A stretch of 64,000 bases of DNA from Tachypleus tridentatus. Lineage: Eukaryota; Arthropoda; Merostomata; Xiphosura; Limulidae. The stretch covers positions 158,761,310-158,825,309 of the forward strand of contig NC_134837.1 in NCBI RefSeq assembly GCF_004210375.1. The letters run 5' to 3'. Within the stretch, counting starts at the first letter, position 1; each line of letters starts with the position of its first letter. Positions 1 through 64,000 of the stretch are shown piece by piece. The translations under genes were made by a program, and so were the position numbers. A model generated the notes under the pieces. That model was given only the letters and a program-made list of their open reading frames with translations, made no database searches and was not told where the DNA came from.

Positions 1-80
1 CAGATAAAACAAAGCTATGAAGTAAGTTCACCAAAATACACACTTTCAACTAATATCGAGTTCTCATATCAGTTCTACTA

Positions 81-305
81 AACATAGCACTTTTGAAACG
101 TCAGGTATATAATTCGTATATGAGGTATAAACAAAACATAACACTTTTGAAACGTCAGGTAGATAATTCGTATATGAGGTATAAACAAAACATAACACTT
201 TTGAAACGTCAGGTATGTAATTCGCATATGAGGTATAAACAAAACATAGCACTTTTGAAACGTTGGTTGTATAATTCGTATATAACATAAAAACCAAGCA
301 TACCA
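81..305. repeat. 54-bp tandem repeat, about four copies
   Basis: The unit ACTTTTGAAACG recurs at 89, 143, 197 and 251, an exact 54-bp period. Copies 1-3 are nearly identical and copy 4 decays towards 305. Because 54 is a multiple of 3, open frames run through the array on both strands. They encode repetitive peptides and are artefacts of the period, not genes. Confidence 0.93.
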
Positions 306-740
306 CTTTTAAATAATATTCTAGTTTGTTTGTTTTTCAAAACTAAATTTAAATTTACAATGTTCCATATGTTCATAGCTGATTTTTTAAAAGTGGTCAG
401 ATGTTTAAATGGATTATATCGTACCATATTAATACAGTATTTCTTTCTCACTAAATTGATCTATTTGAATAATTCAGAAGTATAAGCAATTTATGGCGTT
501 GTCTAATCATATAATAATATGTCAGCCCCAGTAAACGTATCACTAAATAATTAAGAAATAATGATTTATAAAAAGTCTATTCAAACAGCCTTCTCCCCCA
601 TTAAACTTTTTGTCTTCACATAATTCAGACATATTATTAGCTTATAAAAGTCTATTCAAACAGCATTTTTCCCTACTAAACTTATCCCTTTTTATGAGTG
701 AGAGCATTTAAAAAATATACTAACCATATACACTTCCTTC
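306..740. other. AT-rich spacer
   Basis: No gene or RNA is seen. Two short related segments near 563-605 and 640-690 share AAAAGTCTATTCAAACAGC, suggesting a small diverged duplication of about 80 bp spacing. Confidence 0.5.
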
Positions 741-750
741 TTTGCTAAAG

Positions 751-1026
751 AGGCCCGGCATGGCCAAGTGTGTTAAGGCGTTCGACTCATAATCCGAGGG
801 TCGCAGGTTCGAGTCCCTGTCACACCAAACATGCTCGCCCTTTCAGCCGTAGGGGCGTTATAATGTGACGGTCAATCTCACTATTTGCTGGTAAAAGAGT
901 AGCCCAAGAGTTGGCGATGGTGGTGATGACTAGCTGGCTTCCCTCTAGTCTTGCACTGCTAAATTAGGGACGGCTAGCGCAGATAGCCCTCGAGTAGCTT
1001 TGCGCGAAATTACAAACAAATAAATA
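751..1026 (+). mobile_element. tRNA-derived SINE, near full length
   Basis: The head is tRNA-like, with a B-box-like GGTTCGAGTCC. The body contains CCCTTTCAGCCG, AGTAGCCCAAGAGTTGGC and CTAAATTAGGGACGGCTAGC, and the tail is A-rich after TTTGCGCGAAAT. A perfect 10-bp target duplication, TTTGCTAAAG, flanks it at 741-750 and 1027-1036, so the insertion is intact and its limits are exact. The same element recurs through the window on both strands. Confidence 0.93.
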
Positions 1027-1700
1027 TTTGCTAAAGTTGTTGCTTTGAATAATTCAGATATACACATGAGTTATAAAACAGTTTAACGAAACGCCACTTC
1101 TTTCCTACTAAATTTTCACTTAAAATAAATCAAAAATATAAATCATCTAGCAAAACACCACACCATCCATAATAAACTTAAGTTTTCAAGTAATTTAAAA
1201 TTTTAAAGCAGTTTAGTTAAGCTAATTCATACAGTAGTCTGGTCAGAGGGCATAACCTAACCATTCATTACTTCATCCTTATTAATTTTTTAAAATTAAT
1301 TTGACAATGTAACTAATTTATAATAAAACCTAGCATTATTGTTCGCAGGTTTAACTACACTTTCCTCTTTAATCAGATCAAATATAACAAAAACCTATAG
1401 TCGAAAAGTTGTGTGTGGCAGCTAGAATCTATCCTACCCCTTTAAATTTGTCAGGTATATAAAAGTTGTAGAATGTAATCATGCTAACCAATGCTCATAT
1501 ACACTAATTTGAAAATATACATGTGTCACACATCTCAGAATAAAACCACAAATACTCAAAACCCAAGGAGAAAAAAGCTATTGAATAAGCTTTGTGCTCA
1601 AATGAAAAGTTTAAAAGCAACTGAGGTAATTGGGATTAGTTGAATTAAGGACAGAAGAGATTGATAGAAATAACTTACAATGCCGTATCACGTGTTATTA

Positions 1701-1979
1701 GGCCTGGGATGCCAGGTGATTAGGGCACATGACTCGTAATCTGAGGGTCGCGGGTTCGAATCCCCGTTACAACAAACATGCTCGTCCTTTCAGCCGTGGG
1801 GGCATTATAATGGGACAGTCAATCCAACTATTCGTTGGTAAAAGTGTAGTCCACGAGCTGGCTGTGGGTGGTGATGACTATCTGCCTTCCCTCTAGTCTT
1901 ATACTGCTAAATTAGGGACGGCTAGCGCAAATAGCTCTCGTGTAGCTTTGCGCAAAAGTGAAAAAAAACAAAAAAAACA
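1701..1979 (+). mobile_element. tRNA-derived SINE, near full length
   Basis: Same family: tRNA-like head with GGTTCGAATCC, the shared body, and an A-rich tail. Flanks CACGTGTTATTA (1689-1700) and CACGTTATTTA (from ~1978) look like an imperfect target duplication. Confidence 0.9.
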
Positions 1980-2478
1980 CGTTATTTATTGCTCAGTTTA
2001 TAAACAAAAATAATAATACAGACTTAATGAGAAAAATTCGTCATATTACAGCAAACATCGAGTGCAAAAGAATGCCAAAAATAGCAAAGAGAGAGAGAGA
2101 AAATCCATGATTACCGTCCAGTGAAGGGTTAAGTGTTGGAAATATTTACTTTAGAGAATGTTCATTCGAATAAAACGAAAGAGAATCTGTTGTTGATGAA
2201 TACGTAAGTAAAAGTATCAAATATATATAATACTTAAGTAGCAATAAAGTGAAAATTATCTGTAAAAAATAAGCTGAGATAGAATTATTAAAACAGCCTA
2301 CGTTCAACTTAAGTTCACACGTAAAGGCAATGTTAAATGTTATATATACGCTCAACAAAAATTATTTTATTTTTATTAAAATAATCACTATTACTGTCTA
2401 TGGTACAGTTCTTTACACACTACAATTGTCATTTAGTTTCAAAACCAGCTGATTTTCAAAGTTTCAACTAGACAGGTT

Positions 2479-2749
2479 TGTTTGTTTGGAATTTCGCACA
2501 AAGCTACTCGAGGGCTATCTGTGCTAGCCGTCCCTAATTTAGTACTGTAAGACTAGAGGGAAGGAAATTAGTCATCACCACCCACCGCCAACTCTTGGGC
2601 TACTGTTTTACCAACGAATAGTGGGACTGACCGCACATTATAACGCCCCACGGCTGAAAGGGCGAGCATGTTTGGCGCGACGGGGATGCGAACCCGCGAC
2701 CCTCAGATTATGAGTCGTACGCTTTAACACGCTTGGCCATACCAGGCCC
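2479..2749 (-). mobile_element. tRNA-derived SINE, near full length
   Basis: Reverse-strand copy: tail first (AATTTCGCACAAAGC) and tRNA-like head last, ending GGCCATACCAGGCC. A perfect 14-bp target duplication, CAACTAGACAGGTT, lies at 2465-2478 and 2750-2763. This is the longest duplication found in the window and implies a fairly recent insertion. Confidence 0.94.
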
Positions 2750-3290
2750 CAACTAGACAGGTTAGCGGGTCTTGGTATGAGCAGGACTCCAGTGCTGCAA
2801 CTTCAGTGAATTTTTCCACTTTTGTTTAAAGTGAAAATAAGTGTTTAAAATATTTGTTTTAATCATGGTAGTGACAGTGAGACGCACTTACCACACTAAA
2901 AGTAAAATGGCCGTGTTTTGTTCCTGCTCAACAGTACAGGAATTACTTCCGATTGTGATTATCTCGTTGAAAAAAAAAATCATGACAACCAGTGTGATTT
3001 TCTCCTATTTTTTTCAGCTGTAACGACAATCTTATAAAAGAAATGTGGTGTATTAAAAGTAGACATTTTCTTCTTAAATTTACTTTCATTATGTTTTCAG
3101 TCTGCTGATATGTTTCTTCAATAATACGCAATAGTAAACGAAACAAATTTTGTTTATGTAAACCTCGATATGGATCTGTACTGGACTGCTACTGACTAAA
3201 TAGTTTACTCATGTCTATAAGTTTTATTGGTTTCAGTTATGATTCCCCCTCACCTCCCGAGAAACATTCTAGTAACGCTTATGAAATGTT

Positions 3291-3569
3291 GGCCCGGCAT
3301 GGCCAAGCGTGTTAAGACGTGCGACTCGTAATCTGAGGGTCGCGGGTTCGCATCCCGGTCGCGCCAAACATGCTCGCCCTTTCAGTCGTGGGCGCGTTAT
3401 AATATTACGGTCAATCCCACTATTCGGTGGTAAAATAGTAACCCAAGAGTTGGCGGTGGGTGGTGATGACTAGCTGCCTTCCCTCTAGTCTTACACTGCT
3501 AAATTAAGGATGGCTAGCACAGATAGCCCTCGAGTAGCTTTGTGCGAAATTCAATAAACAAATAAACAA
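3291..3569 (+). mobile_element. tRNA-derived SINE, near full length
   Basis: Starts GGCCCGGCATGGCC and ends in an A-rich tail. An 11-bp target duplication, TATGAAATGTT, lies at 3280-3290 and 3570-3580. Confidence 0.94.
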
Positions 3570-4220
3570 TATGAAATGTTCACACACACAATAAAACACG
3601 AAATAAAAAATAAAAAAATCTCTCTAGAATTGAGGAACGATTCAGTAAGAGATCATCAGAAAAGATAACCCTAATAAGCAAACGTTTCGGCTCTGAAAAT
3701 GTTAATGATAACAGGGCATTATCAACCCGTTGGTGACGATTAATTTTTGCAGCGAAAAAACTGGCAAGTAATTAGTTGTCGAAAGTTATTTTCGTGATAC
3801 TAAATAAAATCGTAGCAGTTGATCTGTTAATTTAAATTTTACTGTATATATAGACGGCGAATATCAAAGCATATTACAGGCACTGACTGTTGAAGGAGAT
3901 ATTTACATTTGTACTTGCCTGCTTCGAAGCCTTATAACCAAATATAATTACGTGTTCTTCTACAACGCTATGTTTCTTTCAACAAGTCTCGACCATGTTC
4001 TATTATACTCTGCTGTAGTTTTAGTAATATTCACAGTCGACTGACCCACTTTTTCACTGGCTTTGTCCACGTTTCCTGTTCTTAGTACACCAAAACTTAC
4101 TACATACGAACGATCTAGTTTTCACCCAATCACACAGTTTTATCAGAGATCAACAGCTGAGCATAACTAAGATAAAACTTATTCTTTTTTTACCATTTTT
4201 CTAAAGGTACGTAGGCCGTT

Positions 4221-4300
4221 GACTTTTGACAAAAGTGTATCCTAGAAGGGTCAGCAATAAAACCTCGACGTTCTTCAAAATGGCCGATTGCATTCATGAG
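4221..4300 (+). other. weak candidate first coding exon
   Basis: An ATG in good context (AAAATGG) at 4280 opens seven codons (MADCIHE) that end exactly at a consensus donor, GAG|GTGAGT, at 4301. No following coding exon was recognised between here and the chitinase start at 15864, so this may be chance. It cannot be the chitinase start, because that gene has its own signal-peptide exon. Confidence 0.18.
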
Positions 4301-7300
4301 GTGAGTAAACAAAACCTCGGAAAGTTCAATGTGGTATTCGTAGTGAGTATGTAACAGACAGATTGACTTGTTGTATTTTACATATTGACATCTTTCTGAA
4401 TTACATAACCAATAATGTGCTATAAATAATACTTGTCTAATAAACGACGAAAATAAAATAATACACTAAATTATAAACTTACACAACGTTTACAGAATTA
4501 ACACATGCTCAGTACTACAAATAAAAAGTTATAATTTTATTTACATACACATTTCTTTTTAAGTTCAAAGGTATTTATTAATTTATTTATTTATTAATCC
4601 ATTGACTGCGACTGTTCTAATCGCGCGCAAAATGTTTGTAATGCTTACATTGTATACAGTTATCATTGCATTCAACTACCGGAGGCGAATCGTACACAAT
4701 ACGACGAATCAGTAAGTTAGCGTATTTCATTATTTCTACCGGATTGATATTTTATTTTTATTTCTTCTGCGTCTTCATCTATTTCACCCTTTCCTTTAAC
4801 TTAATAAGCTGGATTTGTACTGTCTCCTCTGCTTTGTCCGTTCACTAAATATCACTGAACCAGTACTAGTACTGTTACACATATACTTGTATCTCGTAGT
4901 ACAATGTTAAACCAATATCATGTCATACTTACTTGTATCACATTATACACTACAAAACCAGAAACATGTCGTATTTATTCGTATTGCATATCCTGTACTG
5001 CATCTTAATTGTGTTCTCTATTCTTTGTTGTGCGTTTTGTATACAACACTTGTACTGCGTACAGCACTGTATCCCAAACTCGTTCTTCGATGCATTAAAA
5101 CGACTTTCTTGTATACTTCATCTAATATGTTCTTTCTTTTACTTCGCTACTTTAGTTCTCGCACACGTTCTCGTCGACAATTGAACCACGTTTATTACGA
5201 TATTCGTACTGCACTCGTCGCTTCATTTGTTTGTGTCGTCTATTCAACTATGTTTATAACGTTATATATTACATCTTTTCTAGACTTTCTACCGAACTAG
5301 GATTACTTTATCCACTATAACACTCAAACTATACCCGCACCATTTTTACTAATATGTCATCTATTACCGATCTATGATCTTTGCTACATCTTACTACAAT
5401 GTTTATGTCATGTGTTCTACTTCATCAGTTTTTATGCTGTCTTCTAAATTTAGTTCGTATCATTTACTTTATCCACTCAATGATCGATACTTGAATTACA
5501 TCCATAACAAATGCTTCAGTACATTTGTATCATCTGCACATATGAAGCAGAAGTTTTCCATCTGAAGAAATTTCGATACAGACTGGCATCGACTTTCCCT
5601 GGATAATCAATCGAGCGTGTATTTCGAGCGGGACAACTATTTAAGTTTTAAATACTGTGAACGAGAGCTCTATTGAGCAAGAAGATTGTTAATTCTAAAA
5701 AATTCGACAGTGAACTAAAATAAAATTAATGTTGGGCGTAACACCGATACCTTAGGACAAGACGAAACTTTCATGTGTTACGGCTCAAAATATTAGAGAG
5801 GGACGATCCAAGCCCACATTGATATCAATATTTCATTATACGACCAGGATTTCCAGGTCCTTTGCTAGTGTATTATATTGTGTCAGTACCAAGTTGTTAA
5901 TATAATATTTACCAAATTATGTTTTACATCTTTGTCTGTATTATATTAAAGCTAAATTCTCTATTCTATACTCATAACATCATCCGACTTTTTTATACAC
6001 TATACTAATATCTTGTATAAAGCAGTATTATTTTTCTATTCGTTATTCATAATATAATATCTCTACGCCCTCATTGATTTCTCAGTGTAACTAAAGAGTC
6101 ATTCATTCTTATTGTGAACAACTAAACTACCGTGTATACATAATTTTCTGATATAAATAACTAAAGTCATTAAAAATGTGACATAACAAACCATTTTATA
6201 ATACAGAAAACAGAAAGTAAATTAAATGTTGAATTTACCACAAGTTGTAATCAAATAATGAATATTTTTGTTTTCCACGCATAACACTTTAATTTTGATA
6301 ATAACAAGTCTCTGTTTCCTTGAATATTTTTTCCTTTCCTTATCTTATATTTTTCAATATTTTGAGTTGTTTGAAGGCTGTTATTGATTTAATGAGCTAA
6401 GTAATAGCTGAACATATTTGAAGACATGCTACGCAACCAAACTGCCTAAATCAGTTACGTTTGCAATGCCAAATATCCCCAATGACTGAAGCAAAACTGA
6501 TTTTACCATTAAAAGCAAAATTAATTTTGTAACAATTAGGGGTGAAACACATACTTTTTAATGTGTATCTGTCATTCCAAGTACACATTTCAATAATAAT
6601 GTAGAAGTTCTGTGTGCTCGCTTATAAATGAAAAGATCCATTTCTTAAATCCTCAGCAAGATAAAACACATTTCTGGATATAGTATGTTTTTCTTCAAGT
6701 TTCTCCGAGTCTTTAAAGAACTGACGAACTATGTTACTAGACAGAGCAGATTCGTTGCGCTATAATCAAGTAGCTACCTGCTAGTCAATCTCCGGGGGAA
6801 ACGCAAAGACACGTCCCACGCTGCTAGTTCTAACGACGTTTCTACCTTTCTAATGTTTTTATATCAACCGACTTGACAGTCTCAGAACTATATCATGGTT
6901 ATCAAAATCTGGGATTTCAAAATTAAAAAAAACAGGTTGGTTAGGTGAACCGGTTCACGAAACTAATGAAACCTGTTTGTAGTAAAATTATTTCCATGCC
7001 AAAAATAATAACTCTACGCGATAGCTTAGTATGTAGAACACTAAAAGATAAGGTAGATGCATTAATGTACTAACGAGTTATATTTTGTGGCTTAGATTAA
7101 ATATGAAAGAAATTGTTTGTACGTTTTATTTTAAAAGAAAACTAACGCAGAATATTTTTTTAGAATACTATATGGTTCGGATTTTCCGCAAACAAATATA
7201 TATCTCAAGAGATGTCAAAATACATTTAAAAAAGTTGATCTATGAAAATAATACAACGTTTACAGAAAAATATTTTCAGTGGTCGAATATGAATGTAGTT

Positions 7301-7540
7301 ACGTTATTATAAAAATAGAAAAAAATGTAATCGGTTAACGTGCTTTTGTTTTGCGGTTTATCTAATATTAAATCCTAAGCAATTTCCATAATATTATGAA
7401 GGTAATGTGGTAATATTTTGGGAGTTTAACTTCTTGTTTTCAACAGGATTTATTTTGAACTCCAGTAAAATGTTGTGAATGAGTAGAAACGTGGAAAATT
7501 GTAAACCTGAATAACTGTTCCATGTTATTATCTCAAGCAG
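4301..7540. other. intergenic, no gene recognised
   Basis: AT-rich DNA without recognisable coding exons. From about 4700 to 5570 the + strand is poor in purines and in stop codons. This creates a 126-codon open frame (4920-5300) and an overlapping 83-codon frame, both rich in Y, F, L and S with no domain. These look compositional rather than coding. Confidence 0.5.
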
Positions 7541-7544
7541 CGCG

Positions 7545-7848
7545 AGGCCAGGTGGTCGAGACGGCCAGGTTACGATTTAAAAACGTTACCAGTTCTAGTC
7601 GGCTGTGAATTGGGTCTAGTAGCACAAGGAGCTAGTGCCTGCTCGCGTTTTCGAGAAGCATTCAGAGTACAACAATTCAAGAACGTTGTTGTTTTCTTTA
7701 AACTGCTGCTACACGGGTCGCTATTTACAGACTTAGGGATTGGGAATTAATTTACAATTGTTTTTATTACAAAATCGAAAACATTTTCCCCAAGGACTGG
7801 ATATTTTTGTAGATTTGGATAAATATCTACCGTGTGACTAGCTAAGAG
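7545..7848 (+). promoter_or_regulatory. possible non-coding first exon or promoter region
   Basis: A locally GC- and CpG-richer patch (about 7545-7740) is followed by a strong donor, AAGAG|GTGAGT, at 7849. The chitinase ATG at 15864 lies directly after a splice acceptor (TTTCTTTCTATAG), so that gene should have an upstream 5' UTR exon. This patch, ~8 kb away on the same strand, is one possible site. Transcript data would decide; nothing else links the two. Confidence 0.22.
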
Positions 7849-8393
7849 GTGAGTACTGTAAATTATTAAACAATAATAACAATGTGTGTTGTGGGGTTAT
7901 TTTTCTTACTGAGTAAAGCAATTAGATAATGAACTTTTTTACGTGTGCATTAACACTGGTTTTCTCACCATAGCAGCTAACTATAACTCTTTTATAATGT
8001 TGCAAACTTCATTCAGTGAAAAAGGTTATTAATTTTGCGAATATTATTTATTATATTAAGTAATTTTAATTCGTTCTTACTCTAATACGACAACATATGC
8101 TATCCCACGGGCTTTAACTGCTTTTCTCCATATCTCTAAGCAAATTGAAGCACAAACAGAATAGCCTGGTTTTATTTACTATAATCGTAAGAAACTACGT
8201 GTGATGTAACCTTAGAGTTTAGTTTTAAAGTCTTGTTTCAACATCATGTTTCTAACAGTCATAATTGAACTGCGGTTTATAAAAAATAAATTATTACCTG
8301 AGAGTAAATATCTTAGTATGACTTCTAGTATAATTGCTTGTGCAGGCTTAAAGTTTTTAATTACAAGTATAAAGCAAACAATGATAAGATCAG

Positions 8394-8668
8394 GTTTTGG
8401 TTTGTTTTGAATTTCGCGCAAAGCTACTCGAAGGCTATCTGCGCTAACCGTCCCTAATTTAGCAGTGTAAGACTAGAGGGAAGGCAGCTAGTATTCATCA
8501 CCCACCGCCACTTCTGGGCTACTCTTTTACAAACGAATAGTGGGATTGACCGTCACATTATAACGCCCTCACAGCTGAAAGGACGAGCATGTTTGGTGTA
8601 ACAGGGATTCGAACCCGCGACCCTTGGATTACGAGTCAAGTGCTATAACCACCTGGCCATGCTAGGCC
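8394..8668 (-). mobile_element. tRNA-derived SINE, near full length
   Basis: Reverse-strand copy with tail TTTGTTTTGAATTTCGCGC at the left and tRNA-like head ending CTGGCCATGCTAGGCC at the right. No convincing target duplication remains. Confidence 0.9.
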
Positions 8669-9782
8669 AGGTCCAGAAGTCGAGGTTTGAATTATCAACT
8701 ATATGTTCATAGCGTCAGGTTTCAAGTGAAAGATTTGAATCTAAGTAATCAACAATAAACCTTTCAAAAGGTTTAAGGGTCAAACATAATGTGCTCATTT
8801 GCTAATTTATCTTTTCAAAGTGGTTTATTATTTAGTAAGATAAATTCAGTGCCAGTGTTTCTGTGTTATATAAGGCAAGTAAGAAATATTTCTTTGACGT
8901 TAAGTAGTTGGTGCTGAAAAAACGAAAAATACGAAGTTTTGATGTCGATTATTACACATATTATACATATCCATGAGATTTCACACGTCTAACATCGTGT
9001 AGAGAAATAATAAGTCTGATATATGACTTAGAATTTGGGCCTACAAGTTTGTCAAAGTAGATGATAGCAGGACAGATCCAAGTTGTCTTTTCGCGTTCTC
9101 CGGTTGATCAACAGTAAGTTTGCAGACCTACAAATGTAAAATCATGGACTCGATTTTACGTGGGAACAGAGTTCAGGTACTTTGTGGTGTAACTTTGAAC
9201 AAATGAACATAAATAATTTACTCAAAGGAGTAAAGGGGATTTGCAAGATTAGTTACCAAGGTCGGTATAATAATTGGTATTCTAAAAGCATTGAATTATA
9301 TAGTAGAAACAGAATATTTTGAAATTAATTTGGTCAATGTAGTCAAGTGAAACAATATGGTAGACGTTTAAACGTTTTCCTGGAAGGGTGTTGTTATATA
9401 CAAACATTATTGCATATGCAAATAAAATTATTTTAAAATAATTTTAGCGTGTATAACAACTCATTTAATGACATATCTAAATTACTCAATTTGAAAAGGG
9501 TTTGAAATACAGAAGTCATAAGGCAAGAAACTTATGTGAGTATAATGAGGTAAAGCGATAAAGCTTGTCTTAGTCTGTTTATTTGATTTATGTATTTATG
9601 TTTTTCCCTTTTTTATGTTAATCACTTATTCAAATTTTATTCTTATGTATAATAATAATAATGAATTATTTTTCATTAGTTTCGTAAGCAAAATCAGTAG
9701 CTGGATTTGCCTTATATTATGTATGATCATAATATATAATAATCACTAATGTAACAGCAGAAGAGCAATAAGAGAATGGTTT
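8669..9782. other. spacer, nothing recognised
   Basis: AT-rich. No coding exon, RNA or repeat family recognised by eye. Confidence 0.4.
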
Positions 9783-9792
9783 TTACGACCCT

Positions 9793-9879
9793 TCTTCTAG
9801 TCTTACATTGTTAAATTAGGGACGGCTAGCGCAGATTGCCCTTGTGTAGCTTTGCGCGAAATTCAAAACAAACCAAATC
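9793..9879 (+). mobile_element. 5'-truncated SINE fragment with target duplication
   Basis: Only the last ~87 bp of the common SINE are present (from TCTAGTCTTAC to the A-rich tail). The piece is bounded by a perfect 10-bp duplication, TTACGACCCT, at 9783-9792 and 9880-9889. It is therefore a truncated insertion in its own right, not a decayed full copy, as expected from target-primed reverse transcription by a LINE partner. Confidence 0.9.
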
Positions 9880-10019
9880 TTACGACCCTAAACGTATTCC
9901 CAGACGAAATTGTTTTCATGCATTTTGAAACTTGTACAAAAAATAAAACAATATTATACATGAAACTACTTCTTAAATGGTCCAAAGTTTTCATCTAATT
10001 TTAATCAAATTGTGGTGCA

Positions 10020-10250
10020 AAGGCTGTGCATCCTTCAAAGACAAAGTATTAACTTTTGGTGAACTTAAGTCGAAGACCGAAGTCACACAAGAAGTGAAAA
10101 CTAAGTCGAAACATTTTCGGTTTAATTCACAAATTGGGCGTTCTCCAAGAAACATTTGATTAACCTTTGGCGAAAGTAGCTCTGAAGTTAAGGCCACACG
10201 AAAGGTCAACCACTTTAGTTTTAACGGTAGCAAGTTATGATTTTCAAAAA
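10020..10250. repeat. diverged ~115-bp direct duplication with coding-like periodicity
   Basis: Two related blocks begin near 10049 (TTAACTTTTGGTGAACTTAAG) and 10160 (TTAACCTTTGGCGAAAGTAG). In the same + frame both read LTFGE, then a run of K/S/E/V, then a phenylalanine-rich end (HFRFN and HFSFN). A stop codon separates them, there is no convincing splice context, and no family is recognised. It could be an old repeat or a dead exon. Confidence 0.35.
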
Positions 10251-10676
10251 CTGTCAAACTCAAGAACAGATAGATTGAGGTAGAAAAATCTGACACCTTG
10301 ACCTACATTTTTAAGGGTGTCAAATAGTTTGTTGTATATTTTCGTTTGGTTGCAACAGAACTCAAAAATATTGCGGGAAGTGGACTGTACTCTAATTTAT
10401 ATATACAAAACTTCTTTTATTTTTGTTGTTTACACAACAGCACCCTTTCCAGACAAAAAGTCATTGTCCACCACTTTGTTTCTGTTAATTCCATTAACAT
10501 GAGATATGTGTTAAAAATATATATATTTATTATCTATTTCCATTAAATGCTTACTTGAACACTAGCTCTGATGCTTACTTATTTTCGCTAATCTTGCCAA
10601 TTCTCTTTTATTAAATCCATTCTGCGTTATAGCAAGGATCAAAATGGCCCTGGAGCAATATTATCCTGAGAGTTTT

Positions 10677-10697
10677 CTCTCTCTCTCTCTCTCTCTA
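10677..10697. repeat. (TC)n microsatellite
   Basis: An uninterrupted dinucleotide tract of about ten units. Confidence 0.9.
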
Positions 10698-11700
10698 CTA
10701 GCTCTTCTTCAAAATTGAAAATAGACAGAAATTTAATTTCATTTATCCCCGGGCCATTCAACTGTTACATAATTAACTGACATGAATTTTTAACTTAGAA
10801 AAATTCGAATTCATCTGTTGTTAAGTAAAGGTTTGAATGCCAAAAACTAGCAAAGTACTAGGATTCAGTAACTAGATCTTAAACGCACAGGATATTTTGT
10901 AGTTCGTAATTAACAAATTAATTTAAATGTGGAAACACTATCTACAGTCTAACACAAATAGTTAGTCCAATGGTTTATAATGCTTTGTCAGCTTTTAATG
11001 TTCGAAATGTTACTCCATAATTATTGTAATGTTTCTATTAAAACGTTTCCTAGAAACTTTTGTCTCTCATGAAGAGCCTTCTAAGTATTGACTTGTAGCA
11101 AATGAAAAATATATCAGAAATACTGTTTGAAATATCTCCACTTTAATGCGCTTTCATCAAGGATGTTAGGGGTATTAGGTATCTTCCTCTTGTTGTTTTT
11201 TGTACTTTAATTAGAAAAGTGATTTGTCCTACAATCACGTCCAAGATTAAAACCAGGAAGAATTCAAAACTCATAATATTTTACTGTAGTTCACAGAGAT
11301 ATATTTGGTTTTTAATGCACAGTTGAAATAATTCTAATGAAAAATTGTGTTAATGCTTCATAGGCTCACTTACATTCTAAATAATAATCTATGAAATAAT
11401 TCTAGCCTAAAGCTCTAGTTTGGTGTTTGAACTCGCTATATCAATTCAGACACATCAAACAAAAGAGAACTGAAAGTTGACAAATTGGAGGTAACACTGG
11501 ACATACATATTTTTACAGCATTATCAGAACCACTATTTGGTCTTAAGAGAGCGTTATCAGACCTTCTGTTTTAAATTCAAAGTAATTTGATGGAAATTAT
11601 GTACAATAGTCATTTAGCAAGCTATGATGTTTTGTATAAACCTAAAATATTGTTGGAATTGTTGTAAATAAATCTCAGTTGTTGTTTTTCTATATATTAC

Positions 11701-11975
11701 AGGCTCGGCATGGCCAAGTGTGTTAAGGCGTTCGACTCGTAATCCGAGGGTCACGTGTTCGAATCCCAATCGCACCAAACATGCTCACCCTTTCAGCCGT
11801 GGAGGCGTTATAATGTGACGGTCAATCCCACTATTCGTTGGTAAAAGAGTAGCCCAAGAGTTGGCGATGGGTGGTAATAACTAGCTGCCTTTCCTCTAGT
11901 CTTACACTGCTAAATTAGGGGGGCTAGCGCAGATAGCCCTCGAGTAGCTTTGCGCGAAATTTAAAAACAAGGAAA
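11701..11975 (+). mobile_element. tRNA-derived SINE, near full length
   Basis: Head GGCTCGGCATGGCC and full body; tail AAATTTAAAAACAAGG. CTATATATTA on the left and CTATATATA on the right look like the target duplication. Confidence 0.9.
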
Positions 11976-13255
11976 CTATATATAACGTTTTATCTCATTA
12001 CCGCTGAACTAGAAAACGACGTATTGTTATTTTTTAAAATCATTCTATTCATGTGTATCTATTCTACTGCTTTTTTTTAGTTACCAGTTAGTGTAAAAAA
12101 CAGTTCAAAGGGAGGACTTGAGAGCTTACTCATTAAATATATATGATTATAGAACCTAGGGATAAAACCTGCTTGAGTCATATTTTTAATTCATCCTTGC
12201 CAAATATTATGTTCCATTTTCTTTAATATTATAATTTTTCTTTTGATATAAAACTTGCATAATATTCGATGGATCTCTCGTGATCCTATACATTTGGGCC
12301 TTGGGGCAATTGCCAACCTCTTTCTACACCGTTCAAACCACTTGTAACCTATAATGATTGATGTATATTTTTCATCACAACGCTTTTAATTTTATAATTT
12401 TTTATATAGATAAAATTATCTATAAGAATTACGTTTAGCATCAGTTGCAGCTTACTTTTACTTGCAAAAGTTACATTGATCTATTTTTATTAGCTCATTA
12501 TGTATTCCAAGTCACATGCAAAGCAAAATTCGTGTATGAAACTGGTTTACCCACATTACAACTATCTTCCAAGACACAGTCGCTATAGACATACTACCAC
12601 ATTGTAGTGAAACGAAACTAAGTATATAAAAGCAAATGATTCAAAGACGAAGTTTCACAACATTATAAGAAACCTCAATTCAGTCTATTTCATCAAATAA
12701 ATCATTATAAAGCTAGAACTGTCTTTTTGGAACAACGAAAGCTGTTATGACTACCCAAATCTCATCTGAATTAAAAAAAACAAACAAAACAGATAAACAA
12801 AGAAGTTGAAAATCCGCTGAAATATTAAATAGTACAGAAATAAATAGTAAAAAGATTACAAACATTTCTAACGCTTTCCTTAGTGTTTATCTGAAGTGAC
12901 TTAAGAGGCAATCCACAAAAGGTAATTTATTTTAATATTAACAAAACATTTAAATGAAACGTAGGCACCACATTATACAATAAAAATAATATATACTGCT
13001 TTTGGAAGTTTTCTGTCTCTCTTTTCACTCTATACAGATATAGATATGCTTTTATAACACATTTTAGTTATATATATCTTCTTATACATGGTGCTCCAGG
13101 AACTTTTCTGAGTTTTCCAAACTTCTAGCTGCTCACTATAGTTCCAACCCTTCTTTCTTTTCCTTACTAACATTTATCATATTATCTTCATCCGTTTCTC
13201 CGAGGTTGATTTCTCTGATTGATAGTTAGTATACTCCCTGTAAATTTTCCAATGT
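11976..13255. other. spacer, nothing recognised
   Basis: AT-rich DNA without recognisable exons, RNAs or element ends. Confidence 0.4.
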
Positions 13256-13380
13256 ATCTCAGAACGGCTGGTATGGGTATTAACACTTTTATTGATAAGC
13301 AGAGAACAACGTTTCGACCTTCCTAGGTCATATTCAGTTATCAATAAAAGTGTTAATACCAACACCAACCGTTCTGAGAT
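13256..13380. mobile_element. fold-back (MITE-like) element, 125 bp
   Basis: Two 43-bp inverted arms, beginning ATCTCAGAACGG and ending CCGTTCTGAGAT, differ at only three positions. They enclose a 39-bp loop containing AACGTTTCGACC and CCTAGGTCAT. A diverged partial relative is at 49291-49400. The element is non-autonomous and encodes nothing. No clear target duplication was seen, so the superfamily is unassigned. Confidence 0.85.
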
Positions 13381-14064
13381 AATTTTTTTATTTCATGTGG
13401 GTTTTCAGTCATCAAGAATCTGTCAATGGTTAATATATCTGTTAATCTGACATTAATTATACTCTTTTGTTATTAATAAGAAATAGGAGTGCATGTTTTA
13501 TTTATATTTTTTTAAAGCTGATCGAGAAATATTTATTAAAAGTGAATAGAAGTGGCGAAAGCTGGAACATCAACTCACTAAAAGCATAAGCAACAAAACA
13601 AACAATCAGAGGGAATTTATACAACGGAAACTGTACTTGACAGGAGACTTCTGTGAACTACACCTGATTTAAAATTCTTAGATCTTAAAAACATTGTCCA
13701 AAAGCTTCTAAAGCAGACGCAGTTAACAGCAATCTTCAATGAAGCACAATTTTTATTAAAACCATTCTTCAAAATTTGAGTAAGAGGTAACACCAAATTA
13801 TGATATGATATCTAAACTATAGAAGTGTCTCTCATAAATTGTTTCTTTTCAAATATTTACGTAGTTTCAGCTTTCTTAGAAACTTTTGCTACTGAAGAGA
13901 AACATTAGTATTCTATTTGACAGCAGACAATTACTGTACCAATGTGTATGCATTAATTAAAATGTTCAAACACAATCAACTTTTAATTTAAACATAATAT
14001 TCAGAATCTAAACGAGTGAACTGGTAAGTATGAGTAGCCAAGTAGAATACAATGACCAGTCTGA

Positions 14065-14186
14065 TGTTTATTTATATCAACTTCTCATCATGTGGTGTTT
14101 ATTTATATTAACTTCTCATCATGTTGTGTTTATTTATATTAACTTCTCATCATGTGGTGTTTATTTATATTAACTTATCATCACCG
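14065..14186. repeat. 31-bp tandem repeat, about four copies
   Basis: The unit TGTTTATTTATATTAACTTC plus TCATCATGTGG recurs every 31 bp from 14066, with a few substitutions. The last copy breaks down at ATCACCG. It is non-coding. Confidence 0.92.
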
Positions 14187-14975
14187 ACATTTATTGAACT
14201 CAACTAAATGTTTACTTTTGATATGAATTTGCATCTTTTATCTCAATATGTGTTTAAAGAAATAGTCCTTCATCTTAAAAATTATGAGATGTTAGTGAAA
14301 TAATATATATATATATAAAGAAATAAAACAGTGATAACTTTGAATATGGAATAAAGTTACGAGAAGTATTCTAAGTAATATGCATCATTGAGAAGAATAA
14401 AAGGAATATTTAAAAAAAAATTAGTACAAAATATAGTGTCTATGGTAAGATGGAATTTTTTTACTAAGAAGTAAAACTGTTATTATTGCACTTATCAAAA
14501 TAAAAGATCGATGAATAAAAAGGTATATTTTATTGAAAACTAGCAATCAAGTTACACTATCGATCACTCCTGACTGCAAAGGTATGAATTTTCACTCACC
14601 ACGTGTGTTTCCTGTAGGTAATAAGTGGCATGACCTAGTTTTAAAAGCTTTTTGGTAAAAACCTGCCCTGAGGAATGTAGACCTATTCTATTCATAGGCT
14701 TTATATATGTTACGTAGAGTAGTGGTAAAATTGTACACTTGATTCATTGTTTTGGTCTGTAGAAACTTTTCTATATGTGGCAATAATGTCATATGATTAG
14801 AATACATTTTATTTCTACATTCTAACACACAAGTTAGCTAGTAGCATTTTGCTTTAATTCTATTCGTATGACATCAAGCATAGCAGCTTATTATTATAAA
14901 TAATTAACTAAGATTAGGCTTAGAGATAGGTATATAAGACATGTATAATCATTTCTATTGTTTCTAGTGTACAAG

Positions 14976-15245
14976 GGGCCCGGCATGGCCATGTGGGTTA
15001 AGGCGTTTGACCTGTAATCTGAGGGTTGCGGGTTCGAATCCCCGTCACATCAAACATGCTCGCTCTTTCAGCCATGGGGGCGTTATAATGTTACGGTCAA
15101 TCACACTATTCGTTGGTAAAAGAGTAGCCCAAGAGTTGACGGTGGGTGCCTTCCCTCTAGTCTTACACTGCTAAATTAGGGACGGCTAGCGCAGATAGCC
15201 CTCATGTAGCTTTGCGCAACATTAAAAAAACAAACAAACAAACAA
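14976..15245 (+). mobile_element. tRNA-derived SINE, near full length
   Basis: Head GGCCCGGCATGGCC; the body lacks about 14 bp (GGTGATGACTAGCT) near 15147. The tail is AAAAAAACAAACAAACAAA. The target duplication CTAGTGTACAAG (14964-14975) and CTAGTGTGCAAG (15246-15257) has one mismatch. Confidence 0.92.
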
Positions 15246-15863
15246 CTAGTGTGCAAGAGGCTGTTTTAATTAGTGTTAATAAACAGTTGTTTCGAGATCG
15301 CCTTATTCTATCGTCTATGTAATTCCGTTAGAAATAACTGTTTGTCAAAATGAAAAAAAAAAAAAATGCATGAATGAAAGAATGACTTAGATTCGTTAAG
15401 GAGCAGCTTAACGAGGGTGGGTAAATTGTTATTATGAAAATATAGCGGTAAGTGACTATTATGAAAATGCTCTGAACGTTGGTGCCCAAAGAATCAACGT
15501 TTGATGAATATTTGTATAGTATCAAGTCTATATTAGTTTCTCACTGTTTACGTGTGTGTGTTTAGTATGTTCACAAAATAATTATCACAATCAAATTTTG
15601 CCTCAATGATATTTTCAAGGCCCAACAAAAAACTTTGCATTTCAGGACTTTTTCTACATTTAAGAGAAATTAGTTTGTTTAGTGATAATTGTTAAAGTCA
15701 AGCTAAATTTCGTTTCCAGCTTCAAAAAATAAAACAAAGAAAAATCAACTGGAGAGATTATGTACTATGACATTTCGTTTAACTGGTTATCCCGTTATTT
15801 ACATGTATAATAACATCTTTGCCCTATAATAAGTGTGTAATTTTGGTTGTTTTCTTTCTATAG

Positions 15864-18800
15864 ATGTGGTGGTCTCTTTTGATCCTTTTTCTGGTTGGGC
15901 AGACGTCACATGCCCGTAAGTAAATTTCTTTATCTTCTAACTACTGTGGATTTCTTTCATTTATGTTATATATGCACCTCAGCTTGAGTAAGCTGCTTTT
16001 TCTATACAACTCTTGTTGACATAAAGATGCGTAACTTTTTCTTTATCAAAAGTTATTCATATGTACCTATTTATCATTCATACAGTTTTGATCCCAACAT
16101 GTTTATAAGGATATATGGCCCTTTTGACAGTCTGACAATTGAGTAAACAACGCATACATTTTTCTGTAATATACTGTCAGGAGTTAACATACATGCATTT
16201 AACAAGTATGTCCCATCCCTTTTTAATTTTTCAGACTCTGTAACCACAAGAGACGTTACAGACATGAAACTGGTTTGTTATTATACAAACTGGTCGGTCT
16301 ATAGGCCAGGGTTAGCAAAGTTCACGCCGGAAAATATCAATCCATTTCTGTGTACTCACCTGATCTATGCCTTTGCTGGCTTTGGTAAAGACTACGAGCT
16401 GAAGCCACTCGATTCATACAATGATATTGAACAAGGTGAGAAAAAATTTGATCATTGCATAATATATTTGTATTAGTCAATATTTCTATTCATTAAGTAT
16501 CTCTTTTTTCGTGTATTTGTATTTTAGCTTCAGAAATGTAAAAGGTCATTATTTTTTGGTCGCGTCATAACACATGGCGAAAGGCTTTTGTGGCATCTTT
16601 TGCTTTGCTAAATAAGTAAGAGTCCACTTCTCATACTTTATACGTAAAACATATAAACGAATCGAATAAAAAAATATTAATAATGATGACTCTAATTGAA
16701 AGTATGCTGCACTAAGTACCTTACTGAAGCTACTGTAGGAAAGAATTAGCAAAAATGTCAGAATAAGTAACATTATATATATATATATATATATAAACAA
16801 ATAGAGAAATATAGAAACTTGCAAATTTCTCAGTATGATTGCATTTATGACATTCTAAAATTTCCTCATATCTGATACCATTTACCAAAAGCTGCACTAA
16901 AGAAAAATCGTTTCTTTTATGCAAAAATCAAAACGATTTCTACCTGATGACTCGTAACAAAAATTCTCAATTTTCATATACTACTAACTGTTGAGGCCAA
17001 ATTCATGACTTAAGTAATTGATTTTTCAGGAATCCAAAAGTGCATCATTTCTAATACGTTTTTCTTACAAGTTTGGAAATAAACTTTATACGTACGACAT
17101 TAAAATAGTAAATTTTAATACACGTTTCAGCAAGCAAGTGTACAATGTAGCTTATTTTGTTATTTGGGTGTGGTTTGACCTGGTAATTAGCTTGCTTGGG
17201 CCGTGAATCCGAAATTTATGGTTAGCGTCTCGTTATCACAAAAATATACTCTTGGGCCGTGGGTGCATTATAAATGTGACAGTCAAATTTCACTAATCTG
17301 TCAGAGTAGCCCAAGAGTTGGTGGTGAATAATGTTGATTAAATGGCTTCCCTCTAGTCTACCAGTTCAACATCAGAAACACTTGGATAACCCTTTGTATG
17401 ACATTGTGCGAAAAATTCTGAAACAAATAAACATACATGTTTATTTTCTAACACTAATGTTGATCTTCTGTTCATAAATTACTACACACAGCTTTCATTT
17501 TTACTGTAAATGATTACCTTAATCTCAAGGTAGCGACAAACCTGTTTCTGAAATTAATCCAGAGCTACTTTTTATTGCACGAAGACATCCTACAGTTTAG
17601 CCTAACTTAAAAGATGTATGTATAGTTAGAGTAAATTTTGAATCAGAAAAACCAGTTTTGGTTTAAATAATGCTCAATAGTCAATTTTTGTTGCTTATTC
17701 GTACACGTGACGTGTTTATCAACGTAATACTAATAACTTCATTAATGTACCAGTTTTTAATAAAGCAAAAATTACGTCTAAAGGCTTCACAGATTAACTA
17801 CTATTATTATAATAACATTAAATAAAACTACCAACCAGTTCTTTATTTACTAAATTTTCACCATATCTGATACCATTTAACAATAGCTGCATGAAAGAAA
17901 ATTTGTTTCTTTTGTGCTTCCTCCAAGATGTATCTGTTTATCATTCAGACAATTCTAATCCCAAAATGTTTGTAAGAATGAACGGCATTTTTACCAGTTT
18001 ACAATGATTGCACAAATGTATATTTTCTAAACATGTTCAGTATATTAACTTCTACATTATTCGTTCAATAGCTTTTCACCACAAAGCTGAATTTTGTGTT
18101 AATTCTTGCCATGGGTCATGTAATACAGTAAAGAGAGACAATAAAAATTTCAAGATAATATTTTGTTAAATATAATATACATATATATATATAATACATT
18201 TTGAATGTTTTCAGAAGAGTTTACCACATATTTTGTGAGGTTTTCATGTGGAAAACCTTCTATGTTAGGGACGTCATTTAATCACATTTAATATATTTGA
18301 GTTATTTTTCATAAAATTCTTGTTTTCATCCCTTCAGCCAGTTTTCTATTCAATGAAACAAAATATTCACCAAATAAAGCATTTTTTTTTTCTTGGGAAA
18401 CTATGTTGAATATCCAATAAAATGTTTAACAATGCATCTTTTGTCAGTCTTTCAAATACTTTACTGAACAGTAATAAGCCCATAATTATTGGGACAATTT
18501 TTAAAATCACCTCCCTTGAAAAGAGAAGTAACGTTATCCAACTTCCAATTTCCTGGCATGTATTCAAAGATTTTGAAAAAATAACAGCATATTACTCATA
18601 TATCCATCCTAAGTATGTTTTCAAAACACAGAGGTAAATATTACCATTTGAGTTATCATTCCTTACACACCCCAGTTTTTTCTTAACAATCTCAAACTTA
18701 ATGTAATCATTTTGTTTAATATTGTTTCCATCTAACAACTGTTTAGGATGAGGAATATTGCTGAAAATTTCATTTCTAAAACTGAAGGAAAAGAATCATT

Positions 18801-21800
18801 TAATAACCCAGCCATTCTATAATCATGAGATTTTAGTCCTTCTGTAAGATTTCTGAAGGACTATTCTCCAATCCTAACATTTTGTTTATCTAGAGCGTAA
18901 CGGAAGAAATATTTATTATTAATTTTTACATTTTCAGTCCTTTAATATACTTATTTTAGTTTCTAATTTTATATTCGATCAACTCTCTTGATCATCTATG
19001 ATCCTCCAAATATTCCATTATAACAATCATCTTTAACTTCTTATATTTATAATGTTTTTATTTTATCTTTTATGTCTTCTTTGAGATAATCTGATATTTT
19101 CCTTGCAGTCAACCTTTTTCTACAAGGAACATGCCTATTTTGAATATTATCAAATTGCTTTATAAAAATTGTTCCACATTTCGTCGTCATCTTTAATTAA
19201 TTCAGTTGTCCAATTCACTGCAAATAATTCCTGTTCCATCATTTTGAAATTTGAAACCTAACTCTCATTATACCTTATCTTCATATACAGAAAACATCAA
19301 ATCTTATTTAGCAGTGACCACTCACAGCTAGATGTTCCATCATTTCTTTACTAAAATTTAACCACTATTTTAAAATAGCATTGTTCTAGTAGATTACCTA
19401 ACCGATTGTTAAAGAAAAAAGTCCCGACCAAATTCTAAAATTCTGTCCTCTAACATTGCCCAAAATATTGCTTGAGATTAACTCACTCATAATTATAACC
19501 TCATCAATAGTAGTTGAATCCTTCATTAAACTCTAGAATTTCTCATAAATTTCACCAGTTTCATATGATAGTCTTTAACAAATTCCAGAAACTCAAATAT
19601 ATTCAACCTCATTGTTATTAGCTTTGCTGTACTCAACATGAACAGGCTGTAGTCACATTTTACATATAAAGCAAATTCTCACTCATTTTATTTTAGCGCT
19701 CTATTGCCATTATATAATCTATGACCCTGTATTTCAAATAAATTCTTGTCATCAAAAATTTCTACATTCAGCCAGTTTCGGTTAACCTCATTATATGAAA
19801 ATCCTGTGTTCCGGCCACTACTGTTAATAGCCAACCAATATTCAATTTAAATATAAACCATCCATTCTAAAAAATTATTTTCTCATTGAGTTGATCTCAT
19901 AAATCCAATCAATCGAACCAATCTTTCTTATATGTTATCCTAAACCTAGTATTCAGCCTTAGTATCTAGTTGTAATTTCATCCCCACAGTTACATTTTGG
20001 CAATATCCCTAACAGATGTAAGTCATCGTGGCCATTTACTTTTATTGTCTTTATCAATGTAAGCTCTTCTGACTTACCCTTCTCTATATCATTAGCTTCT
20101 AAGTGCGCTATAAAGACTGTGTCACTACTTGCACTCTTTACTGCATAATTTACTCTATTAGTTATTTTCTCCACGATTGCCCCTGAATAGCATAATCTAA
20201 TTGTTTTCTCTTTGTTTCCTCCACAGACTATTTATTCCACATGTCGTACAAAAGAGTCTCTTATAAAAATAATCTCTATATGTTTTTCATTTCCATCCCT
20301 ATCTCACTATTTATTACCAACCTTAGCACCACAGCTATGATATACAACATGTTTCTAGTTACACGCAATTAAATGCTAATTTAAACAATCTACTATTGTA
20401 TTAAATTCTCAACAGTTACCAACTAGTACAACAAATAGTAGCTCAAGCTTTTAAGTTAATTAAACAAGTTCTCCTTCTTACTTGGAGGAGAATGCTCTTT
20501 ATTTGAATCTAATATTTATTAGCTTTATTATCTTACAGAAAAATAGTTATTTAAAACTATACAAAATTCCCTAACGGTTTTGTATTAAGGCCAATGTGGT
20601 AACTTTTTGTTTGGCTGTTGTTTTTTGTTTTGTTTTTTACTTCTGAGATCGCTTACGTATGTTAGGGTACTTTAGATGCTGATAACATCAACGGTAATTC
20701 TCAAGTATATTTTATATGGTAATGTCCATCTCTCCTCCAGCTGGCGGTCCTTAATTTAGTTTACCAACGTCACACACCGCCAACTCTTGGGCTATTCTGA
20801 TATCAACGAATTGACAGTCAAATGTAACACCATCACGGCTGAAAGGGTAAGCAAGTTCGAAAACGGGAATTTGAGCCCGCGACTTGTAGATTGCGAATCC
20901 AGTGTCTTAACCACAACGATTTGCCAGACTGCCCTTAGCTGTACCTTTCGTAATAAAATATGTAAATATCCCATCCCAAATACACTAACTAATATAACAA
21001 TCTAGATTTTAAAAATATTTAAATAATACTTATCGCCTCCAGAAGAACTTTATAATCTACAATTGCATTTATTTCTTTGTCTTAGAATTCAAATATTCCA
21101 TTTTTTTAATCTCCACAGCTCCACCATATCAGATAAGTCACTATGCACATAACAAAGAATTGGTTATTAAAGCAGGTGGCTCGGCATGACCACGTGGGTT
21201 AAAGCGTTCGAATCGTAATCTGAGGGTCGCGGGTTCAAATCCCACGTTGCACCAAACATGCTCGCCCTTTCAGCGGTGGGGGCGTTATAAGGTGACGGTC
21301 AATCCTACTATTTGTTGGTAAAAGAGTAGCCCAAGAGTTGATGGTGGGTGGTGTTGACTAGCTGCCTTCATTCTAGTCTTACACTGCTAAATTAGGGACG
21401 GATAGCGCAGATAACTCTTGTGTAGCTTTGCGCAAAATTCAAAACAAACATTTAAAGCAGGCCTTTGTCTAGAACTGCAGTACTGAAATCTGTTTGCATT
21501 AATTATTTTGTATTTTATTTCAAAAAATTACTCTGCATGAGATTCTCATATTTATATATATAAAGGGTTGAGCACTTTATATTAAAACGATTTTTTGAAT
21601 ATGCAAATTCACACGTCACTTGACACCTATAGCCAATATAAAGCTGTGGTGAATAAGTATATGTCAGAATTATATTTGGTATTATTTGGCGTTTCATAGT
21701 CAGTGTGATGTCATGTAAAATTAATCGTTTTTGAGAAGGATTGTGTAAATCCCTTTCCGGCACAAAAATATTCAAACACTCAGCTCATAAAGATGTAATG

Positions 21801-24800
21801 AGGTGGAACATTTAGTATAACCAAGATGGATGCATCTCATTGTATTCAATGGGTCTAAAACGCAAAGGAATATAGAACAACATGAGTAACCAAGACCACT
21901 CTTAACAATGATAAATATGTGCAGCGTTTTGTAACTGATAAAAATCCATGAACACAAAAGTTAGTTCCAAAAAGTGTCCGCGTGTGACAAGTAACAGTAC
22001 GTAAAAAAAAAAAAAAAGATTTAGCAAGGTATGGGTTTACTAAAATAAGGCTTCCAGTCAGTACCTCCCATTCAACTGTCGCATACCTCAAGCAGCTGGA
22101 GAATGAAATGAGTACTTCTGCTTATTCCATACGAAGATGTATTAGTCAAATTGTCTATAAATTTTGTGTGATCGGACTTTTGTACTCCTACGTTAGATGG
22201 ATTACGGAAACATTGCAGAGATGTGGTTTGGACACTACAGCTTTGTCACAAAAATGTAATTGGTGCCTTATAAAAATCTATTAACAAGTTGTAATTAACA
22301 GTAAGGTAGAGTAGGTCAAACCATGTATTAATTTCATTTTTGAACGATTGTTCATCCATTCATCATTCATTTTAACTATTAAAACTTGTTTGTACATAAT
22401 TTACAAAACTTTATAAAACTTGAACAAAAAAGTATTATTTTTTAAAACTTAATCTATAAATAGCATTATTTTTAGCATATTCCCTAAATATCTTTGCATT
22501 GCTTGTTAAACTTAAATGCCCTTTCCTTGCTCGCGATAGAAAGACAGTTGCTTAAGCAAATGTATTATTAAGATGTAATTAGAGATTTTGCTTCCAGCAA
22601 AGAAAGGGAATAAATGATTTTAGGGTAATGTTGTACAATAATTATTTGTTTTTATATACCTAATTTATTCTTGCTTGCCGTGTTGTATAGGTAAATAATT
22701 ATTATTATAATCGTTTCATTTTAATATATCTAAAAGTTAGATGCATCATACTCTAATTTACTTCATAGAATTAGCTCATATTCTGTAACTAACTTAATAT
22801 GTATTAATTATAATTAACTTCAAGTCTGCTTGTACCTTATTCAAGGGGCCTAAAAAAATAAGTGGCTCAGGCCTCAATCTACCATCTTCAAGGCTAGCCT
22901 GGAACAAATAGTTTTTAAGATATAATAATTTCAAATATGGGAATTTCTTTATAATGAATATAACTTCTAAGCAGTTGGTAAAGTAATTTTGTAACACATT
23001 GAATTTTACTGCAGGGAATTATAGGAAGTTTGTAGGTTTGAAAAGGCATAATAAAGACCTCAAGACAATGATTGCCATTGGAGGTTGGAATGAAGGATCT
23101 AGAAGGTACGAGTTACTTACTAATCAATTCCTTAAAGAGTGTTCATTAATTAATAAACGGTTACTTTTTAGTTTAGAACAACTTGTTGTTTACAGTATAA
23201 TTTTAAGAATGATTTCAATAATCTATCTATAACGGTTTTTATTCGACAAGTTCGCGAAGAGTAAACTTTATGACAAACAAAGAAATTTTTGTAAGTCGTT
23301 TCAAAAATTTTAACTCGAAACGCGTTACGAAAATATTACCAGGTTTACCAAGATGGTTGCAGATTCTTCTACAAGAGAAAAATTTATTCGCGGTGTCATC
23401 CGTTTTCTAAGACAGCACAGGTTTGACGGGATAGAAATAGACTGGGAATACCCCGGCTCACGAGATGGCAGTAGCAGCGGTGACCGTGAAGGATATGCCC
23501 TTTTAATTAAAGTAAGAAACATTTTGTTGACAGACGCAAAATTTTGGATTTTTTTCGCTTTCTTTTAAATATTACCAGTTTTGTCTATAGTTATTTAAAA
23601 ATATTAATATTTTAAATTTGAAAAGTAACCACACTTATTTTCATAGACATTTAGTATAATAATTTCAATTGTGTACCAGGAGAGGGAACTGTATTTTATG
23701 TAGTTTCACATTGATATAGACATGCTTCCCTCCAAATAAATAAAAACAATTTTATTAATATATATGTGACAAAAGTAACTTTTCACGAAGAAACAAAATA
23801 ATTTTCGTTTTATAATACACATTTACTAAAATTTTGCTTTTATAACAGTTTATTTCAATTTATGTCGTATAAATAACTGGGGAATATCAGATGTTTTCAC
23901 ACTTATATTAAAAAAAGAAAATTGAATCTAAAATATAGATATATGATATGCTATACTTTTTCCATATTCTGTTTATTTTAGCGATAATTTACACAGTGGA
24001 CTATCTGCTCTCTGTTGACCAAGAGAATTCACACAACTGATTTTAACATTGTAAATACATAAACATACCGCTGACATACCAGGAGACTCCTTTGTATTTA
24101 CCTGATCTGTTTTGTAAAAAAAAAAATCCTAGGTTGTAGTATTTTCGTTTAGGTATGAGTTGTATGTTACAATCTACCTGTTTCAATGTTTGTATGATTG
24201 CTTCATTCTCCAGAAAACGTACCAATGCTTACATATATCTCGTTTTCATTTTAACATTTCAGTAAAAATAACAGTGACATACAATGAACATTGCCCACTG
24301 TTTCCTCCCATAATTTTTTTCTGCCAGTTTCATATCCAATTTATTTTTGCTAAATGATTTACTTTATGACTGAGGCATTTATTATTTAGTAAAGTTTAAT
24401 TCGGATGAACATAAATACTTAAAAGTTGTATTCTCAACGATATTTTAATTTCTGATTCTATCCAGGAGCTCCGAGAAGCATTTGACGAACAACATGGTTC
24501 CCGAAGAAAACACAAATGGATACTTTCTGTCGCAGTGCCTGCTGGAAAAGACTATATTGACAATGGTTATGATGTTTCAAAAATTTCTAAGTAGGTGTTA
24601 TGAGATCATCTTGATTCTTATTGACAATGTAATATTGATCATAATTTTATGTTACTATAAAAAAGGGCTAGAATTGTATAGCCAACTCAAAATACTTTTT
24701 ATATAGTGTATTTAGTACACTGCTCAAATTGAATAAAGAATATTGTTAATTAATTTTAATAGCATCCCTGAGTTTATATATGTGCAAGATAAATGGTAAG

Positions 24801-27800
24801 TGATTAGTAAGTTCCTTTTATGTATAAATGTTTAATATTGGAGACCAATAATACATCGATGTCTTACATCGATGAGGCAAGTTGGAAATGGATAACAAAG
24901 AAAACTCAAACTTGAAAAAAAATGAAATCTTTATTTGCACTAATAGTATTACATATTTATCAAACTGGTAGTGTTTTTTTCATTGTGTTGTGATTATACT
25001 GGGGAAAAAAAAAGAATTTTCAAATAAGTCTGCATGGGATAAAAACCACGAGAATGATATATACCTCACTTTCAAGTCAGATGGTGTTAAAATGCGATAT
25101 CCCATAACCCGTGGATTATCTGCGTTACCAATTATTCAAGTAAGAGAATATTCAATTTGTACTACTTTGTAAAAATATCTGTTTCATCACTTGAAATTGG
25201 TTTGTACCGCTCTAGGAAGTTGACGCAGACACAGGGCCAAATTTATACAAGCTTCTATGAGTTAGCTTTTATCTAAGTAAAAGGATCATTACATATTTAC
25301 GACTTTCTAGCATCACTAATTCCAGAGAATCTGTTCTCAAATTTACAAAAAATTATGAACATACCTTTCTAAAAATACTAGTTACTGAAGGGTAAAATTG
25401 CAGTAATCTCAAATGTAATATATTCACTATGACGTTGAAGTTTAGGAAATTAAAAGAATTGAAATGTATTTTATTCTTTGTGTTGTCCGTTTAGTATGTG
25501 TGTATTATTACGTGCAAATAAATAATAGGTCTTAAGTTTTATAATCTACCTGTATTCAAAGGAACACTAAATTTAATATTTGTATTTTGTGTATTTTTAT
25601 GAAATTCTATTGAATATTACAAAATGTACTCGATTATATATATGTTTGCCTTCTTTAGATATCTATGTATAATTTCGTGCTGTTAGTTCATTTTCTTTGT
25701 CTTACTCATTAAATTCCTTAAAAATATTTGCACTTACGTTTATTGTCTTCCAAACTGTCATGTGCTGGCAAAAATGTGTTACTGTCTCAATTCTAAATTG
25801 TCTTAAATATTTTACAACTGGCTTTAAACAGGGCTCAATAAAAGCTAAAAGTAGTTTAATGTACCTGGATATTTGCATCAAAACAAATTCGAATCATTTT
25901 TATGAAATTAGCTGTATGACATTACGATATGTATGAATCTCATAATGAAGTTTATCTTTCCATTTTAAATTCAGTAAGTAGTGTTTGCACATTTTGACAA
26001 GTAGAAAGTATTATAAGTTATTAAGAGTATGACTATTAATATGGGTGTTTTTCATGCTTCCAGATACGTGGATTTTTTAAATGTTTTGTCATATGACTAT
26101 CACACGGCTTACGAAGCAGTGGTCAATCATCATTCTCCTCTTTACAAAAGTCCTGATATTGGTCGTTGGGATGAAAGAAACAACCTGAATGTGGTAAGTC
26201 CTGTTGACAGGTAGATGTTGAAAACTTATTTTAATATAATTGTTTGTCTGTTTCGAATATTCACGTAAAGCTACACAAGGACTACTTGTGCTAGACGTCC
26301 CCACTTTTGAACTGATAGAGTATAAAAAAAGTAATAGGTCAGTTGTAATTATTACTATCTTTAGGACTTTTCTAATCGAATAATGGGAATATATCAGTTG
26401 TTATTAAAACAAAACTACAACTCCAAAATGCTGGACGTAGTTTCACAGCAATGGGACATGACATACGAACCTCTAAATTGAAAATATATCTCACTAGACC
26501 ACGTACAATCAAAGGCGTGCGGTCCATGGAAGCAAGAAAAGCGGTGCTTCCTCAATATAAGTTAAAAAATGAATTTTTAAGTATCAGCTAAATATGACGT
26601 AAGCAATCTATTATACCGCACATAATCAATAATCACCTTGTAAGGACGAAAGCACTGTTGGGAAAAATCTGGATTACGACATTTTTGATACATAATGTAT
26701 TCTTTAAACTATAAAATGCTTCTTACATGAATAATTTTCTAAATAAAAAATTTCAAAACCGTACTTGTATTTAGAAAGAAAAACATATTGAATGTTATAT
26801 TGGCCTCTTCTATGGCACAAAGGAAATAATTACCAGTTCATTTTACTTCAAAATACACGCAAAATTGGACTTATTGACAATCTTCAGTTTATATATTAAA
26901 TTATATAAATTACAAAAAAAAATTAAGCGAAATAAATAATTTATAAATAAGTTAGTTTCGTAATTATTATTTCGTAAATTAAAACGTATAATAAACAAAT
27001 CAAATATAATAAGAAAAATAATAATTTATAGTTAATTTTCTTGCAATATTTGGAAACTTTTGTGGCTTGTGGCTGTTTGTTACCTCTGATGTCATGTGAT
27101 GTGCAGGTGCTTCGGGCATTGTATTAAATTATAGTGTTATTTTTGGTATGCATATACTTTTTGTGAAGTGTCGCTTTTCAGATTTTAATATGGATTCAAA
27201 AGATAAAAGGAAAAAATTGTGACTGTATTATTGAAAGCTTATTAGTGAACAACTTTGGTACAAAGAGTTTTAGTGATAGAAAAAACATCATCAGAAATGG
27301 TAAACTGATGCCAGCTCTAAGCCTGACTGGAAGAATAAAGTGCGTTCGAAAAAACAGTGTAAACCAACATGACAGGATATCTTGGTTAACTGCTTGTCCT
27401 AACTACTAGAAGTTTTGCTGTTGATCGTGTTTATTATTTAACAGTGAATTTGGGACATGGAACCCAACCAGATATAATGTTTTAAAGGCAATTAAAAGAC
27501 ACGAAAATTGCTCTAGGCATATGTTTTCAACACTAGGCCTAGCTAGACTTGGAAAATCATGAATTGAATTCCAACTAAATAGCAAACATAAAATAAATGT
27601 GCAAACGCACAATGAAAAGGTAAAGATGAATAGTATAAAGGCGGATGGAATTAACATGTAAATAAAGTAACCGAATATGTCTTATTTTTATCTTTAATCG
27701 GAAGTTTCTAATTTTAAATATGATTAATGACTAGAAGTAACTAATTTTATCTTTATTAGTCATCCTGTATATTTTTTTTATTTTATAATCCAACTTTTAT

Positions 27801-30800
27801 GCTTTCTCTTACCCCTCAGGACAAATCACCGTACGCCCCTGCATACAATCCATTAGCATAACGAATTAACTTCTATGGTGACATTTTATGTTGAGTTATT
27901 CGTAATTAAAGTTGACTTCCTGTAAAAATATCCATTTATTTTCAATATTTTTAATGCATAATTTTATAAGCTTAAACCCTCGAAATACACACTCTAATAC
28001 TATTCCAAATCTTTAAAGCTTAAATATAAATTACTACCATCTTTCGATTATTTTGATAAACACTTTACTATAGATATAACTAATATGTATATATATCTTA
28101 AATATGTTCGTGAAAAATCTGTAAGTTAACTATGGTGCTGCTATTAAAAGGTTTGTTTGTTTTTTAATTTCTTGCAAAACTACACAAGGGCTATCTGCGC
28201 TAGCTGTCCCTAATTTAGCAGTGTAAGACTAGATGGACGGCAACTAGTCCTCACCACCCAACGCCAACTCTTGGGCTACTCTTTTATCAACGAATAGTGG
28301 AATTAACCGTGACATTATACCACTCCCATGGTTGAAAGGGTGAGCATGTATGGTGCGACGGGAATTCGAACCCGCGACTCTCGGATTACGAGTCGAACGC
28401 CTTAACCCACCTGGCCATGCCAGGCCGTACTATTATTAGGAGGGACTCTGAGAAAGAGCTGAATATAATTTAATGAAGAAATACAATATAATTGTTGAAG
28501 TTAAAATAATTAAGTTGTAATGATTGTTAGGACAATCCCTCTTACACGGATTTGTTGTCTTTCAGTTTGCCTAAGCATATACTCTGGAATTTGTTAACTT
28601 TACAAATATGTTGTTGTCATCGAAGAGAATATTCAGAAATGTAATTTCTTTGGCATCCTTGAGTACCGTATGAATAAACATTTTCTTGAAGTTGTAATAT
28701 ATTTTATATCTTCATAAGTTCAGCCAAAGTAATATTATTTCTGTGATCCCCAAAAACTTGAAATTTCAACAAGTGTACATCATATTTTGAGAACTATGAT
28801 ATGGAGCATGGTATTTAATAGCTTCTAAACAGAGCCATTGGCAAAGGTTAAGCAAAGGAACCTTCAATTTCGCGATCTTTTTTCAAGTTTTTTGAAATTA
28901 TGGTATGTACATTAAGCTGAAATAAAACGTACATTATTTTGTATCTACCATCACAGAATGATGATGTCTAGAAATAGATAAACGATTTATAGTCTTGTAT
29001 TATATTATTGAATCTTTTTTATAAGCTTAATGAATTGCGTGTATTTGAATTGATTGATTATTCAATATAAATTATGATGAAAACAATAAAATTTTGTAAC
29101 TGAAGTTATTAGAGAAAAGGTGAGCATCCCAGAAAGACAAGTAATGGTGAGTCGTTCAGTAAAACTTTAGAAAACAAAAGTTTGTTTGGATACGGCCCGG
29201 CTTGGCCAAGTGTGTTAAGGCGTTCGACTCGTAATCTAAGGGTCGCAGGTTCGAATCCCTGTTACACCAAACATGCTCGCCCTTTCAGCCGTGAGGGCGT
29301 TATAATGTGACAGTCAATCCCACTATTCGTTGGTAAAAGAGTAGCCCAAGAGTTGGCGGTGGGGGGATGATGACTAGCTGTCTTCCCTCTAGCCTTACAC
29401 TGCTAAATTAGCTAGCGCAGATAGCTCTCGAGTAGCTTTGCGCAAAATTCAACAAACAAAACTTGTTTGGATGCATACACCCATAAGTTACCAGCCTGCC
29501 AGTTATTAACGGTTTATAGTGGAAAACGAAGAATCGGCTGAATTTAGGAAAGGCTAGGCGCGACCAATCTGTTAGTTTACCCAGACTGTGAATTTGAGTG
29601 ATTTGGTTTGTATTCAGTTACCACATGAACGCGTTCTGCACTTTGGTACAGTAATATGTTGTAAGAGCAACGGTCAAACCTAATTCTTTGGTCAGATAAC
29701 AGTATCCAAAGAGATGCTGGTGACCGCTGTTGGCTAACCGCCTTACCTCTAGTCTATTAATTAAAAACTAAAGACGGCTATGTAGTTTTGCAAGAAAATT
29801 CTAAAACAGTTAAATGGGTAAGTAATTTCGACGCCATTAGAGTCTGATGGGTTTGTGTGTGGGTAGGTGTGTTTTTTTATAGCAAAGCCACATCGGGCTG
29901 TCTACTGAGTCTGATGGGACGTGTTCTCTGTTAAAAAGTGCTAATCAAGCATATCCTTTTCTCTCTTCTACACATCTAACGGTTTAATTAGATACTGGAT
30001 TTAAGACATTAGCCTCTATATTATACTTATTCGAGCCTTGAAAATAATTGATTGGTTAAGCCAAACCTTATCATATAGCGCTTGTTTGTGATTTACTTGT
30101 TATTTGTTATCTCGCTGAAACATACGAAAACCTTAACTAAATAACTCACTGTGGTTTTTATTCAATGATAACAGAATTGGACGATAGGTTATTATGTGGA
30201 ACTGGGAGCTCCAAGGGAAAAATTAGTAGTAGGAATTCCTATGTATGGCCGATCTTTCACGTTACTGGACCCTTTTGATAATGAGATCGAAGCTTCTGCA
30301 GATGGACCTGGTGAAGAAGGGGAATCTACTCGAGAAAAGGGATATATGGCTTATCATGAGGTAAGTCATGATGAGAAATATAGTTCAGGATATGATCTGA
30401 CTCTTTGAAAACTTCTACGAAAACTTTACCTTCTCTTGGGCAGCTGATTTTTTTTTCATAAGTTTTACTTTATGATTATTTCATCATGTTTTTCATTAAA
30501 AGTAACTACTCTGCAATTCACATTTAGATTAAGTTTAATATTGTCTTAGAAGTAGAAACAGTGTTAACATTAGTGCCTACTGAATGTAAGAACGTACCAC
30601 TTATCAGATTCAACCTCTGTTCACGAACCTCAAGCACGAAATTAATTTGATATTGAAATTAGAAAGCAGAGACGGATACTCCAGATCACATCACTTAATA
30701 TCCAAATTATTTTTCTCTGTCTACAGCTAGTCGTATCTTTGTATGTCCAACATATTTATTAAGGTATGTGTTCCAGTGGCAAGCATACATAAAAACGTAA

Positions 30801-33800
30801 AAAAGATAAATAAATATCAATGTGAAGATTCGTGTACTGCAAAAAACTTCTTTCTTACATATTTAAGTGCCATTTCCTTAAGAGTTTGTTTTATCTAATA
30901 CACTTAGGTTTATAACAATTTCAAAACGTGGTAGGTTGTATCTTCAAGGCATAATGTGGTCCATCAGCTTAAAAAAAATAACTTCCTGCCTTTACGCACT
31001 TAAATCGCTCTTTCTCACCGAAAGCACACATAATATAATGGATAAATGGCTCAGAATAATAGATAACTAAGGCAAGAGAATCTTGCATGGACACTGAACA
31101 CATTGAAAATCGTGACCACATGTTGTGAAAAAAACTACGAACTTCTCAATCAGAAATGAAGGAAATAAAACGTTGAGATAAAAGTTCAGATACTGATAAA
31201 GGCTATGCCATCTCTACTGGTCCAATCCTGGCAGACAGCATTCGTAATAATGTTTATTTGCTGTCTACATAAAGAAGAAAATAGTAGATTATCAGCTGTT
31301 AACTAACAAAAATAGTTTCCTCTAACAAGTCTTTTACTGCACGTGCGTAAGCAGCTAACTCACTGTTATAAATATTATTACATGCTTTTAGCTGTTTTCT
31401 TATCTAATATCTCATGTTCTTAAATATTCCTAGAGTACAGCTAAAGTCGCTCGAAGGTAAGAAACATCACTAGGATTGAAGTTTACAAAGTAAGATTATT
31501 TGTATTAGGAAGCATGTGTATTAATGCATCAGAACATAAACATAACTACTATGGCAGACAAGGAACGGACTGAGAAATTGATACCGTCAACGAAAACTCC
31601 TTTATTTAACTTAGAATACTCTCCCACATTATTTCAGACTCTCGGTGATATGATAATCTTGACTACAGTTTATAGTAGGTTGAAAAGAAAACATTTTGTA
31701 GTTTCTCGTATTTTTAGGAGTATTGATTCGGCTCTCAAGATTCAAGTAATGAAGAACAAAAGCAGCAAACAAACAAACCCAGTTATATATATATAATCAG
31801 CTAAAGTGTTTTTTTTTCTGTGGCACCAATGGTGAGTTCATGTACCACTCATTATATTCTGGAGAGGATAGAGTGACAGCCAAGAGGAAACTGTCAAAAA
31901 TTGGATTGGGTATTCATTATACTTTTGGATGAAAAAAGACCATGAAAGAACCCGATTATCCTTTGAGAAGGTCATTTTAATTGTGGACACTAAGTATAGT
32001 TATCACATTTACAAAAATGCCAATCATTACGATTTAAGCGTAATCATTACGATTTTGGTGTATACATTACGACTGTACGCTCATACAGACAAATATTACG
32101 ACTTGTTGCAACTCCCAAATTATTATATATTATATAGGCCTATACAATAAAGTGATAAATTGTTTTCCCAGGGCTTGAAAGGGGTAAAAAGAAAATTTCT
32201 AGTGAGATACAAATAAATTTTGCTAATAAATAAAAGACATAGTCCAAATGGCTAATTGCGATAGTCATGTTTGTGCTTGAAATAAAAAATATTTGTATCT
32301 CCGACGTCTACTAATAGTTTGAGTGCGGTGCTTCTCCATACTGGGTACATGGGGGAATCCATAGTTACGTCATTAGTGCTTGTCAGCCAATCAGCGCTCG
32401 CATAGATGGGTATTTCTCATTTTTTAAGCGGCATAGAAACACCAATGCGATTGTTCACAAGTGGAAAAAAGAGGTCTCGTTCACCAGATTGTCTTGTTTC
32501 TGGCAAATCTAAAAGGACTAAAACTGTGAATCAAAAATTTAGGAAAAAGTATAGTGCAAAATATCCGGTCATTGCATCAAAAGTCAGTGACAGTCATGCG
32601 TTTTGTACAGTATGTCACATCGATTTTTCTGTGGCGCATGGCGGGATAAACGATTGTTCCAGACATACAAAATTGGCATCTCACCAACGAAAGGTTGAGG
32701 CGAAGACAAAAACGATGCAGATAACGACATTTATGAGTAAGAATTCAGAATATGAAACCATATTTATGGTTCTGCATTTGCAGAAGTGATGTTCACAGTG
32801 TCATAAACATGATATAAACTAGTTCTTACACAAAGTCTTTTTCTGCTTACTGTTTGTGCATGTTTAATGTTGTTTTACCAGTGTTTGTTACTCTGAACTA
32901 AATAAAAGACAATTTCAAAAGAATTTTTTTAAATGTGCTTATTAACTACACAAAACACAGTCATAAATGAGCAATCTATAGCAGTAATAAATAATAATAG
33001 TTATAGTAATAAACAGCTTTGAGACATTGGTCAGGCCTAGTAGCCGCAAATTATAAAGGGCTTTGTCTATAATAATTACGCTCAGTCATTTGAAATAGTT
33101 GGCATGTCTGTATTTAACTAATAAAGTTACTTCTGTAACCAGACTTATTAAAACTGTACAACAATGTAAATAGATGCAGGACAAGCATAACCTAACCCTT
33201 CAACATATTTTAAACGTCCTTGATCTATGTTAGATTTTCTTTCCCCCCCAGATTTGCAAAAACATTCTGGACAACGATTGGGAGGTTAGACGCCCTTACC
33301 CACAGCTGCTTGGACCATACTGTTTTAAAGGGGACCAATGGGTCGGCTTTGACGATGAAATGATTATCACTGAAAAGGTAAGAAATCCAAAATAACGTGG
33401 TTTTGCTGTTTCCAAAATGATCTACTACTTGCTACGAATATTATGGGAAATATTATAATTTACACGATATAAAAATATGTTCTTAAATTTACTTATACAG
33501 GCACTATACATCAGGGAACAAGGTTTAGGGGGAGCTATGGTATGGACGCTTGATAATGACGATTTCAGGGGATTATGTGGTGAAAAAGAAAACCCTCTGG
33601 TGTCTGCATTGCGTATTGTTCTTCTTACTGGTTCTAAAGAACCCTCATTGAAGTCAATTGTTCAGAAAAAGATAGAAGAGCAGCAACTATTAGATAGTCG
33701 TCTTTCTCCCTCTAATCGATTCAGAAACGACGATAAAACTGATACTTCAGGCTTAAGAAGCGTACTACAGACACCAAAACCCCCAACTACCCCAGATCCA

Positions 33801-35306
33801 GGTGTTGATTTTGTATGCACAGAAGAAGGGTTCTTTAGAAATCCTAAAAGTTGCAAGAAATATTACTGGTGCTTAGATAGCGGCCCTGCGGAGCTAGGAA
33901 TCCTTCCTAACAGCTTCACGTGTCCAGCTGGCTTATATTTCAATCAACGAACAGATTCTTGCGATTACTCTCGCAATGTGCGTTGTGAAGAAGAACGTGC
34001 CACTACGACAACAACACGTCGGCCATCACGTTTAACACAACGACCAGTTAGAATCTTTCGCCCACGTGTTCGTCCCAAAACAAGAACGACTACAACGACG
34101 ACAACCACAACCACCACTACTACAACAGAAGCCCCACAAACACAAATTCCAACCACGGACAATTTGGCCGATCTTGTCCGACTTCTTCAGTCATTATTAA
34201 CCTCTGAACAACCCAATAAAGAAACAACAACTACTACTACTACTGCTTCACCAAACGTATTTTCAACTTCTAAAACTCTTCCAGACTACGTTACTCCTCG
34301 AAGAATCCCGAGGATATATAAAAAAACAAAACCTGTAACCACTAAATCACCGTCAACATCTACTGAAACTGCTTCAAAGCCGCAACGTTTTCGTTACCGA
34401 CGTCCCAATACTCATGTTTCTTTATTAACTGCTACAGACTTACCACATACTACCAGTGAACGAACTCCCCAATTAGTTAACCAGGTTCCTCGAAGGCCAC
34501 AGTTTGAATCGGAACCAGACAGTGAAAAACTCTTTCAATATGTTGAACCAAACAGGCAACGTGTTAAAAATAAGTCAGGCACAGTAGAAGACAAGGGTGA
34601 GTCCTTATTTATTTATGAGGAACCAGACAGACCCCAGGCTTCATCACCACCACCAGAAGTAAAAACTGAGTCTTTATTTATCTATAAAAATCCTGAAAGA
34701 GCAACAGTTGTTGCACCCACGAATCCTCCTTCCAAAATTGAAGTCACGACTGAACACAAAGTTACCACTGTTGTAAACCCATTTAAGTATAGAAATCCTG
34801 CTCGATCATTTCCACTCAACATCTCGTTCACTAAAGAATTATCTAAAGAAGAAGAAGAAACTCGCCTACAACGATTAATATCACAGAATCGTAAGAATGA
34901 TGGCAGTAGAGTAAGGGTCCGTGTTCGGATAAGGCCACTTACCACTTCTGAGGATGCGGTTTCTTCCCGCGTTAGCTCAATAGCTTTACCACAAGGTGAG
35001 GATTTGCCAGACTTCAAAACAGTTAGGCGAGCCACGCGCCGTCACTTACGGGTTCGTCCGCTCTCTTCGACTACTACCGAGATTCGAGGACCAGGAGTGA
35101 CTGTAGCAGAAAGTAGTAAAGTGCTATGTATCCGTCAGGGTGTTCATCGACACCCGAAAGACTGCAACCAATTTATCGTGTGTGCCCCACAGTTGGAAGG
35201 TAAATTTACCAGCTTTCTTTATCACTGCCCACCAGAAAAGATTTTTGACGAATATTTGGGTAGGTGCATGTTCGGAAACAAGAACACTTGTGAGTTCACC
35301 ATCTAG
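15864..35306 (+). CDS. secreted GH18 chitinase with two CBM14 domains (nine coding exons)
   Basis: Predicted endochitinase that hydrolyses beta-1,4-linked GlcNAc in chitin outside the cell. Coding exons: 15864-15915, 16235-16435, 23015-23105, 23343-23511, 24466-24590, 26064-26193, 30175-30360, 33252-33377, 33501-35306. All junctions are GT-AG and the phases agree, giving 961 codons plus TAG. Residues 1-17 form a signal peptide (MWWSLLILFLVGQTSHA). The GH18 domain spans ~29-402: motif 1 KTMIAIGGW (101-109), catalytic motif DGIEIDWEYP (143-152) with acid E150, SYDYH (222-226), and GGAMVWTLDNDD (371-382). CBM14 domains have six Cys each (466-522 and 903-957) and are separated by a Thr-rich basic linker. 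The second Asp of DxxDxDxE is Glu146. The long linker and the NHHSPLY segment recall arthropod group VI (Cht6-like) chitinases, but that subgroup is a guess. The ATG follows a splice acceptor directly, so a 5' UTR exon is expected upstream. Confidence 0.95.
17195..17430 (+). mobile_element. old diverged copy of the SINE, chitinase intron 2
   Basis: Recognisable pieces in the right order: GGGCCGTGGGTGCATTATAA, AGAGTAGCCCAAGAGTTGG, GGCTTCCCTCTAGTCT and GTGCGAAAAATTC. The tRNA head is largely lost. The copy is clearly older than the near-full copies nearby. Confidence 0.75.
18195..20230 (-). mobile_element. decayed CR1-like LINE with SGNH-esterase, endonuclease and RT remnants
   Basis: Read on the minus strand, the pieces occur in LINE order. 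At ~20230-19850 there is an SGNH/GDSL-esterase-like part (VNYAVKSASSDTVF, HLEANDI, LHLLGILPKCNCGDE, then DGLYLN, matching the usual GANDI and DGLHLN blocks). At ~19800-19650 there are APE-endonuclease remnants (WLNVEIFDD, LFEIQGHRLYNGNR, FALYVK). At ~19200 there is a linker (DNIQNRHVPCRKRL), and at ~18570-18370 reverse transcriptase remnants (VSKVFERL-like FSKVFERLTKDALLNILL). Esterase domains are known from CR1-clade LINEs. The copy has several frame breaks, is missing parts between domains, and lies inside chitinase intron 2, antisense to the gene. It is dead. Confidence 0.8.
20735..20930 (-). mobile_element. old diverged SINE copy
   Basis: Minus-strand pieces CACCGCCAACTCTTGGGCTA, CACGGCTGAAAGGGT and a tRNA-like end (TTTGAGCCCGCGAC, ATTGCGAATCCAGTG). 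The anticodon region reads differently from the main copies, so this may be an older subfamily. Confidence 0.72.
21177..21451 (+). mobile_element. tRNA-derived SINE, near full length
   Basis: Full copy with head GGCTCGGCATGACC. A perfect 10-bp target duplication, TTAAAGCAGG, lies at 21167-21176 and 21452-21461. It is in chitinase intron 2. Confidence 0.93.
22018..22284 (+). other. open frame of 88 codons, no family recognised
   Basis: A stop-free frame (DLARYGFTKIRLPVSTSHST ...) with mixed, protein-like composition lies in chitinase intron 2. It has no ATG until mid-frame and is preceded by an A15 run. It faintly resembles a helix-turn-helix stretch of a Tc1-like transposase, but no diagnostic residues are visible. 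It may be a transposon shred or chance. Confidence 0.2.
24990..25150 (+). other. unexplained open stretch ending at a donor, intron 5
   Basis: A stop-free + frame (SAWDKNHENDIYLTFKSDG ...) ends at CAA|GTAAGA near 25140 inside chitinase intron 5. There is no good acceptor upstream, and inserting it would not match the GH18 fold at that junction. It is probably not an exon of this gene. Confidence 0.15.
26245..26400 (-). mobile_element. very old SINE remnant
   Basis: Only the tail region (CGTAAAGCTACACAAGG, GTGCTAGACGTCCC) and a faint CGAATAATGGGAAT can be matched to the family. Confidence 0.5.
26510..27841 (+). mobile_element. decayed hAT DNA transposon, about 1.33 kb, chitinase intron 6
   Basis: The ends are imperfect 14-bp inverted repeats, CAAAGGCGTGCGGT and (reverse-complemented right end) CAGGGGCGTACGGT, differing at three positions. 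An 8-bp flanking duplication, CGTACAAT (26502-26509) and CATACAAT (27842-27849), has one mismatch; 8 bp is the hAT target-site length. Inside, at ~27448-27552, a frame reads GTWNPTRYNVLKAIKRHENC then SRHMF, the end of the TTF/ZMYM-like zinc finger found at the N-terminus of some hAT transposases. The rest of a transposase (catalytic core, dimerisation domain) is absent, so this is an internally deleted, dead copy. Confidence 0.8.
28152..28426 (-). mobile_element. tRNA-derived SINE, near full length
   Basis: Reverse-strand copy in chitinase intron 6, with tail GTTTGTTTGTTTTTTAATTT at the left and head ending CTGGCCATGCCAGGCC. CTATTAAAAGG and CTATTATTAGG at the flanks may be a worn target duplication. 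Confidence 0.9.
29192..29462 (+). mobile_element. tRNA-derived SINE, near full length
   Basis: Head GGCCCGGCTTGGCC, shared body and A-rich tail. A perfect 10-bp target duplication, TTGTTTGGAT, lies at 29182-29191 and 29463-29472. It is in chitinase intron 6. Confidence 0.93.
29555..29815 (+). mobile_element. old diverged SINE copy
   Basis: Body pieces GCCTTACCTCTAGTCTA, AAAGACGGCTATGTAG and TTTTGCAAGAAAATTC are in order. The head is barely recognisable. Confidence 0.55.
29852..29906 (-). mobile_element. 5'-truncated copy of a second SINE family
   Basis: Only 55 bp of tail (TATAGCAAAGCCACATCGGG) are inserted, between perfect 12-bp target duplications GAGTCTGATGGG at 29840-29851 and 29907-29918. 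The same tail belongs to the tRNA-Val-like family seen at 49961-50054. Confidence 0.85.
32022..32081. repeat. 20-bp tandem repeat with ATTACGA core
   Basis: ATTACGA occurs at 32026, 32046 and 32066 (an exact 20-bp period) and once more at 32095. The units are diverged outside the core. The array lies ~300 bp upstream of the hAT-like BED-finger fragment and might be subterminal repeats of that element. Confidence 0.6.
32406..32789 (+). pseudogene. hAT transposase N-terminal fragment (BED-type zinc finger)
   Basis: A 127-codon open frame in chitinase intron 7. After a basic start (KKRSRSPDCL), residues ~48-95 read KYPVIASKVSDSHAFCTVCH, FSVAHGGINDCSRHTK and LASHQRK. This is the Cys2-His2 BED-like finger of hAT transposases of the FSVAHGG(I/R)ND type. 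Only the finger and a short following segment remain; the catalytic RNase-H-like core and hAT dimerisation domain are missing, so the piece cannot transpose. A possible left end of the parent element is CAGGGCTTGAAAGG at 32169, but no matching right end was found. Confidence 0.75.
33501..35306 (+). CDS. last chitinase exon: end of GH18, CBM14, Thr-rich linker, CBM14
   Basis: This single exon encodes residues 361-961, about 62% of the protein. It completes the barrel (WTLDNDDFRG), then encodes CBM14-1 (Cys 466, 478, 484, 501, 514, 522) and a run of 14 Thr at 556-569 written with mixed ACN codons. The linker then carries five spaced motifs of the form [FL/PF]xYxxP: FRYRRP (657), LFQYVEP (704), LFIYEEP (729), LFIYKNP (752) and PFKYRNP (787). 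Basic runs follow (RVRVRVRIR near 830), and then CBM14-2 (Cys 903, 915, 921, 936, 949, 957), which ends four residues before the stop. The Cys spacing is typical of peritrophin-A domains. The linker is probably O-glycosylated (inference from Thr content). Confidence 0.95.
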   Translation, partial: ALYIREQGLGGAMVWTLDNDDFRGLCGEKENPLVSALRIVLLTGSKEPSLKSIVQKKIEEQQLLDSRLSPSNRFRNDDKTDTSGLRSVLQTPKPPTTPDPGVDFVCTEEGFFRNPKSCKKYYWCLDSGPAELGILPNSFTCPAGLYFNQRTDSCDYSRNVRCEEERATTTTTRRPSRLTQRPVRIFRPRVRPKTRTTTTTTTTTTTTTTEAPQTQIPTTDNLADLVRLLQSLLTSEQPNKETTTTTTTASPNVFSTSKTLPDYVTPRRIPRIYKKTKPVTTKSPSTSTETASKPQRFRYRRPNTHVSLLTATDLPHTTSERTPQLVNQVPRRPQFESEPDSEKLFQYVEPNRQRVKNKSGTVEDKGESLFIYEEPDRPQASSPPPEVKTESLFIYKNPERATVVAPTNPPSKIEVTTEHKVTTVVNPFKYRNPARSFPLNISFTKELSKEEEETRLQRLISQNRKNDGSRVRVRVRIRPLTTSEDAVSSRVSSIALPQGEDLPDFKTVRRATRRHLRVRPLSSTTTEIRGPGVTVAESSKVLCIRQGVHRHPKDCNQFIVCAPQLEGKFTSFLYHCPPEKIFDEYLGRCMFGNKNTCEFTI

Positions 35307-35470
35307 TCCGCTGATGACCTACTGATGTTTGAACCAAAAATATGTACATTTTTTCATACATGGAGACTCAGTAATGTATTACGTACAATGTAATATGAAG
35401 TAAAAAAAAACAATCTTTCTTTAGTTTTGACTAGTAAGATGAAAATAAAAATCAAACCACTCAGAAAAAG
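35307..35470 (+). other. chitinase 3' UTR with polyadenylation signal
   Basis: A canonical AATAAA at 35444-35449 lies about 140 bp after the stop codon and is the nearest signal, suggesting a short 3' UTR. Confidence 0.55.
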
Positions 35471-37935
35471 TACGTTTTTATAAAATTGATTTTAAACGAT
35501 TTTGCTAGGCACTTTTATTTTAGTTTCAGTTATTAAATATTTGATAAAATTAAATTTTTATAACAAATGATCCGTGAATATAAAATAGTAATTTATAGTA
35601 TTAATCTTTACCAACTCTAAAAATACGCACTAGTTACTGTTAATAGATGCAAAAAAGGTATGTTCCAGCCAAGTTTGCAACAGATCAAGACTTTAACAGG
35701 TTTTCCGTAAATTAAAAATATGATAAGAACAATGGTAAAATTTTTACAACAGTAACTTTCCTGGTGTGTCGCGGAATTGTTTATTGAAAAAAAAGAAATG
35801 GTTAAGTTGGAAAGTTTTAATCTTTCATGTTATAAACATAAGCAAAAATATTCCCACTCACAAGCTTTTATTAGATATATTCAGGTTTGAACATTTGTCT
35901 AGTGTGTATGACTAAGTCGGTGTTTACTTCCTATGTATACCTACAAATGCATTCTTCTCTTTGCCACAAATACTTGGGTCAGGTTTCAGCGGTATTTGTT
36001 TGTTTTTTACTTGATGCATTATTATCTCGGAAGATACTTGACAGCTCATGGATATTCTTCCGATTGTTTTTTTTTTTGTTCATATTTTTGGTTCTCGCTC
36101 CGTTTTGTTGAAGCATGGTTTGTCCATGGATAAATTAAATGTATTATTTCTAGAAGTAGAAAAGAAATTTGAAAACGAGACACTTATGTGAATATATTGC
36201 AAGATAGTAAGCCTAATTAAATGCCACACATTTTTGTTAGACATGTTTAAATTAGCATTAAAATATCTTGATTTAAACTCATTTGCAATTGATATTTTTG
36301 TTTACAGCCAATGTTAAATTTTCCGCGAAGTCATAAAAAATACAGAAACGAGAGTTATACATTTTGTGCTACAAACAGTTGCGCACTTGGCGGCCATTTT
36401 GTTGTCTTGCTTTTCAAAGATGATTACTCTTGCGTTTTTAACTACAAAATAATCGAGTAAAATGAATCCCACGAATAAGATATAGGGCTTAAGAAAATAT
36501 CTTCTTGCCTAAAATACAACAATCAAAACATTTACTAAATATATTATTCTTAGAGGGCTGCATTTTCTAAAATAAAAACAATCTTTAGAAGATTGTCTAC
36601 TTTTTCCCACAGATCTTTGTGTCCTTTTAATAAATATTTTTGGCGGATTGAAGATGGTTTACTGTCTTGTTTATTTCCATCACATTTCATAAGAGCAGAA
36701 ATTTACATATAAAACTTGTATATTCCCTGTTAACTATATTTTTCTCTATAGAAATATAATTTGCTTATATTATCCTGTTTCTTTGATCACACTCCATGGA
36801 AACTTTCTGAAACTGACATTTGTAACCGTTATATGTATCAAAATTGTAACTATATGGGTAGAGAATGATACAAAACACAGTTGGGAAAGTTCAAAGGAAA
36901 CGAGAAGCATTACCCAGAGGCTCTGTGTGTGAGTTTCAAAGCAAACCAACATTGGTTTCTATGCTTTTTGCACTACAGGGAATTAAACCCTAGATTTTAG
37001 AACTGCAAATCCATAGAATTAGTGTTCTTCCATCGGGAGACTTCTGTGAGATGAGTAACTTTAAAAAAGAAGTGTTAATTACTTTAAAATTGTGTGATTT
37101 TAAAACGATCTGTGATTAGAATTTCATATAATTCGACAATGAATAAGAACTATTCAACTGTATTATTCTTACGAAAACTTGAGCTAGAAAGTGATAATCT
37201 ACTTTGTTTGGTTTAACCAATAGTTATTTATGTGCATACAATTTCACTCTGTAGTTTTATTGCTTTAAATCAGTCGTCTTTAACCCGAATGACAAAATGT
37301 GATCCACTTTTACTCTTAAATGAAGTTCTAGTAAATATTTTAGAATGATAGTTTGATCAAATTTTAGCGGTTTTTAGTGAATAATTTTGCACATGTGGAT
37401 TATACTTATATCAAATATGACACTTATTTATAGGTTATATAGATATAACAGTTTACCAAATATGAAAAAAAGAACGGCAAAAGATGTGTTTTTATCAAAT
37501 ACAATTTCCGTACTTTCGATGAGAAAAAAAAGAAAAAGAAATTGAATCAAAATTGGATATTTTATACTCGTGTATTTCTTAATGGATTGCCTTGAAATTT
37601 GGTATGTGAAGTAAGGGTCTAGTAGCACATATCCACTGAAAGTACATGATAATTTCAATCACCACAGTTAATAATCCTCCTGTTAATAACACAGTGTTCT
37701 GCAGTGTGTTTTGGCTGCACGACACATTAACTTTTGTCTTGATGACAGTTTGATAAAATAAAACTTGTACTTTCAACATTCTGAAATAGTTCAATAAAAA
37801 TCATGAATTAGAAACATTTTATATAGAAGTCATATCTTGTTAAGTATATGTTACGAAATACAATGCATTTCCAATTGAGAATTACATTTTATTTACAGTC
37901 GATTTTAGCAAATCAGCTTAAATGCTAGAGAAAAC
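35471..37935. other. intergenic spacer
   Basis: AT-rich with no exon recognised. At 36955-37045 there is a minus-strand remnant of the tRNA-Val-like SINE (GGGAATTAAACCCTAGATTT, AACTGCAAATCCATAGA). Short frames near 35887-36133 have no domain. Confidence 0.5.
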
Positions 37936-38430
37936 GGCACGGCATGGCCAGGTGGGTTAAGGCATTCGACTCGTAATCCGAGGTTCGCGGGTTCGAATCC
38001 CGGTCGCACCAAACATGCTCGCCCTTTCAGCCGTGGGGGCGTTATGTGACGGTCAATCCCACTATTCGTTGGTAAAAGAGTAGCTCAAGAGTTAGCAGTG
38101 GGTGGTGATGACTAGCTGCCTTCCCTCTAGTCCAGGGGTTCTTAACCAGGGGTACCCGCACCCCTAGGGGGTGCGAAGATGATTCCCAAGGGGTGCGAGG
38201 ATGCCCATGAATAATTAAAGCAAATCTATATTTTTACATAAGAGTATGCTTTATATTTTTAGCTTTTTTTATATTTAAGTTTCCAGGGGGTGCGAGAAAT
38301 GATTACTGATTTGAAAGGGGTGCAAACACTGAAAAAGGTTAAGAACCACTGCTCTTGTCTTACACTGCTTAATTAAGGACACCTAGTGCATATAGCCCTT
38401 GAGGAGCTTTGCGTGAAATTCAAAAACAAA
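37936..38430 (+). mobile_element. tRNA-derived SINE split by a hAT MITE
   Basis: The SINE head and body run from GGCACGGCATGGCC to CCTTCCCTCTAGTC at 38132, and the body resumes at CTCTTGTCTTACACTGC (38352) through TTTGCGTGAAATTC. The 219 bp between are a separate element (38133-38351). The SINE was therefore in place first. Confidence 0.93.
38133..38351. mobile_element. non-autonomous hAT element (MITE), 219 bp
   Basis: Terminal inverted repeats CAGGGGTTCTTAACC and GGTTAAGAACCACTG match with one difference. The 8-bp target duplication CTCTAGTC (38125-38132) and CTCTTGTC (38352-38359) has one difference. CAGNGGTTCTTAACC is a classic hAT terminus. Internal GGGGTGCGA motifs repeat near both ends. 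It has no coding capacity. Confidence 0.93.
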
Positions 38431-38549
38431 CTAATAAATTTAGTTAACTAATATTTTTCTTTCATTCCACAAAGCATTTTAAGCAACATAATTAAACTAT
38501 ATAGTTTAAGTAAGTGTCATAATTTTTTGGAAAGTGGTACAAAAGTTAT

Positions 38550-38665
38550 GATCTTGTTTGCAACTAAGTGTAAAGCTACACAATGAGCTATCTGTGCTCT
38601 ATCCACCATGGGTATAGAAACCTCAGTTTCTATTATTGTAAATACTGCTGTAGAACTTGGGTGGC
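38550..38665 (-). mobile_element. remnant of a tRNA-Val-like SINE
   Basis: GTGTAAAGCTACACAATGAG, CTATCTGTGCTCT, CCACCATGGGTATAGAAACC and TTGTAAATACTG follow the order seen in other old copies (44870-44990, 54545-54640). Confidence 0.6.
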
Positions 38666-41412
38666 TGCAAAGTGCAAACCTTCAATACGCTATTGTTAGT
38701 TGTGAATAACTTTGTTTTTACAAAAGAAGTTTGCCATTAATAGAACAAATGATCACATTAAAAATATATATAATTTGAGCTTATTCTGCCAATGTTCTTT
38801 GCCCTCAAAATCAAGGTTTTTAAATTTATAGCAATGACTCTGTAATAAGCTTCCATTGTTACATTTCTAACATAGGAAAAACATACTAAGTGTTAGGGAT
38901 ACAGCAACTACGGAGCTACTTGTACAAATACCAATAATTAATAAATACTCTTAGTTTCTTTGTTAACTAGATAAAATTAAATTATTCAGGTATTTACAAT
39001 AAAAAAATAACAAGTTTAAAGCTTCACATTTCTTTTTTTTTCTCTCACTATCAAAATACATTAAGCAGTGAGCAAGATACACTATTTAATTCTACTCTCA
39101 ATATTACTGTTTGCATTAGTTTAAAAATCCACATCCAATATACTTTTGGATTTAACATTGTAAAAAAACAAAAAACATTTAAAGTTAGAAACAAGTGTGC
39201 TTTATAGTTAAGAAAAATTAACTTTGGTACCAACAGTTGCAGGGACTTGAAATGTGAAGCAGCAGTTTTGTAACAAAAGTTAGTGATTATATTACTGCAA
39301 ATTATTCTTTGCAATAGGTAGTACTATGAATAATACAGAAATGAATATTAGCCCAGTCAAATATCTAATAAAACCTACATATAATTCAGGAAGCTACACA
39401 AAAAATATTCAAAGTTCCTGTTTGAAACTAAAGTGTAGAAACCTTTAGTTCAGCTAAAAGATTTACTCGATTTAGCTATTTTAAATGACTTTGGTATTTC
39501 CATAAAATTAGGTTTTTTTGTGTAATAAATTATTAGAAAATATAGTATACATCAACAAAGAATTATTTATTTAATCATTTTAACATGTTCCAAAATTTGG
39601 TAAATCAACTGACTTTAAGGGTTGCTGAACTTGTGTGTATATAGATACATATTATAGTGTTTCTATAACTCACACAATCATCAGTACGTATTTAGAGAAA
39701 CATTCTATAGGACAGGGGTAGAAACTTTCTCCATAAACTTAATAGTTCTCCACCCTTGGAAGGTTGGTTTCCAAACACAAAGGTTTCATTTCCAGATTTC
39801 CATTTTTGGTATGCAAAGTTAAGTACCCTTAAAAATGGACCATGATAAATATACTTGGATAAACTAACTCTTGAGGGATATACAACCAGACCATGTTCAT
39901 AAAGTACAATGCGTTTGGCATTTCAATGTCCCTCTCTACACATTAGTCACCAAAAAATATTAAAGAAAACCTCTATTTATTTGTAAAATGATTCTGATAA
40001 TATTAAAACAAAACATGAAACTTTATACCTGTACTTTCCTGATGGAAACTTTTGAAATGTAGGGTTAACCCCAATCCAAATACCAAAACAAGATGTATTC
40101 TCATTTCAAGTTCTTATAATGAAAACCTTAATTTTTTTACAACAAACCAATCAATTTCTATCTTTAAATAATGGAATAAAAAATTTAGGAAAAGTCAGAA
40201 GAAAATGGTTGTCCTAAGAAGCACCTGAAAATATGTAACTGTGTTTTGAAGAAATAAAATCTAAAAACTCAATTTGTCTTTCAAATTTCCAGGGTCCAAA
40301 ACAAATGTCTGAAAGTCACAACAAGTGATGAAAAACAAAGTACTACATTGTATTAAGAAAAGTACTTTTCTCAAAAGACATTAAAGCTAAACAATTCACA
40401 CAACTTTTTTATACCTTTTTTATTCATTGATTTCTGGAAAATATTTGTTTTACTAAATGGATAAACGTATTCAATATTTTTTTGTAATTAATTAATTAAG
40501 AACTATTTGCAGTTAAAAGATTTCATCTTTCTAGCATTTTAAAGTACCAACTCTAATTTCTATCACATTCTGAGTAACTGGAAATTACAAACAAAACACA
40601 GCTGTAGCAAAACCAAGAAAAAACTTGTACAGTAGTTTTTTAGACAAGATGAACAAAAGAAATGTTTGCAGCAAAAACAACTAACAATAATTGTGAAAAT
40701 CAGTTTTCAAATTACCAAGCTGTACATACTTTTGAGAACTTTAATGGACTGCATCTACCTGTTAAACAAAAAGAGAATGATATTTTGGCTTTTACAGTAT
40801 GACATACTTTCAAACTTGAATTGCACCTCAACATAAAAGCTGAAATTTTGTCTCCTTTCCATTGACTAGGCATTGGTCCATTAACATTCTCAAACCTATT
40901 ACATATACTCTACCTAATGTTCTTCTAGAACAATACAAACTTCTGATTTGAACAACTCTAATCAATGAAATGGAATAAAAATAAACAAGTCATATCCAGT
41001 CTGTATTTAAAAAGTTGCATGGCATTACAAAATACAATGACATTAAACACTTGTACAGATAATGTATGTTACTTTTTTCTTGCTTGCCATATTACAGTTT
41101 CATAAAAAAACACTGCTTGTGCAGTATTTTGCTTAAAATTATGCACATGTTGCATTTAGTTTTTCTTAAGTCACTGTTATAAAATGTGGGACTGAACAAA
41201 CCTGAGAAAATAAGATAACATTAATAAATGAAAAGAAGTTTCAAGTGCAATGAAAATAAATGTTCAGATAATTTGTCTGTCCTGCAGAAATTCAACACTT
41301 TGAAAGCACACAGAAGTATCCACAGAAACTGTTTAGAACGAATAAAGTTCTGCTTGTAAAGGAATCCAACAAGAGCCACGATCAGGATAGACACATCCTA
41401 CTGGTAAAAAAT
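38666..41412 (-). other. spacer, possibly KDELR 3' UTR
   Basis: There is almost no SINE in this 2.7 kb, unlike the rest of the window, and no coding exon. A minus-strand AATAAA (TTTATT on +) at 40419-40424 would give a 3' UTR of about 1 kb for KDELR. Where the transcript really ends cannot be told. Confidence 0.35.
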
Positions 41413-44400
41413 CTAAGCTGGTAACTTCAATGCTTTTCCTTTTATTACTGAAAAAGATAAAGGAACACAATTGATGCTGAATTGGTCTGATAATAAACTA
41501 AAAGTTGTATACCATACAATCTTCCAAATGTTTGTGGGTAAAACAAATGCTAAAGCAATTTGCAAATGTAAAAGATTTCTATACATTTATGTATACATGT
41601 TTTGTCAGTTTAGAAAACAATAAATTTAAAGTTATTTTGAATGGATCATGAATGGTATATTAATTTCCATTAAATTTTCTTTTAATGTGATGCATATCTC
41701 ACGTCGGCAAAATTTCACAACATATATTGCAAATTTCTGTGGAATTTGAACACTGAATTAGGGCATTTAGTACTAAAATAAAACAAAAATACATTCAAGG
41801 GTGATTTAATTTTTTGAGGAATAAATACTCAAACTTTTACGATTGTTTGAAAATTGCAACTTCAACTACCTTTTTACAGAAAGTTGCACCTTTTTCCAAA
41901 CCACCTTTATTTCCTTGTTTTTCTGCTTTTTCCTTTATCAAAATAAATGCAAATAAATGATAATGCTTATGGTTTTGTTGGGTTTTTTTTTTGCATGAAT
42001 GTTGACCTTCAAGCAAGTACAGATTTCATAATGAAACGCCTGCTTGCCTTTCCTTCCTTTTCTGTTTGTTTTAGCTGACCTTGCATTTTATTTCCTTCTC
42101 ATCAAGGAAGTCTTTGATGAAGTTTCCATCCTTTATCATCTCATATCTTTCTTATAGAATATTAGTGGAATATGGTAGAATTTCATTAGGTTCAAGAAGA
42201 CCCCAAATTTACATCTGTTACATTAAACATCTCTGTTTAACTAATATCATACTAATGATGTATCTACTCCTAGTCCAAGACAAATATTTCTATTTAACAG
42301 CTTCAATATATAAGCAGTTGCAAAATTCATAACCTACAATGGTTAAACCATATAAAGTAACAGTTAGAAATTATCCGTTACTGTGCTGTTCCTCAGTATT
42401 ATCTCAACAATCACACAGAACTACCCAATTTTAAAATTAAAGGAGCAATTACTTCATGAATCCAAAATTAATAATTAACGAATGTATCTTTAATGTTAGA
42501 AAAATGCATCATATTTTTTAATAAAAAACCTGTTCAAAGCAATATGCTGAACCTTCTTAAAATTAAAATAATTTATTCTGAACATTCACTTTTATCATTA
42601 TTGTTTGAAACTATATCATTTAAAGTTTCCCTTTTTGTATAACAATTAGATAACCAAAACACTTAGCAAAACAACAACAAAAAACAAACAGTATTACAGT
42701 TAGGAGTAACAAGAATGGTACATTATTGATATGCATCTTGATCCATTTTCATCTACAAGGTAAACACTCACCTCTTGTAATATATAAATAAAAGAAGTCA
42801 CAGTATAGAACAGTCTGGACAACTCCGGCCACTATAGCAATAAGATCATAGAATCCTTCAAAATAGTATCTATAGACCCAATTAAGAATGTAGAGTGCAC
42901 GGTAAGAACCAAGACAAAATAAATAATGTGAAGTGATTGTTTCTGCTTCTCCTGTTTTCGAAACCATGAACAACTGAGGCAGAATAGCAACAGATTCAAG
43001 GTAAATGGAAATTGTCCACAGGACCTATGTGAAACAAGTCTGATTATTTTTGTTGGGAAGACTCAAAAATTCATAGAAACTACTTTTGAAACAAGAACAA
43101 ATTTAAGTACACATTATTGCCACGTATACAGACATTATGCATTGTTACCTTTAGCTTTTACAACAGTTCCAAAGAATATGATATTTTTAAAGAAGATGAC
43201 CTTAAGTCAGCAAGCTATATACAATGTAAATCAATGTGTTTCAAGTATATGCAATTCAATAAACTCAAAGTTACAAACATTATACTCTTTACAAAAAGTA
43301 ATTGTTTAAACAAACTAAGACACATTATACCTCAAGTGGAGTAAATTCATGATTAACCACAAGACCCAAAATGATAACAGGGATAAGAAGGAACTCTATG
43401 CGGAAAGTGTCGTGGTTACGATCATACGTAGCTTTGAATTTCACATACATCAAGTAGATGGTGGCAAATGATGTAGCAATGAAGAAAATTTTCATGGCAG
43501 AGTTATATACGGAGATAAAATTTGTAAACAGATCCAGGTATCGAGTAGTGTAGACAAGAGCAAACAAAATCTGGCTCTTTCCAGAAATACCTGAAAGAAA
43601 AAAAGAGAAAAAAAACAAAGTTTAAAGTCTTCATGGATATATATGTCAACCAAGGTTTCAAATACTAGTCTTTTGGCTACTGATTTCACTTATTTACTGA
43701 ACAAGACTTCAAATATTCATGCACTGATATTTCATAACACTTTGTGCGAGATAAAAAAACAACTGTTTCCTTCTGAAGATTACAAATCAAACTACTACAC
43801 AAAATGTTTGCAAATGTAAAAGCTTATTTAATTGGAATTTAGAAATCTGTAAAGAATGGTTCCACAGAGAAATGGTACATTAGTTGTTTTGTTTTTTTTT
43901 TTTATAAAGAAAACAAAATATGCATTTCATTTCCAGTGTCAAACACCACTCACACCAACTAGTTACTTTGTCTCTAATATTTTGGATCAATCTCACCACG
44001 ACCAGATTCTTTATTACCTGCAAGATTTATCAAGATCTGATTTTGTTTAATAATATCACATATGTAATAAACAGCTTTAACAACCATCTTATTACCATTA
44101 TCTTTACTGACATAACAAGCAAAAGAATTTTCCAACAATCAAGCCAACTTAAATGACTTGACGATAAATTACTTTTCTGCTGTATATCAAAAGCCAGAAA
44201 AAAAACAAAAAACAGACACTCAAGTTTAGTATGTTCATCAAAAACTACTCTGAATGCATTCCTTACATGCAAGAAGCCAACAGTGTCTGCTACCAGCCTT
44301 TAAAATAAAGACTAAGTTTAACAAATTTCTAGATAAAATGCCCGAAATATTAATTTTAACAAAATGTTTCATGCAAAGGCACTATTATAATTAAGTCCTA

Positions 44401-47400
44401 TAGAACTTAATATGGGTGTACATTTCAAACTTAATTTTGTTTTGAATTTCACACAAAGATACACAAGGGCTATTTGCACTCAAACTTAGTTCCCACATCC
44501 TGCTTAACAACTGAATAGAATGGCTAGGGCTCAACACATTGTACACAGCAAATCAACAGCATCCAAAACTCAACCTCCAAGAACTGACATCCATGCAGGG
44601 TCCAGGAGAGCAAATCATAACTTCACTTAAAGTTCAACTGAACTGAGTGAGAAATCACAACACCAATCTGTGAATGGGGCACATATGAGAAGAGTGAAAT
44701 AACATACATATATATTCCACTCAAATCAAACTGGCTGGATCCAGCTCAAAATGCAGTAACATCCTTTTCATAACATTGAGTATTAGTGCATAAAAAATCA
44801 CTGAAACCAACAAGTGCAACTAGGTATGCCATGTGTGTGGGTTCAAAAAAAAAAAAAGAGAGATTGACTATTTGATGGTTAACACAAAGCTACACAATGA
44901 GCTTACTGTGCTCTGCTCACCAAAGGTACTAAAGCCTGGTTTATAACACTGTAAACCTTCAGACATACTGCAATGCCACTTATAGATGCTAGAAAGGTAA
45001 CAAACATGAGTGGCATATGTATGAGATGTGGTGTTTTGAAGAAAAAATGTAATTAACCTACTTTATGACATACCACTAAGATGAATTACAAGTAATCCTA
45101 AAATAACACTCATGTTAAGTCTAAAGTTTTAGAACAAAAGATAAAACTAAGCTCTAATTTCAAACCTGAACATGACTATGAGTATTCACCAATCTAACTA
45201 TGTTACTGAACCCAAATAATTTCAAGTAATAAATTATACTAACAGTAAAAATATTCAAAACTTAACAGTATAATGCTTTATCTTTCAAGTCACCAGACCA
45301 TATTTTAAAATGTTTAGGTCCAAACTTAAGCTGAGATCTGATGAAAGTCAGCTCATTGGACAATCAATTTCCCAACAGAGTAAAGCGGAAGTTCCCCAAT
45401 CAAGAACCACTGCCTGAAGCCTGTGTAAATGTGCTGATACAAGATACAACCTCTAAAAAAGTGGTAACTTAGAGTTTTAAATTCATATTTCAAAATGAAG
45501 AACCATAAAGAAAAAGTAGAAATATTTGTAATGAAGTACCAAGCTCCATAACTGGGTAGAAATATAAAATAATTCCACTTTGAAATAAGTTACAATATCA
45601 CTATTGCATAATAAATAAGCAACTTCTCTTAATAAATTTATATTAAGGAAAAAACAAAACTTGAAGAGAACACAAAACTAAATGTCAGAACATGAGAACC
45701 AGTAGTAACAATTAGGTAGAACAGCACAGAGAGAGTCAAGTGGGCATGTGGCACTACTATTTCTGAAGGTTTGTCACAGAATAATTTACAACAAAGAATC
45801 AGTTAAACTCTGTGAATTGAGGGGTACATGGGAGTGAAGGACTTTTGACACATTAAAATATTTTTTGCAAATAGATGGCAGCACTAAGCAACAGCTTTAT
45901 AAGTGAGCAGAAGATTCATTGGTTAATCCACCAAGGATATAAATCAAGTGCTGCAAGTAAAATAATACAGCTTAATAATTGTGGAATTTGTGAAATTGTT
46001 TTAAATATCCTGTTGGTTCAACTTAAGGAGACATACACATTATGTGATACCAGAAAGTTTACTGTATGGCTTTGTTTATACAAATTTAAGGGCTAAAAAG
46101 AATTATAAATGGTTTAAAGTTTTGTTTGTGTGTTTTCAAACAGCATCTGCTTCTGTATCCAATGAAACCACCCAAACCAAAGAGAGCTATCCTTTGATTA
46201 ACTACTGATCCTTGCTGGCTCAGCCAATTTGAACAGACAACATTTAACATTTGCTTACTGGTTGTTTGTAAACGGCAGAAGAAAGTTTCAGCAATCATCT
46301 CAAATTTTTAAAGGCAATTTACAACTTGTAGGATTGAAGTTCCCTAAAAATAAACCATGCAAACTTAGTGTATTAATACCATAACCATTTTTCATTTGTT
46401 GTTTGGTATACTTATTTATTTTCAATTGTACCTTCACATTCACATACTTCCATGGATGAGAATATAATTCTCTGGGAAAATATTTTAAGAAATAAAAGTG
46501 TGTGAAAGTGCACTCTTTTATTTATGGCTTGAAAATAACAATAAATGAAGAATTACAGAAATATCTATATGGATAATAGTAATATCATAAACACTGCTAC
46601 AATGCAGCATGTATTTAATATGGTATAGACTTGACTCTGGTTTACAAACACATCTTTCCCAAAAGTACTTTAACAGCATGAGCACAACTAATAGAATTGC
46701 TACATGATTATCTACCATTACATTACTGATAAATCTAGCAACATGCTCTATTAAATATATATGTCAAAGTAAAAGATTTGCTTGTAAGCAAGCAAACCTT
46801 ACAGGTTACTTTTACATTATTACTCCTATAATAAGTTTTGTAAAAGCAGATGACATACTTATTAATATTCAACTTAGATGATTAATGAAACTTTTTACAT
46901 GCAATTTTAACATAATGTCAATATTTATGGAGAATTATAATACAACAAATATTTGTACAATTAGAGATGCCTGCTCGCTGACAAGTTTCTTAACAGCCAG
47001 GAACTTGTTTTGACATTTTTACATAGCAGAAACCGGCATATCATTCAATATTAAATGAAAAGTAAGCTTATACAAATATCTAATACAAAATATGCATCCC
47101 AAAACCTAACCAGGTATATATCTATAAACAGTTACCAAATGAAGTTTAAAATAGAATAAATGATTTACATTCATTTTTGAAATAAAAGTTGGAACTTGTT
47201 TGACTAACTGTGACAGACTACTGACAAATGTAAAATAATATATCCTTAAAAATTAACTACTCTATATTCTATAAAGTTCATAAAACTGTTAAGCAGACAA
47301 ATTTTAAATGAATATGATGCATACTTGAAAATTTTAAAACAAAATACAATAAATGTGGTGAAAGCATAATTTAAACAAATCTCTCTTACCACAAAATTTT

Positions 47401-48788
47401 CAAAAAATTGTGTAAAATATAATATACACCTTACCTCATCAACAATGCTAATTAACATCTTGGAATTCCAAATTTAAAGACAAATTACAGTTTCATTAAC
47501 ACATTCTCATGCAACTCATTCACAGACATCACCACCATTTCTCTACAGCAGGAATGAATGTTTACTCAGTTACATGCATTGTTAAACTCATCCATGTTTA
47601 ACTTTTAGGCTAATGTTGACAGAGATAACTGCAAAAATATTCATTCAACTACAAGTATATTTCATGAAAATAACAAGAATTCAGATTAGTAAAACCTTCC
47701 TTCCTTATTACAATACCCTGATTTACTAGTTGCAAGTTGTTCTGCTCTTTGACATCACTTTGGGTTTAGCACATTGTTGTGTACAATGGATGTTGCTGGC
47801 TGAAAGGAGGAAACTACTTCTTTATTAAAAAGATTCTGATTACTTGGCAAGTTTGACAAACAAATGACAAATGGCTTTTCATTACAAAAAATGTAAAGTA
47901 CATGGGATATAATAATCAGAATTACGAGTGTAATTTGATGGAAGTATCTTTAACAGTGCTGTGAAAGATAGGGATATTGATGTTCTGGTTCACTAGTCTC
48001 TTAAACCATTCAGGACCAAATTTGAAGCAGTGTGTTCAGTCTTGGTATCTTTACCTTAAGAAGGACATTGAATTCTTGGAAAGTATTCTGGGTAGGGCTA
48101 CTACTACAAGGATGACCCCTGGGATAAAAAGGTTGTCATACAATAACAGATTGAAATCTCTAAAATTTTCTCTTGAAAAATAAGAACTGGAGATACTTAA
48201 GGTGTTTAAGACCATTAATCCTTAAGGGAATTGCTAGTGCTAATGCATCATCTTTTAATGGTAGGACTTGAGATACAAATACAAATTTTTGCAGAAATAA
48301 TCTTTACTTCAGCCAAGAAAGTTTTATTTTTCTAACACTAACGGGATGGTTGATCTACAAAATGGTTTACCTTCATATCTAGCGGATATAATTAATTCAA
48401 AATAGTTAAAAATTTAACTTAAATGGAATTGGGATGCTTAATAAATATTTGGACGATAAGGACTAGCTTTGAGCGTTTTACTTTCAAAGTGTTATTTAGT
48501 TAATATGACCCACATGTCCTTTATTGTTCTGACCTTTCCGCATAATAAGCATGCCAAGTCTCAACCTATGCATCAAGCTACCCAACAAATAAGAAATTAA
48601 ATTTCTCCGTTTCAAGTTCGATAACCGGCGATTAGGCTTAATTAAAACACCACAATTTTTGACTAAGGACAACATAGTCTATTATAACACATCGTACCTG
48701 CACAAGACCTTGTTTTCCATATTTTCACCAACAATATTAGAATAGCCAAAAGATGAGATAAGTCTCCTGTAAGACGAAAAACATTCAT
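41413..48788 (-). CDS. KDELR: ER lumen protein-retaining receptor (KDEL receptor), four coding exons
   Basis: Seven-pass Golgi receptor that binds K/HDEL-tailed ER proteins at low pH and returns them to the ER in COPI vesicles. Coding exons, minus strand: 48788-48698, 43590-43331, 43024-42772, 41447-41413. All junctions are GT-AG and total 639 bp: 212 residues plus TAG, exactly the family length. The start is [16 protein letters not shown]. Conserved ligand-site residues fall at the known numbers: R5, R47, D50, E117, R159, Y162, W166, R169, D193. The hallmark [18 protein letters not shown] is at 139-156. The tail reads [11 protein letters not shown] against KGKKLSLPA in mammals, so K207 and the phosphorylatable S209 are replaced by A and K. 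Intron 1 is 5.1 kb. The exon-1 ATG fits every family member. There is one copy in the window; which vertebrate paralogue it resembles is not meaningful. Confidence 0.97.
44870..44990 (-). mobile_element. remnant of a tRNA-Val-like SINE, KDELR intron 1
   Basis: AACACAAAGCTACACAATGA, GTGCTCTGCTCACCAAAGG and CACTGTAAACCTTCAGACAT are in family order. A second fragment with a similar tail starts near 44445 (AATTTCACACAAAGATACAC). Confidence 0.6.
45000..47960. other. KDELR intron 1, no further feature recognised
   Basis: AT-rich intronic DNA. An open frame of 73 codons on + at 45875-46096 has no recognisable domain and no splice or transcription context, and is not called. Confidence 0.4.
47965..48510 (+). 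mobile_element. LINE fragment, C-terminal part of a CR1/Jockey-type reverse transcriptase
   Basis: The first frame (47977-48183) reads [36 protein letters not shown] and [11 protein letters not shown]. This is the post-palm thumb region found in non-LTR elements (consensus-like CVQxWSPxLKKDIDxLExVQRRATKxIPGL). Further pieces (SSFNGRT; FSN-like; [15 protein letters not shown]) follow in other frames up to ~48450. It is sense relative to + and antisense to KDELR, inside intron 1. The copy is 5'-truncated and frame-broken. Confidence 0.8.
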
Positions 48789-48846
48789 TATGAAACAGAC
48801 TAAATGAAATATTTTCTACAACAACTCAGTGAACTCTTCACTTAAC

Positions 48847-48854
48847 TGACGTGG
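48847..48854 (+). promoter_or_regulatory. UPRE-type element TGACGTGG upstream of KDELR
   Basis: Perfect match to the XBP1/ATF6 unfolded-protein-response element core TGACGTG(G/A), 59-66 bp upstream of the KDELR ATG on the opposite strand (such sites work in both orientations). KDEL receptor genes are known to be induced by ER stress. Whether it lies in the promoter or the 5' UTR depends on the unmapped start site. Confidence 0.5.
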
Positions 48855-49290
48855 CTAATGCATGTCAACTCCCACTGAGGGCATTATGAGGATATATAAG
48901 GGACCTTATTAGTATTTACAAAAATGTTGATGTAAATATTTCGTTTATAGTAAATCGCAGGTAGTCTAAATTATAAAATGAAAAAAAAACTTCACTTTTA
49001 GTTATAGAGGTATAAAAAGATATATTATATATATCATCATAAACAAAACTTAAAGTCATATTACCAGTGCATACGAAAAGTTAAAAACGTTTTCACTTGT
49101 GTGAAACACTAGAAAAAGAGAGAGAGAGGAGAAGATGATGAAGACAATGAAAAATAAATAAATAAAAAGAAGAAGAAGAAAATTCACATTTCACAGTTTG
49201 AAGCCGTAGATACAATATAAGGATGACGGTCAGAACAAAATATTAAGTACACAAGAGCAGCCCAAGAGTGTTGTTAATCGTATGTCTTTC

Positions 49291-49400
49291 AGAACGGCTG
49301 GTATGGGAATTAACACTTTTACTAATAACGCAGAGAACAACGTTTCGAATTTCCTAGGTCATCTTCATTTTTATTTAAAGTGGGTTTCTTGTCATCAAGA
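49291..49400. mobile_element. partial diverged copy of the fold-back element
   Basis: CAGAACGGCTGGTATGGG, ATTAACACTTTTA, AACGTTTCGAA and CCTAGGTCATCTTCA match the left arm and loop of the element at 13256-13380. The right arm is missing or replaced (TTATTTAAAGTGGG). Confidence 0.75.
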
Positions 49401-49659
49401 AGGACGTATGTCTTTCCTTTAGGCTATCAGTTCAAAAGTTGAGACAATTAGTGACGATAGCAGGCTCTCAGCAGCTTTGCATGCAAATGCATAAAAGCTA
49501 TCAAACCTTCAGTAATTTCTAACTTATGCTATCTACGTTGAAAATTTCACAGATATGGAAATTTTAATTTTTCGTTTTTCCACTTGTAGGAGTGAAACCA
49601 CTCGCCATAATTCTATTAGCTGAGCTAAAGGGGTTAACCCATCCAGTAATTACTTACAT

Positions 49660-49745
49660 AGCACTTTTTTGAGAACTTAAAGTTGCACATTCAAATCTAT
49701 GATCCGCAAACTGCGAGTCCAGCGCCCTAACTACCAGGCCATAAA
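49660..49745 (-). mobile_element. tRNA-like SINE head, old copy
   Basis: The minus strand reads GGCCTGGTAGTTAGGGCGCT, GGACTCGCAGTTTGCGGATC, a tRNA-like head with a CGC loop rather than CGT. This matches the old subfamily at 20735-20930. Confidence 0.5.
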
Positions 49746-49960
49746 AAACAAATTATAACATCAAAATATAGTTTATAACAATATTCTTACGTCACTAACG
49801 TGCAACCAGTAGCTCATCGACTTAAATAAAGAGAGAAATGTTTAATGAACGTCCTGAGAAATATTTCCAATGTACCTACGAAGGTAATATTAAGGAAATG
49901 AGAAATTAATTTAGTCAAGATGACAATGTTACTGAACAAGGGGCTTACAGCAACACAGAA

Positions 49961-50054
49961 TGTGTGTTTTCTTACAGCAAAGGCACCGAGGGGAATCGAA
50001 CTCCTGATTTTAGCGTTGTAAATCCGTAGACTTGTTGCTGTACCAGAGGGGACC
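49961..50054 (-). mobile_element. tRNA-Val-like SINE
   Basis: The minus strand reads GGTCCCCTCTGGTACAGC, GTCTACGGATTTACAACGC and GGAGTTCGATTCCCCTCGG: a tRNA-like head with a TTTACAA anticodon loop (TAC, Val) and a B box, followed by a short TTTGCTGTAAG tail. It belongs to a second SINE family distinct from the abundant one. Confidence 0.75.
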
Positions 50055-50059
50055 ATAGG

Positions 50060-51945
50060 GTGTGAGGGTAATCTCTTAAATAAGATATGTCGAACTAAAA
50101 AGTGACTAGTTACTGTTGTAACATTTTCCTCTCACTTCCCAAATCTTCTATTATTATGGTCCAGTTTAATCAACAAAATATGATTTTCAATGTTATTTTG
50201 TATTTTAACGTACCCGTATTTTCTCAGACGAACAGAACTTTATTTGCATATTTATGTATTCTGAAATTGAAAGTAAATAATAATGAAAAAAAAATCACTT
50301 GTTCTGTGTAAGGTGAAATAACTGCAACATCTATAACTCAAGTTGATATATAATATATGAATATTTGTTTCTGTTATTAATGATACATGAAAATAAACGG
50401 AAAATAGTTATTTTAATCATTTGGAAATTCTTGAAAAGGGTTTTAAATTATCTTTTTGGGTACTGTTTAATGATGAGCCACTCATTAAGAAGGAGATGAA
50501 AACGGGTTAGACTGAAAGAACAAACTTCATTATTACACACCTATAACATGGGTAAGTCTTGTGTTTAATACGCTTACAGTTCTGGACCACAATCCCATTC
50601 AGGCTTCAGTTTAACTTCACTACGATCTTTAAAATTAGGCTGTTGGGTAGCATAATACAAACGGATTTGAAATTGCTGAATAGTCAATGTAAGTTGTTTT
50701 AAGTTATTCTATCCAATTTCATAATATGTTCAGAGGACTGTTGTATACTAAAAGAGTTAATGTAACATTTGCTCGACAAATGAACAACTAAATTACTATT
50801 ATTATTAAATCATTTGTCACAATGTTTAGGCCCAAATCAAACTTGAAAAGCAATATAAAAATTAATATTATATACTACAAAAGTGTAATATAAATGCATT
50901 TTCACTATTAATTCGAAAATTCATTCAGTTTACTGAGGGAAAATACTGTATCAAAAACTGTTAATAATATTGTATCTATTTACTCTAGTGGGCTCCATTA
51001 CATATTTCAGTAGCTTTTTAACTAAAGTATAGTAAGCATAATATTATTAGTTATAATGCTAATAGTTGAGTGTTACAGTTGTGACGTTAATGCAACATTT
51101 TTTAGAACATTTTCGTTATCCACCATTAAAATGTTACGCGAGGCTTAAATTTAGGTCTAACGAGCCTATGTTAGGTTAGAATCCTTTAGATCTAATAGGA
51201 ATAGTAATTTTTTATACTTATTTAGTAGAAAGTGTTAGGCCTATTGCTATTTGATCGACCTTGAGCGTTAATTTCTGTCGCGTCACATTACTCTTACACT
51301 TCTTCAGTTTTGGTTTAAGCATGTAATTAAGACTTATTAAGTATTAAATTAGCCTTATATCCAATGTATATACATTTAGAAGTAGTATTAGTACAAAGGA
51401 CAAATAAATAAATCAATTATTTAAATAATAATATAAAATTAGCAAAATGATAATCAAAAACTTAGATATTAAAATGCTGTTTGGATTGAGGAAATCATAC
51501 TGAAAACATTAATATCTCTTATAACAAAATGATAAACTAAAATCAAAGGACTAGTGTAAATGTTATATCAATAATTTTAATAAACTAGACAGTAGTTCAA
51601 ACCAATTAACTATAGACTACCAACGTTTTATGCACTTCGTAACTTCCAAAAGCTGAGAATTTCAACGTTGTTTAAATGTATTCTGTCGGTGTATTTTTCT
51701 GATAATTGTTATCTTTGTTTCTTGCATTATTAGATTAGCATGTGTCTAGAATTAAAAAGAAACGGTGTTAGCATTGCTGACAACCATATCATTTTTAATT
51801 AAAGAGACCTCTCCCCTTTAAATGTCCATTTTTTATCAGTTTTTCAAAATGTAGTGAATCTGATGAAATGCGCCAAAGATGATTCGTTTTTTTTCCCATA
51901 AAATATAGAAGTTTGTCCTTCATTTGGATGTTTATTTGTTTTTTC
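50060..51945. other. intergenic spacer
   Basis: Very AT-rich, with no repeat family or exon recognised. A 69-codon frame at 50102-50311 has no domain. Confidence 0.4.
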
Positions 51946-51951
51946 TTTTAG

Positions 51952-52009
51952 GCGACATAAAATGATATCAAACTACAGCTGAATGGCAACAATACGAACA
52001 CTTTCACAG
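51952..52009 (+). other. candidate small exon with start codon
   Basis: A strong polypyrimidine acceptor (TTTTTCTTTTAG) precedes 58 bp that end at ACAG|GTGAGA. An ATG at 51983 opens nine codons (MATIRTLSQ) up to the donor, in phase 0. Splice signals at both ends of so short a piece are suggestive of a first coding exon of a + strand gene extending past the window, but no partner exon was identified. Confidence 0.25.
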
Positions 52010-52714
52010 GTGAGACATTTGTCATACTACAAGATTGAATTTTAAATGTACCGAATTTTCTGGCGTCGAAAACGCACCTCCATTTTGATTAGCTAAATTT
52101 TGAAAAAAGAGAAAAAATATAAACATAAAATTAAGGTCGCAGAACTTCCACCAGTCTTACCAAGATGTTTGGTGGATTGTTTAGTGACTTATGATACATA
52201 ACTCATCTTATCCACTTCTCGTTTTTATGAGCTATATGCTTATCATATCTACCTTTGAAAGTGTATACCTTATATTACCACTAATTATTATATTATCAGT
52301 AATAACGTTATTCTAAGCTTGAGGAGTTAAAAAGAGTACCGGTATTACAGCATCATATCTACCGTGACATGTTCCTGTTTATTTATTTGTTATTTGATAC
52401 AAAGTAACTTATACATTTCATTCTGGATCATATAGAGAGGCTTAGATTACTGTCTAGTATCGAAACGCTTCCTCTAGGCTTAGGTTTAGGCCTATGAGCA
52501 ACATAGCCTTCGGCCTGGAAGACGCAGGTAAAAAATTTTAAACTTATTTTGGGGAAAAACTAGCGTCTCTGACGCCAGGAAATACATTACGTTATAAGAA
52601 AACCCGTGAAGACGAAGCTACAATTTTTGTAGGCTATTGTCATTGCTATGTAGATGATATATTTATTTTTTGAAACCATGGTTTGGAATTATATGAACAA
52701 AAATACACTTTGTA

Positions 52715-52890
52715 CTTCAGCTGTGGGTGTATGATAAGAGTGACTGTCACATGCTACTATTCAGTCTGACAAGAGTAGCTCAAGAGTTGGCGGTGGATAG
52801 TATTGACTAGTTGCCTTCCTTCAAGTCTAAAACTTTAAAACAGTAACAACTAGCACAAATAGCTCAAAATTTCATAAAAGAAACAAACTG
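52715..52890 (+). mobile_element. old diverged SINE copy
   Basis: CAGCTGTGGGTGTATGATAA, AGAGTAGCTCAAGAGTTGGC, TTGACTAGTTGCCTTCC and AACTAGCACAAATAGC are in family order. The head is missing. Confidence 0.7.
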
Positions 52891-53242
52891 TTAGATATAG
52901 GAAAATAATTGGAGATCTTAAAAGAATTGCCCTGAATAATACTGACTACACCATGTCTTCTGTCAAAAAGACTTTTCAGGATTATATCAAAAGGCAGACT
53001 TGTCTGTGACCACACACCTATACACTCTAGACGAAAATTTCTGTGTTACATCTTTTGTTAGAAACACAGTTTAAAAATATACTCTACATTTTAGGAGTGG
53101 AGTGTTCTTAAAATTTGGTCCTGAACATTCAACCATTCTCATAGATAAACTGTACTCGAATATATTTATTTTTTTCTTGCCCAACAGGTAACCAGTTTGT
53201 TTTGTGTGTTTATAAACTTTTTTTTCACTGTGGAAAATATAT

Positions 53243-53268
53243 CCACACACACACACACACATATATAA
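53243..53268. repeat. (CA)n-(TA)n microsatellite
   Basis: A CA tract of about nine units runs into a short AT tract. Confidence 0.9.
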
Positions 53269-54021
53269 ACAAATTTCAATTAATAAAAGAAAAAAAATGT
53301 ATATTTATATTGTGGTAAGTAGGCATACCATGCGTTTTCTATCTCCCATATATATAACTTTTTTTTCAAAATTTCAATGTACAGTGAGTATTTTGGTCTG
53401 AACATAGAAACCTGGTCAAAGCAGCCACTAACTTATTCTAACTCTAGTTACTCATAGAATTAGATCAGTCTACTAGGACAATACACATACTTCCTCCAGA
53501 GAAAGATTGCTATAATACTGGACATACTGTACAGAAGTAGACTGTGTTGATTTATACTAAGTCAGTTGAAGCCCTAGGCATATAAAATCCCTTGTTTTTT
53601 TTTAATGAGAATAACCATCAATAACACTCGCATCCTAAAAAAAACAGTATTTCATATATAATGCTATGCGATTTTATATTTTTACACAGATTTTTAACGT
53701 ACTTAACCAAATTAAGAAAAGATAAAAATTGAAATTAAGACTTAAAATTGGCATGATTGATTGGACTTAATATACTTAGTACAGTATTTTCTCGTTAAAG
53801 GCCATGCTTTCCCTCATCTTTTATTTTGATTGTTGTGGTTGAAATAAATATTGTTTTGCTGTATGACAATGTGTGTCCAGTCCCTTTAAATCAATTGAAG
53901 TCAGAGAAAGTTATATTTCTGCTCTACAATATACACTTTCTGGCGAGCTTTTATTTATCATTCTGTTTTTACCCTATCACTTTAAGAGAAGGCTGTGAAT
54001 CTGAGAATACCACAGAATAGC

Positions 54022-54272
54022 TTGTTTGTTTGAATTTCGCGTAAAGCTACACGAGGGATATCTGCGCTAGCCGTCCCTAATTTAGCAGTGTAACACTAGA
54101 GGGAAGGTAGCTTGTCATCACCTCCCACAGCCAACTCTTGGGCTACTCTTATACCGTTATATTATAACGGTAAAACGGCTGAAAAGGCGAGCATGTTTGG
54201 TGTGACGGGGATTTGAACTCGCGACCTTCAGATTACGAGCCGAGCGCCTTAATCACCTGGCCATGCTGGGCC
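54022..54272 (-). mobile_element. tRNA-derived SINE, near full length
   Basis: Reverse-strand copy with a perfect 12-bp target duplication, CCACAGAATAGC, at 54010-54021 and 54273-54284. A short internal deletion shortens the body relative to other copies. Confidence 0.94.
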
Positions 54273-54544
54273 CCACAGAATAGCATCCGAGTGAGAATAT
54301 ATTGTAGAGTTAGGTACATGAAAGTACTCTGAAATAGATAACACGTTAGAGCTACTGATAGAGTTAGTTGTTATAAGAAACTTTAAGCGTCAAATAAGTG
54401 GTACTGGATTAAGTGAAAATGAAGTACTGTACCAGTGACGACTCAAATAAAACTATAGAATCTATAGTAAAGAAAATACGTTACGCCATAGAAAATTAGT
54501 AAAAACACCTTTCGTACCTTTATTGTTGCTGTGGTTTTTAAGGA

Positions 54545-54640
54545 GAAAACTATACGGTGCTGTGTCCACCATCGGTATCGAAATTCAGTTTTTAGCATTA
54601 TAAGCCTTCAAACTTCTGAAACACTGTTGTGGGAAGAGAC
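54545..54640 (-). mobile_element. remnant of a tRNA-Val-like SINE
   Basis: GCTGTGTCCACCATCGGTAT, CGAAATTCAGTTTTTAGC and ATTATAAGCCTTCAAAC match the order of other old copies. Confidence 0.6.
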
Positions 54641-54835
54641 TTTCTTGTAAGTTTTTAATCTCAAGACAGCTAAACAAAAATAAAAAAAAGCAAGATAGCA
54701 AAGTCACACAATGTTAAATAAGTATATGTTTATTTTATGAGGCCCGTACGCAGAATGTTTGAAAAAGGGAAGTTCTAATTTCTGAGATCCAAAGCTAACA
54801 CATATTATGCGAAGTACAATCAGCATGCTAATACT

Positions 54836-55521
54836 ATCGGAGATCTTTAGACATACGACTACTGGTTGAAAGAATGCTGCTGCTACCGGAGACCTGTAAA
54901 CATACGACTACTTCTAGCTAAAAGAATGTTAATGCTACCGGAGATCTATAGACATACGACTACTTCTAGCTGAAAGAATACTAATACTACCGGAGACCTA
55001 TAGACATACGACTACTTCTAGCTGAAAGAATGCTAATGCTACCGGAGATCTGTGGACATACGACTACTTCTAGCTGAAAGAATGCTAATGCTACCGGAGA
55101 TCTGTAGACATACGACTACTTCTAGCTAAAAGAATGTTAATGCTACCGGAGATCTATAGACATACGACTACTTCTAGCTGAAAGAATGCTGCTGCTACTG
55201 GAGACCTGTAGACATACGACTACTTCTAGCTAAAAGAATGTTAATGCTACCGGAGATCTATAGACATACGACTACTTCTAGCTGAAAGAATGCTGCTGCT
55301 ACCGGAGACCTGTAGACATACGAATACTTCTAGCTAAAAGAATGTTAATGCTACCGGAGATCTATAGACATACGACTACTTCTAGCTGAAAGAATGCTGC
55401 TGCTACCGGAGACCTGTAGACATACGACTACTTCTAGCTAAAAGGATGTTAATGCTACCGGAGATCTATAGACATACGACTACTTCTAGCTGAAAGAATG
55501 CTAATGCTACTGGAGATCTAT
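54836..55521. repeat. 52-bp satellite array, 13 units plus a partial, with dimeric higher-order structure
   Basis: Units start at 54836 (a 49-bp variant), then every 52 bp from 54885 to 55457, with a partial at 55509. Core pieces: ACCGGAGATCTATAG, ACATACGACTACTTCTAGC, AAAGAATG. From 55093 on, two variants alternate strictly. One has GATCTATAG...GCTGAAAGAATGCTGCTGCT and the other has GACCTGTAG...GCTAAAAGAATGTTAATGCT, making a 104-bp dimer. There are no spacers between units, so it is a tandem satellite and not a CRISPR. Non-coding. Confidence 0.97.
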
Positions 55522-55756
55522 GTGAACAAAATAAAACGTACTCAGGATATTCATAATAATTAATTCTGATTTTTGCACCACGTCTTACCATACTGACTGA
55601 AGAACCGCGTGATTCATGCCATTGTATTAGCAACCAAAAAAAAAAAAACAGTTGAGGACTTCGTGTCACTGATGATACGAGCATGTTTCTTTTTTTTACA
55701 CTGCCATTTAATATTCATTTCCACTTAGCTATGTACATTTGTTTGTTAAAATGTTA

Positions 55757-56032
55757 CCACATGTATTTTGAACTTCGCGCAAAGCTACAAGAGGGCTATT
55801 TGTGCTAACCATCCCTAATCTAGCATTATAAGACTAGAGGGAAGGCAGCTAGTCATCACCACCCACCGCTAGCTGTTGGGTTACTCTTTTACGAACGAAT
55901 AGTGGGAATGACTGTCACATTATAACGCCCTCACGGCTGCAAGGGCGAGCATGTTTGGTGCGGCGGGGATGCGGACCCGCGACCCTCAGATTACGAGTCG
56001 CACGCCTTAACACGTTTGGCCATACCGGGCCC
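55757..56032 (-). mobile_element. tRNA-derived SINE, near full length
   Basis: Reverse-strand copy from TTTTGAACTTCGCGC to GGCCATACCGGGCC. No clear target duplication. Confidence 0.9.
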
Positions 56033-57399
56033 TGTTATTCAATCTAGTTTGATAACAATGAAATAGCAAACGTTGCCGGAGGTTAGAAACTTACAAATTA
56101 TCGCGTAATACAACTATACCACATGCTAAAGACATATTTTTAAAATTTTACGTATTTAAGAATCCGAAAAGTTTTAAGTATGATTTATACTTTATAGAAA
56201 ACGTAAATGCTTTTACAGTTATTTGCCTTAGTAACATTTTACTTACAAGTTTCTTATGTGACTGTAGTCTACCTGAATTTTAACTTCATCTATCATTTAT
56301 TAGTTTTGCTATAGAAAACTGATATAATGTGTGCAAACGACACATGAGAAATAAATAAGAGTATTTTCAAAAAGTTAATCTGATTTTTTAATATTTAAAA
56401 TTATTAGCTAGTTGAAAGCAGAAACTTTAAAAATTTAGAAGAATCTTTATTTTTATACTATGATTATATGATTACAATGAACTTTTTACATGATCATTGA
56501 TATGTAATGTGTGCTTTTAGGAAAGCAAACAGCATTTTGCTTTAGATCGTAATTTACTTTATTATGAACTACAATAGTGCTTCATAATAGAGATCGCACA
56601 AGAATTTGCTCAAACTTTAAATATAACATGTGGACAAGAACTACCTTGAAAAACAGACTTATTTTTGACATAACACTTAAAAGCTTCCTTTCGAATAGTT
56701 AAGACAACCCAAACGTTGATATTATGCAAAATTAAGTGATTTTCCCCATTTGTTTATGTTATTGTTTTACAAGGCTACAGCAAATTCGCCCGGTATTTTG
56801 CCCTAAAACCTAAGCAGGTGTGCTATATGAAGCACTGTGAATGTCTATGACTTATTTAAAAGCTAATTTATCGTAATAGATAAGATGTTGTTCTGAACGG
56901 CTGCTTTTGTACTCACTGCGTATTAAACACGTGTTTACACAAAATCTCATGCATAAGCAACCTGGTCATTAAATAATTTATAATACATAAAGATTTATTT
57001 AAAAGCGATGTTTACGACGTATATGTTTTATCTGAAAAGCTGTTTTTCTGCTGATATAATTTTACATATGCTTAGCGAGGTTTGTATCCTACTCTAGGCA
57101 TATATTTGCCCATTGCTGTACATTAAAAAACAAACACACAAGATAATTAAAAATTGAGAACTTAAAATCTTGAAATAGGGATAAAAGAGAAAAGTAAGAA
57201 AACAACACTGGAAATCTACTACTGAGAATTTGCTTAACCTACAAACGAAAAATTATTGCAAGTGATATTTACTGTAATATGGGATAACACATACAGGGAT
57301 TTTGTAAACAACAACAAAAAACAAAACAGAGAGTAGTTTTAAACATAATCCGAACTCTAATTTTGTTTTCGTGCTGCAAAATTTTCTAAGTCCTTAACT
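56033..57399. other. intergenic spacer
   Basis: AT-rich, with no exon, RNA or known repeat recognised. Confidence 0.4.
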
Positions 57400-57848
57400 T
57401 TCGGCCATTAGGAAAGTCCAGTGTTTCTCTAGTGTACGTGCTGACTGGAAACTTCAACTCGTGCTTTGTTCAACACTTTAACTGAAAACTGCCATGTGAA
57501 AGGTGTTCGAATTTCCTGTTGCGTATCTTTCGTATTCGAGTCGGTATTGTTCGTTGTTACTCGGGTTTGTTGTATCTACGTACAGTTCTGCGACTATATT
57601 TCAGAAACTTTTAACAGAGGACTGTTACCATGTTAGGTTTTCCCACTGAGACCACCATGGTGATTTTTTCTACTGTTTCTTATACTTAGTTGAAATCTTG
57701 AGTCCGTTTTCAGTGTTTATTACCACCGATAGTTGCGACTTACGCCAAGTGTATCGCCGCTGTCTATTTTGCATGTAGTAATAGCGTTGTCTTATTCAAT
57801 CAAACACTTGTCAACAGCAGGCTACTGAACAACATACCTGTGCACAAG
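57400..57848 (+). promoter_or_regulatory. possible promoter and first (non-coding) exon
   Basis: This ~450-bp stretch is visibly richer in CpG than its surroundings (TTCGAG, CTCGGG, CTACGTA, ATCGCCGC, TAGCG) and free of repeats. It ends at a good donor, CACAAG|GTAAGC, at 57849. These are the marks of a transcription start with a first exon for a + strand gene beyond the window. There is no long open frame inside. Chance is not excluded. Confidence 0.3.
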
Positions 57849-58544
57849 GTAAGCATGTTACTGCGTCTGTTTACATTGCATTAACAATGCCGCTCGTCTT
57901 TTTGTACATTACACTGTCACAATTATGGAAGTCGATCATTAAATTTGTGATGATACAATAAGTTCAGTTTGGTGGTAGGGTGGGGAAAAAAAACGCAGTA
58001 GTAAATTGTTGAAAAGCATGTAACATTCAATTGAACGCATATGTAAGTATGCAACTTAATATTTATTCTTGATAAATGGCTATAAAAATTTAAGAAACAA
58101 GATTAGTAAAAATTAAGTAAAAACGGAGGAATAGAGATCGTAAACAAAGTAAAGAAACAGTTGAATAAAAATGCAAATATTATGTTTTCAAATTTACATC
58201 TAGGACCTCTTTAGAAGAAGTAAACAAACAAGGCTGGTAATAGTGACTACATTTTATATCCTCAGGCTACAAATCCCTACTTTGACTCCACTAAAACTGA
58301 TAATTACTGTGTACGTGTATTTGTACGTTTTTGACGATCTCTAGTCCCATCTTACTAAATTAGCACTTTTTACCAATTTTAAATATAACTAATTTTGCTA
58401 ACCTTAAATATAAGGTTTTGTTTTTGTTCATCAAAGTTGTATTATATACATACATATATATTTGGATTTCATTCATCAATAGATTTTACTTAAATTCATA
58501 AATACATATTATGATTATTATTTTAACCTATAATAATTATTTAA

Positions 58545-58771
58545 AGGCCTTCATATTGCAGATAACACCAAAAAATGTTGTCTATAGTTTCGAAATAATT
58601 ATAATTTGTCATTTTTATGCAATTATCTTGTTTCAGTTGAGGCATAGAGGCCCATAGAATGCTGTGATTTTTTTCTTTTCTTCCAAGTATAATCTTTGAG
58701 CTCATAGCTCCATTTCTTGGCCGATTTTGAGATCTTATTACAGCCGCCGCTATTGAAAATTCCCTCTTGTT
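58545..58771 (-). pseudogene. possible hAT transposase C-terminal fragment
   Basis: A minus-strand open stretch begins NKREFSIAAAVIRSQNRPRN then SSKIIL. This resembles the hAT dimerisation signature (ERxFSxAxxxI...RxxL). The remainder up to ~58545 has no recognisable feature. It is short and isolated, with no terminal repeats seen. Confidence 0.35.
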
Positions 58772-59024
58772 TTATTTGAAGAAAAACATTTTAATTAGCA
58801 AAAGTATGAAAACTATTTGGTAAAATTGTGTCAGTTAAGTCTGTATAACCTTATTTTAATCTGTGATAATAATAATGTATTCAATTATTCTGTTACTTTC
58901 TTATTGATTTTATATATGTAATTATTAGAATTCTCAGTCGGTGAAACAGAAAAACTATTATAAACTGATTTGAAAGAGGACATTGGTTGATAACTAATGA
59001 AGTTTTTTATTGAAACAGCAAGGG

Positions 59025-59302
59025 TTTGTTTGTTTTTTTAATTTCGCGTAAAGCTACTCTAGGGCTATCTGCGCCAGCCATCTCTAATTCAGCAGTATAA
59101 AGCTAGAGGGAAGGCAGCTAGTCATCACCACTCACCGCCAACTCTTGAGCTACTTTTTTACCAACGAATAGTGGGATTGACCGTCACATTATAACGCCCC
59201 CACGGCTGAAAGGGCGAGCTTGTTTGGTGTGACAGGGATTCAAACCCGCGACACTCGGATTACGAGTCGAGTGCTTTTACCACCTGGCCATGCCGAGCCC
59301 AT
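59025..59302 (-). mobile_element. tRNA-derived SINE, near full length
   Basis: Reverse-strand copy with an almost perfect target duplication: ACAGCAAGGG (59015-59024) and ACAGCAGGGG (59303-59312). It ends 71 bp left of the long-TIR element. Confidence 0.92.
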
Positions 59303-59373
59303 ACAGCAGGGGAGATGCTTATATTTAAAAAGACACCTGTAGTTTGTTTAGAGTCAGTTAATCAATTACACTA

Positions 59374-59514
59374 TGTAACACAAATTTTTTTTCCAGGATA
59401 GTATGTGTTATTTCTTAATTGCTTATGTTGTAAAAGTACAGAAAATGGCTATTATTCCCTTCAAACTTCGCTTTGGTGACCTGGATATTGAAATTTAGAG
59501 ATTAACCTATTTTC
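59374..59514 (+). repeat. left terminal inverted repeat
   Basis: Begins TGTAACACAAA directly after a TA at 59372. Pairs with 61677-61825, apart from small gaps near 59393 and 59429. Confidence 0.72.
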
Positions 59515-59687
59515 TATGCAAAAACAGGCAAATTTGCACATTTGCATTTACATAAAGTCTGAATAAAACAACATATAAATCAAGATTTACATGTATTTAT
59601 ATTAAAGTTATACAAAAGTAAACAAAAATGTTTAGAAGTGAGTAGTTTTCGAGATTTGCGACTGAGATGTAAATCACTTTTACGTAT

Positions 59688-61480
59688 CAGCTCCCAAAAA
59701 TAGTCTCCCACCATTTTTCGTTATACGCTCCTTGATAGCGGCGTTCAATGTCCAGTATATCTTGGTAGAAGCGCTCGCCTTGCTCCTCTGAGTATGCTCC
59801 CATGTTATTCTTGAATTTATCAAGACGAACATCAACGATATGGACTTTCAGGGATATTCTGCAGCCCATTTTGCCGTAGTTCTTCACCAGAGTCTCAACC
59901 AGTTCCACATAATTTTCGACCTTGTGATTGCCCAAGAAGCCCCGAACCACTGCGACAAAGCTGCCCTAAGGTTTTCTCCTTCCTGCTGAGCCTCTTGGGG
60001 AATTCTGTGCACTCCAGGATCTTCTTTATTTGTGGTTCAATGAAGACACCAACATTGACCTTTGCCTCAGACAGCTTAGGAAAGAAGCCTTTGCAGTACT
60101 TGAAGGCTGCAGACACCTTATCAAGAGCTGTGACAAATTGCTTCATGTGCAATGGTGGAAACAACACCTTCTGAAGGTCCACTAGTGGCTCACACTTGAC
60201 ATTGTGCCTCCCCAAAGAGAACTCGGTCCGTTGTGGCCATAGCTACCTGTTGTCCTGCGCTGTGGTGTCCCTGCTGTCCCAAAGGCAAAGATAACAGGGA
60301 AACTTGGTAAAGCTTCCTTGGAGACCCATCAGGAGCGCCACCATTTTGAAGGCTCCAATAGCTTCCCAGTCATACTCATCATACTTCAAGGCTTCTAGCA
60401 AGGTCTCGATGCTGCTGTATTCCTCTTTGAGGTGCAGCGAGTGAGCCAGGGGAAGAGACGGATACTTATTCCCGTTATGGAGCAGCACAGCATTGAGGCT
60501 TCTGGATGAGCTATCAATGAAGAGGCGCCACTCGTTCGGGTTTCAGACAATTCCAATTGTGGCAGAAGCAGAGCCCATCTTGACGAGTTAAGAAGCTTGA
60601 CGAATGTCGGTCTGACTTGCGACTTGCACACTTTCATCTAACAAATCCCACTCCTTGAGCCTAGATGTCAAAAGCTCGGCATTCGACTTTGTTAGACCAA
60701 GATCTCTGATTAAGTCATTGAGGTCTCTTTGGTTGGGGTAGTATGGGTTTCTCTCACCAGCTGCACCTCTAAAATTGTAATCTGGATTTTCAACGTCTAC
60801 CTCCTCTTCTGATTTGTTGGTTTCTTCTGAGGATGACTGCTTTCTCTCTGGTGGAGTTGGTACAGGGAGCTTAGGGCAGTGTAGCACTGGGGCGATAGAT
60901 GATGGAAGATCCGGATACATGATATCAAATGCATTCTTGCCAGCCCGACGTTTGGAAGGGTCCACCATGCAGAAGTAGTAATTGCTTGCGTGGCCAGTGG
61001 ATTCACCTTAAATTCTTGGAATAGCGAACTTCATGGTTCTTTTTTCCCTCTGTACCATCCTGCAAAAGAGCAAAATAAAATTATTATAAAGAATAAATTT
61101 ATTTCATCTGCAACTAGTGTGTAAGAGGTTCATGCAAAATATTTTATTTGTGATATTTTTCTGTACTATTGGAAATAAAAAAATAAATTAAAAGATATTT
61201 AATTTTTTTAAGATCTAATATTTGTATAAGATAAAATCTTACTATTCAAGCAAGCAAAATTTTCCGTCTTACTTTCTAGAGTTTTTTTGCAGTGCTCGCA
61301 GGTAAAATGAGGTGCCCAGGGTTTGTCTTGATTCCCGACAGGCATGCCGAAATATGCTTTGTTGGCATCATTTCTTTTAAGCAGATGCTGTCACAAAGTA
61401 TTTTTTGCTCTTGTCTTGATAAATTGGTTACATACATAGCAGAATGCGTCTAGAGAATGCTTGCAGCTTCTTGATGCCAT
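59688..61480 (-). pseudogene. broken two-exon zinc-finger/transposase-like gene inside the TIR element
   Basis: Exon 1 starts at 61480 (MASRSCKHSLDAFCYVC) and reaches about 61273, encoding Cys-x2-Cys pairs (FCYVC, FTCEHC). A GT-AG intron follows, with acceptor CTTTTGCAG at 61061. Exon 2 encodes SNYYFCMVDPSKRRAGKNAF, an acidic Ser-rich stretch and the helix DLNDLIRDLGLTKSNAELLT. The core has NPNEWRLFIDSSSRSLNAVL, a GAFKMVALLMGLQ segment, CYLCLWDSRD, FPKLSEAKVNVGVF and MGAYSEEQGERF. I recall near-identical predicted proteins in many copies from horseshoe crabs, aphids, Hydra and coelacanth, without a named function. An RNase-H-like DD(E) fold is my inference: Asp in FIDSS, Asp or here Ala in GAFK, Glu in SEEQGE. 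Several frame breaks make it non-functional. Confidence 0.75.
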
Positions 61481-61676
61481 CTCTGATAAAATCACATAGG
61501 TCTACGTGTTCACTTAGGCAGCTAGAATTAAACTGAAGTGGTGAGCCCTACATATATATTACTATAGAAAGTTCTAGAAAATTCTAAAAGGTTCTTGAAA
61601 ATTCTCATAAAATTCTTGTAAGTTCGAGAAAATTCTATATCAGTTACTTAGCACTGAATCTACATGGAATATTGTG

Positions 61677-61825
61677 GAAAATGGGTAAATTTGAAAATTT
61701 AATTACCCATGTCACAAAAGCAAAGTTTGCAGAGAAAAATAGGTCTTTTCCATTTACTTTAAGCATAAGGAATTGGGAAATAACATTTTCCGCCCAGGAA
61801 TAAGAAAAATAAAAATTTTGTTACA
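61677..61825 (-). repeat. right terminal inverted repeat
   Basis: Ends TTTTGTTACA directly before a TA at 61826. It is the inverted partner of 59374-59514. Confidence 0.72.
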
Positions 61826-61854
61826 TATTGTTATTGTCAGGGTTTAATTGTTTA

Positions 61855-62335
61855 ATGAATTTTCGCGCAGAGCCACACAAGAGCTGTATGCACATATTCA
61901 TCCCTAATTTAAACTGATAGACAACAGGGAGAGCGGTTAGCCAACAGCGCCTCCTACAAACTAATTAAATAGTGAGATTTGATCGTCACTTGCTTAACAT
62001 ATTCATTACTTCAAACTGTTGCAAGGAAACACGAACCGAATCACATGAAGGTTTAAAAGCTCAATTTAATGCTAAAATGAGGTGTATTTCCCTAAAATTA
62101 TTTATTATTTACAGTTATCATTATTATTGTTATTGTTTGTGCTGGCTAATTGTTCTATATCTAACTATCACGTAGGAAAGTAAAAACTTGGAGTGTTGTA
62201 ATGTAATGGTCAATTTCAATATTCGTTGGTAAATAGTAGCCCAAAATATGGCGACTAGTGGTGTTAACTAGTTGTCTTCTCTCTAGTATACTACATTGGT
62301 GACGGCGATCACACATAGTCTGCGAAATTCAAAAT
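61855..62335. mobile_element. two old SINE remnants in opposite orientation
   Basis: 61855-61960 carries a minus-strand tail (AATTTTCGCGCAGAGCCACA, CATCCCTAATTT). 62190-62335 carries plus-strand body pieces (TGTAATGGTCAATTTCAATA, TTCGTTGGTAAATAGTAGCC, CTCTCTAGTAT, CTGCGAAATTC). Confidence 0.6.
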
Positions 62336-62381
62336 TGTATGCATTTGGAAGCAGGGCTAGCATGTAAATAACATAAAAACA

Positions 62382-62744
62382 AAAATTTGGCGAAGAATAA
62401 ACTATGCTAGGAGTCTAACTGGTAAAAACTACGAAACAACACCAGAAAACATCATTAAAATATACAAGACATATATTATATCTGTAATAGACTATGCAGC
62501 TCCTGCATGGATCAATGTAAGTGAAAAACAAATACAAACCAAACTCCAAACATTACAGAATACACTAATTACATCAGCATACAGAGTACCTAAAACCACT
62601 TCATCAAAGTTCATGCACAATTACTCAAATACACAAACAACACCAGATAGACTTCTACATAGTACAATAAAATATTTTGATAAAAATTGGCGAAAAAATG
62701 AGTTGTTATGCGAACTAGACAGATATTGCATATATGATGAGTGA
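62382..62744 (+). mobile_element. LINE fragment, RT C-terminal segment in one open frame
   Basis: An unbroken 120-codon frame without an initiating ATG reads IWRRINYARSLTGKNYETTP, YKTYIISVIDYAAPAWINVS, KLQTLQNTLITSAYRVPKTT and FDKNWRKNELLCELDRY, ending in TGA at 62742-62744. This is the thumb/C-terminal region of a Jockey-type reverse transcriptase (pattern YxxYIxPxxxYAAPAWxN...LQxxQNxxLRxAxRxP). The uninterrupted frame suggests a younger insertion than the other LINE pieces. The 5' end is truncated just upstream, and the 3' UTR probably extends beyond 62744 into AT-rich sequence with (AAT)n runs. Confidence 0.85.
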
Positions 62745-64000
62745 GACTAAAGTGAGACCTAAACACCTCTCCCCGATAAACTTGTACATCAGATCATTAA
62801 GATAAAATTATTTAAAATAATAATAATAGTAATAATAATTAAATAGAACTAAAATTAAACAGGCCACCTACGTTCTAGACTTATTAAAATAATAATAATA
62901 AAATAAAAAATGAAAGAACAATATAAATTGACATTGCCCTGAAAAGGACCACACAAAAGTTATCATATTATTCCAGCCATTCAGTATTTCCTCGTAATAC
63001 ATTAATCAGGCCACTCCAACAAAGTTAAGGAAGGAGGAGGAGGTCTAGTGTACCTGACTCTCCTGGGTATACAAATATATATACTCAAACACCAGAGAGA
63101 GAGAGGGCTAGCATCCAGAATCCCTGAAGTATCGTTGGCCCCTCAAGCCAATTCAGATCTTAGAAAAGGACGCGATTCAATTATTTTATGACCAAAAGTG
63201 TCAGGATTAGTTACATGTTCCACATTAATACAGATTGTAATTATTAGTAACCAGGTTTACTAATGCTTAAGACTTTGACATTGTAGCAACTGTTACTCTT
63301 TTTACTGTTGATCTGTGGGATTTTTTCCAGAAGTGACTTAACCCTGAACTCAGCTGAGTTGAATATAGTGCATTCTGCTTTCATCTTTCAACGTTGAGTG
63401 GGAAAGCTTTCGCAATAAGAGTGAAGATCTACAATGTTAATTTTGAGTGTTATACAAAGTAAAAACTTTCGTCTAGAAGTGTATAATTACAAGTTCTTTT
63501 CTGACATTTTATAACCTAATGTAGTACGAAAAAATTGAGTTTGCTCCGTATAAAATGTGGAGATTTACACGGATATTCTAACAGTGTTGCTTCATCAGAC
63601 ACTATTTTCAATTCACAGTGTTATTAATGAATTTCTTAAGTCTTATGTTATACAGACTATGACATAAATACTATGGCCATAACCAGATTGATGAAATACC
63701 AGTTTATAAAAAAACAAAAATGTTTTCAGACGTTTATTTTTATGTTAAAATGTATTTGAAATTAGATTACGTTACCTTCTCTGATTATTACCTGACCTTT
63801 TTGAACTGTTAATTATTCACTTTATACTATAAAAAAAAAAGTTTGATTATCTTACTTTAACTCACGCATCTTCACAACTCCGTGAATGTTTTGGGTGTTT
63901 CAAAGATGGCGGTTTAAATGTGTTACACACACGGTATGCCATAAAATTTAGTAGCTCACATAAACTGATGATAAAGTAAACCTATGCAGGTAACTTTTAT
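62745..64000. other. AT-rich sequence, part probably LINE 3' tail
   Basis: (AAT)n-type runs occur near 62815-62915 and a short (GA)n at ~63101. No gene was recognised after 63150. An AAGATGGCGG string at 63904-63913, which resembles a YY1 promoter motif, is the only regulatory-looking site. Confidence 0.4.

What the first reader, a model, noticed from the sequence alone, without database searches (positions are those of the whole stretch)
59374..61825. Long-TIR DNA transposon carrying a multi-copy zinc-finger gene family of unknown superfamily
The sequence directly shows ~145-bp inverted ends with TA flanks around a broken minus-strand gene. The encoded protein belongs to a family I know only as many anonymous predicted proteins in distant animals. 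Having it framed by inverted ends explains its copy number and patchy distribution, and makes it a candidate transposase not covered by the standard superfamily list. This is the best candidate in the window for something undescribed.
Basis: partly seen in the sequence, partly recalled or inferred. Interest (0 to 1): 0.82.

Follow-up and report, generated by a model that had tools for sequence, protein, structure and literature searches.

The report
Dead Chapaev3 transposon in horseshoe crab
This is a decayed copy of a cut-and-paste DNA transposon of the already described Chapaev3 kind, present in thousands of copies in a horseshoe crab genome; the family may be new but the kind is ordinary.

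Summary
The inverted ends and broken minus-strand gene are real, and thousands of genomic copies share the ends; boundaries and superfamily need correcting. Of 41 distinct sites with both ends, 28 carry the same TTA or TAA at both, 2 one of each; A precedes in 39, T follows in 37. Genome-wide 2,804 of 3,362 perfect left and 1,522 of 1,923 perfect right ends follow ATWA. The gene has two predicted exons, candidate D, D, E residues and C(2)C, LH, H(4)H motifs. Zhang et al. 2014 (PMC4079192) give these traits for Chapaev3 (CMC group), with two exons in Merrow and Garfield. Host: a horseshoe crab (coagulin). No Chapaev3 protein could be compared, structure predictions were too weak and empty sites not clean, so membership rests on termini, target site, motifs and gene anatomy. 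Verdict: ordinary; a possibly unnamed family of a known kind.

The parts
59366..59368 (.). target-site duplication, left copy (TTA), preceded by A
   Evidence: same TWA at both ends in other copies
59369..59514 (+). left terminal inverted repeat, starts CACTATGTAACACAAATTTT
   Evidence: 3,362 perfect copies of the family's first 20 bases in the genome
59632..61059 (-). decayed exon 2 of the transposase gene (catalytic region; the family's stop codon would be at 59632-59634)
   Evidence: frames; acceptor; coordinates worked out by hand
60243..60542 (-). best preserved frame: first D (LFIDSS) and CYLC = C(2)C; the second D of the family (GDFKM) reads GAFKM here
59687..59965 (-). C-terminal frame with the candidate catalytic E (EEQGERFYQD); H(4)H of the family (VHILDAH) reads VHIVDVR here, second H lost
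61060..61272 (-). predicted intron, donor GTAAGAC, acceptor TTTTGCAG
   Evidence: of 11 near-full-length copies 8 show the GTAAG donor and 9 the CAG acceptor; no RNA evidence
61273..61480 (-). decayed exon 1: N-terminal cysteine-rich (zinc-finger-like) part, starts MASRSCKH, frameshifted
61677..61830 (-). right terminal inverted repeat; outermost bases decayed (CAATATGTAAC for CACTATGTAAC)
   Evidence: 1,923 perfect copies of the first 18 bases of the family's right end in the genome
61831..61833 (.). target-site duplication, right copy (TTA), followed by T

Best explanation
It is a dead copy of a Chapaev3-type (CMC group: CACTA-Mirage-Chapaev) cut-and-paste DNA transposon. Shown here: CAC..GTG ends, about 155-bp imperfect inverted repeats, 3-bp TWA duplication in an A_T context, a transposase gene with a predicted intron and with D, D, C(2)C, LH, H(4)H, E in that order, thousands of copies of the ends, and many internally shortened copies. 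Inferred: the intact protein bound the ends through its N-terminal cysteine-rich part, cut the element out with an RNase-H-like DDE domain carrying a zinc-binding insertion, and joined it to target DNA with a 3-bp stagger at ATWAT. Deleted copies, including a roughly 480-bp short form, were moved in trans. The copies read here are decayed; whether any copy is still active was not tested.
For: Both ends in 45 copies (41 distinct sites): TAA/TAA 15, TTA/TTA 13, TTA with TAA 2 (Fisher p 1.8e-6 on these 30); A on the 5' side 39 of 41, T on the 3' side 37 of 41. Pairs of perfect ends from the listed places on C1: 16 of 18 concordant (one of the 18, at C1:1617503, is locus L064 of the first set). 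ATWA before 2,804 of 3,362 perfect left ends and 1,522 of 1,923 perfect right ends. Motifs retained, counted on read-through frames: D1 29 of 31, D2 22 of 31, C(2)C 29 and 30 of 31, LH 30 and 31 of 33, H(4)H 16 of 17 and 13 of 16, E 12 of 16. Predicted intron in the same place: GTAAG donor in 8 of 11 and CAG acceptor in 9 of 11 near-full-length copies. Published Chapaev3 description: CAC/GTG, TWA, A and T neighbours, C(2)C + LH + H(4)H, two exons in Merrow and Garfield; Garfield_BM 2,289 bp, 556 aa (PMC4079192, passages, part 1 of section 13).
Against: No sequence comparison with a Chapaev3 transposase was possible. The AlphaFold models were poor (mean pLDDT 34.6 and 49.2), and the fold searches gave nothing at E<=0.001. 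The paralogous empty site found (L050) falls in an A-rich stretch and does not fix the duplication to the base; L058 in a 38-bp array is not clean. The window's joined flanks have no match across the junction. At 11 of the 41 sites the outer trinucleotides are neither the same TTA or TAA nor a TTA/TAA swap (one is CAA/CAA; some are offsets of the automatic boundary, e.g. L021 and L049). The second D is kept in only 22 of 31 frames, below the mean majority fraction of 0.86 over all positions. Two exons are said to be the exception within Chapaev3 (PMC4079192).
Confidence: 0.9

Rival explanations
1. An undescribed transposase superfamily that only shares the CAC..GTG ends and TWA target with Chapaev3.
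For: None of the nine frames scanned matches Pfam at a curated cut-off; PDB sequence searches gave only chance-level matches.
Against: Termini, duplication, neighbouring A and T, motif order C(2)C-LH-H(4)H, predicted two-exon gene and size all agree with Merrow/Garfield (PMC4079192). Absence of a Pfam match says little if Pfam holds no Chapaev3 model, which was not checked separately.
Confidence: 0.05
2. A PIF/Harbinger element, which (TWA recalled; 3-bp duplications in PMC12730594) also makes 3-bp duplications.
For: 3-bp TWA duplication.
Against: No match to a Harbinger-type DDE nuclease or Myb model in the Pfam scans; CAC..GTG termini; [quoted passage not shown]
Confidence: 0.02
3. An EnSpm/CACTA element in the narrow sense (CAC ends, 2-3 bp duplications).
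For: CACTA at the very terminus (CACTATG); 3-bp duplication; CMC-type motifs.
Against: No Transposase_21 match in the Pfam scans nor in the genome search (where no control rang either); the fixed TWA with A and T neighbours is described for Chapaev3.
Confidence: 0.02
4. A TA-targeting element (Tc1/mariner, ISL2EU or other), as the reader's TA flanks would suggest.
For: TA dinucleotides next to TGTAACA at both ends of the window copy.
Against: That TA lies 3 bases inside the terminus shared by the copies; identity between copies continues through CAC and stops after ATWA.
Confidence: 0.01

Closest known systems
Merrow and Garfield families of Chapaev3 (Zhang et al. 2014, PMC4079192)
   Same: CAC..GTG ends, TWA duplication between A and T, C(2)C/LH/H(4)H motifs, two exons, similar size (Garfield_BM 2,289 bp and 556 aa; here 2,462 bp and about 545 codons by hand), short deletion derivatives (described there for Garfield and Conan)
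   Different: Host is a horseshoe crab; sequence identity to Merrow/Garfield could not be measured; about 155-bp imperfect inverted repeats here, their length in Merrow/Garfield was not in the text I read
Other Chapaev3 (Conan and Repbase Chapaev3 entries)
   Same: target site; CAC..GTG ends are given for Chapaev in general
   Different: most other Chapaev3 are said to be single-exon (PMC4079192)
Transib / RAG1 and other CMCT transposases (PMC12730594)
   Same: C(2)C and H(3-4)H between second D and E; here 19 residues from second D to C(2)C, as in RAG1 (recalled)
   Different: Transib makes 5-bp duplications (recalled); no sequence or fold match was obtained here

Membership tests
Chapaev3 (CMC) | termini 5'-CAC..GTG-3' | tested here: met
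Chapaev3 (CMC) | 3-bp TWA target-site duplication | tested here: met
   28 of 41 sites identical TTA or TAA, 2 swapped, 11 other; 16 of 18 end pairs on C1
Chapaev3 (CMC) | A on the 5' side and T on the 3' side of the duplication | tested here: met
   39 of 41 and 37 of 41; ATWA before 83% of left and 79% of right perfect ends
Chapaev3 (CMC) | transposase with C(2)C, LH, H(4)H motifs | tested here: met
   36-row alignment A2 of read-through frames
Chapaev3 (CMC) | DDE catalytic triad in an RNase-H fold | tested here: inconclusive
   candidate D, D, E in the right order; models too weak
Chapaev3 (CMC) | paralogous empty sites with one TWA | tested here: inconclusive
   L050 site spanned by repeats without the insert, junction A-rich; L058 not clean; window site none
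Chapaev3 (CMC) | transposase groups with Chapaev3 in a tree | not testable with these tools
   no Repbase; no relatives in viral contigs, genome contigs or plasmids (searches used a single peptide pattern each)
Merrow/Garfield subgroup | two exons | tested here: met
   predicted from sequence: donor in 8 of 11, acceptor in 9 of 11 near-full-length copies; no transcript seen
PIF/Harbinger | Harbinger DDE nuclease (and Myb-like second protein) | tested here: not met
   no such Pfam match among nine frames
EnSpm/CACTA | Transposase_21-type transposase | tested here: not met
   no match to the frames; genome search empty, controls silent too
Tc1/mariner or ISL2EU | TA duplication at the element boundary | tested here: not met
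   TA is internal to the shared terminus

The most novel reading that the evidence does not exclude
Probability: 0.08. Interest if true: 0.4.

Novelty: new member of a known kind. Interest (0 to 1): 0.17.

Why it matters
Mainly as annotation: the anonymous multi-copy gene is a transposase and should be masked, not counted as a host gene family. A Tachypleus tridentatus genome paper (PMC7011531, passages read) reports that library-based masking identified only 0.99% of that genome as repeats, so named repeat families for horseshoe crabs were scarce then. Three searches of the paper library showed me no paper on Chapaev elements in horseshoe crabs; only listings were read (1 of 1, 15 of 777 and 8 of 857 papers), so this is weak evidence that the family is unnamed.

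Tried and rejected
TA target site: rejected, internal to the terminus. PIF/Harbinger, EnSpm and Tc1/mariner: see rivals. Clean empty site: the window's joined flanks gave, besides themselves, only matches to the dispersed repeat in the left flank. L058 sits in a 38-bp array, but the joined flanks align to the array only with a gap of about 16-20 bases. L050 sits in a multi-copy repeat: 38 of 40 matches span the junction, 16 of those 38 were fetched and aligned, and the junction is A-rich and only consistent with one TAA. Relatives elsewhere: viral contigs (the two pattern hits are unrelated frames by eye), genome contigs, plasmids: none. Structure: two AlphaFold jobs, both low confidence, fold searches without meaning. 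Sequence searches of the PDB: only chance-level matches. ARAGORN on the left-flank repeat: no tRNA; Rfam: one sub-threshold match to an unrelated family, E 0.0067, 28 bits against a gathering score of 65.7. Yuan and Wessler 2011 is not held; its content is cited only through PMC4079192.

Full report
Observation. The window lies at G000:C13:158761310-158825309 of a 2.17-Gb genome. Inverted arms are present at 59385-59514 / 61677-61806 (130 nt, 71%) and 59363-59392 / 61807-61836 (30 nt, 83%). Between them at least six pieces of the minus-strand gene lie in changing frames (these six were scanned).

Boundaries. Of the 66 loci fetched up to, 45 gave a left and a right end in the right order. Identity between copies runs outwards to CACTATG and stops after AT[T/A]A. 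After collapsing four copies with the same flanks as another, 41 distinct sites remain, the window copy being one of them. Their outer trinucleotides are TAA/TAA 15, TTA/TTA 13, TTA/TAA 2, TAA/TTA 0, CAA/CAA 1, and ten others; some of the ten are offsets of the automatic boundary rather than decay (L021, L049). The linked change at the two ends shows that TWA is target sequence copied at insertion and not part of the element. The next base out is A in 39 of 41 and T in 37 of 41. Genome-wide, ATWA precedes 2,804 of 3,362 perfect 20-base left ends and 1,522 of 1,923 perfect 18-base right ends; with 34% each of A and T about 3% would be expected (my arithmetic, base composition assumed). The reversed-pattern controls of the four searches found 0, 0, 0 and 1 matches. 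From the first 100 left ends and the 69 right ends listed on C1 below 90.5 Mb, 18 pairs formed within 4 kb, and 16 of 18 carry matching TWA; one of the 18 is L064, already among the 41.

In the window the element is 59369-61830 between TTA duplications at 59366-59368 and 61831-61833.

Gene. The 11 near-full-length copies (2.44-2.56 kb) all have broken frames (ten translated, the window copy), but the pieces line up. Exon 1 encodes MASRSCKH..CKKTLE, a predicted intron of about 210 bp follows, and exon 2 begins GATGG. The GTAAG donor is seen in 8 of 11 and the CAG acceptor in 9 of 11. There is no transcript evidence. By hand the coding length is about 545 codons in the window copy. On a 36-row alignment (A2) the candidates are D (LFIDS) in 29 of 31, D (GDFKM) in 22 of 31, C(2)C 29 and 30 of 31, LH 30 and 31 of 33, H(4)H 16 of 17 and 13 of 16, and E 12 of 16, against a mean majority fraction of 0.86 over all positions; the spacings are D-54-D-19-C(2)C-46-LH-108-H(4)H-17-E. 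So the motifs are mostly present but, except for C(2)C, LH and the first D and H, not better kept than the average residue, as expected of dead copies. These are read-through frames. Differences between copies per codon position are 0.138, 0.116 and 0.161: mostly neutral decay with a trace of past selection. A longer query gave 128 reported matches out of 12,515 first-look candidates. The longest frames reported without a stop inside the match were 383 and 365 aa, short of exon 2 (about 475 codons), but those copies were not fetched, so an intact copy is not excluded.

Copy structure. Of the 41 sites, 11 are at least 2.4 kb, one is 2.04 kb and 29 are 1.30-1.84 kb, with varied internal deletions where breakpoints were looked at (loci up to L046). 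The sample was chosen by matches to the gene or to the ends. Nine of the 18 C1 pairs are 467-497 bp, a short non-autonomous form. Divergence from the majority at the ends has a median of 0.047 (left) and 0.079 (right); the window copy has 0.063 and 0.080.

Host. The family Coagulin has 19 matches here, all marked over its cut-off, and none in 14 control genomes; that this clotting protein marks horseshoe crabs is recalled.

What it is. Zhang et al. 2014 (PMC4079192; passages, part 1 of section 13) give for Chapaev3: TWA duplications, always A before and T after; CAC..GTG ends for Chapaev; C(2)C/LH/H(4)H motifs; Garfield_BM 2,289 bp with two exons for 556 aa; two exons shared by Merrow and Garfield, while most other Chapaev3 have one. 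[quoted passage not shown] The element fits each of these traits that could be tested.

What could not be shown. No Chapaev3 protein could be compared. Pfam matches were chance level. AlphaFold gave mean pLDDT 34.6 and 49.2, and the fold searches had no match at E<=0.001. Empty sites were not clean. The name therefore rests on anatomy, not on sequence homology, and I put it at 0.9.

Judgement. The finding's main claim, an undescribed superfamily with TA flanks, fails. What remains is a high-copy Chapaev3 family in a horseshoe crab, possibly unnamed, with two small curiosities (satellite growth at right ends; a one-sided excess of left ends) recorded below.

Noticed in passing
L011 2100-3008 (and its inverted duplicate L010); L063 2829-2989: Tandem arrays (91 bp x 10; 27 bp x 6) whose unit is the transposon's right terminus plus flanking DNA: satellite arrays starting at the insertion border, at 2 of 41 distinct sites.
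   Followed up: partly
G000 genome-wide, left-end 20-mer: Left ends are unevenly oriented, 2,059 forward to 1,303 reverse, while right ends are balanced (928 to 995) and the 100 listed left ends on C1 below 90.5 Mb are 50 to 50; about 750 extra left ends seem to lie in one orientation elsewhere, perhaps in a tandem array.
   Followed up: no
C1 below 90.5 Mb: A short form of 467-497 bp makes up 9 of 18 end pairs, and one pair spans 177 bp: a probable non-autonomous derivative.
   Followed up: partly
G000:C12:46031982, 46038378, 46044769; C8:160892953, 160898824; C7:116432573, 116438999: Copies repeat at 5.9-6.4 kb spacing, with the same flanks in the C12 and C8 groups (the C7 pair was not fetched): tandem duplications that carry the element.
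   Followed up: no
G000:C19: Contig C19 (69.8 Mb) holds 8 of the 40 scored left-end matches, about six times its share of the genome (884 first-look candidates, best 40 scored).
   Followed up: no
window 59034-59305: A dispersed repeat next to the left end; it looks like a tRNA-derived SINE to me (recalled). The 200-base left flank matches 36 of 66 other sources in my set, the window and other loci of this site included, but ARAGORN gives no tRNA and Rfam only a sub-threshold match to an unrelated family.
   Followed up: partly
L058 2249-2668 and 5227-6941: A full-length copy sits inside a 38-bp tandem array beside a 93-bp array.
   Followed up: no
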